The notes under the pieces: model-generated
The model's database searches: none
The model's input: only the letters and a program-made list of their open reading frames with translations
Told to the model about the DNA's origin: nothing
Origin: Gammaproteobacteria bacterium
Lineage (GTDB): Bacteria > Pseudomonadota > Gammaproteobacteria > Burkholderiales > Gallionellaceae
Direction of reading: 5' to 3'
Length of the DNA: 64,000 nt
Assembly: GCA_018814405.1 (NCBI GenBank)
Contig: JAHIZO010000006.1
Span: 124,001 to 188,000 of the forward strand
Translations under genes and position numbers: made by a program
Shown here: positions 1 to 64,000 of the stretch, one piece after another
Position numbering within the stretch: the first letter of the stretch is position 1
Layout of the letters: every line of letters begins with the position of its first letter

Positions 1-437
1 AGATTCAGATCGTGATGGTTGCCGGACATGAACAGCCATGCGGTCACACCGTTGACCAGCACGCCGATCGCCGCAACGACGATGACCGTCATCCCCTGTA
101 TCTCAACCGGATGCGCGAACCTGTCGAATGCTTCCCATGCGATGCCGCCGACGGCGACCAGCAGGAGCAGCGCATTGAACAGCGCCGCCATGATGGTCGC
201 GCGACCGAAACCGTAGGTGTGGCTGCGACTCGGACGCAATCGTGCAAGATAGTAGCCGCCCCAGGCCAGCAGCAGCCCCAGCACATCACTCAAGTTATGG
301 CCTGCATCGGACAACAGCGCCAGTGAGTCCGCCATCCAGCCGTAGAACGCCTCGACCAGTACGAACAGCACATTGAGTGCGATGCCTACCGCAAAGGCGC
401 GATCGAAGTTCTCGGCATGGGAATGAGTGTGGCTCAT
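1..437 (-). CDS. Cation diffusion facilitator (CDF) metal exporter, partial
   Basis: N-terminal 145 residues of a CDF-family transporter; the C-terminus runs off the left edge. CDF proteins export Zn2+, Co2+, Cd2+ or similar ions from the cytoplasm in exchange for protons. The visible part has a His-containing N-terminus (H3, H5, H7), hydrophobic segments starting near residue 15, and the metal-site motif SDAGHNLSD at residues 43-51 (D44, H47, D51), typical of CzcD/ZitB-type members. The start is the ATG at 437, 18 bases after the thioredoxin-like gene on the same strand, so it is probably the last visible gene of the arsenic/metal operon. Substrate cannot be judged from this fragment. Confidence 0.85.
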   Translation of the reverse strand, partial: MSHTHSHAENFDRAFAVGIALNVLFVLVEAFYGWMADSLALLSDAGHNLSDVLGLLLAWGGYYLARLRPSRSHTYGFGRATIMAALFNALLLLVAVGGIAWEAFDRFAHPVEIQGMTVIVVAAIGVLVNGVTAWLFMSGNHHDLN

Positions 438-455
438 TTCGATCCAATAATCCGA

Positions 456-689
456 CTATGCCAGCCAGCCTTCTATCTTGTGACGATCCGGCACACCACC
501 GGCATGCACCACCTTGCCGTCGATGACCACGCCCGGTGTGGACATGACGCCGTAGCCCATGATGGCGGCGATGTCTTCCACCTTGTCCAGTTCGACTACC
601 AAGCCTTTTGCCTTGACTACCTCGTCGATCAGTTTCAGCGTGGTCTTGCAGTTGCTGCAACCTGTACCGAGCACCTTGATGTTTATCAT
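456..689 (-). CDS. Thioredoxin-like small redox-active disulfide protein
   Basis: A 77-residue minimal thioredoxin fold. The redox motif is GTGCSNC with C11 and C14, and the conserved cis-proline region is STPG with P52. Proteins of this size and motif (the 'small redox-active disulfide protein' group) are often encoded beside DUF318/ArsP-type permeases. The gene lies between the Cys-tailed small protein and the CDF exporter on the same strand. A role in reducing or passing on thiol-bound metal or arsenical is an inference from context; the fold is clear. Confidence 0.85.
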   Translation of the reverse strand: MINIKVLGTGCSNCKTTLKLIDEVVKAKGLVVELDKVEDIAAIMGYGVMSTPGVVIDGKVVHAGGVPDRHKIEGWLA

Positions 690-718
690 GTCATCTCTCC
701 TTATCTATGCGTTGGCAA

Positions 719-1024
719 CTAACAGCAAGATTGACCGGATGCGGTCGGGGTGCAACAAGCGGCTTGTTCCGGCTGTGCCTTGGCGGGTGTTGCATCATCC
801 AAGCGTTCGGCCAGCGCCTGATCGAAACTGGCATCGAGTTTCTGTGCGGCTTCATCGCGGATATGGCGCGCGATCTCGACCACGGTCTCAATATGTTGGC
901 GCGGCACGCCATATTGCTTGAGTCGGTCTATCTTGCACAGCCCCTGCTTGGGATGGTTGGAGGCGATATCCGCCGCCAGCGAAACCAACGCGACAATGGA
1001 AGGGTGTAATTCAATCTCACTCAT
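719..1024 (-). CDS. Small protein with vicinal-cysteine tail, unknown function
   Basis: A 101-residue soluble protein that I do not recognise. The first 70 residues look helical and carry one cysteine (C30). The tail after about residue 78 is Ala/Gln/Pro-rich and holds two vicinal pairs, C90-C91 and C100-C101, the second being the last two residues. Vicinal thiols bind As(III) and soft metals well. The gene lies 18 bases downstream of the ArsP-like permease and 29 bases upstream of the thioredoxin-like gene, so it is very likely co-transcribed. A metalloid carrier or sensor role is inference only. Confidence 0.7.
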   Translation of the reverse strand: MSEIELHPSIVALVSLAADIASNHPKQGLCKIDRLKQYGVPRQHIETVVEIARHIRDEAAQKLDASFDQALAERLDDATPAKAQPEQAACCTPTASGQSCC

Positions 1025-1042
1025 TTATTTATCTCCTGTTAT

Positions 1043-2002
1043 TCACAGCCACGCGGCAAGGCTGTTGAACAGCATGCCCGTCACCACAAAAGCCGTCGCC
1101 AGATAGGCCGCAAAGATCGCCAGCAAGGGCCACTTCACCACCTTGCGCAAGATCAACATCTCGGGGAAGGAAAGTGCGACCACGGCCATCATGAACGCCA
1201 GCACCGTGCCCACCGGCACGCCCTTCTGCAACAACACCTCGGCCACCGGAATGATGCCGACCGCATCCGAATAGAGCGGCACGCCCACCAGCACTGCACC
1301 GATGACCGAAGGCAGACCACCGTCTCCCGCGAAGTCCGCGATGAATTCCCTGGGCACATAACCATGCATCAGCGCGCCGACCCCCACGCCGATCAATACA
1401 TATTTCCAGATACGACCGACGATCTCTTTGACCTGAGACACAGCATATTGATGGCGCAGCTTGAGCGTCATCACTTCCGTTTCGAGTTGCGGATCGCCCA
1501 TCTTGATCTGCCACACATATTCCTCGACCCAGCGCTCCGGCTTGAAACGTTCCAGTACGAAACCACCGATCAAGGCCACGCTCAATCCGCTCACGACATA
1601 GATCAACGTCATCTTCCAACCGATGACCGTGGCCAGCACCACGATCGCCACTTCATTCACCATCGGGCTGGCGATCAGGAAAGACAGCGTGACCCCCAAA
1701 GGGATACCCGCCTCGACGAAACCGATGAACAGCGGCACCGACGAACACGAGCAGAACGGCGTGACCGCGCCTAATCCCACCGCCATGAAGCGCGAACTGA
1801 TATTGCCCCGCTTGCGGATGAATTCGCGCACCCGCTCCGGCCTGAGCATCGCGCGCAACAGCCCCATGACATAGATGACCAGCGTGAGCAACACCAATAT
1901 CTTGCTGACATCCATCACAAAGAAATGCGCAGCATCCCCGAGCTGGGAGCCGCGCATCCCCGCCATGTCGTAGACCAACCAGTCGGCCGTCATCTCGAAC
2001 AT
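1043..2002 (-). CDS. ArsP/YraQ-type (DUF318) membrane permease
   Basis: A 319-residue polytopic membrane protein of the DUF318 permease family, which includes the organoarsenical exporter ArsP. The family motif TPFCSCSSVPLF begins near residue 81, with C84 and C86 placed for thiol-ligand chemistry; a second family signature, SPMVNEVA, follows. Several hydrophobic segments flank a hydrophilic stretch around residues 150-200. It starts one base after the acr3 stop, which implies translational coupling. Export of trivalent (methylated) arsenicals is plausible, but family members differ in substrate, so no symbol is given. Confidence 0.85.
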   Translation of the reverse strand: MFEMTADWLVYDMAGMRGSQLGDAAHFFVMDVSKILVLLTLVIYVMGLLRAMLRPERVREFIRKRGNISSRFMAVGLGAVTPFCSCSSVPLFIGFVEAGIPLGVTLSFLIASPMVNEVAIVVLATVIGWKMTLIYVVSGLSVALIGGFVLERFKPERWVEEYVWQIKMGDPQLETEVMTLKLRHQYAVSQVKEIVGRIWKYVLIGVGVGALMHGYVPREFIADFAGDGGLPSVIGAVLVGVPLYSDAVGIIPVAEVLLQKGVPVGTVLAFMMAVVALSFPEMLILRKVVKWPLLAIFAAYLATAFVVTGMLFNSLAAWL

Positions 2003-2003
2003 A

Positions 2004-3032
2004 TCAACTCTTTCCTGACACTTCGTACCAACCCTGACTGCGTTTCACCAGATACACCACCGACAGCATCACCGGCACCTCGATCAGCACACCGACTACG
2101 GTGGCCAGCGCAGCGCCGGACTGAAAGCCGAACAGACTGATGGCGGCCGCAACGGCCAGTTCGAAGAAGTTACTGGCACCGATCAATGCCGATGGGCCGG
2201 CCACACAATGCGCCTCGCCCGCGCGACGGTTCAGCCAGTACGCCAGCGCGGAATTGAAATACACCTGAATGGTGATCGGCACCGCCAGCATGGCGATGAT
2301 CAAAGGCTGCTCGACGATTGCCTCGCCCTGGAATGCAAACAGCAACACCAGCGTGAGCAACAGGGCTGAGATGGATAACGGCCCGAGTGCCTCCAGCGTG
2401 CGTTGCAAAGCGGCTTCACCGCGCGCCAGCAACCACTTGCGCCACAGTTGTGCCAGCAGCACCGGGATCACGATGTACAGCACCACCGAAGTCAGCAAGG
2501 TGTCCCACGGCACGATGATGGAGGATATTCCCAACAGCAACGCCACCAGCGGCGCGAAGGCGAAGATCATGATGGTGTCGTTGAGCGCGACCTGAGACAG
2601 CGTGAACAGCGGCTCACCATTCACCAGTCGGCTCCACACGAACACCATCGCGGTGCAGGGTGCGGCGGCCAGCAGGATGAGTCCGGCGATGTAGCTATCC
2701 AGCTGTTCGGCTGGCAGGTACGGCGCGAACAGATGGCGGATGAACAGCCAACCCAGCAGCGCCATGGAGAACGGCTTGACCGCCCAGTTCACGAACAGGG
2801 TGACGCCGATCCCGCGCCAGTGCTTCTTCACCTCGTGCAGCGCGCCGAAATCGATGCGCAACAGCATGGGGATGATCATCACCCAGATCAGCAGACCGAC
2901 CGGAAGGTTGACCTTGGCGATCTCCAGCCCGCCCAGCCACTGGAACGGCGCGGGCATGAACTGCCCCAGCAGCACACCGACCACGATGCACAAGAATACC
3001 CATACGGTCAGGTAACGCTCGAAGATGCTCAT
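2004..3032 (-). CDS. acr3: Acr3-family arsenite efflux transporter
   Basis: A 342-residue membrane protein with about ten hydrophobic segments, normal size for Acr3. The invariant thiol lies in AAPCTAMVFVW (C126), matching the single essential Cys of characterised Acr3 proteins, and a conserved Glu follows in LIEVPVML near the C-terminus. It moves As(OH)3 out across the inner membrane, using the product of the ArsC reductase encoded just upstream (4 bases between them). The order arsR-arsC-acr3 is a standard three-gene arsenic core. Confidence 0.95.
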   Translation of the reverse strand: MSIFERYLTVWVFLCIVVGVLLGQFMPAPFQWLGGLEIAKVNLPVGLLIWVMIIPMLLRIDFGALHEVKKHWRGIGVTLFVNWAVKPFSMALLGWLFIRHLFAPYLPAEQLDSYIAGLILLAAAPCTAMVFVWSRLVNGEPLFTLSQVALNDTIMIFAFAPLVALLLGISSIIVPWDTLLTSVVLYIVIPVLLAQLWRKWLLARGEAALQRTLEALGPLSISALLLTLVLLFAFQGEAIVEQPLIIAMLAVPITIQVYFNSALAYWLNRRAGEAHCVAGPSALIGASNFFELAVAAAISLFGFQSGAALATVVGVLIEVPVMLSVVYLVKRSQGWYEVSGKS

Positions 3033-3036
3033 ACCA

Positions 3037-3534
3037 TCAGTCCTTGGTGCGGCCGATCTCGTTCATCTTCTCTTTCAATGTGAGCTTGTCCAGCTTCTCG
3101 ATGGGTAAGCTGAGGAACAGCTGGATACGGCGCGTCAGCTGATCTGCTGCCTTATTGAAAGCCGCACGACGTGCTTCATCACCTTCGATGTGTGCGGGAT
3201 CCGGGATACCCCAGTGCGCGGTCATCGGCGATCCGTACCAGACCGGGCAGACTTCGCCCGCAGCGTTGTCGCACACGGTGAACACGAAATCGAATTCCGG
3301 CGCACCGGGCGCGGCGAACTCGTCCCAGCTCTTGCTGCGCAAGCCTTCGGTTCCAAAACCATTGGCACGCATCCATTCCAGCGCGCCGGGGTTGACCTGC
3401 CCTGCAGGTTTGCTGCCCGCGCTGTATGCCTTGAAGCGGCCTTTGCCCAATTTATTGAACAGCACCTCACCCAGGATGCTGCGTGCCGAATTGCCGGTGC
3501 ACAGCACCAGTACGTTGTATGTCTTGTCGCTCAT
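3037..3534 (-). CDS. arsC: Arsenate reductase, LMW phosphatase-like
   Basis: A 165-residue low-molecular-weight phosphotyrosine-phosphatase fold. The P-loop is CTGNSARS with nucleophile C12 and anion-binding R18. Two more cysteines, C88 and C96 (VCDNAAGEVC), sit where thioredoxin-coupled arsenate reductases carry the thiol pair that relays the disulfide. It reduces As(V) to As(III) in the cytoplasm for export by Acr3. The gene follows arsR by 15 bases. The P-loop distinguishes it from the unrelated glutaredoxin-linked ArsC family. Confidence 0.95.
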   Translation of the reverse strand: MSDKTYNVLVLCTGNSARSILGEVLFNKLGKGRFKAYSAGSKPAGQVNPGALEWMRANGFGTEGLRSKSWDEFAAPGAPEFDFVFTVCDNAAGEVCPVWYGSPMTAHWGIPDPAHIEGDEARRAAFNKAADQLTRRIQLFLSLPIEKLDKLTLKEKMNEIGRTKD

Positions 3535-3549
3535 TTCATTTCCTTATAG

Positions 3550-3867
3550 TTAACAGTTCTTGCTGCTCGTACTGCAATCTGCTCCACCACAACAATTCTC
3601 GGTCAAGTAATCCACCATGCCGTTCATCACGGTGAAGTTCGCCGCGTAATACACGAAACGTCCCTCCTGCCTGCTCTCCACCAGCCCGGCATGACTCAAT
3701 GTCTTGAAGTGGAACGACAGCGTCGCGGGAGAGACTTTCAGTTTCTGCGCGATCTGCCCGGCCGCCATGCCTTCCGGCCCGGCGCTTACCAGCAAGCGGA
3801 AGATCGCCAGACGCGTGGTCTGCGCCAGCGCCGCCAACGCCTTAACTACCATTGCAGATTTCATCAT
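3550..3867 (-). CDS. arsR: ArsR-family arsenic-responsive repressor
   Basis: A 105-residue winged-helix regulator; the recognition helix region is SPATLSFHFKTLSHAGL and the wing is EGRFVYY. The classical metal motif ELCVCDL in helix 3 is absent. Instead the C-terminus carries C92, C93, C98 and C105 (NCCGGADC followed by a final Cys), the alternative As(III) site seen in C-terminal-Cys ArsR proteins such as that of Acidithiobacillus. It should repress the operon it heads until arsenite binds. Start ATG at 3867, with a GGAAA element 11 bases upstream. Confidence 0.93.
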   Translation of the reverse strand: MMKSAMVVKALAALAQTTRLAIFRLLVSAGPEGMAAGQIAQKLKVSPATLSFHFKTLSHAGLVESRQEGRFVYYAANFTVMNGMVDYLTENCCGGADCSTSSKNC

Positions 3868-3882
3868 TATTCATTTCCATTG

Positions 3883-3898
3883 TTAAAGAATTATTAAA
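3883..3898. promoter_or_regulatory. Candidate ArsR operator (imperfect palindrome)
   Basis: TTAAAGAATTATTAAA is an A+T-rich imperfect inverted repeat (12 of 16 positions symmetric) 16 bases upstream of the arsR start, in the only gap (84 bases) between tamB and arsR. Its size and position suit an autoregulatory ArsR site. No footprint is implied; assignment is by position and symmetry. Confidence 0.45.
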
Positions 3899-3951
3899 AT
3901 GATTGGCGAGATTAGAACAGATACGGGCGAACGATTCAACTGCCCGTCAGC

Positions 3952-6900
3952 TCAATAGAATCTGAAGGAATAGAACAGGTCGATCGCGTCCTCGGTACCG
4001 GTGCGGGTAACGAGCGTGATGCGCGGGGTAAGGGTATAGCTGAACTTGGTCAGCCCGCCGACATCGGACAGTCCCTGCTCATAACTCAGGTAGGCACGTG
4101 ACGACAGGCGTTTGCCGACGGTGACCACCTGATTCTGCAGCGCATCGCCCGTCTCGCGCTGCTGCAACGACAATTCATCCACGCCGATGTTGCGCCCCAA
4201 CTGGCCGACCGACTGGCCGCCCAACAGGTTGCCTGCCGCCGCGAGCAGCAACGAGGAATCGATGCTGCCGCTTTCCGGGACTCGGCCGAGCACGATCCAG
4301 GATAGTTTCTCCGCATCCGGCACGGCGGGCGTGGAAACCAGCCTGAACACAGGATGCCGCGCAGTGCCCGTTACTTCAACGCCCGCCTCGACACTCAACC
4401 CTTTGCGCAGAGCGAGGATGTTCAGGCCGGGATCCTCCGGCGGCCCCTGAAAGTTCACCATACCGCGTTCAACTGTCAGCTGCTGTCCGTAGGCGTTGAA
4501 CACACCGTCCTGTGTGGCGATGATGCCTGTGGCCAGCATGGGAGAGCCCGCCTCGCCCTGCAATCGCAGCTGACCGCTGAGGCGCGATTCCAATCCTGCC
4601 GAGCGTACATAGAAATGCTCGCCAAGGTCGAAACCGGCATCGATATCGTAGGCAAGCGTGCCATTCGCACGTTCGGACTGGCCGCTGATCTTCACATCAT
4701 CCGACCAACTCGGTTTGCCGGTCTCGATCTGTGCCAGCAGCCCCGCATCGGCGAGAATATCGCCGCGCAGACTCAGGGTACGGCTGGCATAACCGACATG
4801 CCCCTCGCCGGAAACGATCAGCCAACGGTCTGCGCGCTGCACCAGCGGCAGAGACTGGGCACGAATCTGCAGATCGCTATCGCCTCCCTCCAGATCGATA
4901 CGGCCGCTTGCACTCAGCAGGCCGGCTCCACTCGGCAAACGGTAATCATCCAGCAACTTGTCATCGGGCTTGGGTAGATACGGCGCGGAAAATTCAAGTT
5001 TTTCGATCTGCACATCGTTCGTTTCGAAACGGGCACGCAAACTGCCTTGTTCCAGATTCACGCCCTGATCCAGCAAGGCCACGCGCAAACCATCCCCCTG
5101 CAAGCTGCCCTGCAGGCGCGGCACACCGAAGGTACCGCGCAGCTCGGCATCCAGCGCCAGACTGCCCCCACTTTGCAGGTTGTCGTGCAACACCGGCCCC
5201 AACCATGTCAGATCTTCACCGTGCAGTGATACATGGCCGGCCAACAGCGCATCGTTCCGTACTGTCCAACTCCCTTCTTGCAAGGACAATGGCAATCTGA
5301 CCTGGGCCGCCACATCCCCAAGCCTTTCCCCATGCGCATCCAGTTGCAGCGACAACACATCCTGCACGACACTCATCGCCAGACTCAAAGCGCTCAACCC
5401 AAGCTGCTGCCCGCTTTGGGCATCGACCAGCAGGTCGCCACTCTCGCGATTGATATTGGCGTGGCCTTGCCAGTGTGTACCCGAAGTGATGTCCCAATCG
5501 CCACCGAAGCGCAGCGTGTCGAAAGCCGATGATGAAGGTGCGTACCCTTGCAGATTCACTGCCCGCACACCCAGTCCGCTGAAACGCCCTGCACTGCGCC
5601 AAGCCTGCTCTGCCCATTGCGTATCCAGCAACGCGACTTCACCGCCACCCAGTGCAAAACGTGCCGCACCCAAACTCACCTTCGCCGGTGCAAGCGAAAG
5701 CTTGGCCGGTGTTTGCAGATGCAGCGGCAAGACGCCATCTGCTTCCAGTGCATCCAGACTTCCCAGCCATTGCCATGCCGCATCAGTCTCACCCAGACCG
5801 CCACTGGCTTCCAAATGCCAGCGACCCAGTGCTTGCTCGTTGCGCACCAGATTGGCCGTGCCTTGTAACTTGTGTTGCGCACGACTGCCATCCGCCTTCA
5901 CGCGCAACTCTGTGATTCCCAGCCCGCCCCGGGTGTTCACCCCGGAAGCGGTGAGTTGCAATGCCAGAATCTTGTCATCGAATCGACCGCCAGCATCGAT
6001 CTGCTCAATGCTGTCGCCATCAGGCAGTACCAGGTTGATGCCGCCGAGCGTGAAAGTGACGGATGGTTCTGCCAAGCTGCCCAGCACTTCTGCCTGGCCG
6101 GACAATTGCCCCTGCATATCCCCGCCCAGTTGTGCCAATTTAGGCGCATCCAACATCAGCCTGAAATAGTCGGCTGGTGTGCCGTAGGCCAGCTCGACAT
6201 TGAGCGCGTTGTCGCCGATGCGGAGTTCAATCTCGCCATCCGCCTTTTGCTTGCCGGTAAAGTGCAACTGTCCGCCACCCTCGATGGCATAACGCGAGAA
6301 ACGGCTTTGTTCCAATTCGAAATCGAGCGCCACTTCAGGTTCGGGCATCAAACTGCCGGAGGCATGCAGCACTGCATTTAGATCGGTTGGTGAACTATCG
6401 ATGAAGTCGCGCAGATCCAGGCGACGCAATTGACTGTCGAAACGGAACGAACGGGCGCGATCCAGCTTCAGTTCACCTTCTCCGATCAGCTCCGTATCCC
6501 CCTTGGCGAAGCGCAAAGCATGCAAGGTGATCGTATCTCCGCGACGATACAAACCGCCTTCGATGACGAATCCCCCGTCGGCCAGATCGACGCGAGCCTG
6601 CTGTTCGCTGCCGGTGCTTCCTATCGCGATCTCGCCATCCAGATTCAAATGCGGTGCGCGGCTATCTATGGCACGCGGGTCGAAACCACTCACCTGCAAA
6701 CGCAACGCCCCCTGCCCCGCTTCCGGACGCCAGTCCAATTCACCGGTCACGCGACCTGACTTTCCTACACTTGCATCCACATCATAAAATTGCCAATAAC
6801 GTTCCGACCATCGCAGGCGCGCCCGCAGGCTGCGCAAAGGAAAACCCGCCATATCCAACGGTCGGGCATGCTGATTCTTGATGGACAAAGAGCCTTCGAG

Positions 6901-7770
6901 TTGTTCCTTTTCTGTACCGCGCAATTCGAGTTGTCCGTCGAGTCGCGCTGGCGGCGCTTCCGCATCCAGCCACTCGGTTGCGAGACCTGTGAACACGATC
7001 TTTGCATCCGCCAGTGGCACGCCTGCCAGTGGCAATAACTGTGCACTTCCATGCAGCCCCATGCCCTCGCCATTACCATTCAGCACCACATCAAGGTGCT
7101 GCAGATCACCTTTGATCTCAACTTGGTAAGCGGCGTTCATCGGCACTTGTGTTTCAAGTGAGGCAGTCGCCTGAACCGCAAATGGTGTTTGCGGCGCGAT
7201 ACTTGCCGTGCCAATCAGATCGCCATAAGAAGTATGCGCACTCACCACCTGCAAACGATGACCGTCACGATCCACACTAAAGCGCGCCTGCACCGAGTCC
7301 GCCTGAAAATCAGGCTCACCTGTTTCGCTGCTCGACACACGCAATGTAGCAACATCCAGTTGCGCCACGATGATGTCCAACGGCAAGGACAAGCTGGCCG
7401 GCAAAGTCGCCGTCTGGTCTGACGGCAGACTCAGCACATCCACTTGCTGCACATGCACTTGCAGCAAGTGCAGCTCACCGCGCAACAATGCGGCAGGCTG
7501 CCAATGCACTTCCACATCGCGCAACGTGACGCGCCAATCCTCCCCGCGCAGCAGCAGATGTTGCATGCCGAAGTTTTCCAGCAGAGAACCATGTTCTCCA
7601 TCTATCTCGAGCGTATCACCGCTGTATTGCTGCAAGGCGCTGCTGACCCAAACCAATCCAGACTGCGTCCCCAGCATCCAACTCCCCGTGACAGAGACCA
7701 GTGCCAGCGGCGAAAGCAACGCCAGCCACAATATCTGACGACGCGTAGGCAGGATGCTTTTGATAACCAT
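3952..7770 (-). CDS. tamB: TamB, translocation and assembly module inner-membrane subunit
   Basis: A 1272-residue protein with one N-terminal hydrophobic anchor (about residues 13-35), then a very long repetitive region rich in alternating beta-type residues, and the C-terminal TamB (DUF490) domain near residues 950-1272. TamB spans the periplasm as a taco-shaped beta structure, works with TamA in outer-membrane protein insertion, and as an AsmA-like protein is implicated in lipid transport to the outer membrane. The protein ends with FYSFRFY, an aromatic terminus usual for this family. Its start ATG (7770) shares one base with the tamA stop, so the two are translationally coupled. Confidence 0.93.
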   Translation of the reverse strand: MVIKSILPTRRQILWLALLSPLALVSVTGSWMLGTQSGLVWVSSALQQYSGDTLEIDGEHGSLLENFGMQHLLLRGEDWRVTLRDVEVHWQPAALLRGELHLLQVHVQQVDVLSLPSDQTATLPASLSLPLDIIVAQLDVATLRVSSSETGEPDFQADSVQARFSVDRDGHRLQVVSAHTSYGDLIGTASIAPQTPFAVQATASLETQVPMNAAYQVEIKGDLQHLDVVLNGNGEGMGLHGSAQLLPLAGVPLADAKIVFTGLATEWLDAEAPPARLDGQLELRGTEKEQLEGSLSIKNQHARPLDMAGFPLRSLRARLRWSERYWQFYDVDASVGKSGRVTGELDWRPEAGQGALRLQVSGFDPRAIDSRAPHLNLDGEIAIGSTGSEQQARVDLADGGFVIEGGLYRRGDTITLHALRFAKGDTELIGEGELKLDRARSFRFDSQLRRLDLRDFIDSSPTDLNAVLHASGSLMPEPEVALDFELEQSRFSRYAIEGGGQLHFTGKQKADGEIELRIGDNALNVELAYGTPADYFRLMLDAPKLAQLGGDMQGQLSGQAEVLGSLAEPSVTFTLGGINLVLPDGDSIEQIDAGGRFDDKILALQLTASGVNTRGGLGITELRVKADGSRAQHKLQGTANLVRNEQALGRWHLEASGGLGETDAAWQWLGSLDALEADGVLPLHLQTPAKLSLAPAKVSLGAARFALGGGEVALLDTQWAEQAWRSAGRFSGLGVRAVNLQGYAPSSSAFDTLRFGGDWDITSGTHWQGHANINRESGDLLVDAQSGQQLGLSALSLAMSVVQDVLSLQLDAHGERLGDVAAQVRLPLSLQEGSWTVRNDALLAGHVSLHGEDLTWLGPVLHDNLQSGGSLALDAELRGTFGVPRLQGSLQGDGLRVALLDQGVNLEQGSLRARFETNDVQIEKLEFSAPYLPKPDDKLLDDYRLPSGAGLLSASGRIDLEGGDSDLQIRAQSLPLVQRADRWLIVSGEGHVGYASRTLSLRGDILADAGLLAQIETGKPSWSDDVKISGQSERANGTLAYDIDAGFDLGEHFYVRSAGLESRLSGQLRLQGEAGSPMLATGIIATQDGVFNAYGQQLTVERGMVNFQGPPEDPGLNILALRKGLSVEAGVEVTGTARHPVFRLVSTPAVPDAEKLSWIVLGRVPESGSIDSSLLLAAAGNLLGGQSVGQLGRNIGVDELSLQQRETGDALQNQVVTVGKRLSSRAYLSYEQGLSDVGGLTKFSYTLTPRITLVTRTGTEDAIDLFYSFRFY

Positions 7771-9539
7771 CAGAAAGCCACCGCAATGGCAAAGTGTATG
7801 CGCGTACCCGGCTCACCTTGACCACGTGCTGCATCCAGCGCCAGCGGCCCGATTGGACTGCGCCAACGCGCGCCAACACCCTGACCGCGATACCACTTCA
7901 AAGTCGGCGCGGTATCTGCCGCGGCCCCCGCATCGACGAATATCGCTGCGCCCCAGTTGTCGAACCAATGGGTGTATTCAGCGCTCAACGTGCTCATTGC
8001 GCGCCCGCCCACCACCGCGCCGCCTTCCGAGAAGCCGATACTTTGATAAGCGAAACCGCGCACCGTCTGCGTACCCCCCACGCGGAACAGATATTCCTGC
8101 GGGATACCAAGGCGGGATGTGGAAGCGGTATAACCACCCTCGGCGCGCAGGCTCAGCACATCATTCTTGCCAAACGCCAACCATGACTGGTGGCGCGCAT
8201 AGCTGCGCATAAAATCCTGATCAGAAGCGAAGGACTTGCTGGCGCTGCCGATCTTGATCTCCGTTAAAGAGCCGTCCATCGGCGCCAACGGGTCATCCAC
8301 CATACGTCGATACCAGTGCCAGTCCAGCACCAGTGCCTGATCGGTCTCGCGGATACCGCCGGCAGGAAGACGGCGCTCCTGTTGCCAGTTGAGACTCACA
8401 CCTGTCTCGATGCCGAACAGGTTGCGCGTGCGCGTGACACCGAACTTGTCGCGCTGCGTAACCAGCTCCTGAATATTGGTGCGCTCGCCACTAGCCCGCC
8501 ACAGCAGCCGATAGCCCAGAGGATTGGGGGGCGTGTCGACTGCCAGTGCGATGTTCTGCCGATTCTGCTCCACCACGGCGGCACTACTCAGCGTCCATGC
8601 CTGATTGAGGAAGTTATAGCTCTGGTAGTTCAATTCATTGCGTGCGCCGTTGTTGGTGCTATAACCGACACCGAACGATAGCTTGCGCGATTTTGCCTCC
8701 ACCACCTGCACTTGAACCGGTGCGGTTCGCGCCGCCTGCCCGCCCCCATCGGTCGATCTGGCGGTATCCAGATTCACGATGATGGAGCTGAATTGCGGTA
8801 GCTTCTGCAACTTCGTCTGAAATTCCAACAGCAGGCTGCGCTGATAAGGTTGACCGGCCTTGAATGTCGCGTGGCGCTCGATCAATAAAGGCTCGTAACG
8901 CTCCAACCCGCGCACTTGCAGTGTGCCGAACAAATAGCGCGGCCCGGAATCGATCACCACATGCAGTCGTGCAGTTGAGTGCTCGACATCTACCTCGGCC
9001 GCGCTGCTCACCATACGCGCGGCGGCATAATCCTCTTTGGCCACATTCGCCAGCAACTCGGTCTTGGCGCGATCCCATACCTCGGAGCGGAAGGGCTGCC
9101 CGACCTGCAACGGCCATACATTGCGGATCTGTTGCGCACGGGCCGCTGCGCTCTGCGACAGGTCACCACGCAACTCGATGTCTAATGAAGTAACAGTAGT
9201 TCGTGCACCGGGCAGCACCTGCAGATTCAGCACGCCCGCGCTGCTCACAGAATTCAAACGCACTTGGACTGAGAAGTACCCCTCCGTTGCCAACAGTTCA
9301 GGGATCTCGCGCTGTGCGCGACGCACGAACACGCCGCGTTCGGATTCAGATTCCAGCAACTCCTCGGGTATTTTGAAATGCTGCTTCAGCAGTGGGCGAA
9401 GCTCATCCGGCACATCGATAACGACAGCCGGAATACTGCTGGCAGCAAATGACGGCATCCCCCACGCGAGGACAAGCAGCATCCACAGCCATCGTCGCCA
9501 TGTCAGCTTGAACCGGCGCGGGGAAGACTCACACTCCAT
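7770..9539 (-). CDS. tamA: TamA, BamA/Omp85-family outer-membrane protein
   Basis: A 589-residue Omp85-family protein. A signal peptide (hydrophobic core WLWMLLVLAW, cleavage near SFAAS) is followed by POTRA-type modules over roughly residues 35-270 and a C-terminal 16-strand beta-barrel domain (bacterial surface antigen family). The VGGTQTVRGF stretch matches the conserved barrel-lid motif (RGF in place of VRGY/F). It pairs with TamB encoded immediately downstream. The ATG at 9539 was chosen over an in-frame ATG 75 bases upstream because it overlaps the nhaD stop as TGATG and sits directly before the signal peptide. Confidence 0.93.
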   Translation of the reverse strand: MECESSPRRFKLTWRRWLWMLLVLAWGMPSFAASSIPAVVIDVPDELRPLLKQHFKIPEELLESESERGVFVRRAQREIPELLATEGYFSVQVRLNSVSSAGVLNLQVLPGARTTVTSLDIELRGDLSQSAAARAQQIRNVWPLQVGQPFRSEVWDRAKTELLANVAKEDYAAARMVSSAAEVDVEHSTARLHVVIDSGPRYLFGTLQVRGLERYEPLLIERHATFKAGQPYQRSLLLEFQTKLQKLPQFSSIIVNLDTARSTDGGGQAARTAPVQVQVVEAKSRKLSFGVGYSTNNGARNELNYQSYNFLNQAWTLSSAAVVEQNRQNIALAVDTPPNPLGYRLLWRASGERTNIQELVTQRDKFGVTRTRNLFGIETGVSLNWQQERRLPAGGIRETDQALVLDWHWYRRMVDDPLAPMDGSLTEIKIGSASKSFASDQDFMRSYARHQSWLAFGKNDVLSLRAEGGYTASTSRLGIPQEYLFRVGGTQTVRGFAYQSIGFSEGGAVVGGRAMSTLSAEYTHWFDNWGAAIFVDAGAAADTAPTLKWYRGQGVGARWRSPIGPLALDAARGQGEPGTRIHFAIAVAF

Positions 9540-10948
9540 CAGAACAGGGCGTGATTGAAGGCGAGATGGGTCGCGATGCTGGCGGCATAACCCAGCGCGA
9601 TCACCGGCGTCCATTTAAGATGGGCGAAGAAGGTATACACACCGCGCGCCTGCCCCATCAAAGCGACACCAGCTGCCGATCCGATGGACAGCAGCGAACC
9701 GCCGACGCCTGCTGTCAGCGTGACCAACAGCCACTGACCGATAGACATATCAGGTTGCATGGTGAGCACAGCGAACATGACCGGAATGTTGTCCACGATC
9801 GCGGAGATCACACCGACTGCGATATTGGCATTGGTGGCACCCCATTCGCCGTACATAACTTCCGAGATCATGGCCAGATAGCCGATAAAACCCAGACCGC
9901 CCACGCACATCACCACGCCGTAGAAGAAAAACAGCGTGTCCCACTCGCTGCGCGCCACTTCACGGTAGATATCAAAAGCGGCGGGACTGCCGATCTCACT
10001 CACCTCCTTTTGCGCCCGGCCGCTGGTGGTTCTGCGCAAATAGAAGGCATAGAACTTCAACACCCCCATACCGGTCAACATACCGATCACCGGCGGCAGC
10101 CCCAACACGCTATGGAAACTCACCGCCAGCGCGATGGTAAACAGGAACAGCAATGCGATCGGGATCGCGCCGCGTTTCATCTGCACCATCTTGCCGCCGC
10201 TTTCCGGCTTGGCATTGGGCAAGAACAGATGCATCACGATGGCCGGGACCAGCCAGTTGATCAGCGAAGGCACGAACAGATTGAAGAAGGTCCAGAAACC
10301 GATCTGGCCGTTGCTGGCCATGATGTTCTTCTGCCATACCATCAGCGTAGTGATATCGCCGAACGGCGAGAACGCCCCCCCCGCATTTGCCGCCACCACC
10401 ACATTGATCAAGGCGAGCACAACGAACTTCGGATTGTCTTTCCCGACTGCGGTCACCACTGCCCCCATCAGCAGGGCAGTAGTCAAGTTGTCTGCAATTG
10501 CGGACAGGAAGAATGCGATGACACCCGTGACCCAGAACAACGCACGGTAGCTGAAGTTCTTGCGCGTCAACCAGGAGCGCAATGCCTCGAATGCATTCCG
10601 TTCATCCAGGGCATTGATGTAAGTCATCGCCACGATGAGGAACAGCATCAGCTCCGCATATTCTTCCAGATTGTGTCGAAGCGCTGCTTCCACCACGTGC
10701 GGGATATCGTGCCCCTGGTAGTACCAGGCGATCAAGCCCCAGATGATGCCCGCCGCCAGCATGACAGGTTTGGATTTGCGCAAATGAGTGAACTCCTCCG
10801 CCATCACTGCAAGATAAGCGACGAAGAACAACAGCAAGGCGGTGATACCCACCCACTGCCCCGTCAGATCAAGACGCATGCCGTCTCCAGAAGCGTGAGC
10901 AAATAGCGGGAAGAGTGCAAGTACGAACAGGGCAAACAGGCGATTCAT
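9539..10948 (-). CDS. nhaD: NhaD-type sodium/proton antiporter
   Basis: A 469-residue polytopic membrane protein of the NhaD family (ion transporter superfamily), with a signal-like N-terminal segment (LFALFVLALFPLFAHA) and about a dozen hydrophobic helices. Conserved stretches include SAIADNLTTALLMGAV and AGGAFSPFGDITTLMVW, the two half-site loops of the family. It exchanges cytoplasmic Na+ or Li+ for external protons at alkaline pH. It heads the nhaD-tamA-tamB run; the stop overlaps the tamA start. A GGAGGAATT ribosome-binding site lies just upstream of the start. Confidence 0.92.
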   Translation of the reverse strand: MNRLFALFVLALFPLFAHASGDGMRLDLTGQWVGITALLLFFVAYLAVMAEEFTHLRKSKPVMLAAGIIWGLIAWYYQGHDIPHVVEAALRHNLEEYAELMLFLIVAMTYINALDERNAFEALRSWLTRKNFSYRALFWVTGVIAFFLSAIADNLTTALLMGAVVTAVGKDNPKFVVLALINVVVAANAGGAFSPFGDITTLMVWQKNIMASNGQIGFWTFFNLFVPSLINWLVPAIVMHLFLPNAKPESGGKMVQMKRGAIPIALLFLFTIALAVSFHSVLGLPPVIGMLTGMGVLKFYAFYLRRTTSGRAQKEVSEIGSPAAFDIYREVARSEWDTLFFFYGVVMCVGGLGFIGYLAMISEVMYGEWGATNANIAVGVISAIVDNIPVMFAVLTMQPDMSIGQWLLVTLTAGVGGSLLSIGSAAGVALMGQARGVYTFFAHLKWTPVIALGYAASIATHLAFNHALF

Positions 10949-11034
10949 GAAATTCCTCCGGCGGTATGCTAGCTATAAAATTTTTGACGCAGAATTGTAC
11001 CTTACGTGTGCCGGCATATTGCATTGTGGACGGG

Positions 11035-11040
11035 TAGAAT
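11035..11040 (+). promoter_or_regulatory. Possible -10 element for the small ORF at 11070
   Basis: TAGAAT followed by AACGC resembles the -10 context seen upstream of several other genes in this window. No good -35 hexamer is present at 16-18 bases. If used, transcription would start near 11047, about 23 bases before the small ORF. Confidence 0.35.
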
Positions 11041-11069
11041 AACGCTCGACTCCTGCTGAAAGACAAGCC

Positions 11070-11144
11070 ATGTTCATCGAACTGCTCATACTCGTAATCG
11101 TGGTCGCCGTGGTGGTATTGGCACTCAGGCCGCCACGCAAATAG
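11070..11144 (+). CDS. 24-residue hydrophobic membrane micropeptide (candidate)
   Basis: The reading frame ATG to TAG encodes 24 residues: an N-terminal MFIE, one uninterrupted hydrophobic stretch of about 15 residues made of Leu, Ile, Val and Ala, and a basic tail RPPRK. That is the layout of a single-span inner-membrane micropeptide with the basic end in the cytoplasm. It lies alone between divergent nhaD and convergent pbpG, after a possible -10 and directly before a strong hairpin whose stem begins at the last base of the stop codon. The ribosome-binding site is weak (GAAAGA). I recognise no family. It could be a chance ORF in a short transcript. Confidence 0.45.
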   Translation: MFIELLILVIVVAVVVLALRPPRK

Positions 11145-11171
11145 AAAGGGCCGCAACAGCGGCCCTTTCTT
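11144..11171. terminator. Bidirectional rho-independent terminator
   Basis: Perfect 11-bp stem GAAAGGGCCGC / GCGGCCCTTTC with loop AACA, followed by T-rich sequence on both strands. It serves the small plus-strand ORF at 11070 and the minus-strand pbpG ending at 11186. Confidence 0.85.
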
Positions 11172-11185
11172 CATACTTGTTGCGA

Positions 11186-12040
11186 CTAGCGCAACCGGCT
11201 TTGGCGTGCTCTGCGCGGCGGACGCTCCATCCAGGTCTTGATGCGGTTGGCATCTCCAACGCGGGTATTTTTACCCCAGGAATCCAGCAAAACGATCACA
11301 GTTGGGCGCTCTGACAACTTCGCCTGCATCACCAAACAACGCCCAGCTTCACTGATATACCCGGTCTTGGACAGACCTATATCCCAGTTGCGGCTGCGCA
11401 CCAAAGGATTGGTGTTGCCGTAACGCAGGGATTGGCGCGCATTGATCTTCACGACATGACGGCTTTGGGTGGAAGCACGCTGAATATGCTCATAGCTCTG
11501 TGCCGCCAATACCATCTGCACCAAGTCCTTGGCGGTAGACACGTTTTCGCTCTGCAGACCGACCGGCCCTTCAAAATGCGTATCGTCCATACCAAGCTCG
11601 CGTGCCTTGGCATTCATCATCGCCACCAGCACCGGCGTACCACCGGGATAGGTGCGCGCCAACGCCGAAGCGGCGCGATTCTCGGAAGCCATGATGGCCA
11701 GTGTCAACAGATCGCCGCGTGTCAGCGTCATGCCATCCTTCAAGCGAGACTTGGTACCTTTCAGGCGATCCCTATCTTCGCGGGTGATGGTGATGGGCTC
11801 ATCGAGCGGCAAATGCGCATCCAGAACGACCATGGCGGTCATCAACTTGGTGATGGATGCGATAGGCACCACATTGTTGATATTCTTGCTATATACCGGC
11901 TGGCCGGTCTGCTCGTCATAGATCATGGCGATAGCAGAGCCCAGCCGGGGCAATTTGCCATGATTTACATGCTCAAATCCCACCGCCTGCGCGGTGAACG
12001 CAGAAGTGACAAACAGAGCTGAGATCAGAAAATAGCGCAT
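11186..12040 (-). CDS. pbpG: D-alanyl-D-alanine endopeptidase, PBP7 type
   Basis: A 284-residue serine peptidase of family S11. Signal peptide at residues 1-19 (ends AQA). Active-site motifs are in order: SITK (S62 nucleophile, K65), SEN (S119, N121) and KTG within LSKTGYI. The domain matches PBP7/PbpG-type endopeptidases, which cut D-Ala-meso-DAP cross-links in periplasmic peptidoglycan; the length is slightly below E. coli PBP7 and no C-terminal amphipathic anchor is obvious. It is transcribed alone, with about 210 bases separating it from the upstream ABC gene. Confidence 0.9.
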   Translation of the reverse strand: MRYFLISALFVTSAFTAQAVGFEHVNHGKLPRLGSAIAMIYDEQTGQPVYSKNINNVVPIASITKLMTAMVVLDAHLPLDEPITITREDRDRLKGTKSRLKDGMTLTRGDLLTLAIMASENRAASALARTYPGGTPVLVAMMNAKARELGMDDTHFEGPVGLQSENVSTAKDLVQMVLAAQSYEHIQRASTQSRHVVKINARQSLRYGNTNPLVRSRNWDIGLSKTGYISEAGRCLVMQAKLSERPTVIVLLDSWGKNTRVGDANRIKTWMERPPRRARQSRLR

Positions 12041-12252
12041 TTATATCCTCTTGAAACCTTACAAGACGGGGCGCAGGATAACCTATATGTCCCTACTGGC
12101 AAGCCAGTCTGTTGCAAAACAACCAAGCCATCATTTCCAATAACGAGGCACAATCACTCATTTTTCGGAAATTGGCCGCAATTGAACGCAGAAGGCGCTC
12201 AATTAGCCCCTTCCCCCACTTATCGGCCAAGCTCTGCCGCTGGTCATTCGCC

Positions 12253-14046
12253 CTACTCCAGTCGATCTTCCTGCTGTTGCAAGGCCCACATCTGGCTATA
12301 TACGCCCTGCTGAGCCAATAGCTCACGGTGCTTACCGCGCTCGACGATGACACCTTTATCCATCACCAGGATCTGTTCTGCATCCACCACCGTGGACAAG
12401 CGGTGGGCGATGATCAGCGTGGTACGTTCACGTGCGATCAAGCGCATCTGATCCTGAATGGCTTTTTCTGATTTGGAATCAAGTGCCGAGGTCGCCTCAT
12501 CGAAGATCAGAATGGCCGGATCCTTGAGCATGGCGCGCGCGATGGCGACACGCTGCTTCTCGCCGCCGGACAGCTTCAGTCCGCGCTCGCCCACCATGGT
12601 GTCGTAGCCCAGCGGCAGCGATTCGATGAAGTGATGGATATGCGCTGACTGCGCCGCACTCAACACCTCCTCGCGCGACGCATCGGGTCGACCATAGGCG
12701 ATGTTGTAATAGATGGTGTCGTTGAACAGCACCGTGTCCTGCGGCACGATACCGATGGCGGCGCGCAAGCTGGCCTGGGTCACGCTGCGGATATCCTGCC
12801 CGTCGATCACCACCGCCCCGCTATCCACATCATAGAAACGGAACAGCAGACGCGACAGCGTGGACTTGCCCGCCCCGCTCGCCCCCACCACCGCCACGGT
12901 ATGGCCGGCGGGAACGTCGAAGCTGACACCGTGCAAGATCTGCCGTGTCGGATCGTAAGAGAACTCGACCTGCTCAAAGCGCACGGCGGCATGTGCCAAC
13001 TTCAAAGGCTGCGCATCCGGCACATCTTCCACTTCCCGGTTCACATCCAGCAGACGGAACATCTTCTCCATGTCGGCCAGCGCGTTCTTGATCTCGCGGT
13101 AGACAAAACCCAGGAAATGCAGCGGCATATACAGCTGCAGCATGAACACGTTGACCAGCACCAGATCGCCGACCGTCATCTTGCCCGCCACCACTTGCTG
13201 CGAGGCCAGCAACATCAGCAGCGTGACGCCTACGGCGATGATGATGCTCTGTCCCGCATTGAGCGTAGCCAGCGAAGTCTGGTTGCGAACCGCCGACACT
13301 TCCCAGCTCTTCATCTGCTCGTCGTAACGCGCCACCTCGTATTTCTCGTTGCCAAAATACTTCACCGTCTCATAGTTGATCAGACTGTCGATGGCGCGCG
13401 TGTTGGCTTTGGAGTCCATGTCGTTCATGGTGCGGCGGAACACCATGCGCCATTCGGTGACCACCAGCGTGAACACGATGTAAGCAGCCAGGGTCACAAA
13501 GGTGATGATGGCGAACAGCGGATCGTATTTAACGAACAGAATGGCCGCCACCAAGCCGATCTCCAGCAGCGTCGGCAAGATATTGAACAGCAGGAAGGTA
13601 AGCAGGAAGCTGATGCCGCGCGTACCGCGCTCAATGTCGCGCGAGACACCGCCGGTCTGCCGCTCCAGATGGAAGCGCAGACTGAGCGCGTGCAGATGTT
13701 CAAACACCTGCAGCGCGACACGACGAATGGCACGCTGCGTCACCTTGGCGAACAGCGCATCGCGCAACTCGCCGAACAAGGTGGACATCAAACGTAGCAG
13801 ACCGTAACCCATGATCAGCATCACCGGCACGGCCAGCATGGCCTGCGGCTTGCCCATCTCGTCCACGATCTCTTTCAGCGCCAGCGGCACGACCACGTTC
13901 GCCAGCTTGGAAGCGACCAGTAGCAGCACGACGAAAGTCACCCGCCACTTGAATTCAAGCAGATAGGGGACAAGGCTGCGGATCACCGTCCAGTCGGTGC
14001 GGGTGGGCATACCGGAAGAAGAGTGGTGCGAACTAGCGTGGCGCAT
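12253..14046 (-). CDS. Atm1-type ABC exporter (fused permease and ATPase)
   Basis: A 597-residue half-transporter: six-helix membrane domain over about residues 20-330, then the ATPase domain. Walker A is GASGAGKST (around residue 393), signature LSGGEKQRVAIARAM, Walker B ILIFDEATSALD, and switch histidine in IIAHRLSTV. The segment SLRFHLERQTGGVSRDIERG is typical of the Atm1/ABCB7 branch, whose bacterial members export glutathione-linked metals or polysulfide. It works as a homodimer in the inner membrane. A lipid-A flippase (MsbA) is less likely given that segment. The neighbours give no further clue to its substrate. Confidence 0.88.
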   Translation of the reverse strand: MRHASSHHSSSGMPTRTDWTVIRSLVPYLLEFKWRVTFVVLLLVASKLANVVVPLALKEIVDEMGKPQAMLAVPVMLIMGYGLLRLMSTLFGELRDALFAKVTQRAIRRVALQVFEHLHALSLRFHLERQTGGVSRDIERGTRGISFLLTFLLFNILPTLLEIGLVAAILFVKYDPLFAIITFVTLAAYIVFTLVVTEWRMVFRRTMNDMDSKANTRAIDSLINYETVKYFGNEKYEVARYDEQMKSWEVSAVRNQTSLATLNAGQSIIIAVGVTLLMLLASQQVVAGKMTVGDLVLVNVFMLQLYMPLHFLGFVYREIKNALADMEKMFRLLDVNREVEDVPDAQPLKLAHAAVRFEQVEFSYDPTRQILHGVSFDVPAGHTVAVVGASGAGKSTLSRLLFRFYDVDSGAVVIDGQDIRSVTQASLRAAIGIVPQDTVLFNDTIYYNIAYGRPDASREEVLSAAQSAHIHHFIESLPLGYDTMVGERGLKLSGGEKQRVAIARAMLKDPAILIFDEATSALDSKSEKAIQDQMRLIARERTTLIIAHRLSTVVDAEQILVMDKGVIVERGKHRELLAQQGVYSQMWALQQQEDRLE

Positions 14047-14128
14047 CGGAATCAGGGTCTTAAAGCAAAGGCAGCATTATAGCTGTAGAGACCGCCATAA
14101 ACTTTATCGCGCGCCCGCAATGACTCGC

Positions 14129-15286
14129 TCAGTGGCGCTGTCTTACCAGAATACCCACCAACAAACGGATGCCCCCATAACTGAGGCGCGACAGGAACAC
14201 TGTCAAAGGATGTTTCGGAGGACTAAGGACTTTATCCGCATGGTGCTGCACGGCATGCATCACGGTGTCGCGCAAGTGACCTGCGAATGCTGTATCACGC
14301 ACCGCCAGATTCGCCTCGCGCGCCATCCACAGACTAAGAGGATCCAGATTGGAAGAACCCAGCGTCGCCCATTCACCATCCACGACACATGCTTTCGCAT
14401 GCATGAAATTGCCGCTGTACTCATGGATCTCGACCCCTTCCGCGAGCATCTGACCATATAAATACTGTGTCGCGTAGTACTGGAAGCGGTATTCCACCAT
14501 GCCCTGCAACAACAGCACCACACGCACTCCGCGCTTGGCAGCCCGTTTCAATGCGCGGCGCACCCGGCGTCCCGGCAAAAAGTAGGCGTGCGCCAACACG
14601 ATCTCGTACCGGGCGTGATTGATCGCGCGCAGATAGGCGGCCTCGATCTCGTGCCTGTGCCGCACATTGTCGCGCAACAATAGGGCCGCCAACTGTCGGC
14701 TCCCGTCAGGCTTGCGCCGGCGCAGATGGACGCGCAAACGACCGATACGTTTGCGCATACTGGCCCAGCGCACACTGGACCACAGATGCCGCATCGCCTC
14801 CTGCACTTCATGCACCAGTGGCCCCTGCATCCGCACCGCATAATCCAGACGCGGCGCATCAAAAACTTCGCCGTCCGGCACATCATTGACTATGTTGATA
14901 CCTCCCACGAAGGCGACCTCGCTATCGATGACCGCCAGCTTGCGATGCATCCGTCGCCAACGATAACGCCGCATGCGGAAGAAGCCGCGCTCACGACGGA
15001 ACCACAACACCTCCACCCCCGCTCGGCGCATCTCCTCCACCCAAGACTCAGGCAAGCTGGACGAACCGAAACCGTCGATCATCAGTCGCACCGCGACTTG
15101 GCGTTGTGCGGCATGCTGCAAGGCCTGCGAGATCATTCGCCCTGTCTCATCGGCCGCAAAGATGTATGTCTCAAGATGAACCGAATGCTGAGCCGCTTCG
15201 ATGTCGGCGCAAAGTGCTGGAAAGAAATCCGTGCCGTTCTGCAACAGCGAGAGGCTATTCGGCCCAACCTGAAAACTGCTGCTCAT
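14129..15286 (-). CDS. clsB: Cardiolipin synthase B-type phospholipase D protein
   Basis: A 385-residue member of the phospholipase D superfamily with two HKD motifs: HRKLAVIDSEVAFVGG in the first half and HAKACVVDGEWATLGSSN in the second. ClsB-type enzymes make cardiolipin by joining phosphatidylglycerol molecules, at the inner membrane; no N-terminal membrane helices are present, as in ClsB and unlike ClsA. The start ATG at 15286 overlaps the upstream stop as ATGA; a longer in-frame start would place 51 implausible residues inside the neighbouring gene. In E. coli clsB is also preceded by an EEP-family gene (ybhP). Confidence 0.9.
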   Translation of the reverse strand: MSSSFQVGPNSLSLLQNGTDFFPALCADIEAAQHSVHLETYIFAADETGRMISQALQHAAQRQVAVRLMIDGFGSSSLPESWVEEMRRAGVEVLWFRRERGFFRMRRYRWRRMHRKLAVIDSEVAFVGGINIVNDVPDGEVFDAPRLDYAVRMQGPLVHEVQEAMRHLWSSVRWASMRKRIGRLRVHLRRRKPDGSRQLAALLLRDNVRHRHEIEAAYLRAINHARYEIVLAHAYFLPGRRVRRALKRAAKRGVRVVLLLQGMVEYRFQYYATQYLYGQMLAEGVEIHEYSGNFMHAKACVVDGEWATLGSSNLDPLSLWMAREANLAVRDTAFAGHLRDTVMHAVQHHADKVLSPPKHPLTVFLSRLSYGGIRLLVGILVRQRH

Positions 15287-16017
15287 CGTCTTTTCAGATT
15301 GGCAGAAAGTGCCGCATGGTCGGACTTGCGCCGACCGCCGTGGATGTCGCAACCCATCACATCGAAACCGCGCGCATAGATGCGATCCAGCTTGAGCAAG
15401 GGAAAGGCCGCCGGAAAACTGCGGGCGGGGCGCCCGCAACTGAAATGAAATACATCCTGCACCCCAAGGCTTTCAGTCAAGCCTCTCGTGAGTTCATTGC
15501 GCCAGTCATTGAAATCCCCCGCGATGAGCAACGCGGCATCTGCGGGCACCTCTGACCTCGCATGCTCGATCAGCGTCTGCATCTGCTGCCGCCGACCGCG
15601 CGCGAACAGACCAAAGTGGGTACAAAAACAATGCACATGCTGCCCCTTCACATCGATCTCGCAATGCAGCAACCCGCGCTGCTCGAAGCGATGCGCGGAG
15701 ACATCGCGATTGCGCGACTGCACGATAGGGAAACGACTCAGGATTGCATTGCCATGATGCCCCTGCTCGTACACCGCGTTCATGCCATAAGCCTGATGTG
15801 CCCAGAACTCGTCCGCCAGAAACTCATGCTGCGGCTCGGCCGGATAAGCACCGTGACGCCGCGCATGATGCGCATGCTCGCCCTGCACCTCCTGCAGGAA
15901 CACGATATCCGCATTCAACGCCCGCAACTGCTCGCGCAGATCGTGCAACACCACCCGCCGGTTGAACAGCGAGAAACCCTTGTGGATGTTGTAGGTGGCG
16001 ACCTTGAGATGAGGCAT
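15283..16017 (-). CDS. Endonuclease/exonuclease/phosphatase-family protein (YbhP-like)
   Basis: A 244-residue metal-dependent phosphodiesterase fold. Visible catalytic elements are the N-terminal ATYNIHKG, FLQEVQGEH (metal-binding Glu), the AGDFND motif, and a C-terminal KSDHAAL (SDH) motif. No signal peptide. It overlaps clsB by four bases, as ybhP and clsB neighbour each other in E. coli, which suggests a link with phospholipid metabolism, though the substrate is unknown. A -10-like TAGAAT lies only six bases before the start and no Shine-Dalgarno is visible, so the mRNA may be leaderless. Confidence 0.88.
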   Translation of the reverse strand: MPHLKVATYNIHKGFSLFNRRVVLHDLREQLRALNADIVFLQEVQGEHAHHARRHGAYPAEPQHEFLADEFWAHQAYGMNAVYEQGHHGNAILSRFPIVQSRNRDVSAHRFEQRGLLHCEIDVKGQHVHCFCTHFGLFARGRRQQMQTLIEHARSEVPADAALLIAGDFNDWRNELTRGLTESLGVQDVFHFSCGRPARSFPAAFPLLKLDRIYARGFDVMGCDIHGGRRKSDHAALSANLKRR

Positions 16018-16023
16018 GCAGGC

Positions 16024-16029
16024 ATTCTA
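16024..16029 (-). promoter_or_regulatory. Possible -10 for a leaderless EEP-clsB mRNA
   Basis: TAGAAT on the minus strand, followed by GCCTGC and then the start ATG at 16017. A start site seven bases past the -10 would fall on or next to the A of the start codon. No convincing -35 hexamer. Confidence 0.35.
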
Positions 16030-16164
16030 CCCAATCGGACAGACATGGTGACGAGTGCTTAATCGGACGAGGTTTTGGGAACTGTTTGCTCGGCGGTTAT
16101 TAACCCAAAAATACCGTTAAAACCACCTCATATTTATAGCTTAACTAGAGCCAAAACATATCAG

Positions 16165-16818
16165 TTATCGACAAACGCTAACTGTACCGATGTCAGACTT
16201 TCGAATAATTTTTCCTGTATTCCGATCAAGAGTGATTTGTTTTGCCGCATTACCTTGTATGCCCGAGGTGGCATCAAAGATTACGTGCTTATCATTCTCA
16301 GAGGAAAAGCACACAACGTTCAGAGTGTCGTCATTTTGATAAAGGCCGCTGTGCTCCCAAATATACTTTCCATTATTGGGATTTATCCTACTAAGAATTC
16401 CTATGGCACCAATATATATTGACCCCATACTTGACGAAGCATGGACGTTAAATCCAGGAATCTTCTGACACCACAAAATAGAATTTTGCGGCCACTTTAT
16501 TCTACAAATCACACCGCGCCCACCATCACCATCTGACGTCTCAATAGCCAACAACAGATCAGTGTCGTATTTCTGAGCAGACAGCCTGTCAACATACTCA
16601 ATCTCCTCGATTGGAAGTTGAAGCAGTCTTGCCTCAGCTTGAGATTCTGGAGAAAGGATGCCTTTAGCTGAAAGCGAAAATTCATGGTTTGTAGAGCCCC
16701 AAGAGAACTTTGCATCAAACTCATCACCGAGCTTTTGGGCATTGACAAACTTCATAGACTCACCAAAACACAGCACAGGAAGGCAAAGAAGGATAAGTAT
16801 TGAAATGAAATATTTCAT
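16165..16818 (-). CDS. Secreted hypothetical protein, A+T-rich
   Basis: A 217-residue protein with a clear signal peptide (MKYFISILILLCLPVLCFG, likely cleaved near residue 19-20). No family recognised. The second half has short beta-like repeats (SIYIGAIGILSRINPNNGKYIWEHSG, then ITLDRNTGKII, cited here as two separate blade-like stretches) that recall PQQ-type beta-propeller blades, but too few for a whole propeller. Base composition and codon use (many AAT, ATA, TTT codons) are clearly more A+T-rich than neighbours, suggesting recent transfer. It sits alone between the EEP gene and nadA in a patch that interrupts an otherwise conserved neighbourhood. Confidence 0.65.
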   Translation of the reverse strand: MKYFISILILLCLPVLCFGESMKFVNAQKLGDEFDAKFSWGSTNHEFSLSAKGILSPESQAEARLLQLPIEEIEYVDRLSAQKYDTDLLLAIETSDGDGGRGVICRIKWPQNSILWCQKIPGFNVHASSSMGSIYIGAIGILSRINPNNGKYIWEHSGLYQNDDTLNVVCFSSENDKHVIFDATSGIQGNAAKQITLDRNTGKIIRKSDIGTVSVCR

Positions 16819-17016
16819 GCTTGGTTTAGGTCAAATACATTATTGAAAATATTAACGGGTCGCATCCAGACAAATTTAATGAATAACGCTAAAGCGTGTC
16901 GGCATCGAATATCTTGAAAAAGTTTCATGTTCGAACACTATCCCGCCATTGCAGCGGGGTCAATTGGCATTTGGCCTATATACCCGACCGTCCGCTAATG
17001 GCCGTTTGCAGCCCCA

Positions 17017-18114
17017 TCAAGCATTCCCTATCCCCTTGGTCGGCAGATCAATCTGCTTCGCAAAATCCAGCATGCGTTTAATAGGCTGCACAGCACGCGG
17101 AATGATGGCGGGGTCGACGTGGATCTCGTTGTGGCCTTTTTCCAGCACTTCGGCAAGGTTGATCAGGCCGTTCATCGCCATCCACGGGCAGTGGCTGCAG
17201 CTGGTGCAGGTGGCACCGTGGCCGGCGGTGGGGGCTTCGAGGAAGGTCTTGTCGGGGCACAGCGTGCGCATTTTGTGCAGGATGCCGTTGTCGGTGGCGA
17301 CGATGAATTCTTTTGCGTTTGAATTCTGCGCGGCCTTGATGATCTGCGTTGTGGATCCGACCACATCGGCGAGTTGCACGACTGCGCGCGGCGATTCGGG
17401 ATGTACCAGCACCAACGCATCAGGGTGCTGTGCTTTCAGCTCTTGAAGTTCTTTGGATTTGTATTCGTCGTGCACGATGCATGAGCCTTGCCACATGAGC
17501 ATGTCGGCACCGGTCTGGTCCTGCACATAGCCTCCAAGGTGACGATCCGGCGCCCACAGTATCTTCTGGCCTTGTTCCTTCAGATGCTTCACCACCGGCA
17601 GTGCGATGGAGCTGGTCACCATCCAGTCGGCGCGCGCCTTCACGGCGGCGCTGGTGTTGGCGTACACCACCACGGTGCGATCGGGATGTGCATCACAAAA
17701 AGCGGTGAACTCGTCCGCCGGACATCCGAGGTCGAGTGAACATTCGGCTTCAAGGTCGGGCATCAGCACGCGCTTCTCGGGATTCAATATCTTCGCCGTC
17801 TCGCCCATGAAGCGCACACCTGCAACGACAATGGTCTTGGCCGGATGCTGGTGGCCGAAGTTGGCCATGTCGAGCGAGTCGGACACGATGCCACCGGTCG
17901 CTTCTGCCAAGTCTTGCAGGTCGGGATGCACGTAGTAATGCGATACCAGTACAGCGTCCTGTTCTTTCAGCATGCGTTTGATGCGCGCGATCAGCTCGGC
18001 TTTTTCTGCCGGCTCAGGCTCGCGCGGCTTCTTGGCCCAGGCGTGCGCTGTGCTGCAACTTGTCTGAGCTGTGTCTGGATGTTCGTAGGCGATTTCGATT
18101 TTGCTTTGTTGCAT
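17017..18114 (-). CDS. nadA: Quinolinate synthase
   Basis: A 365-residue NadA, the [4Fe-4S] enzyme that condenses iminoaspartate with dihydroxyacetone phosphate to quinolinate in NAD synthesis. Visible family signatures are [17 protein letters not shown] near residue 60, DLGCPADEF around residue 130, and the Cys-rich [13 protein letters not shown] near residue 310 that contributes cluster ligands. nadB and nadC are not nearby. Upstream, 27 bases separate its start from the outer end of a palindromic repeat (18142). Confidence 0.95.
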
Positions 18115-18141
18115 TTTGATTCCTTGTTGTTCCTAGAGGGC

Positions 18142-18294
18142 AAATCCCCCGCTCACTTTGTTCGCCGCCCCCTTTTGTTAAAGGGGGCTCAATGCTCGCT
18201 CTATCTATTGAGCGAATACTTCAACCACAGCACGCCGTCTCTTCGACCCCACTCAACAGTTCCCCTCTTTGGCAAAGAGGGGTTAGGGGAGATT
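18142..18294. repeat. Palindromic repeat flanking the DUF559 gene, copy 1
   Basis: A 153-base element starting AAATCCCCCGCTCACTT and ending TTAGGGGAGATT, so the two ends form imperfect terminal inverted repeats. It shares three blocks with copy 2 at 18661: the 17-base left end, CAACCACAGCACGCCGTC (one base different) and CCCCTCTTTGGCAAAGAGGG. It holds an extra segment absent from copy 2, with a 9-bp perfect hairpin at 18167-18188 (GCCCCCTTT/AAAGGGGGC) and a 7-bp stem (GCTCAAT/ATTGAGC). The stop codon of the DUF559 gene lies in its right end. The hairpins could end transcription before nadA. Confidence 0.85.
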
Positions 18295-18660
18295 CGAACT
18301 TTTCAGTCTTGCCACAACTTCATCATAGATGAACTCCGCGACAGCATCCGTCTCCGTCAACACCTGCCTGTCGTCAAAGCGCAACACTTTGATGCCCATC
18401 TTTCCTAACGCTTCATCGCGTGCCACATCCTTTTGCTGATGTGCCGCTTCGAGATGTTGCGCACCATCCAGCTCAACCACCAGTTTTGCTCTCGGACAAT
18501 AGAAATCGACGATGAACGTTAGCAGTGGTTTCTGGCGGTAGAACTGCACATCAGCCAGTTGTTTGTTTCGCAGCCGCCACCACAAACTTTGCTCGGCTTC
18601 GGTCATGTTGCTGCGCAATGCTCTGGAAATCTTTTTCAGTGATTTGTTGTAGGGCCGCAC
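18283..18660 (-). CDS. DUF559 protein, Vsr/PD-(D/E)XK nuclease-like
   Basis: A 125-residue DUF559 protein. The start N-terminus RPYNKSLKK and the helix LRSNMTEAEQSLWWRLR are typical; the core is FIVDFYCPRAKLVVELDGAQH, cited as its two motifs VDFYCP and ELDGAQH, matching the D...ExD arrangement of very-short-patch-repair-like endonucleases. Biochemical function is unknown. GTG at 18660 was chosen because DUF559 proteins usually begin at this RPYNK; an in-frame GTG at 18675 would encode repeat sequence. The gene abuts repeat copy 2 exactly, and its last codons and TAA come from copy 1, so gene and repeats look like one cassette. Confidence 0.85.
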   Translation of the reverse strand: MRPYNKSLKKISRALRSNMTEAEQSLWWRLRNKQLADVQFYRQKPLLTFIVDFYCPRAKLVVELDGAQHLEAAHQQKDVARDEALGKMGIKVLRFDDRQVLTETDAVAEFIYDEVVARLKSSNLP

Positions 18661-18771
18661 AAATCCCCCGCTCACTTCTACTTACAACAAAGACTCCAAC
18701 TACAGCACGCCGTCACTTTAGCACTCCCACTACCGCCCCCCTCTTTGGCAAAGAGGGACTAGGGGAGATTT
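18661..18771. repeat. Palindromic repeat flanking the DUF559 gene, copy 2
   Basis: A 111-base element in the same orientation as copy 1, from AAATCCCCCGCTCACTT to CTAGGGGAGATTT. It contains the CCCCTCTTT-GGC-AAAGAGGG hairpin next to its right end and the CAACTACAGCACGCCGTC block. It lies between the DUF559 start codon (18660) and the nudB stop (18780). No obvious target-site duplication joins its outer flank (GTCGCT) to the outer flank of copy 1 (GAGGGC). Confidence 0.85.
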
Positions 18772-18779
18772 GTCGCTTT

Positions 18780-19232
18780 CTACTCCAACGTATCTTTCCG
18801 TTCCGGCACCTGCAATATCGCTTCGCGGTTGCTGGGCGAGAAGACTTTATCCGCCGCTTCCCGCCAGGGCAACCACAGAAGGTTCAAGTGTTCGCGCGGC
18901 GAGAGGTTGACAGGGACAGGGTGTGGAAGTTGCAATCCGAACACATGCTCGGTATTGCGCGTGACGCCGGCGGCATAGCGGTGACGCCAGTGCGGGTAGA
19001 TCTCGTATTCGTTCTGCTGCTGCCAGTCGGTCAGTTGAAACTGATGTGCATCGATACCGGTCTCTTCGGCCACTTCGCGCAGTGCAGTTTCAAACAAAGA
19101 CTCTTCGCCGTCGCGACTGCCGGTGACCGATTGCCAATAACCGGGATGATCGGCTCGCTCGAGCAACAGCACTTCCAGCGCTGCGGTGTAGATGACGACC
19201 AGAACAGAGACGGGTTGCTTGGTTCGCTGCAT
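18780..19232 (-). CDS. nudB: Dihydroneopterin triphosphate pyrophosphatase (Nudix)
   Basis: A 150-residue Nudix hydrolase closely matching NudB, which removes pyrophosphate from dihydroneopterin triphosphate in folate synthesis. Signatures: RPVS-like KQPVSVLVVIY start, YWQSVTGSRDGEE (start of the Nudix box), REVAEETGID, and the family-specific HWRHRYAAGVTRNTEH. The ATG at 19232 was preferred to one 45 bases upstream because it matches the length of E. coli NudB and overlaps the barstar stop as TGATG. The aspS-nudB neighbourhood is widely conserved; here two genes have come between. Confidence 0.93.
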   Translation of the reverse strand: MQRTKQPVSVLVVIYTAALEVLLLERADHPGYWQSVTGSRDGEESLFETALREVAEETGIDAHQFQLTDWQQQNEYEIYPHWRHRYAAGVTRNTEHVFGLQLPHPVPVNLSPREHLNLLWLPWREAADKVFSPSNREAILQVPERKDTLE

Positions 19233-19633
19233 CACGCAAGGAATATCCAGAAGGGTTTGCCTGCCTGCTTCCAGCAATTCACCGTGTCGTTGAATATCTC
19301 CATGACCACTTCATGATCCGCTGCGGTCAACCCCAGCGTGTCGCCGCTGTTCAACAACAGCAACACATAACCCTCATCGAACTCATCCAGCCAGGACATG
19401 TCGCACAAGGCATCTGCCAGCGCGTCAAAGTTGTGACCGAACCAGTCCGGCGCCTGAATGGCATGCGCGATGGCCGCAAGGAATTCGCCCTTGTTGTGCA
19501 CATTCGTCATGTCGATCTCGAAGCTGCGGAATTCGGCCAAGGCCGCATTGCCGCGCAACACTTCGACCGGACAACTCAGGCGGTACACACCCGCTTCGCC
19601 CATATCCTGCAAACGTTCACACAAGTCGCTCAT
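19232..19633 (-). CDS. Barstar-family ribonuclease inhibitor
   Basis: A 133-residue protein whose C-terminal 90 residues match barstar. The motif PDWFGHNFDALADALCDMSW corresponds to the PEYYGENLDALWDCL helix of barstar, which supplies the Asp that plugs the barnase active site; the final strand FWIFLA matches barstar's last strand. About 40 extra N-terminal residues are present. It is cytoplasmic (no signal peptide) and would protect the cell from the RNase encoded directly upstream. Start ATG at 19633 follows AAGGAG by five bases; that element lies inside the end of the RNase gene, so translation is coupled. Confidence 0.88.
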   Translation of the reverse strand: MSDLCERLQDMGEAGVYRLSCPVEVLRGNAALAEFRSFEIDMTNVHNKGEFLAAIAHAIQAPDWFGHNFDALADALCDMSWLDEFDEGYVLLLLNSGDTLGLTAADHEVVMEIFNDTVNCWKQAGKPFWIFLA

Positions 19634-19635
19634 GC

Positions 19636-19998
19636 TCACTCCTTGATGCGTTTGAAACTGCGGTAATGATCGGCAGTGTAGTAACACTCCGGCACGGCAC
19701 CGCACACGATGCGGCGCGCACCGCGATGGCTGACGCCCGGTGTCTTCACTGTGTATTCACGGTAGTACCTGCGCGGCTGCGCAGGCAGGATGCGTTCGCG
19801 GTTCTTGAATTCGATACCGTCACGCGCATAAGGGAACGGGCCGCCGCGTTTGATGAGCAGCAATGTGTCGCGTGCCTCCGCCGGCAATTGCGCGACGGAG
19901 ATGACAGCGAGCGGATGGTCTTGTTGGTCGCGTGCCTGCGCGAACGGCAGGCACAGCAACAAGCCGGACAGTAACAACCACTGTACGGCGCGGCGCAT
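19636..19998 (-). CDS. Secreted barnase-like guanyl-specific ribonuclease
   Basis: A 120-residue precursor with a signal peptide (WLLLSGLLLCLPFAQA) and an N1/T1/barnase-type RNase domain. The catalytic set is visible by analogy with barnase: Glu in YREYTV (E81), Arg in ARRIVCG (R95/R96) and His in TADHYRSF (H111). A Cys pair, CGAVPEC, could form a disulfide in the periplasm or outside. It cleaves RNA after G. The start is ATG at 19998; GTG at 20001 directly after the aspS TAA is possible. The gene is followed two bases later by its likely inhibitor. Confidence 0.88.
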   Translation of the reverse strand: MRRAVQWLLLSGLLLCLPFAQARDQQDHPLAVISVAQLPAEARDTLLLIKRGGPFPYARDGIEFKNRERILPAQPRRYYREYTVKTPGVSHRGARRIVCGAVPECYYTADHYRSFKRIKE

Positions 19999-20001
19999 CA
20001 C

Positions 20002-21801
20002 TTATTCCTTGCTGACTTCCACGGTGGTCTGCACTTGCTGGCGCAGACGGATGTGCAACTCGCGCAACTGCTTCTCGTCCACGGCGGACGGCGCTTGTGT
20101 CAGCAGGCACTGTGCACGCTGTGTCTTGGGGAAGGCGATCACGTCGCGGATGGATTCGGCACCGGTCATCATGGTGACGATACGGTCCAGACCAAAGGCC
20201 AGACCGCCGTGCGGCGGCGCGCCGTATTGCAGCGCATCGAGCAGGAAGCCGAACTTGAGTTGCGCCTCTTCCGCGCCGATGTTCAGCGCACGGAACACTT
20301 TGCTCTGCACTTCTTCCTTGTGGATACGCACAGAACCGCCGCCGATCTCCCAGCCGTTCAATGCCAGATCGTAGGCCTTGGCCAGACACTTGCCCGGATC
20401 GGTTTCGAGGAATTCCAGATGCTCGTCCTTTGGCGAAGTGAACGGATGGTGACAGGCGTTCCAGCGCTTGGCTTCGTCGTCGTATTCGAACATGGGGAAG
20501 TCCACCACCCAGACCGGCTCCCACGCCTTGCCGTTGGTGTGACCTTTCTCGTGGCCGATCTTGCTGCGCAATGCGCCCAGCGCGTCGTTGACGACCTTGG
20601 TCTTGTCCGCACCGAAGAAGATGATGTCGCCGTTCTGCGCCCCTGTGCGTTCGATGATGGTCTTCAACGCGGCTTCGTGGATGTTCTTCACGATAGGCGA
20701 TTGCAGGCCTTCTTCGTTCAGCTTGGTGATGTCGTTGACCTTGATATAGGCCAGGCCCTTGGCGCCGTAGATGCTCACGAACTTGGTGTATTCGTCGATC
20801 TCGCCGCGCGTGAACGCGCCGCCGTTCGGCACGCGCAGCGCGCCCACACGGCCGCCGGAATTCGCCACGCCGCTGAACACCTTGAACGCGACGTCCTTCA
20901 CCGCGTCGGTGACTTCGGTGATCTCCAGCGTCACACGCATATCCGGCTTGTCGGAGCCGAAACGCGCCATCGCTTCGGCATAGCCGATGCGCGGGAACGG
21001 GTTGGGCAATGCGACGTTGAGCACTTCCTTGAACACGACGCGGATCATCTCTTCGGTCATGTTCATGATCTGCTCTTCGCTCATGAATGAAGTCTCGATA
21101 TCGACCTGTGTGAATTCCGGCTGACGGTCGGCGCGCAAGTCTTCGTCGCGGAAGCACTTGGTGAGCTGGTAGTAACGGTCGAAGCCGGCCACCATCAGCA
21201 TCTGTTTGAACAGTTGCGGCGACTGTGGCAAGGCGAAGAAGTCGCCGGCATGCACACGCGACGGCACCAGATAGTCACGCGCGCCTTCCGGTGTGGACTT
21301 GGTCAGCATCGGTGTTTCGATGTCGATGAAGCCGTTGTCGTCGAGGAAGCGGCGGAACGCGCGCGCGGTCTTGTAGCGCAGCATCATGTTCTTCTGCATC
21401 TGCGGACGGCGCAGGTCAACCACGCGGTGCGTCAGACGCACGTTCTCGGACAGGTTCTCGTCGTCCAGCTGGAACGGCGGCGTAACCGAAGCGTTCAGCA
21501 CTTCGATCTCGTGGCAGAGGATCTCGATCTCGCCGCTGTGCATGTTCTTGTTCTCTGTGCCTTCCGGACGGCGGCGCACGCGGCCGGTGATCTTGAGCAC
21601 GAATTCGTTGCGCACCGATTCGGCGATGGCGAACATGTCGGCACGGTCCGGATCGCACACCACTTGCGCGATACCTTCACGGTCGCGCAGGTCGATGAAG
21701 ATCACCCCGCCGTGGTCGCGGCGGCGATGGGCCCAGCCACACAGGGTGACAGTCTGGCCGAGTTGGTTAACGTTGAGTTGTCCGCAGTAATGAGTTCGCA
21801 T
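20002..21801 (-). CDS. aspS: Aspartyl-tRNA synthetase, bacterial type
   Basis: A 599-residue class II synthetase of the long bacterial type. N-terminal OB-fold anticodon-binding domain ([24 protein letters not shown]), then the catalytic domain with [13 protein letters not shown], motif 2 [16 protein letters not shown], the inserted GAD domain (about residues 290-420) and motif 3 GLAFGLDR near residue 535. It charges tRNA-Asp; many beta-proteobacterial versions are non-discriminating and also charge tRNA-Asn, which cannot be settled here. It starts 38 bases downstream of the DUF502 gene and its stop is immediately followed by the RNase gene. Confidence 0.97.
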
Positions 21802-21839
21802 GATTTAAATACAGCTATAGAGGTTGAAACGAAAAATGC

Positions 21840-22457
21840 TTATTTGAAAGCGGGAAGTTTGTGTGTCGCATCCGGTGATGACACCACACCCATGGAAACG
21901 ATGGCTTTGAAGGCGGCATCGACGCTGATGTCCAGCTCGATGGTCTCGGATTTCTTTACGAAGAAATAAAAGCCGTTGACCGGGCTGGGCGTGGTCGGCA
22001 CGAATACGCCGACATATTCTTCCTCGCCCACCGCCTCGCGCACATCACCCGGCACACTGGTCAGAAACGCCAGCGACCATGCCTGTGCATGCGGGTATCG
22101 CACCAGCAACACCTTGCGGAAGGAATTACCACTTCCGGAAAGCAGCGTGTCGCTGACCTGTTTGACGCTGTTGTAGATCGCGTTCACGAACGGGATGCGG
22201 CGTAACAGCCCTTCCCACCAGTCCAGCAGTTGCTGTCCGAACACGTTGCGCACCAGCAGCCCGGTGAGCAAGATGATGCCCACTGTCAGGATCACCCCCC
22301 AGCCGGGAATATGGATGCCCAGCAGGTTGTCGGGATGCCAGGAAGACGGCAACAGCAACAGCGACTGGTCGAGGATGCCGATGATGAAGCTGAGCACCCA
22401 CAGGGTGATCACCAGCGGCACCAGTACCAGCAGACCGGTCAGCAGATATTTTTTCAC
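21840..22457 (-). CDS. DUF502 family membrane protein
   Basis: A 205-residue inner-membrane protein with two N-terminal hydrophobic helices (LLTGLLVLVPLVITLWVLSF and WGVILTVGIILLTGLLV) and a soluble C-terminal domain of about 130 residues containing the family stretch RIPFVNAIYNSVKQV and VFVPTTPSPVNG. DUF502 proteins have no assigned activity. The gene starts immediately after the fmdB stop (22458) and precedes aspS, an arrangement common in beta-proteobacteria. Confidence 0.88.
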   Translation of the reverse strand: MKKYLLTGLLVLVPLVITLWVLSFIIGILDQSLLLLPSSWHPDNLLGIHIPGWGVILTVGIILLTGLLVRNVFGQQLLDWWEGLLRRIPFVNAIYNSVKQVSDTLLSGSGNSFRKVLLVRYPHAQAWSLAFLTSVPGDVREAVGEEEYVGVFVPTTPSPVNGFYFFVKKSETIELDISVDAAFKAIVSMGVVSSPDATHKLPAFK

Positions 22458-22700
22458 TTAGTGCGTACCCGCGGACGGACAGGAAGCGCACGCAGCCGGC
22501 TCGCATGCCGCCGGTTGCTTGTTCTTGAAGTCGGTCACGTAATAGCCGTTACCCTTGAGTTGAAAGCCTGCGGCTGTCAGCTGCTTGGAAAATGTCTCTT
22601 GGCCGCACTCCGGGCAAGTGGTCAGCACCGGATCACTGATCTTCTGCATCACGTCCTTCTGCACTCCGCAGCTACTGCAACGATAGTCATAGATAGGCAT
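22458..22700 (-). CDS. FmdB-family zinc-ribbon protein
   Basis: An 80-residue protein with the FmdB zinc ribbon: CSSC at residues 8-11 region and CPEC near residue 34, which together bind one Zn2+. The C-terminal third is Cys- and Ala-rich (AACEPAACASCPS), beyond the ribbon. FmdB proteins are proposed regulators but no general function is established. It leads the fmdB-DUF502-aspS run and has its own -10 at 22735-22730. Confidence 0.88.
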   Translation of the reverse strand: MPIYDYRCSSCGVQKDVMQKISDPVLTTCPECGQETFSKQLTAAGFQLKGNGYYVTDFKNKQPAACEPAACASCPSAGTH

Positions 22701-22730
22701 GGTTAACTCCTGCGATTCGAAAGGCGCGCA

Positions 22731-25535
<2,805 letters not shown>

Positions 25536-25554
25536 CTCGCAAGCGCGACACAAA

Positions 25555-25588
25555 CAAAAAGCCCGACGCTTTCACGTCGGGCTTTTTT
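25555..25588. terminator. Bidirectional terminator between icd and the csp gene
   Basis: Stem GCCCGACG/CGTCGGGC with loop CTTTCA, preceded by AAAAA and followed by TTTTTT, so it works on both strands for the convergent icd and cold-shock genes. Confidence 0.92.
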
Positions 25589-25610
25589 ACGGCAACAAAA
25601 AAACCGCGAA

Positions 25611-25814
25611 TTAGGCGGCTTGGATGTTGGAGGCTTGCTTACCCTTGGGGCCTTGCACGACTTCGAAAGACACTTTCTGACCTTCTTTGAGAGACTTGAA
25701 GCCACTCATGTTGATCGCGGAGAAGTGCGCGAACAGGTCTTCGCTGCCATCATCGGGAGTAATGAAACCAAAACCCTTTGCGTCGTTGAACCATTTAACA
25801 GTACCGTTTGCCAT
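25611..25814 (-). CDS. Cold-shock family protein
   Basis: A 67-residue single cold-shock domain with RNP1 KGFGFI and RNP2-like LFAHF motifs. Such proteins bind single-stranded RNA and DNA and act as RNA chaperones. The probable promoter (see 25926-25954) would give a 5' leader of about 100 bases, as in cold-inducible csp mRNAs. Convergent with icd. Confidence 0.95.
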
Positions 25815-25925
25815 GCTTTGCTTCCTTACAAAAAATGCGGGTGGATTCCCGCCAACTGTTTAAATCCAAGACCGCACACGGCAAAACCAGTACTGCAGAC
25901 ACTTTGATTCAAACACCTACGCGCT

Positions 25926-25954
25926 TTTTAACCCAGCTTTTGTCGCAGCGTCAA
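25926..25954 (-). promoter_or_regulatory. Promoter of the cold-shock gene
   Basis: Minus-strand -35 TTGACG (25954-25949), 17-base spacer, -10 TTAAAA (25931-25926). Transcription would start near 25919, leaving about 105 bases of leader before the start at 25814. Confidence 0.55.
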
Positions 25955-25968
25955 GCCCTTATTGTATA
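25940..25968 (+). promoter_or_regulatory. Promoter of clpS-clpA
   Basis: Plus-strand -35 TTGTCG (25940-25945), 17-base spacer, -10 TGTATA (25963-25968). The site interleaves with the divergent csp promoter, both -35 boxes lying within 15 bases. Confidence 0.5.
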
Positions 25969-26043
25969 TATTTGTGCAACAGGCTTGAAAAACCCCCGCT
26001 AATCGTCAAATATACAGACGAACACAATGCGACAATGAATTCG

Positions 26044-26346
26044 ATGGCAACCAAGCAAGAGAATGTTCAACTACTGGAACGCAGCAAAACCAAACCACCG
26101 AAGATGTACAAGGTGATCTTGCTGAACGATGACTTCACCACCATGGAGTTCGTCATTGAAGTGTTGCAGGCTTTTTTTTCGATGAGTATGGAACAGGCAA
26201 CGCAAACCATGCTCAAAGTACACAATGAGGGTTCTGCAGTATGCGGTCTGTATTCCAAGGACATTGCGGAAACCAAGGTTCAACAAGTAGTAGGATATGC
26301 GATACAGCGTGGGCATCCCCTGAAATGCCGTATGGAGGAAAATTAA
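26044..26346 (+). CDS. clpS: ClpS adaptor for N-end-rule proteolysis
   Basis: A 100-residue ClpS. After a flexible N-terminus come [16 protein letters not shown] (the N-degron-pocket Asn-Asp pair in LLNDD) and [20 protein letters not shown] with the pocket His region. It binds substrates with bulky N-terminal residues and hands them to ClpA, encoded directly downstream (stop and start adjacent). Start is uncertain: ATG at 26044 or 26035, neither with a good Shine-Dalgarno; MATKQE is favoured by the typical ClpS N-terminal length. Confidence 0.93.
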
Positions 26347-28608
26347 ATGATTGCCCAAGAACTGGAAGTCAGCTTGCACCTCGCCTTTGTTGAGGCGCGC
26401 CAAAAACGTCACGAGTTCATCACGGTTGAGCACCTGCTACTTGCGATGCTGGACAACCCATCCGCCGCACATGTGTTGCGTGCCTGCGGTGCCGACTTGG
26501 AAGAACTACGCAGTGTGCTGTCTCAGCATATCGAGTCGCACACGCCCATCGTGCCCGGCACCGGCGAAGTCGACACACAGCCGACGGTCGGATTCCAGCG
26601 CGTGATCCAACGCGCGATCCTGCACGTGCAATCCACCAACAAAAAAGAAGTGACCGGCGCCAACATCCTTGTCGCCCTGTTCGGCGAGAAAGAATCGCAT
26701 GCCGTGTACTTCCTCAACCAGCGCGCCATCACACGTCTGGACGTGGTGAACTACATCGCGCACGGAATCAACAAGACTGCCGAGGCACAGCCTTCCACGC
26801 ATAGAGCTGAAGGCGACCCCGAAAGCGAGTCGCCGCAGCAAGGTGACAGCGCGCTGTCTAGCTACACACAAGACCTCAACGCCTACGCACTGGAAGGCAA
26901 GATCGATCCGCTGATCGGACGGGCGCTGGAATTGGAGCGTGTGATCCAGACACTGTGCCGTCGTCGCAAGAACAATCCGCTACTGGTCGGTGAAGCCGGC
27001 GTCGGCAAGACTGCTATCGCAGAAGGTTTGGCACGCCGCATCGTTGAGGGTGAAGTACCTGACATCCTCAAGGATGCACAGGTCTACGCATTGGACATGG
27101 GGTCGTTGCTGGCAGGCACCAAGTATCGCGGCGATTTCGAGCAACGCCTGAAAGCCGTGCTGAAGGAACTGAAGGATGCGCCCAATGCGGTGCTGTTCAT
27201 CGATGAGATCCACACCTTGATCGGCGCTGGCGCAGCCTCGGGCGGCACCATGGATGCCTCCAATCTGCTCAAGCCGGCACTTTCCAGCGGCGCATTGAAG
27301 TGCATTGGCGCAACCACCTATCAGGAATATCGCGGCATATTCGACAAGGATTCTGCGTTGTCACGCCGCTTCCAGAAAGTCGACGTCCCTGAACCCTCGG
27401 TGGAGCAAACCATCGAAATCCTGAAAGGGTTGAAGTCGCGCTTCGAAGAACACCACAGCATCAAGTACAGTGCCGCCGCCATCACCAGCGCGGCCGAGTT
27501 GTCTTCACGCTTCATCAATGATCGCCATCTGCCTGACAAAGCCATCGACGTGCTGGATGAAGCCGGTGCCGCACAACGCATCCTGCCCAAGTCCAAGCAA
27601 AAGAAGACCGTTGGCAAGCACGAGATCGAAGAGATCATCGCCAAGATCGCGCGTATCCCGACGCGCACTGTGTCGCACGACGACCGAAATACCTTGAAGA
27701 ATCTTGATCGCGATCTGAAAGCCACCGTGTTCGGTCAGGACAAAGCCATCGACGCACTGGCACGCGCCATCAAGATGTCGCGCAGTGGTCTCGGCAATCC
27801 GCTAAAGCCCATCGGCAGCTTCCTGTTCTCCGGCCCCACCGGTGTCGGCAAGACCGAAGTGGCACGCCAACTTGCTTACAGCATGGGCATGCCTATCCAT
27901 CGCTTCGACATGTCCGAATACATGGAACGTCATGCCGTGTCGCGTCTGATCGGCGCGCCGCCGGGCTATGTCGGTTTCGAACAAGGCGGCCTGCTCACCG
28001 AAGCCATCAGCAAACAACCGCACAGCATCTTGCTGCTGGACGAGATCGAGAAAGCACACCCGGACATCTTCAACATTCTGTTGCAGGTGATGGATCATGG
28101 CACACTGACTGATAACAATGGTCGCAAGTCCGATTTCCGCAACGTGGTGATCATCATGACAACCAACGCGGGTGCGGAAGCTTTGAACAAGGTGCAGATC
28201 GGCTTCACCAAGAGCGCATCTGCAGGGGACGAGATGGGCGACATCAAGCGCCTATTCACACCAGAGTTCCGCAACCGTCTGGATGCCATCGTATCCTTCG
28301 CCGCTCTGGATAAGGACGTCATCCTGCGCGTGGTGGATAAATTCCTTATGCAACTGGACGAGCAGTTGCACGAGAAAAAAGTGGATGCGATCTTCACCGA
28401 CGCGCTCAAAGATTACCTCGCCGACAACGGTTTCGACCCGCTGATGGGTGCTCGCCCGATGGCGCGTCTGATCCAAGACACCATCCGTTCCGCTCTGGCC
28501 GACGAACTATTGTTCGGACGCTTGGCGAACGGCGGCAAGGTCACGGTCGACGTCAAGGATGGCAAGGTTGAGCTGGAGTTCGAGGAAGAAGAAGCTGTCC
28601 CAGCATAA
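26347..28608 (+). CDS. clpA: ClpA ATPase subunit of the Clp protease
   Basis: A 753-residue ClpA: N-domain (about 1-145), first AAA+ module with Walker [10 protein letters not shown] (near residue 218), second with GPTGVGKTE (near residue 495), and the ClpP-docking loop IGF in [10 protein letters not shown] where E. coli ClpA has IGL. No ClpB-type middle coiled coil is present, which separates it from ClpB. It unfolds ClpS-delivered substrates for ClpP. Starts next to the clpS stop after an AGGAAAA-type ribosome-binding site. Confidence 0.97.
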
Positions 28609-29530
28609 AACGCAATACCGGGGGCGCTTCGCCCCCTCCCCCACCGGGCCGCTGCACTTCGGCTCACTTGTCGCCGCGGTCGGTAGTTTTCTCGACGCAA
28701 GACATCATCACGGCATCTGGCTGGTACGCATGGAGGATCTCGACAAACCGCGCTGCGTGCCGGGTGCTGCCGATGACATCCTGCGCACGCTGGATGTCTT
28801 TGGGCTGCATTCCGATGAGCCCGTCATTTACCAAAGCCAGCGTACGGTTGCCTACGAAGAAGCCCTGAGGCAGCTAAAACACAGCGACGACGTTTACCCG
28901 TGCTGTTGCACACGCAAAGAGATTTCCGATTCCGCCACACACGGCATAGAAGGCCCTGTCTATCCCGGCACCTGCCGCAAGGGCATACCCGCAGGACGCG
29001 AAGGCAGAGCATGGCGCGTACTAACGGATGACGCTGCGCTGACATTCGACGATGCACTACAAGGCAGCATCACTCAACATTTGGAAAGTGAAATCGGCGA
29101 TTTCGTGGTGAAACGGGCGGATGGGTTATTCGCCTATCAACTGGCTGTTGTTGTGGATGATGCTTTGCAAAAGATCTCGCACATCGTGCGCGGTGCCGAC
29201 TTGCTGAACTCCACGCCACGCCAGATCCATCTGCAAAAACTGCTCGTCCTAAGCACCCCTCACTATATGCACTTACCCATCGCAGTGAATGAGGCGGGTG
29301 AAAAACTGAGCAAGCAGACACTCGCACAAGCTGTGAACATCGCGCAGCCAGTCAGTGAGCTATGGCATGCACTAAGCTTTTTGCGGCAAAAACCACCACA
29401 TGAACTGATTGATGAGAATCTTGAAGCGGTATGGGAATGGGCGCGCCAGAACTGGCGGCCCGAGAACCTAATCGGCCTGCGCGCGCTGCCTGCGGTGACG
29501 GATGAATTCGAACATCGCGGGAACGAATGA
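28559..29530 (+). CDS. gluQ: Glutamyl-Q tRNA(Asp) synthetase
   Basis: A GluRS catalytic domain without anticodon-binding domain (GluQ/YadB), which attaches glutamate to queuosine in tRNA-Asp. Signatures: GRFAPSPTGPLHFGSL (HIGH-type region), LVRMEDLDKPR, zinc ligands CCCTRKE and YPGTCRKG, and KLSKQ in place of KMSKS. Homology starts at about residue 18. The only ATG, at 28559, lies 50 bases inside clpA; TTG at 28568 or CTG at 28595 are alternatives. The 3' end overlaps the convergent dedA gene by 63 bases. Queuosine genes queA and tgt lie a few kilobases away. Confidence 0.9.
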   Translation: MARLSWSSRKKKLSQHKTQYRGRFAPSPTGPLHFGSLVAAVGSFLDARHHHGIWLVRMEDLDKPRCVPGAADDILRTLDVFGLHSDEPVIYQSQRTVAYEEALRQLKHSDDVYPCCCTRKEISDSATHGIEGPVYPGTCRKGIPAGREGRAWRVLTDDAALTFDDALQGSITQHLESEIGDFVVKRADGLFAYQLAVVVDDALQKISHIVRGADLLNSTPRQIHLQKLLVLSTPHYMHLPIAVNEAGEKLSKQTLAQAVNIAQPVSELWHALSFLRQKPPHELIDENLEAVWEWARQNWRPENLIGLRALPAVTDEFEHRGNE

Positions 29531-30118
29531 GATGAAGACAATCACAAGAATCATCAGGGTGAGATTGTTCTTGATGACCGGGATGTTGCCAAAGAAGTAA
29601 CCGGCCAGCGTCAGACTGCCGATCCATGCCACGCCACCGATGATGCTGAACATCACATAATGACGGTAGTTCATGGTGCCGATACCTGCCACAAAAGGGG
29701 CAAAGGTGCGCAGTATCGGCAGGAAGCGTGCAAAGATCACGGTCTTGCCGCCATGTTTCTCATAAAAAGCATGGGTCTTTTCCAGATGTTCCTGCTTGAT
29801 GAATCGCGAACCAGCGCGCTCCAACAAACGCAGCCCCAGCAGGCGGCCGATCCAGTAGTTGGTGTTGTCGCCCATGAAGGCCGCAAGGATGAGCAGCGGC
29901 ATCGCCACTTCCAGTTGCAGCGAACCCATACCGCACAAGGCACCGATCACGAACAGCAGTGAATCACCCGGTAGGAATGGCGCGACCACCAGCCCGGTCT
30001 CGGCGAAAATGATCGCAAACAGAATGGCATACACCCACACACCATAGTCCTGCACCAAGGCGAGCAGATGCGTATCAAGATGCAGGACGATGTCCAGAAA
30101 CAAAGCGAAGAATTCCAT
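29468..30118 (-). CDS. DedA-family membrane protein
   Basis: A 216-residue DedA/SNARE-associated-domain protein with four to six hydrophobic helices. Family stretches: FAETGLVVAPFLPGDSLLF, GDNTNYWIGRLLG, and the basic FARFLPILRTFAPFVAGIG with the conserved Arg residues. DedA proteins are lipid scramblase/flippase-like and proton-motive-force dependent. Last gene of the yajC-secD-secF run, three bases after secF, with its 3' end overlapping gluQ on the other strand. Confidence 0.93.
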   Translation of the reverse strand: MEFFALFLDIVLHLDTHLLALVQDYGVWVYAILFAIIFAETGLVVAPFLPGDSLLFVIGALCGMGSLQLEVAMPLLILAAFMGDNTNYWIGRLLGLRLLERAGSRFIKQEHLEKTHAFYEKHGGKTVIFARFLPILRTFAPFVAGIGTMNYRHYVMFSIIGGVAWIGSLTLAGYFFGNIPVIKNNLTLMILVIVFISFVPAMFEFIRHRRQRAQAD

Positions 30119-30121
30119 CGC

Positions 30122-31051
30122 TTACGGCAGGACTTCTTCGGATTCTGCTTTTTCCGGCTTAATGAAGTCTTCGCGGCACACGCCGAACATCATCAGCAAG
30201 GGACTCGCGACCAACACCGAAGAATAGATACTGAACATGATGCCGATGGTCAGTGCCAGTGCAAAGAAGTGCAGCGTCTCACCACCCAGCAGCAACATAG
30301 CCAACACCATCAACTGTGTGGAACCGTGGGTGATGATGGTACGCGACATGGTGCGCGTGATAGCGTTGTCAATGATCTCTGCCACACCGGTCTTGCGCAT
30401 CTTGCGGAAGTTCTCGCGGATACGGTCGAACACCACCACCGACTCGTTCACCGAGTAACCCAATACCGCCAGCACTGCAGCCAACACCGAGAGCGAGAAC
30501 TCCCACTGAAAGAAAGCGAAACAACCGAGGATGATCACCACGTCATGCAGGTTGGCAATGATGGCTGCCAGACCGAATTTCCATTCGAAACGCATCCACA
30601 GATAACCGACGATGCCGAGTGAAACCAGCAGCAGTGCCATCGCGCCGTCTTCGACCAGGTCTTTACCAACTTGAGGGCCGACGAACTCGACACGGCGCAA
30701 CTCGACTTCCGCGTTGGCACGCAAGGCAGCCAATACCTGCTCGGACAGATTCGCACCCATCTTGTTGTGCTTGAGCGGCACCTGGATCAATACATCATGA
30801 GTGGTGCCGAAATGCTGCACCAGCGCATCTGGCAATCCGATGCCTGCCAACTCCTCGCGCACCTTGTTGGTGTCACTGGGTTGTGCGTAATGGACTTCGA
30901 TCACGGTACCGCCGGTGAAGTCCACGCCGAAGTTCAGCCCCTTGGTGGCCAAGAAGAACACAGCCAGCAGGAAAGTCGCCAACGAGATCGTCGTGGTGAG
31001 CTTGCCGTAGCTCATGAAGGGGATGTCTTTTTTGATGCGGAAGAATTCCAT
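30122..31051 (-). CDS. secF: SecF, protein-export membrane protein
   Basis: A 309-residue SecF with six membrane helices and a first periplasmic domain. Family motifs: FGVDFTGGTVIEV near residue 45, GYSVNESVVVFDRIREN, and RTMSRTIITHGST. With SecD and YajC it uses the proton motive force to help SecYEG complete export. It lies 12 bases downstream of secD. Confidence 0.97.
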   Translation of the reverse strand: MEFFRIKKDIPFMSYGKLTTTISLATFLLAVFFLATKGLNFGVDFTGGTVIEVHYAQPSDTNKVREELAGIGLPDALVQHFGTTHDVLIQVPLKHNKMGANLSEQVLAALRANAEVELRRVEFVGPQVGKDLVEDGAMALLLVSLGIVGYLWMRFEWKFGLAAIIANLHDVVIILGCFAFFQWEFSLSVLAAVLAVLGYSVNESVVVFDRIRENFRKMRKTGVAEIIDNAITRTMSRTIITHGSTQLMVLAMLLLGGETLHFFALALTIGIMFSIYSSVLVASPLLMMFGVCREDFIKPEKAESEEVLP

Positions 31052-31063
31052 GTCTGTTTCCCC

Positions 31064-32875
31064 TTAACCAATGGCGACTTTGTTCAAACGCGCACGGCGT
31101 CCGTAGAACAGATTGACCAGTGCGCGCGACACCATGACACCGCTGAACATCGAGGTCAGGATGCCCAGACACAACACCACCGCAAAGCCCTTGACCGGGC
31201 CGGAGCCGAACATGAACAGCGCCACGCCCGCGATCAGCGTGGTGATGTTGGAGTCGATGATGGTCGCGAATGCATTCTCATAACCGGTGCTGATCGCCAT
31301 CTGCGGCGGCACCCCGTTACGCAACTCTTCGCGGATACGCTCGTTGATCAGCACGTTGGCGTCGATCGCCATACCCAGTGTCAATGCGATACCTGCCATA
31401 CCCGGCAAGGTCAGCGTCGCCTGCAACATCGACAATAGTGCGATCAGCAACAGCAGGTTGGCACCCAGTGCCAACACCGAGATGGTGCCGAAGATCAGGT
31501 AGTAAGCGATCATGAACACCGCAACCATGATGAAGCCGATCTTGGTCGAATCGAAACCGCGCTGGATGTTGTCCGCGCCCAAGCTGGGGCCGACCGTACG
31601 TTCTTCGATGATCTCCATCGGAGCAGCCAGTGCACCGGCACGCAACAACAAGGCGATGTTCTGCGCTTCGGTGGTATCCATCTGCCCACTGATCTGCACA
31701 CGCCCACCGCCGATCTCTTCGCGGATCACCGGTGCGGTGACCACTTCGCCACGACCTTTTTCGAACAGGATGATGGCCATGCGCTTGCCCACGTTCTCAC
31801 GCGTCGCTTCCTTGAACTTGCGCGCGCCCACTGCGTCCAGATTGATGTGAACGGCAGGCTCGTTGTTGCGGCTGTCGAATCCGGGCTGGGCGTCATTGAT
31901 GCGTTCACCGGTGAGGATCACGCTCTTCTTCACCACCAAGGCAGTGCCGTCACGCTCTTGGAATATCTCGGTACCGAACGGTGCTGCACCACTCGCGCTG
32001 ATTTGGCGATCATCATCCACCAGACGCACTTCCAATGTTGCGGTACGCCCCAGGATGTCCTTGGCGCGCGCGGTATCCTGTACGCCCGGCAACTGCACCA
32101 CGACGCGATCGACACCCTGTTGCTGGATGACCGGTTCGGCCACACCCAGTTCGTTCACGCGGTTGCGCAGCGTGACCAGGTTCTGTTGCAAGGCCGAATC
32201 TTGCAAACGCAGTTTTTCTTGCTGCTTGAGCGTCGCCCGCAACAGGTAGTCACGCCCGGCGTCCTTGTCGTCGAACTGCAATCCACCGAAACGCAGTTTG
32301 AGCTCTTCTTCACCCTTGCTACGCGATTCTGCATCACGGAACTTTACGAAGAGAACATCACCATCAAGGCTCACGCCGGAATAAGGGATGCGTGCTTCAC
32401 GCAAGGTACTGCGGATATCGCTAGAAGAAGACTCCAGCGCTTTGTCCAACGCCGCTTTCATATCCACTTGCATCAGGAAGTGCACGCCGCCGCGCAAATC
32501 CAGACCCAGATACATCGGCAAAGCGTTCATCTCGGTGAGCCAGGTGGGCGAGCGCGACAGCAGGTTCAGCGCCACCACATAGTCTTCGCCCAGCTTTGCA
32601 TGCAGCACATCTTTGGCCTTGAGCTGACTGTCGGTATCGGAGAAGCGCACTTTGACACTACCCGCATCCAGCGAGAGGATTTCCGGTGCCAGTTGCGCGT
32701 CGCGCAGTGTCTGCTCCACGGTCGCCAGCAGTTGGGTATCTACCTTCAGGTGGCTGCGCAGCGGCATGATCTGCACCGCCGGCGACTCACCGTAGAAATT
32801 CGGCAAGGTATAGATGAATCCGGTCACCAACACGACCAAGATCAACAGGTTCTTCCACAGCGGGTAACGGTTCAT
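31064..32875 (-). CDS. secD: SecD, protein-export membrane protein
   Basis: A 603-residue SecD: N-terminal anchor, large periplasmic P1 head region, and a C-terminal RND-type membrane domain with five helices. Motifs: LGLDLRGGVHFLMQVD, and AIDANVLINERIREE, which contains the functionally important Asp of the transmembrane proton path. Partner of SecF and YajC encoded on either side. Confidence 0.97.
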   Translation of the reverse strand: MNRYPLWKNLLILVVLVTGFIYTLPNFYGESPAVQIMPLRSHLKVDTQLLATVEQTLRDAQLAPEILSLDAGSVKVRFSDTDSQLKAKDVLHAKLGEDYVVALNLLSRSPTWLTEMNALPMYLGLDLRGGVHFLMQVDMKAALDKALESSSSDIRSTLREARIPYSGVSLDGDVLFVKFRDAESRSKGEEELKLRFGGLQFDDKDAGRDYLLRATLKQQEKLRLQDSALQQNLVTLRNRVNELGVAEPVIQQQGVDRVVVQLPGVQDTARAKDILGRTATLEVRLVDDDRQISASGAAPFGTEIFQERDGTALVVKKSVILTGERINDAQPGFDSRNNEPAVHINLDAVGARKFKEATRENVGKRMAIILFEKGRGEVVTAPVIREEIGGGRVQISGQMDTTEAQNIALLLRAGALAAPMEIIEERTVGPSLGADNIQRGFDSTKIGFIMVAVFMIAYYLIFGTISVLALGANLLLLIALLSMLQATLTLPGMAGIALTLGMAIDANVLINERIREELRNGVPPQMAISTGYENAFATIIDSNITTLIAGVALFMFGSGPVKGFAVVLCLGILTSMFSGVMVSRALVNLFYGRRARLNKVAIG

Positions 32876-32898
32876 TGCAATACCTTGCTTTGAGGGGA

Positions 32899-33240
32899 TT
32901 ACAGGGACTTGATCGTGCCTTTTGGCAGAACATTCTGGACGGAAGGCTTTTGCACCTGGACTTCCACGCCTGCAGCGATCTCCACCATCACGTTCTCTTC
33001 GCCGACCTTGGTGACTTTACCCAGCACGCCGCCGATGGTCACGACCTCATCGCCTTTCTGCAATGCGGCTACCAGCGCCGTATGCTCTTTGGCGCGTTTT
33101 TGCTGAGGACGCAGCACCAGAAAATAGAACACAGCCAACAAGGCGATCAGCGGCAAGAACTCCATGAAACCGCCCCCCTGAGGGGCTGCTGCGCCTTCTG
33201 CATATGCGTTGCTGATGAAAAATTCGCTGATCGAAGTCAT
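32899..33240 (-). CDS. yajC: YajC, Sec translocon accessory subunit
   Basis: A 113-residue protein with a short polar N-terminus, one membrane helix (FLPLIALLAVFYFLVLRPQQ) and a basic, soluble beta-rich tail. The ATG at 33240 follows a GGAGAG site; an upstream in-frame ATG would place a basic leader with no homology. First gene of the yajC-secD-secF operon. Confidence 0.95.
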   Translation of the reverse strand: MTSISEFFISNAYAEGAAAPQGGGFMEFLPLIALLAVFYFLVLRPQQKRAKEHTALVAALQKGDEVVTIGGVLGKVTKVGEENVMVEIAAGVEVQVQKPSVQNVLPKGTIKSL

Positions 33241-33286
33241 TTGATACTCTCCAGTTGTTGGTTGGGTGACTAAAAAGAAGGCGCGC

Positions 33287-33295
33287 ATTCTAGCA
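33287..33295 (-). promoter_or_regulatory. Extended -10 promoter for yajC-secD-secF
   Basis: Minus-strand TGCTAGAAT followed by GCGCGCC, about 45 bases upstream of the yajC start. The TGN extension compensates for lack of an obvious -35. Confidence 0.55.
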
Positions 33296-33311
33296 CGGAA
33301 GACATGACGGT

Positions 33312-34948
<1,637 letters not shown>

Positions 34949-34968
34949 AGCACCCCCAATCTATCGCG

Positions 34969-35994
34969 TCAGTCTGGACTGCGCTCGATCAACATCGCAT
35001 CGCCATAACTGAAGAAACGATATTCCTGTTGCACTGCGTGCTGATAGGCATGCAACAACCTTTCAATACCACCGAACGCGCACACCAGCATCAGCAAGGT
35101 GGAGCGCGGCAGATGAAAATTGGTGAGCAACACATCGATCACCTTGAAACGATAGCCGGGCGTGATGAAGATGTTCGTCTCGCCGGAGCCAGCTTGCAGC
35201 TCGCCGCTCATGGCAGCACTCTCCAGCGCACGCAAACTGGTGGTACCGACCGACACCACGCGCCCACCATTCGCTTTTGTTCGAATAATTGCATCCACTG
35301 TCGCTTGCGGCACGGTGTAGCGCTCGCTGTGCATGATGTGATCGACCACATCTTCGGCGCGCACCGGCTGAAAGGTGCCTGCGCCCACATGCAGCGTGAC
35401 ATAGGCGATGTTGATGCCCTTGGCGCGCAGACTGTCCAGCATCGCTTCATCGAAATGCAAACCTGCCGTGGGTGCGGCGACCGCGCCCTGCTCACGTGCG
35501 AACACGGTCTGGTAACGTTCGTCGTCCTCTTCGCCTGCGGCATGGGTGATGTATGGCGGCAACGGCAGCTTGCCGTAGCGTTCCAATATCTCTTCTACCG
35601 GTGCTTCGCCCGCAAACCGCAGATGGAAAAATTCACCCTCGCGCCCCAGCACTTCGACCGTCACTGCATCGGCAATAAGAAAAGAACTGCCAGTCTTGGG
35701 TGTTTTGCTGGCACGCACCTTGGCCAGCACTTCGTGTGCACCCAGCACGCGTTCCACCATCACTTCGACCTGACCGCCGGTGGCTTTCTGCCCGAACAAT
35801 CGCGCTTTGAGCACGCGCGTGTCGTTCAGCACCAACAGGTCACCGGCACGCAGAAACTGCGGCAGATCGGCGAACGTTCGGTCTTCCAAACCTGCCGCTG
35901 CTACACGCAACAGACGGCTGCCGCCCCGTTGCACGGGCGGGTGTTGGGCGATCAAATGTTCGGGGAGATCGAAGTCGAAATCGTCGGTACGCAT
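34969..35994 (-). CDS. queA: QueA, S-adenosylmethionine:tRNA ribosyltransferase-isomerase
   Basis: A 341-residue QueA that transfers the ribosyl part of SAM to preQ1 in tRNA, making epoxyqueuosine. Motifs: [55 protein letters not shown] and [14 protein letters not shown]. The ATG at 35994 follows CAGGT; the longer open frame upstream runs antisense through the tRNA-Leu gene and is not coding. First gene of the queA-acpH-tgt group. Confidence 0.97.
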
Positions 35995-36106
35995 ACCTGA
36001 AATGGGGATGTAAAAATCAGGCTGCGCATTGTAGTTGATGACACGGCACGTTTCATGGATAATTCGCGCCCTTCCGCCCAGTAATGGTTGCGCGAAGAAT
36101 GCCCTT

Positions 36107-36193
36107 GCCGGGGTGATGGAACTGGTAGACGTGCCGGACTCAAAATCCGGTGCCCGAGAGGGCGTGGGGGTTCGATTCCCCCCCCCGGCACCA
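36107..36193 (+). tRNA. tRNA-Leu (anticodon CAA)
   Basis: An 87-base type II tRNA with acceptor stem GCCGGGG/CCCCGGC and encoded CCA. Anticodon stem CCGGA/TCCGG encloses loop CTCAAAA, giving anticodon CAA, which reads UUG. The long variable arm TGCCCGAGAGGGCGT is typical of tRNA-Leu, and GGTTCGATTCC forms the T loop. Confidence 0.96.
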
Positions 36194-36198
36194 AATTT

Positions 36199-36225
36199 AA
36201 AGGCAGGATGATTCCTGCCTTTATT
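36199..36225 (+). terminator. Terminator after tRNA-Leu
   Basis: Stem AAAGGCAGG/CCTGCCTTT with loop ATGATT, then ATT. Lies six bases after the encoded CCA end, before the nudJ start. Confidence 0.8.
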
Positions 36226-36240
36226 CGTTAGAATCTCGCC

Positions 36241-36687
36241 ATGATCTGGAAACCCAACGCCACTGTCGCAGCTGTCATCGAACAGGATGGCAAGTTCCTG
36301 CTGGTCGAGGAAGAGACTACACAGGGGCTCCGCTTCAACCAGCCTGCTGGCCACTGGGAGCCGAACGAGACCTTGGCCGCCGGTGCAGCACGTGAAGTGC
36401 TGGAAGAATCCGCCTACGAATTCGAACCCGAATATCTGATCGGCGTGTACCGCTGGCATGCGGCCGCCTCCGACACCACTTTTCTGCGCTTTGCCTTTGG
36501 TGGTCGCATCCTCTCACACCACCCTGAGCGCAAGCTGGATGAAGGCATCCTGCGCGCGGTGTGGATGACGCCGGATGAGATCCGCGCCTCTCAGGATCGT
36601 CATCGCAGTCCGCTGATATTGCGCTGCGTGGAAGACTATCTCGCCGGTAAACGCTATCCACTCGACCTCATTACACACTATGAGTAA
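36241..36687 (+). CDS. nudJ: Nudix phosphatase, NudJ type
   Basis: A 148-residue Nudix hydrolase. The Nudix box runs from GHWEPNETL to [10 protein letters not shown] (about residues 37-59). E. coli NudJ (YmfB), which removes phosphate from HMP-pyrophosphate and nucleoside triphosphates, is likewise encoded just before mnmA; that synteny supports the name. It overlaps mnmA by eight bases. Confidence 0.9.
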
Positions 36688-37774
36688 AGGCTGCGTCGTC
36701 GTCGGCATGTCCGGCGGCGTAGACTCTTCTGTCACCGCACTCCTGCTGAAACAGCAGGGCTACGAAGTCATCGGCCTGTTCATGAAGAACTGGGAAGACG
36801 ATGATGACAGCGAATATTGTTCTTCACGCCAGGACCTGATCGACGCAGTTGCCGTGGCGGACACCATCGGCATCCCCATCGAGGCGGTGAACTTTGCCAA
36901 GGAATATAAAGACCGCGTGTTCAGCTACTTTCTGCGCGAATACGAAGCCGGGCGCACACCGAACCCGGACATCCTGTGCAATTCCGAGATCAAGTTCAAA
37001 GCCTTCCTCGATCATGCCCTGCGCCTCGGTGCCGAAAAGATCGCCACCGGGCATTACGCTGGCGTGCGCGAGCAGGATGGCCTGTTCCAACTGCTCAAGG
37101 CAGCCGATGCCAGCAAGGACCAGAGCTACTTCCTGCACCGCCTGAATCAGCAGCAATTGTCCAAGGCGATGTTCCCGTTGAACAACATCCCCAAATCGCG
37201 GGTACGTGAGATCGCACACCAGCATGGGCTTTCCAATGCCGCAAAGAAAGACAGCACCGGCATCTGTTTCATCGGAGAACGCCCTTTCCGCGAATTCCTC
37301 AACCGTTACCTGCCGACCAAGCCGGGCGATATGGTCACACCTGATGGCAAGGTGATGGGCCAACACATGGGCTTGTCTTTCTACACTTATGGTCAGCGGC
37401 AAGGCTTGGGTATCGGTGGCGGCAAAGAAAGTAGCGGTGAGCCGTGGTTCGCCGCCGGCAAGGATATGGCGAACAACCGCCTGATCGTGGTGCAGGGGCA
37501 CGACCATCCGCTATTACTGAATCCAGAATTGGATGCACTGGACATGCACTGGATCAGTGGTGCGCCACCCGATGCGACACGCGCCCATGCTGCCAAGACG
37601 CGTTACCGCCAACAGGATGCGACCTGCCGCATCGCAGTCACGGGCGAAGGCCAGGCTCATTTCACTTTTGACGCGGCACAATGGGCGGCGACACCCGGAC
37701 AGTCTGTCGTCGCCTATGACGGCGATGTCTGTCTCGGCGGAGGCATCATCGAGCTTTCAACTTCCAAAGATTGA
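36680..37774 (+). CDS. mnmA: tRNA 2-thiouridylase MnmA
   Basis: A 364-residue MnmA that thiolates U34 of tRNA-Lys, -Glu and -Gln. PP-loop [10 protein letters not shown] near the N-terminus; catalytic Cys pair in [12 protein letters not shown] and [12 protein letters not shown]. It accepts sulfur through the Tus relay or IscS. Start ATG at 36680 overlaps the nudJ stop. Confidence 0.97.
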
Positions 37775-37776
37775 AT

Positions 37777-38826
37777 ATGCCCATACAGATCACCTCAGAG
37801 AGCATGCAGATACTGTCCGTCATCGGCGCAACGCTGATCGTACATTTCACCGCCAGCATCGGCTTGCGCCACGCCCATCAGATCGCAGAGCGCTCACACA
37901 ACGTGTGGGACGATGCGCTGATCTCTGCAGCCAGACGCCCGCTACCCTTGTTGATCTGGCTGAGCGGCATCACCTTCGCCCTGAACCTGCTACACCTCCA
38001 AAACGAAGCGGTTTTACTCGCATTCGCCACGCCGGCACGCATCATCGGTGCCGAGATCTGCTTCGCTTGGTTCCTGTTCATATTCATCAACGAGCTTTCG
38101 CGCAACATCGTCGCGGACCACAAAGCGCGCGACGAGGAAGTCGATCACACCACCATTGATGGTTTGAGCAAGGTATCACGCATCGTGGTGATCGTGATCA
38201 CCGCGCTGGCTGTGATGCAGACATTGGGCTTCAACCTTTCCGGTGTGCTGGCCTTTGGCGGCATCGGCGGTATCGCGGTCGGCTTTGCCGCCAAGGACCT
38301 GTTGGCCAACCTGTTCGGCGGACTGATGCTCCATCTCGACCGCCCGTTCAAGATCGGGGAATCAGTGCGCTCACCCGACAAGCAGATCGAAGGCAAGGTC
38401 GAATACATCGGCTGGCGCCAGACCATCATCCGCACCCCCAACATGACACCGGTCTATGTGCCGAATTCGCTGTTCTCCTCCATCGTGGTGGAAACGCCGA
38501 CGCGCATGACCAACCGCCGCATCCGCGAGGTCATCGGTCTGCGTTATCAAGACCTCAGCAAGATGCGCGACATCGTCGCCGAGGTAAAAGCCATGCTGAA
38601 CGCGCACCCTGATATAGACACGGATCAAACCATCCTCGTCGCATTCGACCAATTCGCAGATTCATCGCTCAACTTCTTCATCCACGCCTTCACACGCACC
38701 ACCGAGTTCGTGCGTTTCCACGAGGTCAAGCAGGAGGTGCTATTGAACGTAGCCGACATCATCGCCCGGCACGGTGCTGACATCGCTTTCCCCACACGCA
38801 CGCTGCACATGCACCCGGCAGCCTGA
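37777..38826 (+). CDS. MscS-family mechanosensitive channel
   Basis: A 349-residue small-conductance mechanosensitive channel protein with four N-terminal hydrophobic segments; the fourth includes the pore-lining Gly/Ala-rich stretch LAFGGIGGIAVGFAAKDLLANLFGG, cited by its core GGIAVGFAAKD. The MscS beta domain follows, with RPFKIGE and YVPNSLFSS. It opens under membrane tension. Start ATG at 37777; TTG at 37771 overlapping the mnmA stop is possible. Confidence 0.92.
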   Translation: MPIQITSESMQILSVIGATLIVHFTASIGLRHAHQIAERSHNVWDDALISAARRPLPLLIWLSGITFALNLLHLQNEAVLLAFATPARIIGAEICFAWFLFIFINELSRNIVADHKARDEEVDHTTIDGLSKVSRIVVIVITALAVMQTLGFNLSGVLAFGGIGGIAVGFAAKDLLANLFGGLMLHLDRPFKIGESVRSPDKQIEGKVEYIGWRQTIIRTPNMTPVYVPNSLFSSIVVETPTRMTNRRIREVIGLRYQDLSKMRDIVAEVKAMLNAHPDIDTDQTILVAFDQFADSSLNFFIHAFTRTTEFVRFHEVKQEVLLNVADIIARHGADIAFPTRTLHMHPAA

Positions 38827-38841
38827 GGTGCTTTCGCGTAA

Positions 38842-40245
<1,404 letters not shown>

Positions 40246-40267
40246 GCCGTTTTCCCGCAGCACAAAC

Positions 40268-40295
40268 AAAAAGCCCCGCTGATGCGGGGCTTTTT
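40268..40295. terminator. Bidirectional terminator between purB and panD
   Basis: AAAAAGCCCCGC - TGAT - GCGGGGCTTTTT, a perfect stem with A and T tracts on both sides, placed between the convergent purB and panD genes. Confidence 0.93.
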
Positions 40296-40313
40296 GTTTT
40301 ATCTATCGCAAGA

Positions 40314-40697
40314 TCAGGCTGCGGCCTGCACCGGGATCTGTTCGCGCTGACCGATGATGTCGTTTTTCTCGTCGAAATACACCAGAGCAGGATGGTACTT
40401 CTGCAGTTCCAACTCGGAATAACTGGCAAAGGTCGCGATGATGACGATGTCGCCGACAGCGGCCTTATGCGCTGCCGCACCGTTCACGGAAATCGTACGT
40501 GAGCCGCGCTCGGCACGGATGGCATAGGTGGTGAAACGCTCACCGTTGGTGACGTTCCATATCTCAATCTGCTGGTATTCGCGGATACCGCTCACATCGA
40601 GGAAGTTCTCGTCGATGGCGCACGAACCCTCGTAATGCAGTTCTGCCTGCGTCACGCGCGCACGATGCAATTTGGCTTGAAGCATGGTTCGTTGCAT
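40314..40697 (-). CDS. panD: Aspartate 1-decarboxylase (proenzyme)
   Basis: A 127-residue PanD, the pyruvoyl enzyme that makes beta-alanine for pantothenate. The self-processing site is YEGS (cleavage Gly-Ser near residue 24/25, generating the pyruvoyl group). [12 protein letters not shown] and [12 protein letters not shown] are conserved. It lies downstream of panC but has its own promoter at 40738-40765. Confidence 0.97.
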
Positions 40698-40737
40698 GGT
40701 TACCTCCTATCCACCCCTGTCTATCGCAGGGTCGCGC

Positions 40738-40765
40738 ATTATAAACGCCTGAGACTCAAAGACAA
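40738..40765 (-). promoter_or_regulatory. panD promoter overlapping the panC 3' end
   Basis: Minus-strand -35 TTGTCT (40765-40760), 16-base spacer, perfect -10 TATAAT (40743-40738), about 41 bases before the panD start. It overlaps the panC stop codon. Confidence 0.65.
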
Positions 40766-41583
40766 ACCTCTAGATTATCGATCAGGCGGGTGACGCCCAA
40801 ACGGGCAGCAGCAAGCACTACCAATTGGCGTTCATTCACTTTCGGCTTCCCCAGCCCTTGCTGACAGCGGATAGATACATACTCCACCTGCCAGCCGCGC
40901 TTGGCAAGCATCTCCATCGCCTCATCTTCAAGCGCTGAGAACCCACGCACTCCCCTGCCCAAGGATGCCCCCACCTGCGCAAGGGTTAGATGTAGCTGAG
41001 GCGCTTCGGTTCGCTCTTCATCGCTCAGGTATTGGTTGCGTGAGCTCAAAGCCAGACTATCTATGGCCCGTACCGTCTCACCACCGACGATGGATACCGG
41101 CAGATTGAACTGCGTCACCATCTGCCGAATGATCTCTAGCTGCTGGTAATCCTTCTTGCCGAACAAGGCGACCTGCGGCTGCACCAGATTGAGCAGTTTG
41201 AGCACCACGGTCGCCATCCCCCGGAAATGGCCGGGCCGCTGCATTCCGCACAACTCGCTGGCGATGGGCGGCAGCTCGATGTAGAAGCTCTGCTGCTCCG
41301 GATACATCTCAGCTACGGCGGGTGCGAACACGATATCCGCCGAGCCTTGCAACTTTTCGCAATCCGCCTCCAGCGTGCGCGGATACTTATCAAAATCCTC
41401 GTTCGGTCCGAACTGTAAAGGATTGACGAAGATGCTCACCACTACGCACTTGCCTTGCTGACGCGCCTGCTCCACAAGTGCAACGTGACCGGCATGCAGA
41501 TTGCCCATGGTGGGAACGAAAGCTATAGAACGCTCTTGCGCGAGTCGCGCACGCAGTTCGGCGACAGAATGGATGACTTGCAT
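40756..41583 (-). CDS. panC: Pantothenate synthetase
   Basis: A 275-residue PanC that joins pantoate and beta-alanine using ATP. Motifs: VPTMGNLHAGHVALV, VVSIFVNPLQF, GQM-like GMATVVLKL, and FGKKDYQQL. It overlaps the panB stop by one base (TGATG). Confidence 0.97.
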   Translation of the reverse strand: MQVIHSVAELRARLAQERSIAFVPTMGNLHAGHVALVEQARQQGKCVVVSIFVNPLQFGPNEDFDKYPRTLEADCEKLQGSADIVFAPAVAEMYPEQQSFYIELPPIASELCGMQRPGHFRGMATVVLKLLNLVQPQVALFGKKDYQQLEIIRQMVTQFNLPVSIVGGETVRAIDSLALSSRNQYLSDEERTEAPQLHLTLAQVGASLGRGVRGFSALEDEAMEMLAKRGWQVEYVSIRCQQGLGKPKVNERQLVVLAAARLGVTRLIDNLEVCL

Positions 41584-42374
41584 CAGAAACAGTGTTCTTT
41601 GGCAGGGAAAGTGCCGGCCTTCACTTCGGCGACATAGTGCGCCACGGCATTGGCGATGGAAGCGGCGCCCAGCATGAAATCCTTCACGAAGCGCGCTTTC
41701 TTGCCGGGATACACGCCCAGCATGTCATGTAACACCAGTACTTGGCCGGAACAATCCGCGCCCGCGCCGATACCGATGGTCGGTATGGCAAGTTGCTGGG
41801 TGACTGCGGCACCCAGCACCGCGGGGATCGCTTCCAGGACAAGCATACTTGCTCCGGCCTTTTGAAGTGCAAGCGCATCCTTCTTCAACTTCTTGGCTGC
41901 CGAGTCTTCCCTGCCCTGCACTTTGTAGCCACCTAGCAGATGCACCGATTGCGGTGTCAGCCCGATATGCCCGCACACCGGGATGCCGCGTGAAGTGAGG
42001 AAAGCGACCGTCTCGGCCATCTCGGCACCACCTTCCAGTTTGACCATCTCGGCACCGGCCTGCATCAGTTGCACCGCATGCCCGAAGGTCTCGCGCGCGG
42101 AGAACTGCGAGGTGCCGAACGGCATGTCGGCAATGACGAATGCCTGCTGCGCGCCGCTGACCACGCAGGCCGTGTGATAAGCCATCTGCTCGATAGTGAC
42201 CGGCAAGGTACTTTCCCGCCCCTGTATCACCATGCCCAGCGAATCGCCGACCAGCAGCACATCCACACCGTTGTTCTCCAACAGTGTGGCGAAACTGGCG
42301 TCGTAACAGGTCAGCATGGCGATCTTCTCGCCGCGCGCATGCATCGCCTGTAATTTACTCAAGGTCGTTCGCAT
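41583..42374 (-). CDS. panB: Ketopantoate hydroxymethyltransferase
   Basis: A 263-residue PanB that adds a hydroxymethyl group to 2-oxoisovalerate. Motifs: [21 protein letters not shown] with metal-binding Asp, [23 protein letters not shown]. Start and stop overlap its neighbours by one base each. Confidence 0.97.
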
Positions 42375-43015
42375 TATTCCGCCACGTTGAAATATTCACG
42401 CTGCCCGCGCATCCTGCCGATGCGTTCCAGCAGCAACTTGAAGTCAGCATCATTATCCGCGAAATTTAGATTTTCGCTATTCACCACCAGCACCGGCGCT
42501 TCGGCGTAATGATGGAAGAATTCGCCGTAGCTGTCAGCCAGTTTGGTCAGATAGTCGTCCTGAATGGTGCGCTCATGACGGTGACCGCGCCGCCGCACGC
42601 GTGCGATCAGCGCTTCGGTCGAGGCTTGCAGATAAATCACCAGATCGGGTGTCGGCGCCTGCGGTGCGAGTCGCTGGTAGATCGATTGGTATAGCTGGTA
42701 TTCGTCTTCGCTCAGATTGAGGCGCGCGAACAGTTCATCTTTTTCGAACAGGTAATCGGAGACGGTGCGGCTCTGGAACATATCCATCTGATTCAGGTCA
42801 CGCACTTCGTTGATGCGCTGGAACAGAAAGAACAGCTGCGTCTGCAGTGCGTAGCGCTCAGCATCTTCGTAGAAGCGCGCAAGGAAAGGATTCTCTTGCG
42901 GCTTTTCCAGCAGCGTTTCCGCACTACTGTGTTCCGCCAGCCGCTTGGCCAGACTGGTCTTACCCACACCGATGGGGCCTTCCACCACGATGTAGCGATA
43001 TTTACTTAGCGGCAT
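42374..43015 (-). CDS. Deoxynucleoside kinase (dAK/dGK family)
   Basis: A 213-residue deoxynucleoside kinase. P-loop [16 protein letters not shown] near residue 12, ERS-type [13 protein letters not shown] segment, and a lid [11 protein letters not shown] rich in Arg. Members phosphorylate deoxyadenosine, deoxyguanosine or related nucleosides; substrate cannot be read from sequence. It overlaps folK by 14 bases and is fixed in the pcnB-folK-dNK-panB-panC order. Confidence 0.9.
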
Positions 43016-43523
43016 GTTCCAATCGTTCCAGTTGTTGTCCAGCGCATGCAGTCCTCGCGGCTGCCGCTACACCCACGCCGGGAATGACGCAATCCGGTGC
43101 GATCTCCAGCAAAGGCTGCAATACGAACGCGCGCAGATGCATCTGCGGATGTGGCACGGTCAGACCGTGCTCGTGATGCACCAGATCGTCATACATCAAC
43201 ACATCCAGATCTAATGTGCGCGGCGCGTTCTGAAATTCGCGTGTGCGGCCACATTCCAATTCCAGAGCCAGCAAGGCATCCAACAAAACGCGTGGAGGTA
43301 GTTCCGTTTCTACTTGCGCCACGGCGTTGATAAAATCCGGCTGATCCAGATAGCCCACAGGTGCACTACGGTACAAAGATGATCGTTTCAGCAATCGCGT
43401 CTGCGGCAGCTTATCCAGCGCCGTCAAAGCTTGCATGACCTGTGCCGCCGGATCTGCCAGATTGCTACCCAACCCGATGTATGCGATGTGCGGCCACGAC
43501 GCGGCAACGAGGTGCCCCATCAA
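43002..43523 (-). CDS. folK: 6-hydroxymethyl-7,8-dihydropterin pyrophosphokinase
   Basis: A 173-residue HPPK of folate synthesis. Family motifs: YIGLGSNLADP, PQTRLLKRSSLYRSAPVGYLDQP, CGRTREFQNAPRTLDLDVLMYDD (cited as the RTLDLD metal-binding core) and VPHPQMHLRAFVLQPL. Overlaps pcnB by four bases. Confidence 0.96.
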   Translation of the reverse strand: MMGHLVAASWPHIAYIGLGSNLADPAAQVMQALTALDKLPQTRLLKRSSLYRSAPVGYLDQPDFINAVAQVETELPPRVLLDALLALELECGRTREFQNAPRTLDLDVLMYDDLVHHEHGLTVPHPQMHLRAFVLQPLLEIAPDCVIPGVGVAAAARTACAGQQLERLEHAAK

Positions 43524-44866
43524 TCTATCGGCAATTCTGCCTGCCCTGCAGACTTCGGTTTGCGGCTACGTTTACGGCGTTTCTTCGGCCCGGCAGTGTC
43601 GGCCAACAACATTTCGGCGCGTCGATCTTCGTTCGTATGCTGGAACTCTTCCCACCACTTGCCCAATTCTTTGTCAGCTTCTCCACTCTCGCAGCGCAGC
43701 AACAGGAAATCGTACGCAGCGCGGAAACGCGGCAAGGCCAGCAGCCGGAATGGGCGCTGCCCACCGCGCTGCTCAAAACGCGGTTGCAGCAACCAGATCT
43801 CTTTCATCACCGTGTCATAGCGGCGCGGGATCGCGAGCTTGGCGCGCTGACGATCCAGCACTTCTTCCATCGCCAAATGCAATGCGCCGATCGGCTTCTC
43901 GCCTGCCGCCTGTTTGGCGTTCCAGACGGTCAGCACCTCATGCCACAGCAAAGCTGCGAACAGGAACGCAGGGGAGGTGGGTTTTTCATCGGCAATACGC
44001 TGGTCGGTGTTTTGCAACGCCGCCATCACGAACTTCTCGCCCATAGGTTGTTCGAGGATCACATCCAGCATCGGCAACATGCCGTGATGCAGGTGCATGG
44101 AGCGTAGTTTCTTGATACATGCCAGCGCATGACCGGATAGCAGTAGCTTGAGCATCTCGTCGAACAAGCGCGCCTCCGGCACGTTGCTCAACAGCTCTTT
44201 CATCTTGGCGATGGGTGCGGCGGTGGCCGAATCCAACTTCATACCCAGCTTGGCCGACAGACGCACTGCACGCAGCATGCGCACCGGGTCTTCGCGGTAG
44301 CGCACCTCCGGATCGCCGATCATGCGCAGCGTGTTGGCGCGTATATCTGCATAGCCATTGTGGTAATCGAATATCTCTTGCGAACTGGGATCGTAGAACA
44401 GTCCGTTGGCGGTGAAGTCGCGACGCGCCGCATCCTGCTCCTGATCGCCGAACTCGTTGTCGCGCAGGATGCGCCCGTGCGCATCGGTCTCGGCGTCTTC
44501 CGCTTCGATGGCCCGACGGAAGGTGGAGACCTCGACTGTCTCGTCACCGAACATCACATGCACCAGTCGGAAACGACGACCGATGATGCGTGCACGACGG
44601 AACACACGCTTGACTTCTTCCGGGGTGGCATCGGTCGCGACATCGAAATCCTTGGGATGTCGGTCCAATAGCAGGTCGCGCACCGCGCCACCCACCACGT
44701 AGGCCTGGAAACCTGCGGCCTGCAGGCCGTCAGTCACACGACGCGAGGCATAGCTGATGCCCTCACGTGCAACCTTATGCTGCTGGAACGGGATCACATG
44801 CGCCTTGCTCGCTTTCGCGGCCTTGCGGGATTTTCCGAATACCTTCTTGAATAGTCTTTTGATCAT
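43520..44866 (-). CDS. pcnB: Poly(A) polymerase I
   Basis: A 448-residue class II nucleotidyltransferase. Motifs: YVVGGAVRDLLL, PKDFDVATDATPEEV with the catalytic DxD pair, and RIIGRRFRLVHV, the feature that marks PcnB against CCA-adding enzymes. The basic C-terminus (KKRRKRSRKPK) suits RNA binding. It adds 3' A tails that promote mRNA decay. First gene of its operon, with an extended -10 promoter upstream. Confidence 0.94.
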   Translation of the reverse strand: MIKRLFKKVFGKSRKAAKASKAHVIPFQQHKVAREGISYASRRVTDGLQAAGFQAYVVGGAVRDLLLDRHPKDFDVATDATPEEVKRVFRRARIIGRRFRLVHVMFGDETVEVSTFRRAIEAEDAETDAHGRILRDNEFGDQEQDAARRDFTANGLFYDPSSQEIFDYHNGYADIRANTLRMIGDPEVRYREDPVRMLRAVRLSAKLGMKLDSATAAPIAKMKELLSNVPEARLFDEMLKLLLSGHALACIKKLRSMHLHHGMLPMLDVILEQPMGEKFVMAALQNTDQRIADEKPTSPAFLFAALLWHEVLTVWNAKQAAGEKPIGALHLAMEEVLDRQRAKLAIPRRYDTVMKEIWLLQPRFEQRGGQRPFRLLALPRFRAAYDFLLLRCESGEADKELGKWWEEFQHTNEDRRAEMLLADTAGPKKRRKRSRKPKSAGQAELPID

Positions 44867-44916
44867 GGAATCGTCAGGTTACGCTGCCGCCACAAGCGGC
44901 GCGACAATGGGCGCGG

Positions 44917-44925
44917 ATTATAGCA
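44917..44925 (-). promoter_or_regulatory. Extended -10 promoter for pcnB-folK-dNK-panBC
   Basis: Minus-strand TGCTATAAT followed by CCGCGCC, about 50 bases before the pcnB start. A perfect -10 with TGN extension. Confidence 0.6.
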
Positions 44926-44978
44926 CCCGCTCCAGAGGCCTCTTCTACGGTCATGCCACGCCCCTTCCCCCTTTCCAA

Positions 44979-45002
44979 CTTTCTCCCGCAAGCGGGAGAA
45001 AG
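44979..45002. repeat. REP-like palindrome
   Basis: CTTTCTCCCG-CAAG-CGGGAGAAAG, a perfect 10-bp stem in the 166-base gap between pcnB and the HAD gene, without a T tract. This sequence type recurs as an intergenic palindrome in many proteobacteria; here one copy is visible. Confidence 0.6.
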
Positions 45003-45032
45003 GGCGAACGAATCGCCACGCGAACTTTTTGA

Positions 45033-45695
45033 TCAGCGCAGGGAGATGACCGGCCAACCCTGTTGCTCGGCATGCGCACGCAAAGTCGCATCCGGATCGA
45101 CCGCAACCGGACGTTTTACCTTGGACAACAGTGGCAGGTCGTTCAAGGAATCGCTGTAGAAGCAGCTCTGCTCGAAGCTACCCCAGCTCCATCCACGCTC
45201 ACTCAACCACTGCTCCATGCGCGCAACTTTTCCTTCGCGAAAGCTGGGCACACCCGCTACACCGCCGGTGAATTCACCGTCCTTCTGCTCCGGGTCGGTA
45301 GCGATCAAATGCTCGATACCGAACTCGCGCACGATGGGTGCGGTGACAAAACTGTTGGTGGCGGTGATCACCACACACACATCGCCAGCCGCCAAATGTT
45401 CCTTCACCAATGCGCGTGCCTTGTCACCCATCATAGGACGCACTTTGATGCGCATGAACGCTTCATGCCACTGATTCAGCACCTTGCGCGCATGACGCGA
45501 CAGGGGTTTCAGCTGAAAATCGAGGAACTCGTGGATATCCAGCGTGCCCGCCTTGTACTGTTCGTAGAACGCAAGGTTCTTTGCTTCGAACAGTTCGCGG
45601 TCGAGCACACCCTGCTCGATCAGGAACTGCGACCACTCGAAATCGCTGTCGCCGCTCAACAGGGTATTGTCCAGATCGAATAAAGCTAGATTCAC
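45033..45695 (-). CDS. HAD-superfamily phosphatase, SerB-like subfamily IB
   Basis: A 220-residue HAD-IB hydrolase. Motif I is FDLDNTLLSGDSD (nucleophile in DLDNT), motif II in VVITATNS, and motif III/IV FYSDSLNDLPLL. Members act on phosphoserine, histidinol phosphate or similar small substrates; substrate not determined. It lies between the REP-like hairpin and a beta-barrel gene. Confidence 0.9.
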   Translation of the reverse strand: MNLALFDLDNTLLSGDSDFEWSQFLIEQGVLDRELFEAKNLAFYEQYKAGTLDIHEFLDFQLKPLSRHARKVLNQWHEAFMRIKVRPMMGDKARALVKEHLAAGDVCVVITATNSFVTAPIVREFGIEHLIATDPEQKDGEFTGGVAGVPSFREGKVARMEQWLSERGWSWGSFEQSCFYSDSLNDLPLLSKVKRPVAVDPDATLRAHAEQQGWPVISLR

Positions 45696-45713
45696 ATACT
45701 CTCCTTGATGAAA

Positions 45714-45737
45714 AAGGCCTGCATCACTGCAGGCCTT
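45714..45737. terminator. Terminator between the barrel gene and the HAD gene
   Basis: AAGGCCTGCA-TCAC-TGCAGGCCTT, preceded by AAA, in the 66-base gap. On the minus strand it follows the barrel gene and ends in TTTTTC, so it ends that transcript. Confidence 0.8.
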
Positions 45738-45761
45738 GTGCGTCCTCTGTATACCAACGTC

Positions 45762-46433
45762 TTAGAACGTATAGCCGACACCGATGGATAGCACTGGATA
45801 GAATTTGAAATTGCTCAGATCGCTGTTCAGCTGGTTCTGTGCATCCACCACCAGATCAGTCACAGTCTTACCGCCGGTACCTGTCCATGCCCCAGTTGCA
45901 GTCACGGTAGCCTTGGGGGAGCCTTGGAACAAAATGCCGATGTCACTACTGAAAGAGAATCCTTGCTTCTTAGGCTGGCCACTCCAACCGATACCTAAAT
46001 ACGGGGAAACCTTATTGAAATCCACGGTTGTATTGATCGCATCTCCCGTAGCAGCGGTATAGTCGAATCCGTTGATACTATAGACCGTGCCCGTAGTCGC
46101 AGTGGCGTTCAGCTCCAATTTATTGCTATTGAAGATCACGCCCGCAGTCAAGTGAGTCACGCCGCTCCAAGGACGCCAGTCTACCAATGCCGAGATACTG
46201 GACAGCTTCAGATCACCTGTATAGTTAAGGCCTCCTGAATCAGTATTTCCGCTGGCTTTGAACGAATTGAAACCAACTCTGGCGGTGTATCGCTCTGACA
46301 ATGGCGCTCCGATCTCCAGTCCGCCGCCCAGTGTGGAAACATGGGCATCTAGACGGAACATACCGTCTGCTGCGTAAGCCTGCATAGGAAGTGCTGCCAA
46401 TACCAATACTGTCAAAGCTGTTCTTTTAAACAT
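45762..46433 (-). CDS. Outer-membrane beta-barrel protein, unknown function
   Basis: A 223-residue secreted protein: signal peptide at 1-21 (LAALPMQAYA), then alternating amphipathic strands and a C-terminal FYPVLSIGVGYTF with the terminal Phe signature of BAM-inserted barrels. The size suits an eight-stranded barrel like OmpW/OmpX, but no family is certain. Transcribed alone, with a terminator behind it. Confidence 0.8.
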   Translation of the reverse strand: MFKRTALTVLVLAALPMQAYAADGMFRLDAHVSTLGGGLEIGAPLSERYTARVGFNSFKASGNTDSGGLNYTGDLKLSSISALVDWRPWSGVTHLTAGVIFNSNKLELNATATTGTVYSINGFDYTAATGDAINTTVDFNKVSPYLGIGWSGQPKKQGFSFSSDIGILFQGSPKATVTATGAWTGTGGKTVTDLVVDAQNQLNSDLSNFKFYPVLSIGVGYTF

Positions 46434-46512
46434 CGCTTGCCCCTTTTTTAGTCCATTAAGAATCCTGTACGACCGCCGCCCCAGCGCCAGCCTAGCGCGG
46501 ATTGTGCCAAAT

Positions 46513-47163
46513 TCAGGCCTGCTCTGCCATGACTTCTTTCAGCAGCGGCACCGAGGCAGCGCGCTTCAGGCGCAGGCAATGTTCGTCCAGCGCATCCAGC
46601 ACTTGCAACAAGGACGGCAGGTCGCGCCGACCATGGCGCAACAGATATTGGGTGACTTCGTGCGGCAACTCGAATCCGCGCGCACCGGCATGCTGACGCA
46701 AGGCCTCTGCCTTTTCCTCGTCACTGAGCGCATGCACCTGATACACCAGCCCCCAACCAAGGCGGGTGCGCAGATCGTCGCGCAAGGAAAGATGGGCCGG
46801 CGCTTGCGTACCGCTCACCAGCAGCAAGCCACCCTGTTCGCGCATGCGGTTATAGAGTTCGAATAGGGCGATCTGCGCAGCGTCATCTAATGCTTCGACA
46901 TCATCGACTGCTACCATGCTTGCTGCGTCAGGCACCGCACGTTCAGCATATTTCGAATCCTGTCCGATTGCCTGCGACGCCATCGCCTGCAACAGATGGC
47001 TCTTACCACTGCCCTTTTCACCCCACAGATACACGGCACGCACCTCAGGCTCACCGGCAGCTGCCTGCCGCAAGGCAGCAAGCAATTCAACGTTGCGACC
47101 GGCGACGAAGTTATCCAGCGTCGGCACCCATTCCGGCGCGATGCCCAACAGCATCTGGCTCAT
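46513..47163 (-). CDS. hda: Hda, regulatory inactivator of DnaA
   Basis: A 216-residue AAA+ protein of the Hda/DnaA-related family that with the sliding clamp stimulates DnaA-ATP hydrolysis. Walker A GEKGSGKSH near residue 46, Walker B MVAVDDVEAL, sensor-1-like LLLVSGTQAP, arginine-finger region RTRLGWGL. The N-terminal clamp-binding segment reads QMLLGIA, a loose version of QxxLxF. Start ATG at 47163 overlaps the upstream stop as ATGA; a much longer open frame upstream is a shadow of the AI-2E gene. Confidence 0.9.
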   Translation of the reverse strand: MSQMLLGIAPEWVPTLDNFVAGRNVELLAALRQAAAGEPEVRAVYLWGEKGSGKSHLLQAMASQAIGQDSKYAERAVPDAASMVAVDDVEALDDAAQIALFELYNRMREQGGLLLVSGTQAPAHLSLRDDLRTRLGWGLVYQVHALSDEEKAEALRQHAGARGFELPHEVTQYLLRHGRRDLPSLLQVLDALDEHCLRLKRAASVPLLKEVMAEQA

Positions 47164-48221
47164 GGCTTGAGGTACATCGTGCTGGAAAGGTATTGTTCTC
47201 GCAGATGGCGCAGCAGCACCAGCAACACTGCGGCCATCGGCAATGCCAGCAGCAGGCCGAAGAAGCCGAACAACTGGCCGAAGGCAAGCAAGGCGAAGAT
47301 CACCGCCAGCGGATGCAGGCCGATACGTTCGCCCACCAGCCATGGGGTGATGACCATACCTTCCAGCAGCTGCCCCACACCGAACACCGCCCACACCATC
47401 AACAAATCGCCGGTCAGCCCGAATTGCATCAATGCGGCCAGTGTCGCCAGCAACAAACCCAGCACCATACCCAGATAGGGCACGAACACCAGCATGCCCG
47501 CCACGATGCCGATGGGCAGGGCGAACTCCAGCCCGACCAGCCACAACACCACCACATAAAACACACTCATCAGCAGCATCACCGCGATCTGTCCGCGCAG
47601 GAATTCGGCCAACACTTTGTCCGACTCGGCGGCCAGTTTGCGTATCTGCGCATGCCAGTGGCGCGGCAGCAATCCATCCACGCGTGCCAGCATGTCATCC
47701 CAATCGCGCAGCAGATAGAACATCACCACCGGGATCAACAGCAGATTGGCGAACAAGGCCAGCAAAGCACTGCTGCTATTGCCCAGCCAGGGCAGTAGCA
47801 CACCCGAGGCCAAGCCGCCTGCCCGCTGCCAGTGATCGATCAGCAATTGCTTGAGCGCGGCACTGTCCCACTCCAACTCCACCCCGAACCATTGTTGCAA
47901 AGTCGGCAACAGGTGCTCCCGCGCGGCATCGAGCCATTGCGGCAGGCGTTGCGTCAATTGCGTCATCTCCTGCTGCAACAAGGGCAGCATGATCAGCAGC
48001 AGCGCCAATCCCAGCAACGCGGCCCCCAGCATCACCAGCAATACCCCCAGAGTGCGCGGCAGCTTCCAGGCACACAAGCGATCCACCAGCGGATCGAACA
48101 CATAGGCGAGGATAGCCGCCGCCACGAACGGGGCGAGTATAGGGGCCAACAGATAGAGCAGCACGAAGGCGGCGGCGGTCAGCGCCAGCCACTGCATGGC
48201 AACAGAGCGGGAGACGGTCAT
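47160..48221 (-). CDS. AI-2E/PerM-family transporter
   Basis: A 353-residue polytopic membrane protein of the AI-2E family, with seven or eight hydrophobic segments and conserved PFVAAAILAYVFDPLVDRL and FVPYLGMVLGLLLATLAAL. Members export autoinducer-2 or act as Na+/H+ exchangers; the substrate here is unknown. The arrangement perM-type gene before hda and divergent to purM is a common beta-proteobacterial one. Confidence 0.92.
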   Translation of the reverse strand: MTVSRSVAMQWLALTAAAFVLLYLLAPILAPFVAAAILAYVFDPLVDRLCAWKLPRTLGVLLVMLGAALLGLALLLIMLPLLQQEMTQLTQRLPQWLDAAREHLLPTLQQWFGVELEWDSAALKQLLIDHWQRAGGLASGVLLPWLGNSSSALLALFANLLLIPVVMFYLLRDWDDMLARVDGLLPRHWHAQIRKLAAESDKVLAEFLRGQIAVMLLMSVFYVVVLWLVGLEFALPIGIVAGMLVFVPYLGMVLGLLLATLAALMQFGLTGDLLMVWAVFGVGQLLEGMVITPWLVGERIGLHPLAVIFALLAFGQLFGFFGLLLALPMAAVLLVLLRHLREQYLSSTMYLKP

Positions 48222-48227
48222 TTCGGG

Positions 48228-48233
48228 TAAAAT
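48228..48233 (+). promoter_or_regulatory. -10-like element of the purM promoter
   Basis: TAAAAT followed by CCGCGGCG, 52 bases before the purM start and just outside the divergent AI-2E gene. No strong -35. Confidence 0.35.
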
Positions 48234-48284
48234 CCGCGGCGAAAAACGTGCTGCACTTTACCTGCCAGAAAGCGAGAACTCAAC

Positions 48285-49325
48285 TTGAGCCAGAATTCTT
48301 CCCTCTCCTACCGCGATGCCGGTGTCGATATCAACGCCGGTGACCAGCTGGTAGAGAACATCAAACCCTATGCCAAGCGCACCATGCGCCCTGAAGTGCT
48401 GTCCGGTATCGGCGGCTTTGGCGGACTGGTCGAGATCTCCAAGAAGTTCAAAGAACCGGTGCTGGTATCCGGCACCGACGGCGTGGGCACCAAGCTCAAA
48501 CTGGCCTTTGAACTGAACCGTCACGACACAGTCGGCATCGACCTAGTCGCGATGAGTGTGAACGACATTCTGGTACAGGGCGCAGAGCCGCTGTTCTTCC
48601 TCGACTACTTTGCCTGCGGCAAGCTGGACGTGCCCAGCGCGACCGATGTCATCAAAGGCGTTGCATTTGGCTGCGAACAGTCCGGTTGCGCGCTGATCGG
48701 TGGCGAGACCGCCGAGATGCCCGGCATGTATCCGGAAGGCGAATACGATCTGGCTGGTTTTGCAGTCGGCGTGGTCGAGAAGTCCAAGATCATCACCGGC
48801 GAACATATCAAGCCGGGCGATGTGGTGCTCGGTATGGCGTCCAACGGTGCACACTCCAACGGCTATTCGCTGGTGCGCAAGATCATCGAACGCAGCAAGC
48901 CGGACTTGAACGCTAAGTTCGACGGCGAGCGCACGCTGGCCGATTGCATCATGGCCCCCACCCGCTTGTACGTGAAACCGCTGCTGAGCTTGATGCAGAG
49001 CATCACCATCAAGGGCATGGCACACATCACCGGCGGTGGCATCACCGAGAACGTGCCGCGCGTATTGCCCGCCAACGTGGTGGCCGACATCGACAGCAAG
49101 ACTTGGCAGATGCCCAAGCTGTTCGAGTGGTTGCGCGAAGGCGGCAACGTCGAAGCACAAGAGATGTTCCGCACCTTCAACTGCGGCATCGGTATGGTGG
49201 TGATTGTTGACGCGGCTGACGCGGACGCTGCAGTCAAGCAACTGCAAGAGGCTGGCGAAACCGTTTCACGTATCGGCATCATCCGCGCGCGCAGCAACGA
49301 CGAGCATCAAACGCAAGTCAAATAA
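48285..49325 (+). CDS. purM: Phosphoribosylformylglycinamidine cyclo-ligase
   Basis: A 346-residue AIR synthetase of purine synthesis. Motifs: [40 protein letters not shown] and [13 protein letters not shown]. The start is TTG at 48285, preceded by AAAGCGAGAAC; no ATG fits. purN follows directly. Confidence 0.97.
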
Positions 49326-49973
49326 ATGCCCGCACAAAAGAACATCGTCATCCTGATCTCCGGCCGCGGCAGCAACATGGAAGCGTTGCTGCGTGCCAAT
49401 TTGCCCTGCCGCATCGCTGCCGTGATCAGCAACAAGGCGGATGCGCAGGGACTCGATACAGCACGCGCACACGGTATCGATACGGCAGTGGTCTCGCATC
49501 GCGACTATGCCGATCGCGAAGCGTTCGATGCTGCATTGGCGGAGGTGATCGATCGTTTCCAACCCGATGTGGTTGTGCTGGCGGGTTTCATGCGCATCCT
49601 CACCGATGATTTCGTGAATCGCTACATGGGTCGCATGATCAACATCCACCCCTCACTGCTACCCGCCTATACCGGCGTCGACACACATGCGCGCGCCCTG
49701 CAGGACGGCGCGAAGATTCACGGTTGTTCGGTGCACTTCGTCACCCCCGCGCTGGATGGCGGGCCCATCATCATTCAGGCAGCCGTGCCGGTATTGAATG
49801 ACGACACACCGCAAACATTGTCCGCACGGGTACTGCACGAAGAACATCGCATCTTCCCGCAAGCAGTGCGCTGGTTGTGTAAAGACCAGGCTAGACTTGA
49901 AGACAATGGTCGCGTCTCCATCGATCGCCTGGAACAACTCGGCACAACATTAATCTCCCCTGGACTAGATTAA
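49326..49973 (+). CDS. purN: Phosphoribosylglycinamide formyltransferase
   Basis: A 215-residue folate-dependent GART. Motifs: VILISGRGSNMEALL, VLAGFMRILT, NIHPSLLPAYTGVDTHARAL (cited as the NIHPSLLP core with catalytic Asn/His), and HFVTPALDGGPII with the catalytic Asp. Its start codon directly follows the purM stop, so the pair is coupled. Confidence 0.97.
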   Translation: MPAQKNIVILISGRGSNMEALLRANLPCRIAAVISNKADAQGLDTARAHGIDTAVVSHRDYADREAFDAALAEVIDRFQPDVVVLAGFMRILTDDFVNRYMGRMINIHPSLLPAYTGVDTHARALQDGAKIHGCSVHFVTPALDGGPIIIQAAVPVLNDDTPQTLSARVLHEEHRIFPQAVRWLCKDQARLEDNGRVSIDRLEQLGTTLISPGLD

Positions 49974-49974
49974 T

Positions 49975-50676
49975 ATGCGCACCCTATTCGTCCTTTTCCT
50001 CGCCTGTTTATCCTTCAACCTACGTGCGGAAACTTTGCCGCAACGAATCGAGGCAAGTTACGACATTCTCAAACATGACATTAAGCTGGCTGAAGTCAAT
50101 GAGATATTCGAACGCCATGAAGGCCACTACAGAATTACCAGCGTAACCAAGCCCGTTGGACTGCTGGCATTGTTTCAGCCCGAAACCATCGTGGTAAGCA
50201 GTGAGGGTGAAATCACCCAGCACGGGCTCCTTCCTCTTCACTTCAAACATAGCCGAACTCGCAACCATGAAAAAAACAGTAGCGCGGATTTTGATTGGGA
50301 AAACAACGAACTAACGTTGAGTAGCCAGAGTGGCATTAAACTCCTCACACTGCATCCGTTCACACAAGACCGGCTGAGCATAATGTATCAATTCGCCGCT
50401 CAACCGCCGCATGGTCGCCTTGAGTTCAAATTTGATATGACCAATGGTCACAAAGTAAACGAATACCACTATCAATTAAATCCCGCGCAAACAGTACAGG
50501 TTCCATTCGGAAACTTGCGCAGTTATTACCTATACACACCACCGCAAAAAACCAAATGGAAGTCGGAATTATGGTTAGCCATTGATCACAGCTTCGTTCC
50601 CTGCAAAGTGGTGGTGACAGAAGATGATGGTGCACAACTGGTGCAGGTTCTGCGCAAACTTAACATAGAGCAGTAA
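49975..50676 (+). CDS. DUF3108 secreted protein
   Basis: A 233-residue protein with a signal peptide (LFVLFLACLSFNLRA) and a beta-rich DUF3108 domain: AEVNEIFERHEGHYRITS, LLPLHFKHSRTRN, YHYQLNPAQTVQVPFGNL and WLAIDHSFVPCKVVV. DUF3108 proteins are periplasmic and of unknown role. It starts one base after the purN stop. Its base composition is somewhat more A+T-rich than the purM-purN pair. Confidence 0.85.
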   Translation: MRTLFVLFLACLSFNLRAETLPQRIEASYDILKHDIKLAEVNEIFERHEGHYRITSVTKPVGLLALFQPETIVVSSEGEITQHGLLPLHFKHSRTRNHEKNSSADFDWENNELTLSSQSGIKLLTLHPFTQDRLSIMYQFAAQPPHGRLEFKFDMTNGHKVNEYHYQLNPAQTVQVPFGNLRSYYLYTPPQKTKWKSELWLAIDHSFVPCKVVVTEDDGAQLVQVLRKLNIEQ

Positions 50677-50892
50677 ATCGCCTTCTTAGCCAAGCCATTG
50701 GAATCAATTTGAGGTTGTTCCTCTAGGCTTTTCAACATACTGAATTGCCCACGCCCTTCCGCCCAATACAACTGAAGTGCCTTCTTCTTGCATATCATGC
50801 AAAACAGAAACAGCTTGCACAGGTACACTTCTGAAAATTTCAAAATCCTGGTAAATCACCGACATCCGCATCGCGGAGAAATAGGAAACGTC

Positions 50893-52203
50893 ATGCTACT
50901 CACAGAATACCGTCTCGACCTCACCATACAGGCCGTGCGCAGCGCACTGAAGATGGCGCACCCTGCAGATGCAGTGTTGCGCAATTTCTTCCAGACAGAG
51001 CGTATAGGCTCCAACGAACGCAAACTGGTGGCGGAAACACTGTTCGGCGTGTTGCGCCATCGCCTGTTGCTGGAATACGGCTGCACCATGGAAGAGAAAG
51101 GCATCGCCTCCGCGCGCCGCATGGCACTTGCCTACTGGGTGCGCTTCGGCGGCTACAACCTGCGTGAGCTGAAGCCTTTGCTCAAAGTCAAAGAGGAAGA
51201 ATGGCTAGTCAAAGTCAAAAGCATCGATGTGAGCACTTTGCCGCTTTCCATTCAGGCTGAACTGCCGGAATGGATCGTGGAAAAACTGCGCGCGTATCGC
51301 AGCGACGAGGATATCCTGGTGCTCGGGCAGTCCATGCAACAATCTGCACCGCTCGACCTGCGCGTCAATTCACAATTATCCAACCGCAACGAAGTGCTGC
51401 AATCATTGCAAGCCGAAGGCTACGAAGCCTCGGCTACGCCGCTGTCTCCTTATGGCATCCGTCTGAAATACAAACCGGCGCTGAACAAACATGCACTGTT
51501 CCTCAGCGGGAAGTTCGAGGTGCAGGATGAGGGTAGTCAGTTGCTCGGCCTGATGCTGGCACCCAAGCGCAACGACATGGTGGTGGATTTCTGCGCCGGC
51601 GCCGGCGGCAAGACGCTGATGCTGGGCGCGCTGATGAATTCGCAGGGCCGTTTGTATGCGTGGGACATATCGGAGAAACGTTTGACCAATCTCAAACCAC
51701 GCTTGAAACGCTCCGGCTTGTCCAATGTGCAACCGCAACTCATCGCCCACGAGAACGACCAGAAAGTGAAGCGCCTCGCGGGCAAGATCGACCGCGTGCT
51801 GGTGGATGCACCGTGCAGCGGACTGGGGACACTACGCCGCAACCCCGACCTGAAGTTCCGCCAGTCGGCACAGAGCGTGGAAGAGCTGAAAGAGAAGCAA
51901 CGCGCCATCCTGGATTCCGCAGCACGTCTGGTGAAGAAAGGTGGCCGTCTGGTGTACGCAACATGCAGTGTGTTGCAGGAAGAGAATCAGGATATCGTCA
52001 GCGCATTCCTGATTGCGCATCCTGATTTCGCATTGCTGCCGGCCAGTGAAGTGCTAAAGCAACATCACATCGACCTGCCAATGGGCGACTACCTGCAACT
52101 TACACCCCAGCTGCACAACACCGACGGTTTCTTCGCCGCTGTATTGGAACGTAGCAAGCAACCCAATGAGGCCGCTTCAGAAGAAATAGAAGAGGCTGCA
52201 TAA
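50893..52203 (+). CDS. RsmB/NOP-family RNA cytosine methyltransferase
   Basis: A 436-residue SAM-dependent methyltransferase of the RsmB/NSUN family. An N-terminal NusB-like helical part (to about residue 150) precedes the Rossmann domain: DFCAGAGGKTLML (motif I), VDAPCSGLGTLRRNPD (motif IV) and VYATCSVLQEEN (motif VI, catalytic Cys). It makes m5C in rRNA or tRNA. Start ATG at 50893, after AGGAAACGTC. It may not be the main RsmB, which in beta-proteobacteria often sits next to fmt, so no symbol is given. Confidence 0.88.
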   Translation: MLLTEYRLDLTIQAVRSALKMAHPADAVLRNFFQTERIGSNERKLVAETLFGVLRHRLLLEYGCTMEEKGIASARRMALAYWVRFGGYNLRELKPLLKVKEEEWLVKVKSIDVSTLPLSIQAELPEWIVEKLRAYRSDEDILVLGQSMQQSAPLDLRVNSQLSNRNEVLQSLQAEGYEASATPLSPYGIRLKYKPALNKHALFLSGKFEVQDEGSQLLGLMLAPKRNDMVVDFCAGAGGKTLMLGALMNSQGRLYAWDISEKRLTNLKPRLKRSGLSNVQPQLIAHENDQKVKRLAGKIDRVLVDAPCSGLGTLRRNPDLKFRQSAQSVEELKEKQRAILDSAARLVKKGGRLVYATCSVLQEENQDIVSAFLIAHPDFALLPASEVLKQHHIDLPMGDYLQLTPQLHNTDGFFAAVLERSKQPNEAASEEIEEAA

Positions 52204-52208
52204 CGACT

Positions 52209-52239
52209 CCGGCTCCCGTGACCAAATCACAGGAACCGG
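52209..52239. terminator. Imperfect hairpin between convergent genes
   Basis: CCGGCTCCCGTGA - CCAAA - TCACAGGAACCGG, a stem with two mismatches in the 49-base gap between the convergent methyltransferase and Ca/H antiporter genes. No U tract; it could be a weak or rho-aided terminator. Confidence 0.4.
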
Positions 52240-52252
52240 TTGATACTCGGAT

Positions 52253-53329
52253 TTACATCAATCCCATCGCTACCAATGCGACAAAGGCCCCGAACAGCAC
52301 GAAGTGACTGATACCTTCGATGGCATTGGTCTCGCCGTCATGCAGATTATTCATCACTGTCAGAAAGGTCAGCAGCAACATGCCGCCTTGTAGCGGTGTC
52401 AGCGCCATAACGATACGATCACCGGTAAACAACGCGATGGCCTCGATCACAGGCAGGGTCAGCAGGACGGTCGCCAGCGATGCACCGAGCGCTATGTTGA
52501 CCGTGGTTTGCATGCGGTTCTGCTGCGCCGCCTTGAGGGCGGTGAGTATCTCCGGGCAGGCCGATATCAGCGCCACCAGAACCGCCGGGATCGCTTTAGG
52601 CAGACTGCTACCGGCCAAGCCGGCATCCAGCAACACGGATAGCACTTCGGACAGCAGGCCGACCAGCACGATAGCGCCGACCATGACGCCGACATGCAAG
52701 GAGTTCGGGCTGTGCTCCTCATCATGCACCTCCTCTTCGAGAGAGGAGGTGTATTCAAAAAAGGTGCGATGTTCCACCGTCTGCAGGCGCAGGAAGGCGA
52801 TGTACATCACAGCCATGATGATGACCGAGAACACAGAGTAAACCTGCCATTGATCTTCCGGCACAAAGTCGGGAATGAACATGCCCACACCGATAGCGAC
52901 CAGCAACATGGCCACAAAGGAGTTGGCTGACGATATGTTGTATTTATTCTGTCCGTGCTTCAGTCCGCCGACAATCGCAGCCAGACCAAGAATGCCATTG
53001 ATGTCGAACATCACCGCCGCGAACACGGTGTCGCGCGCCAGCGTAGGATTGGGTTCGCCCATCATCAATACGACTAGGATGACAACTTCCACAGAAACTG
53101 CTGCCAGCGTGAGGATCATCGTGCCGTAGGGTTCACCCAAACGTATCGCCAGCACTTCGGCATGGTGCGCAATGCGGAAGGCGACGCCGATGATGGCGGC
53201 AAGAATCACCAGAAGAAGTCCCCACAGCATGCCCCCACCCTGCGCGACTGCGCTGTGCTCAAGTGCAAAACCCAACCCCAACACGATCAACGCGATGTAG
53301 ATAGGGAACTCATTCTTCAGATATTTCAT
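52253..53329 (-). CDS. Calcium/proton antiporter, CaCA superfamily
   Basis: A 358-residue membrane protein of the Ca2+:cation antiporter superfamily (ChaA/CAX type) with about ten helices in two homologous halves. The conserved alpha repeats contain Glu in AAVSVEVVILVVLMMGE and SACPEILTALKAAQQN. A charged loop rich in Glu/His (EEEVHDEEHS) links the halves. It exchanges cytoplasmic Ca2+ (or Na+/K+) for protons. It lies nine bases downstream of the greB gene. Confidence 0.88.
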   Translation of the reverse strand: MKYLKNEFPIYIALIVLGLGFALEHSAVAQGGGMLWGLLLVILAAIIGVAFRIAHHAEVLAIRLGEPYGTMILTLAAVSVEVVILVVLMMGEPNPTLARDTVFAAVMFDINGILGLAAIVGGLKHGQNKYNISSANSFVAMLLVAIGVGMFIPDFVPEDQWQVYSVFSVIIMAVMYIAFLRLQTVEHRTFFEYTSSLEEEVHDEEHSPNSLHVGVMVGAIVLVGLLSEVLSVLLDAGLAGSSLPKAIPAVLVALISACPEILTALKAAQQNRMQTTVNIALGASLATVLLTLPVIEAIALFTGDRIVMALTPLQGGMLLLTFLTVMNNLHDGETNAIEGISHFVLFGAFVALVAMGLM

Positions 53330-53338
53330 CGTTTCACC

Positions 53339-53902
53339 TTAATTGAAATCAATTTCGCAGTATTCCACCTTCACTACCACCAACTCTTCCACACCGTCCG
53401 GCAGCGGCAACATCACCACATCATCCTCGCGCGCCTTCAACAGCACGCGCGCCAGCGGTGACACCCAGCTGACATGCCCCTTGCCTGCGTTCGCCTCTTC
53501 AATGCCGACAATGCAGTAAGTGCGTTCCGTACCATCTTCATGGCACACCGTCACGGTTGCCCCGAAGAAAACTTGCTCGCAGCCTTGCCGCTTAACAGGG
53601 TCGACCACTTCGGAATTTTCCATACGCTTGGCGAGGAAGCGCAGGCGGCGGTCGATCTCGCGCAGGCGCTTCTTGCCATAGATGTAGTCGCCATTCTCAG
53701 AACGGTCGCCGTTACCCGCCGCCCACGAGACGGTATGCACGACTGAAGGACGCTCCACGTCCAGCAGATGCATATATTCATCTTTGAGGCGGCGATAGCC
53801 CGCCGGGGTCATATAGTTCTTACTGCCCGCCGGCAGCGACGTCAACGATATGGGATCGTCATCGTCTTCATCGTCCGATTCTTTAGTGAAGGCTTTACTC
53901 AT
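53339..53902 (-). CDS. greB: Transcription elongation factor GreB
   Basis: A 187-residue GreA/GreB family protein: acidic N-terminal extension (DDEDDDDPIS), coiled-coil with NYMTPAGYRRLKDEY, tip residues NGDRSENGDYIYGKKRLREID, and the C-terminal FKBP-like domain. The long tip signature RSENGDYIYGKKRLREID marks GreB. It rescues backtracked RNA polymerase by stimulating transcript cleavage. Leads the greB-antiporter pair. Confidence 0.93.
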   Translation of the reverse strand: MSKAFTKESDDEDDDDPISLTSLPAGSKNYMTPAGYRRLKDEYMHLLDVERPSVVHTVSWAAGNGDRSENGDYIYGKKRLREIDRRLRFLAKRMENSEVVDPVKRQGCEQVFFGATVTVCHEDGTERTYCIVGIEEANAGKGHVSWVSPLARVLLKAREDDVVMLPLPDGVEELVVVKVEYCEIDFN

Positions 53903-54024
53903 CTGTGGTGCTGCAACAGTCCTGTTCGATTCAGGGGCGGCATTTTACACCCCGCATATACAATGATTTTCTCAAATTCAAAATCACCACGTTGCACGTC
54001 ATATTGCAGAAGAAATTCAAGAAA

Positions 54025-54048
54025 AAAGGCCTGCTATTGCAGGCCTTT
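54025..54048. terminator. Terminator downstream of ssb
   Basis: AAAGGCCTGC-TATT-GCAGGCCTTT, 10-bp perfect stem, preceded by AAA; on the minus strand the run TTTTTTC follows. It ends the MFS-ssb transcript in the gap before greB. Confidence 0.88.
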
Positions 54049-54085
54049 CACTGTTTATATATACGTTTAATATAAAACGTACGTG

Positions 54086-54553
54086 TTAAAACGGAATATC
54101 GTCGTCAAAGTTATCGAAGTTGCCCTTAGCAGCCGGGGCGGCTGCGGGACGTGCTGCCGGCGCGCTACGGGAAGGCGCGGAGGAACCACCATCATCCATC
54201 ACTTCAAAACTACCGCCGCCGCTAGACTTGCCGCCCAGCATCTTCATTTCGTTCACCACGATCTCGGTAGTATAGCGATCCTTACCTTCCTTATCCTGCC
54301 ACTTGCGGGTCTGGATACGGCCTTCCACATAGATCTGCGAACCCTTTTTCAGATATTCACCGGCGATCTCAGCCAGACGGCGATAGAACACCAGGTTGTG
54401 CCACTCGGTGCGTTCCTGCTTCTCACCGCTCTTGTCTTTGTAGTTCTCGGAAGTCGCCAGCGAAACATTGGTCACCGCTTCGCCGCTGGTCATATAACGA
54501 GTCTCCGGGTCTTTGCCCAGACGGCCCACCAGAATTGCCTTATTCACTGACAT
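54086..54553 (-). CDS. ssb: Single-stranded DNA-binding protein
   Basis: A 155-residue SSB: OB-fold over residues 1-110 ([20 protein letters not shown]), Gly/Ala/Pro-rich linker, and the acidic tip FDDDIPF that recruits repair proteins. The ATG follows the MFS stop by one base, with GGGAG upstream inside that gene. Confidence 0.97.
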
Positions 54554-54554
54554 C

Positions 54555-55931
54555 TCATACTCCCTTCACTAATTGTTCTACCGCGTCTTCGTCGAATCCG
54601 CCCATTTCCACTTTGATGCAGGCGATCTGTTCATTCGCCACCACCAGCACCTCACGCACACCGCGCAATTGTGCCAGAGACTGCCGCAATTCGCTTGCTG
54701 CTGCTTCATCCATCTCCGTGAGGTGGAACATCCGGGTCATCAATGGCTCCGGCGCGCGCATACCGGACGCCACCGCTAACCACAGCAACAACATCACCAC
54801 TGCGAATATCAGCACCGCATTACCGCCATATAGCTGCATCAGCAGACCACCCATGGCCGAGCCGAAGAATGCGCCAAGGAACTGCACGCTACTGAAAACA
54901 CCCATCGCTGTGCCCTTGGATGCCAACGGCGCGATCTTGCTGACGATGGAAGGCTGCGTCGCCTCCAGCACGTTGAACGCAGTGAAGAACACCAGCAGTG
55001 TGAACGCCATGCCCCACAGACTATCTTGCAAGAACAGGATGCCCAGTTGCGCGATCGCCGCCAGACCGATGGCAATCATGAACACCTGTTTCAACTTGGC
55101 CTTTTTTTCCGCGATGATGATGGGAGGCACCATCAGTGCAAAAGCGATCAACATCACCGGCAGATATACCTGCCACTGGTGCTGCGCATCCAGCCCGTTC
55201 GCACGCAGGATAAACGGTACCTGCATGAACACCGACATCAATATCGCATGCAAAGTGAACACGCCAAAATCCATGCGCAGCAAGTCAGCATTGCGCAGTA
55301 CTTCTTTCAGCTTGCTGGTGTTCGCTTCTGTGTCGGAGTGGAAACGCGTGATGCGCGGCTGCGGGATGTACCACAGCACCATCGCGATGGACACGAAAGC
55401 CAGCACGCCAGTCAACTCGAACATGCCCGACATGCCGATGGTCTTGTACAACAACGGCGACAGCACCATAGAGAGCGAGAACGTCACGCCGATGGTCATG
55501 CCGATCATCGCCATCGCCTTGGTGCGATGCTCCTCGCGCGTCAGGTCGGCGGTCAGCGCCATCACCGCCGCATTGATCGCACCCGCACCCTGGATCACAC
55601 GCCCGGCGATGATCCAGTAGATATCGTCCGCCGAGGCCGCGATGAAACTGCCCGCCGCGAACAGCAGCAAGCCCACGATGATGATCGGCTTGCGCCCATA
55701 ACGATCCGACAACCAGCCCGCCGGGATCTGCAGGATCGCCTGCGTCAACCCATATGCGCCCAGCGCTACCCCGATCAGAAAATGACTCTCTCCACCCGGC
55801 AGCGTCTCGGCATACAAAGCGAAGATCGGAAGAATGATGAACAGGCCCAGCATACGCAGGCCATAGATGCTCGCGAGGCCGATACTGGCACGGCGCTCGA
55901 ACGGGGTCATTGCGGAATCTGAAGCGGACAT
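54555..55931 (-). CDS. Major facilitator superfamily transporter
   Basis: A 458-residue MFS protein with 12 predicted helices over about residues 20-400, motif [15 protein letters not shown], and then a cytoplasmic C-terminal extension of about 70 residues resembling a small ferredoxin-like or ACT-like fold ([19 protein letters not shown]). This long-tail type is usual upstream of ssb in proteobacteria; drug export is often assumed but unproved. ATG at 55931 was chosen because a -10-like TAAGAT lies just upstream; the 35 residues before it look untranslated. ATG at 55910 is also possible. Confidence 0.88.
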
Positions 55932-56049
55932 GAAGCGGGAGTCTGGGTTTTCGGAAGGGGCGTATCTTAACAGGTCTGGATATACGTCTGATAGCCAACC
56001 CACACCTGCTTCTGATGGCGTATCCCCACTTTCCATCTGGATACTGCTG

Positions 56050-56078
56050 TTGGGTCAGCACACGTTTTCGCGTATATT
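56050..56078 (+). promoter_or_regulatory. uvrA promoter
   Basis: -35 TTGGGT (56050-56055), 17-base spacer, -10 TATATT (56073-56078), start expected near 56085. A short inverted repeat TGCTG-N6-CAGCA (56045-56060) overlaps the -35. It is not a consensus CTGT-N8-ACAG LexA box. Confidence 0.5.
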
Positions 56079-56111
56079 GGTGGGTCGTTTTTAATGGTCA
56101 GTTTGCCTCAC

Positions 56112-58931
56112 ATGGAATACATCAAGATACGCGGTGCGCGCACCCACAATCTCAAGAACATCAGCCTCGATCTGCCCCGTAATCAACTAGTGGTGATCAC
56201 CGGTCTTTCCGGTTCGGGTAAGTCTTCACTTGCATTTGATACGCTTTATGCCGAGGGGCAACGGCGATATGTCGAGTCGCTTTCGGCATATGCGCGCCAG
56301 TTCTTGCAGCTGATGGAGAAGCCGGATGTCGATCTGATCGAGGGGCTTTCCCCTGCTATCGCCATCGAACAAAAAGCGACTTCACACAATCCGCGCTCAA
56401 CCGTGGGTACGGTGACTGAGATTCACGATTACCTGCGTTTGTTGTTTGCACGTGCTGGCGACCCGCATTGCCCCGAGCATGACATCGTGCTGCAGGCGCA
56501 GTCTGTTGGGCAGATGGTGGACTCGGTGCTGGCATTGCCTGAAGGCACCAAGGTGATGGTCTTGTCGCCGGTGGTGGTAGGGCGCAAGGGCGAACAGCTG
56601 GAACTGTTCGACGAGCTGCGTGCCCAGGGTTTCGTGCGGCTGCGCGTGAACGGCAAAGTATGCGAGATGGATAACCTGCCAAAGCTGGCGAAGAATTCCA
56701 AGCACACTATTGAGATCGTTGTGGACAGATTGAAAGTGACCGCTGACATCAAACAGCGGTTGGCGGAGTCATTCGAGACGGCATTGCGCCATGCGGACGG
56801 TCGCGCGCTGGCCGTGGAGATGGATTCCGGCAAAGAACATCTGTTCTCGGCCAAGTTCGCTTGCCCGATCTGTAACTATTCTTTACAGGAACTGGAACCG
56901 CGTCTGTTCTCGTTCAACAGCCCGATGGGCGCGTGCCCTAAGTGCGACGGACTGGGTGTGATCTCGTTCTTCGATCCGAAACGTATAGTGGCCTTCCCCA
57001 ACTTGTCGCTGTCCGGCGGTGCAATTAAGGGTTGGGATAGACGCAATCAGTTCTACTATCAAATGCTGGATAGTTTGGCCAAGCATTATGACTTCGATCT
57101 GGAGCAGTCTTTCGAGAGCCTGCCGGAGAAGATCCAGATGGTGGTGTTGTACGGTAGCGGCAATGACGAGATCGCCTTCACCTATTTGAACGAACGCGGC
57201 AAGAAGATGTTGCGCGAGCATGCCTTCGAGGGCATCGTGAACAATCTGGAGCGTCGCTATAAGGAGACGGAATCTCCCACGGTGCGTGAGGAGCTGGCGA
57301 AATATCTGAATAGCTGTGCTTGTACCGAATGTAAAGGTACGCGTCTGCGCGAAGAAGCACGCCATGTACGCGTGGCTGATCGCACCATCTTCGAATTGAG
57401 CGCATTGCCGCTGAAGCAGGCGCTGACATTCTTCAGCAACGTCACGTTGGCAGGCAACAAACAGGCCATCGCAGAGAAGATCGTGCAGGAGATCGCCAGT
57501 CGCCTGACCTTCCTGAACAATGTGGGATTGGAATATCTTTCCTTGGAGCGTTCTGCCGAGACACTCTCCGGAGGCGAGGCGCAGCGTATCCGTTTGGCTT
57601 CGCAGATCGGCTCCGGCCTGACCGGGGTGATGTACGTACTGGATGAACCTTCCATCGGTCTCCATCAACGCGACAATGATCGCCTGCTGGATACGCTTAA
57701 GCGTCTGCGCGACATGGGTAACAGTGTGATCGTGGTGGAGCATGACGAGGATGCTATCCGCACGGCCGATTACGTGGTGGATATGGGGCCGGGCGCTGGC
57801 GAGCATGGCGGCATCGTAGTGGCGCAAGGTACAGCTCAGGAGGTGATCGACAACCCGAATTCACTGACGGGTGATTACTTGGCTGGTCGCCGCCATATCG
57901 AGCCCCCCACTTCATATCGCAAGCCTGACCCAGAGCGCAAGCTGAGAATCATCGGTGCGTCGGGCAACAACCTGAAAAATGTGACGCTGGATCTACCGGT
58001 CGGATTATTGACCTGCGTGGCGGGTGTTTCCGGCTCGGGCAAGTCCACACTCATCAATGACACCTTGTACGCTGCCGTGGCGCAGCATCTGTATGGCAGC
58101 AATGCCATTCCCGCACCGCACCGTGGAATCGAGGGGCTGGAGTTCTTCGACAAGGTGATCAGCGTGGATCAATCCCCTATTGGGCGTACGCCGCGTTCCA
58201 ACCCGGCGACCTATACCGGGCTTTTCACTCCCATTCGCGACCTCTTCTCCAGTGTGCCGACTTCGCGCGAGCGCGGTTACGGACCCGGACGCTTCTCTTT
58301 CAATGTGAAGGGAGGACGTTGCGAATCCTGTCAGGGCGATGGCGTCATCAAGGTCGAGATGCACTTCCTGCCTGATGTGTACGTACCTTGCGATGTATGT
58401 CACGGTCAGCGCTACAACCGCGAGACGTTGGAAGTGCAATACAAGGGAAAGAACATCCATCAGGTACTGAACATGACAGTGGAACATGCGCATGAGTTCT
58501 TCAATGCGGTGCCCATCATCGCGCGCAAACTCAAGACGCTGCTTGATGTCGGCCTTGGTTACATCACATTGGGACAGAGTGCGACCACACTGTCCGGCGG
58601 CGAGGCACAACGCGTAAAACTGTCGCTGGAGCTTTCCAAGCGCGACACGGGCCGCACTCTGTACATTCTTGACGAACCGACTACCGGGTTGCACTTCCAC
58701 GATATCGATATGTTACTGAAGGTGATCCACACCCTGCGCGACCAAGGCAATACACTGGTGATCATCGAGCACAATCTGGACGTGATCAAAACGGCGGACT
58801 GGGTAATCGACATGGGACCGGAAGGCGGCGAAGGCGGCGGACGCATTGTTGCCCAAGGCTCACCCAAGGACATCGCAGTCAGCAAGGATAGTGTGACCGG
58901 GCCTTATCTAAAAAAGTTGCTAGATAAATGA
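56112..58931 (+). CDS. uvrA: UvrA, excinuclease ABC subunit A
   Basis: A 939-residue UvrA, the damage-scanning ATPase of nucleotide excision repair. Two ABC modules: Walker [10 protein letters not shown] near residue 31 and GVSGSGKST near residue 640, signatures LSGGEAQR in each half, and zinc-binding Cys clusters (CPICN...[14 protein letters not shown]...CDVCHG). It pairs with UvrB. Start ATG at 56112 (MEYIKIRGA) chosen as the family start; ATG at 56094 adds six residues. A shared terminator follows. Confidence 0.97.
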
Positions 58932-58970
58932 AGTTATGCGTGCGACCTTAGCAAAAAGGTCGTACACAAT

Positions 58971-59000
58971 GAAAAAGGCCGGGATAACCCGGCCTTTTTC
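58971..59000. terminator. Bidirectional terminator between uvrA and rplQ
   Basis: GAAAAAGGCCGGG-ATAA-CCCGGCCTTTTTC, a perfect stem with A/T tracts on both strands between convergent uvrA and the ribosomal operon. Confidence 0.93.
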
Positions 59001-59020
59001 ATTGCGGCTTGTAACTGAAC

Positions 59021-59410
59021 TTATTCAGCCACTTCCACTGCTTCTGCTTCTACCGGACGATCCACCAGTTCAATCAGTGCCATAGGCGCGTTGTCGCCCT
59101 TACGGAAACCGAACTTTAGGATGCGGGAGTAGCCGCCGTTGCGTGTTGCATAGCGCGGGCCGAGTTCGTTGAACAGTTTGGTAACCATTTCACGGTCACG
59201 CAGACGGGCGAACGCCAGTCGCTTGTTAGCCAAGCTGGGGTTCTTTCCCAGCGTCAGGATCGGCTCTGCCACACGGCGCAGTTCCTTAGCCTTAGGCAAG
59301 GTAGTCTTGATGGCTTCGTGACGCAGCAACGAAACAGTCATGTTACGCAACATAGCCAGACGGTGGCTGCTGGTGCGATTGAGTTTTCTAAGTCCTAAAC
59401 GGTGACGCAT
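59021..59410 (-). CDS. rplQ: 50S ribosomal protein L17
   Basis: A 129-residue L17: [20 protein letters not shown] start, and [15 protein letters not shown]. The C-terminus has an acidic tail (EAEAVEVAE) longer than in E. coli. Last gene of the alpha operon. Confidence 0.97.
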
Positions 59411-59455
59411 GATTTTCCTCTCTTGCTTTCTGACCCGGTATCTACCGGGCGAGCT

Positions 59456-60427
59456 TTATTTCTCGGCCACTGCCGTCCAGTTTTCCAGCTTGATACCCAG
59501 CGACAAGTCATGCTCGGCCAACACTTGCTTGATCTCGTTCAGAGACTTGCGGCCCAAATTCGGGGTGCGCAGCAGGTCAGCTTCGGTGTACTGAATCAGG
59601 TCGCCGATGTAATGGATACTCTGTGCCTTCAAACAGTTCGAAGAGCGCGGAGTCAGTTCCAAGTCATCGACCGGACGCAGCAACATAGGATCAACCTTAG
59701 GTGCAGCAGGCTTTTCGACCGGAGCAGGTGTGCCTTCCAGTGCAGCGAACACGGAGAATTGCTCAACCAGAATACGCGCTGCGTAACGGATGGATTCTTC
59801 AGGATCGATGGCGCTGTTAGTCTCGATGTCGATGATCAACTTGTCTAGGTCCGTGCGCTGCTCAACGCGGGCGCTTTCGACTGCATAGCTCACGCGGGAG
59901 ATCGGGCTGAACGAGGCGTCCAGAGCGATGTGGCCCACCGGACGTGTTGCACCCGGCTGCTGACGCGAGATAGCGGAAACATAACCGCGACCTTGTTCGA
60001 TCTTGATCTCCATGTCCAGCTTGCCGCCTGCAGTCAGGTGGGCGATGACATGGTTGGGGTTGATCACTTCGGTATCGGCATCGACTTCGATGTCGGCAGC
60101 AGTGACCACGCCAGCGCCGGATTTCTTCAGTTGCAGAGTGGCTTCAGGCGCACCGTGCAGCTTCAGAACCAGACCCTTCAGGTTCAACAGGATCTCGACC
60201 ACGTCTTCCTGCACGCCGTCGATAGGAGAGTATTCATGCAGCACGCCGGCGATCTTCACTTCTGTCACGGCATAGCCGGGCATGGAAGAAAGCAGAATGC
60301 GACGCAAGGCATTACCCAGCGTATGGCCGTAGCCGCGCTCGAACGGCTCCATCACAACACGCGCCTGGGTGGCGGAGATGTTCTGGACGTCGATGATGCG
60401 TGGCTTCAACAGATTATTTGTAGGCAT
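59456..60427 (-). CDS. rpoA: RNA polymerase alpha subunit
   Basis: A 323-residue alpha subunit: N-terminal dimerisation domain ([21 protein letters not shown]), Ala/Pro-rich linker near residue 240, and C-terminal DNA-binding domain ([38 protein letters not shown]). Length and domains are normal. Confidence 0.98.
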
Positions 60428-60444
60428 ATGCGACTCCGCGTTAA

Positions 60445-61074
60445 TTACTTGGAATACAACTCGACAATGAGGTGCTCATTGATAGTTGCAGGCAGTTCGG
60501 TACGCTGCGGAACAGCCTTGAAGGTGCCCTTGAATGCCTTGGCATCCACATCCAGCCACTCCGGAAAACCGCGTTGCACTGCTGCGTCCAGAGATGCCTT
60601 CAGGCGCAGTTGTGCGCGAGACTTCTCGTTGACTTCAACCACATCACCCGGCTTAACGATGTAAGAAGGAATGTTTACGCGCTTACCGTTGACCAAGATG
60701 CTGTTGTGACGCACGGTCTGACGTGCTTCAGCACGAGAACCGCCGAAACCCATACGATAGGCAACGTTATCCAAACGGGATTCCAGCAATTGCAGCAAGT
60801 TTTCGCCGGTAATACCCTTGGCGGTTGTCGCGCGCTTGTATGTCAGACGGAACTGACCTTCCAGGATGCCGTAGATGCGACGCACCTTCTGCTTTTCACG
60901 CAACTGACCACCATACTCGGACATGCGCTGGTTACGGCGCTGACCGTGCTGGCCGGGAGGATACGCACGACGCTCTACCGCACACTTGTCGGTAAAACAC
61001 TTTTCTGCTTTCAGAAACAGCTTCTCGCCTTCGCGACGGCACTTACGGCACTTTGCATCAAGATTTCTAGCCAA
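60445..61074 (-). CDS. rpsD: 30S ribosomal protein S4
   Basis: A 209-residue S4. N-terminal zinc-type cysteines C9, C12, C26 and C31 (CRKC and CFTDKC) make this the Zn-binding form. An S4 RNA-binding domain follows ([15 protein letters not shown]). As in other bacteria it may repress the alpha operon by binding its mRNA, though that site is not obvious here. Confidence 0.97.
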
Positions 61075-61086
61075 GATCGATACTCC

Positions 61087-61476
61087 TTAAATACGACGCT
61101 TTTTCGGAGGACGGCAACCGTTATGCGGTACCGGCGTAATATCCGAAATGCTTGTGATTTTGAAACCGGCGGCGTTCAACGCACGCACAGCGGATTCGCG
61201 ACCCGGGCCAGGACCCTTGATGCGCACTTCCAGGTTTTTAACACCACACTCGACAGCAGACTTGCCAACGACTTCGGCAGCTATCTGTGCAGCGAACGGT
61301 GTGCTCTTACGAGAACCCTTGAAGCCCTGCGCGCCACTTGTAGACCAAGCCAGTGTGTTGCCCTGACGGTCTGTGATGGTCACGATGGTATTGTTGAAGG
61401 AAGCGTGAACGTGCGCGATGCCTTCAGCAACGTTCTTCTTTACTTTCTTACGCACTTTCGTGCTGGTCTTTGCCAT
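61087..61476 (-). CDS. rpsK: 30S ribosomal protein S11
   Basis: A 129-residue S11 with the family motifs [17 protein letters not shown] and [15 protein letters not shown] at the C-terminus. Member of the alpha operon between rpsM and rpsD. Confidence 0.98.
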
Positions 61477-61496
61477 GTCTGCTGTCCTCTACTTAA

Positions 61497-61862
61497 TTAC
61501 TTTTTCGCGCCGGCGATGGATTTACGCGGACCTTTACGGGTGCGCGCATTGGTACGTGTACGCTGACCACGGCTCGGCAAGCCGCGACGATGACGCAAAC
61601 CACGGTAGCAGCCCATGTCCATAAGGCGCTTGATGTTCATTGTGACTTCGCGGCGCAGATCACCTTCAACGGTGAACTTCGCGACTTCGTCACGCAGCTT
61701 TTCCATTTCGGAATCGCTGATATCCTTGATCTTAGAAGAAGTCGACACGCCTGCTGCAACACAGATCTGCTGCGCACGTGTACGTCCGACGCCATAAATG
61801 GCTGTCAACGCAATCACTGCGTGTTGATGGTTTGGAATGTTTACACCGGCAATACGAGCCAT
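61497..61862 (-). CDS. rpsM: 30S ribosomal protein S13
   Basis: A 121-residue S13: [19 protein letters not shown] start, [16 protein letters not shown] signature and the basic C-terminus [14 protein letters not shown]. Confidence 0.98.
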
Positions 61863-61922
61863 GCAGCTACCCTATCGTTCAAAAAGTTGCGAATTCTAAC
61901 ATCCAGAGGTGATTGTACTCAA

Positions 61923-62039
61923 TCAACCCTGGCGCTGTTTGTGGCGAGGATCACTACTGCAGATCACACGTACCACACGGTTGCGACGCACAATCTTGCA
62001 ATTGCGGCACATTTTCTTTACGGATGCTTGGACTTTCAT
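61923..62039 (-). CDS. rpmJ: 50S ribosomal protein L36
   Basis: A 38-residue L36, too short to be seen by simple ORF length filters. It reads [17 protein letters not shown] and ends [12 protein letters not shown], with the zinc ligands C11, C14, C27 and H33 of the C+ type. An AAGGAG site precedes the ATG at 62039. It sits between secY and rpsM; no infA is present in the 75-base gap to secY. Confidence 0.96.
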
Positions 62040-62114
62040 TTGTTTCTCCTTGCTTCTTCAATTCAAAGCCGCGTACTTGGCATACTGCAAAGTATTCAGC
62101 GATGCTTCTGCCGA

Positions 62115-63410
62115 TTAACCGGCTTTAAAGTTTGCCTTCTTCAACAGATTCTCATATTGGTGCGTCATCAAGTAAGACTGCACTTGCGCCATGAAATCCA
62201 TCGTCACAACAACCAGAATCAAGAGCGACGTACCACCGAAATAGAACGGCACATTCCACTTGACCACCAAAAATTCAGGCAACAAACAAACCAACGTGAT
62301 GTAAACAGCCCCCACCATGGTCAGACGCAGCATGATCTTTTCGATGTAGCGCGCTGTCTGCTCTCCCGGACGAATCCCCGGAAGGAATGCGCCGCTCTTC
62401 TTCAAATTGTCAGCTGTCTCTTTCGGACTGAACACCAGTGCGGTGTAAAAGAAGCAAAAGAAGATGATCGCAGCTGCATAAAACATCACATATATCGGCT
62501 GCCCCGGGGCAAGCTTGTCACTCACATCCTTCAACCAAGTCATGCTACTACCACTGCCGAACCAGCCAGCCATCGTCGCGGGGAACAAGATGATGCTGGA
62601 AGCGAAGATCGGCGGAATAACACCAGCCATATTCAGCTTAAGCGGCAGATGCGAGCTCTGCCCACCCATGATCTTGTTACCCACCTGGCGCTTAGCGTAG
62701 TTAACCAATACCTTGCGCTGACCGCGCTCCACAAACACTACCAGTGCTGTCACTGCGATTGCACCAAAGAACAGTGCCAAAACCAGCGGCACGGAGAATG
62801 CTCCAGTACGCGCCATTTCCAGTGTATTGCCAATTGCGCTTGGCAGGCCAGCAGCAATACCCGCAAAGATGATCAGCGAGATGCCATTGCCCAGACCGCG
62901 CTCGGTGATCTGTTCGCCCAGCCACATCAGGAACATCGTGCCGGTAACCAGCGTCACCACGGTCGTCATCTGGAACATCATGCCCGGATTGAGCACCAGA
63001 TCCTTTTGAGACTGCAGCATCACCGCGATACCAAACGACTGGAACAAAGCCAATACCAAAGTACCGTAACGCGTGTACTGGGTGATCTTGCGGCGACCGG
63101 CTTCACCATCCTTCTTCAGCTGTTCCAAATGCGGAACCGCGATCGATGCCAACTGCATGATGATCGATGCAGAGATATACGGCATGATGCCCAGCGCCAG
63201 AATAGTGAAGCGCTCCAACGCACCACCCGAGAACATGTTAAACATGCCAAGGATGCCACCTTGTTGTTGCTTGAACAGATCGGCCAATACGTTCGGGTCG
63301 ATACCCGGCACTGGGATATGCGCACCGATACGGTACACCACCAATGCCCCAAGCAAGAACCACAGTCGCTTGCTCAGATCACCGTATTTATTCTTGGCAA
63401 CAGCTTTCAC
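62115..63410 (-). CDS. secY: SecY, preprotein translocase channel
   Basis: A 431-residue, ten-helix SecY. Motifs: [20 protein letters not shown] at helix 1, plug and pore stretches, and GMAIMLQ-like [12 protein letters not shown]. The C-terminal tail is [17 protein letters not shown]. Part of the spc operon, downstream of rplO. Confidence 0.98.
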
Positions 63411-63419
63411 AGACGATCC

Positions 63420-63854
63420 TTATTCTGCGATGCTGCCACCGGCAGCTTCAACAGCGGCGCGAGCGCCTTTGGTCAGCAGCAGACCCTGCAGCTTGACTGC
63501 ACGAGTGAGCTCACCAGCCAGAATCACCTTCGCACCCAGCGCAGTTGCAGCAACCACACCAGCTTGCTTCAAAGCCAACAGATCGATCGTGTCGACGGGC
63601 ATCTTTTCCAAGTCAGACAAGCGAACTTGCGCTGTGTCGTTACGAGTCAAAGAAACAAAACCGCGCTTAGGCAAGCGACGCTGCAAAGGCATCTGACCGC
63701 CTTCAAAGCCCACTTTGTGGAAGCCGCCAGCACGTGACTTTTGACCCTTGTGACCACGACCAGCAGTCTTACCCAGACCGGAACCGATACCGCGACCGAC
63801 ACGACGCTTGTAATGCTTGGCGCCTGCGCCGGGTTTAATTTGATTGAGTTCCAT
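63420..63854 (-). CDS. rplO: 50S ribosomal protein L15
   Basis: A 144-residue L15: [20 protein letters not shown] start, [22 protein letters not shown] (cited by its core [15 protein letters not shown]) and [14 protein letters not shown] at 63854 abuts the rpmD stop. Confidence 0.98.
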
Positions 63855-64000
63855 TTATGCCTCGCACTTGACCAGGTAGAACACCTTGTTAATCATGCCG
63901 CGTACTGCCGGAGTGTCTTCCAATACAACCGTGTGGTTGATTCGGCGCAAACCCAAGCCGCGAATGGTGTCGCGATGCGACTGCTTAGTTCCGATCAGGC
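63855..64000 (-). CDS. rpmD: 50S ribosomal protein L30, partial
   Basis: The C-terminal 48 residues of L30 ([20 protein letters not shown], then [13 protein letters not shown]); the N-terminus lies past the right edge. Stop TAA at 63857-63855 precedes the rplO start without a gap. Confidence 0.95.

Follow-up and report, generated by a model that had tools for sequence, protein, structure and literature searches.

What is a small nuclease-like gene doing between two copies of a palindromic repeat, in the space between nudB and nadA of a presumed Gallionella genome? The locus lies in a 64-kb stretch of DNA (the window) from genome G000, and a preliminary description of it held that the gene and its repeats spread, or are maintained, as one unit. 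Pfam and repeat searches confirmed the arrangement from which that proposal started, a DUF559 gene between two same-orientation repeat copies with a nudB-like gene and nadA as neighbours. The features are as follows.

17017..18114, minus strand: nadA quinolinate synthase, downstream neighbour (PF02445, E 3.2e-108)
18141..18296, plus strand: repeat copy 1, on the gene's downstream side; 156 nt, two hairpins, outer ends of CAAATC...GATT type; holds the gene's stop codon
18159..18187, minus strand: inner hairpin of copy 1, CCCCCTTT...AAAGGGGG; weak triplex-type score, conserved tail at 18141-18150
18261..18294, plus strand: triplex-type motif of copy 1 from the three-block scan, CCCCTCTTT-GGC-AAAGAGGGG-TTA-GGGGAGATT
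18283..18660, minus strand: DUF559 (PF04480) nuclease-like gene, 125 codons from the GTG at 18660 (Pfam E 5.9e-35)
18660..18772, plus strand: repeat copy 2, on the gene's upstream side; 113 nt, CAAATCCCCC...GGGGAGATTTG, inner hairpin eroded
18738..18770, plus strand: triplex-type motif of copy 2 from the three-block scan, CCCCTCTTTGGCAAAGAGGGACTAGGGGAGATT
18780..19277, minus strand: nudB-like NUDIX gene, upstream neighbour (PF00293, E 6.5e-16)

With copy limits set by the ends CAAATC...GATT(TG) as seen in the sequence, the two copies earlier given as 111 and 153 nt measure 113 nt (copy 2) and 156 nt (copy 1). The three near-identical blocks described between them are present in register at 18141-18158/18660-18677 (18 nt, 100% identity), 18215-18243/18690-18718 (29 nt, 86%) and 18262-18294/18738-18770 (33 nt, 94%), and the inverted ends are likewise present but imperfect (CAAATCCCCC versus GGGGAGATTTG, with GGGGAGATTCG in copy 1). 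As had been reported, the gene starts on the edge of copy 2 and stops inside copy 1: its GTG (18660-18658) overlaps copy 2 by one base (a GTG in the same frame at 18675 is the alternative start), and its TAA (18285-18283) coincides with the TTA linker in copy 1's main hairpin. Within the window, AAATCCCCC occurs three times (0 of 100 shuffles reach three) and CAACYACAGCACGCCGTC twice (no shuffle reaches two).

A feature missed by the preliminary description is that the window repeats are, as read from their bases, of the three-block BoxC/PIT "intrastrand triplex" design. We scanned the 64-kb window for a pyrimidine arm, a purine arm and a mirror third strand. The scan picked out both copies, copy 1's inner hairpin and, elsewhere, two weak triplex-type motifs at 44967-45003 and 52715-52751. 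Both copies fit the BoxC/PIT/TM form, with a pyrimidine arm, a complementary purine arm, a mirror third strand and short loops, and hairpins like the inner hairpin of copy 1 also occur in G007, G013 and G015. The suggested genome-wide search found only the two flanking copies in the own genome: a BLAST query comprising copy 2 and the adjoining 28 nt (18661-18800) returned itself and copy 1 (E 3.2e-13), and the 10-mer CAAATCCCCC occurs six times, in the two copies and at four sites where the repeat does not continue. No spread is therefore evident in the own genome, and because the many copies per genome that mark BoxC/PIT/TM are not found there (two copies; four hairpins by pattern), we call the window repeat BoxC-type rather than BoxC.

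The protein scored 119.9 bits against PF04480 (gathering cut-off 20.6), which places it in the family, and all 28 of 28 aligned members matched PF04480 at E ≤0.1. Profile searches matched DUF559 to PDB 3hrl, an endonuclease-like protein (E 5.9e-34), and, at E 3.1e-4, to PDB 3r3p, an entry named 'mobile intron protein' that we take to be I-Bth0305I, an EDxHD homing endonuclease. The DUF559 protein is probably a nuclease of the PD-(D/E)XK type, akin to Vsr and to the EDxHD homing endonucleases. PADLOC gave partial matches of the protein to DpdF (E 4e-10, 63 of 1078 positions) and to a methyl-directed restriction enzyme (E 2.5e-5), and between 17500 and 19500 no Rfam family, intron families included, reached its gathering score. 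Next to nudB, a barstar gene (PF01337) adjoins a 121-aa frame that presumably, from its resemblance by eye, encodes a secreted barnase-type ribonuclease; the pair lies at 19232-20001 on the minus strand.

We then compared the locus across the genus, examining 27 nudB loci of which 23 were readable (G019, G027, G028 and G033 were left out). DUF559 lay between two same-orientation repeats in four of the 23 (G000, G007, G013 and G015), and in the other 19 the genes adjoined or overlapped with no spacer and no repeat, nadA starting at or within the nudB stop region. The empty-site comparison proposed earlier thus gave 19 loci without the cassette, and none of the four filled loci carried a DUF559 orthologue lacking flanking repeats, the outcome that had been named as counting against the proposal. 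The repeat is complete on both sides in G013 and G015 (CAAATCCCTCC-hairpin-spacer-hairpin-GGGGGATTTG, one G013 copy having first ends AAATCCCTCC), which share the layout of copy 1; that layout is interrupted in G007 by another repeat in the downstream copy, and the upstream copy of G000 is without the inner hairpin. Between-genome identity of DUF559 at this locus was 66-76% versus 68-85% for nudB, and the four filled genomes call for four changes on an hrpA tree and three on a nudB tree. Because DUF559 is about as diverged as nudB, a recent spread to nudB-nadA is unsupported, and gain, loss and transfer are indistinguishable at this site; we therefore dropped nudB-nadA as proof of recent transfer. 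The idea that gene and repeats are one unit is supported as far as the arrangement recurs, both in these four of 23 loci and in the cross-taxon flanks described below.

DUF559 was found in 23 of the 34 genomes of the genus (43 matches), and the Gallionella set used here consists of 30 loci, the best of those 43 with at most two per genome, many of them mutually orthologous. In hrpA, at a position between DAERFAKHF and QVSGRTYPVE (site 1), an in-frame DUF559 domain with repeats on both sides was read fully in nine genomes, and G013 has DUF559 there by search rows alone. Site 1 was empty in 14 genomes by direct reading and in two more (G003 and G031) by search rows, these two being among the five of 30 loci that our script left unmatched, and G004 holds a repeat without DUF559. 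Site 1 tolerates unrelated REPIN-like elements too: G015 (L085) has one, GTAGGAGCGAGCTTGCTCGC, in frame. At a second hrpA site, where 29 loci were considered and six went unread, nine genomes carried inserts without DUF559 (three two-hairpin, three one-hairpin and three worn) and 14 were empty. At two other loci (L015 and L032) the DUF559 frame continues through the downstream repeat into an SdhE-like protein, named by eye.

The preliminary description had proposed a test of whether DUF559 genes elsewhere start and stop in the repeat, and in a cross-taxon set made up of the best 80 of at least 557 relatives the gene generally had cognate repeats beside it. Like repeats lay on both sides of the gene at 62 of the 73 loci with both flanks (seven of the 80 were dropped because a flank was too short), against 13 of 844 same-size control intervals at the same loci. 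Among the same best 80 of at least 557 relatives, 12 of them dropped for short flanks, the triplex-type motif accompanied the gene on one side or both at 62 of 68 loci (controls 40/807) and on both at 50 of 68 (controls 1/807). The triplex scan found no motif at the remaining six of these 68 best-matching loci (L113, L123, L151, L153, L154 and L180), three of which (L123, L153 and L154) have hairpin repeats nearby by eye that it did not accept. L153 is a Rickettsiaceae DUF559 gene between palindromic repeats. In Gallionella, with two of 30 loci dropped for short flanks, the motif was on at least one side at 28 of 28 loci and on both at 23 of 28, against 9/53 and 0/53 for controls, many of these loci being mutually orthologous.

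The motifs also have a preferred polarity. Within the best 80 of at least 557 relatives, the nearest upstream motif faced the gene in 48 of 54 cases and the nearest downstream motif in 54 of 58, the third strands of both flanks faced the gene in 42 of 50, and the stop codon lay in or touched the motif at 14 of 58 loci. Inward polarity was weaker in Gallionella (13 of 23), perhaps because many flanks there hold two hairpins. DUF559 identity and flank similarity rose together (Spearman 0.53 over 2757 pairs of 75 loci from the best 80 of at least 557 relatives, after dropping five loci and 18 pairs with a shared neighbourhood); none of 500 permutations reached this value, and control flanks shifted by 1500 or 2500 bases gave a rho of 0.05-0.07. 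These data establish the association, the polarity and the co-divergence of DUF559 and its repeats. At six loci (L083, L086, L093, L019, L035 and L198) a different REP, GGAACTACTAGCCA...GACTAAG...CAAGTCG, is inserted in the DUF559-linked repeats, one repeat family being nested in another.

Repeat number followed the presence of the gene. In Gallionella, where we took repeat load as the sum of two hairpin patterns, the median was 45 in 23 genomes with DUF559 versus 5 in 11 without (p=6e-5), and among genomes at least 90% complete the load was 51 (15 with DUF559) versus 4 (six without), in both cases among genomes related by descent. One genome without the gene, G001, has 11 hairpins. The four genomes with the window-type gene have 82 (G015), 35 (G013), 5 (G007, an incomplete genome) and 4 (G000) window-type hairpins and the other 30 have at most 8, a number found in G033, the remaining 29 having three or fewer. 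In 16 DUF559 genomes of other groups we counted 0 to 135 window-type hairpins, above a reversed-pattern control in 15, with an excess of just 1 to 3 in three of those. Among 248 Enterobacterales genomes, at least two repeats occurred in 28 of the 32 whose DUF559 match was strong (E below 1e-25) versus 12 of 212 without the gene, counts that are uncorrected for kinship and treat 17 genomes with weak matches only as lacking it; four of the 32 had no repeat of the pattern, and four further genomes with DUF559 fragments were excluded (6, 3, 99 and 0 repeats). G217, the one with 99 triplex-type motifs, has no more of DUF559 than a short fragment containing a stop, and its repeats have perhaps outlived their gene.

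Repeats without the gene differ between species in presence and absence, also in frame inside genes. We compared three such solo elements in one 7.3-kb stretch of G013. The first, at a gene junction (nifL-nifA by eye), is bordered on each side by the same 23 nt of host junction; 15 of 16 readable relatives have no element there, and G025 has a different hairpin. The second site is empty in 11 of 17 relatives, with a repeat of the other type in G027, and the third is empty in 5 of 17, the others holding different sequence that is partly other repeats. Two solo elements out of 19 (one of 20 loci was dropped) had a long host duplication, of 25 and 23 nt respectively, and none of 224 control intervals reached 12 nt. 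Filler separates duplication from element, so this is no textbook target duplication. Many solo elements read hairpin-tail-about 25 nt-tail-hairpin, like the gene-bearing arrangement minus the gene. Together, these observations support mobility of the repeats between species.

A link to BoxC itself comes from E. coli K-12, in which ycjD is a DUF559 gene. The ycjD stop lies within CCCTCTCCCTGA, and a BoxC-like motif, CCCCTCACCCTAACCCTCTCCCCAGAGGGGCGAGGGGACC, follows within about 200 bases 3'; the upstream hairpin is of another kind, so that the BoxC-like motif is on the 3' side only. The 3' motif is BoxC-like by form, being three-block with a T-T-A second loop like type A in the available text of Holder et al. 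2015 (PMC4666352). Of 5426 E. coli genomes, 5375 contain this motif, at a median of 19 places each, and ycjD was detected in 3365 of the 5426, leaving about 2000 genomes that keep the repeat with ycjD undetected, at megablast sensitivity. Repeats therefore persist without the gene, and a repeat with no link to DUF559, the other outcome that had been named as adverse, is in part what E. coli presents. We discarded the ycjD site as an empty-site test, since two strains lacking ycjD have an efflux operon beside fabI and no clean empty site. In K-12 the 3' end of ycjD is seemingly part-duplicated (CGGTGCTGGAGAATATTC) ahead of the BoxC-like motif (L206, about 2250-2460). According to the text of PMC4666352 available, the BoxC/PIT motif is found in over 260 genomes, has 23 occurrences in MG1655, five cases being inverted pairs, and lies in surroundings of heightened variability; the E. 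coli motif is reported to form a triplex as isolated DNA; and its authors saw near it no remnants of transposases or integrases and no shared function among flanking genes (PMC4666352). The string AGGGTTAGGGTGAGG appears 14 times in that text, and DUF559, ycjD and nuclease, sought as word starts, do not appear in its main text.

We consider it moderately probable that the window locus is a copy of a widespread one-gene element whose DUF559 nuclease helps its cognate BoxC-type repeats to spread. Such an element would consist of the gene between BoxC/PIT-type repeats, each with a pyrimidine arm, a loop, a purine arm, a short linker and a mirror purine third strand, and mostly oriented with the third strands towards the gene. 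The protein would recognise its cognate repeat, possibly extruded as a hairpin or folded into a triplex on single-stranded DNA, and would cut or nick either there or elsewhere; during repair, synthesis could then copy the repeat, sometimes with the gene, into the break. Scattered repeats would be the non-autonomous form, standing to the gene-bearing element as REPINs stand to RAYTs, with an unrelated enzyme. That DUF559 drives repeat movement is thus our deduction from these patterns.

The strongest rival, which we regard as unlikely, is homing into repeats, whereby older repeats spread by other means and a DUF559 homing endonuclease gene cuts them and is copied in by homologous repair, so that repeats come to flank it although it does not move them. 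The relationship of DUF559 to 3r3p, a mobile intron endonuclease, fits such homing, as do the persistence of repeats without the gene and the many solo elements that resemble the gene-bearing layout minus the gene, yet homing alone leaves unexplained why repeat number follows DUF559 and why gene and repeat sequences track each other across taxa, unless the enzyme also keeps its targets. We find it improbable that the repeats are fragile, replication-stalling sites that a Vsr-like DUF559 protein processes, its gene being retained beside them for that reason, with movement as a side effect of fragile-site repair. The available text of PMC4666352 associates triplex motifs with higher variability in E. 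coli, and that of PMC12907096 describes a DNA damage response dependent on Caulobacter VsrA, a DUF559 protein and predicted mismatch endonuclease, but a repair gene needs no flanking copies, and here repeats lie near both ends with preferred polarity and contain or touch the stop codon at those 14 of 58 loci among the best 80 of at least 557 relatives.

Rated lower again is a passenger role, with RAYT/Y1 transposases or another machine spreading the repeats and DUF559 genes carried between them. Gallionella repeat load does correlate with Y1_Tnp number as well (rho 0.61; 0.70 for DUF559), and the different REP inside some flanks is RAYT-type by resemblance. However, of 20 Y1_Tnp regions picked from 70 matches, one had the motif and none had it on both sides, and the different REP was present at just one of the 20 in a crude test; Gallionella genomes with Y1 and without DUF559 have 4, 4, 0 and 18 repeats, and those with DUF559 and without Y1 have 5, 65, 8, 18, 16, 104 and 15. 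The Y1_Tnp loci and the repeat counts without Y1 thus disfavour RAYT as the mover. Intergenic hairpins are common in bacteria, as the available text of PMC4666352 also conveys, but that the repeats are ordinary hairpins or terminators unlinked to the small gene beside them has a probability close to nil, being contradicted by the same-locus controls (both-side motifs at 1 of 807 in the set of the best 80 of at least 557 relatives), and opposed by the co-divergence and the in-frame copies in coding genes.

Returning to a DUF559 element that spreads its own repeats, we tentatively suggest a broader reading, to which we give slightly less than even credence: DUF559 proteins, YcjD among them, may be the long-missing mobilisers of BoxC/PIT and form a class of their own, with a nuclease gene, triplex-forming inward-facing terminal repeats, a MITE-like repeat-only form, a range across Proteobacteria, Chloroflexi, Nitrospirae, candidate phyla and others, and in-frame insertion. 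The system is set apart by the lack of a Y1 domain, of classical insertion-sequence character and of any intron or intein element seen, and the open-access full texts searched (bioRxiv and most subscription papers lie outside these) contained no description of it and no paper linking DUF559 or ycjD to BoxC or triplex repeats. If true, a BoxC-like repeat class that has been without a known source for decades gains a candidate engine, DUF559, a family of unknown function, gains a function, and a Vsr/homing-type nuclease does for one repeat class what RAYTs do for REPINs.

REPIN/RAYT systems consist of a single small gene between palindromic repeats, with non-autonomous copies scattered through the genome. 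The likeness to transposase/REP systems that the preliminary description drew holds in layout, a palindrome-flanked gene with dispersed copies, although here the copies are dispersed in related genomes and not in the own one. The enzymes differ, the RAYT being a Y1 HUH transposase and DUF559 a PD-(D/E)XK-type nuclease by its profile matches; Y1_Tnp had no match in the DUF559 protein and none in the own genome, and so the domain that defines a RAYT was not found. A classical insertion sequence is not indicated either, as the protein has no DDE/DEDD transposase domain and duplications occur at just two of 19 solo elements. With EDxHD homing endonucleases, a family described in PMC3943268 (text in part), homology of the catalytic domain is detectable at the level of profiles (3r3p, E 3.1e-4). 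Those enzymes have one homing site, whereas here a short stand-alone gene goes with repeats at many sites and no intron or intein was seen; one recurrent DUF559 site, nudB-nadA, was observed. Caulobacter VsrA, predicted to be a mismatch endonuclease, is a DUF559 protein required for a DNA damage response of cells that lack a cytosine methyltransferase; it shows the domain in a Vsr-like protein, studied as mismatch repair with no repeat link in the available text of PMC12907096. In Legionella pneumophila, hotspots of mutation and recombination are reported in segments that carry a DUF559 gene together with a transposase (PMC12308824, available text), and Rickettsia palindromic elements are palindromic repeats in frame in genes (PMC10969869, available text), as at hrpA here. 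The closest parallel in the repeats themselves is BoxC/PIT/TM, which shares the three-block design, the dispersal and, in part, the inverted pairs, the window-type copies being A/T-richer (AAATCCC type); no mobility gene is associated with it in the available text of Holder et al. 2015 (PMC4666352), whereas the repeats described here go with a DUF559 gene.
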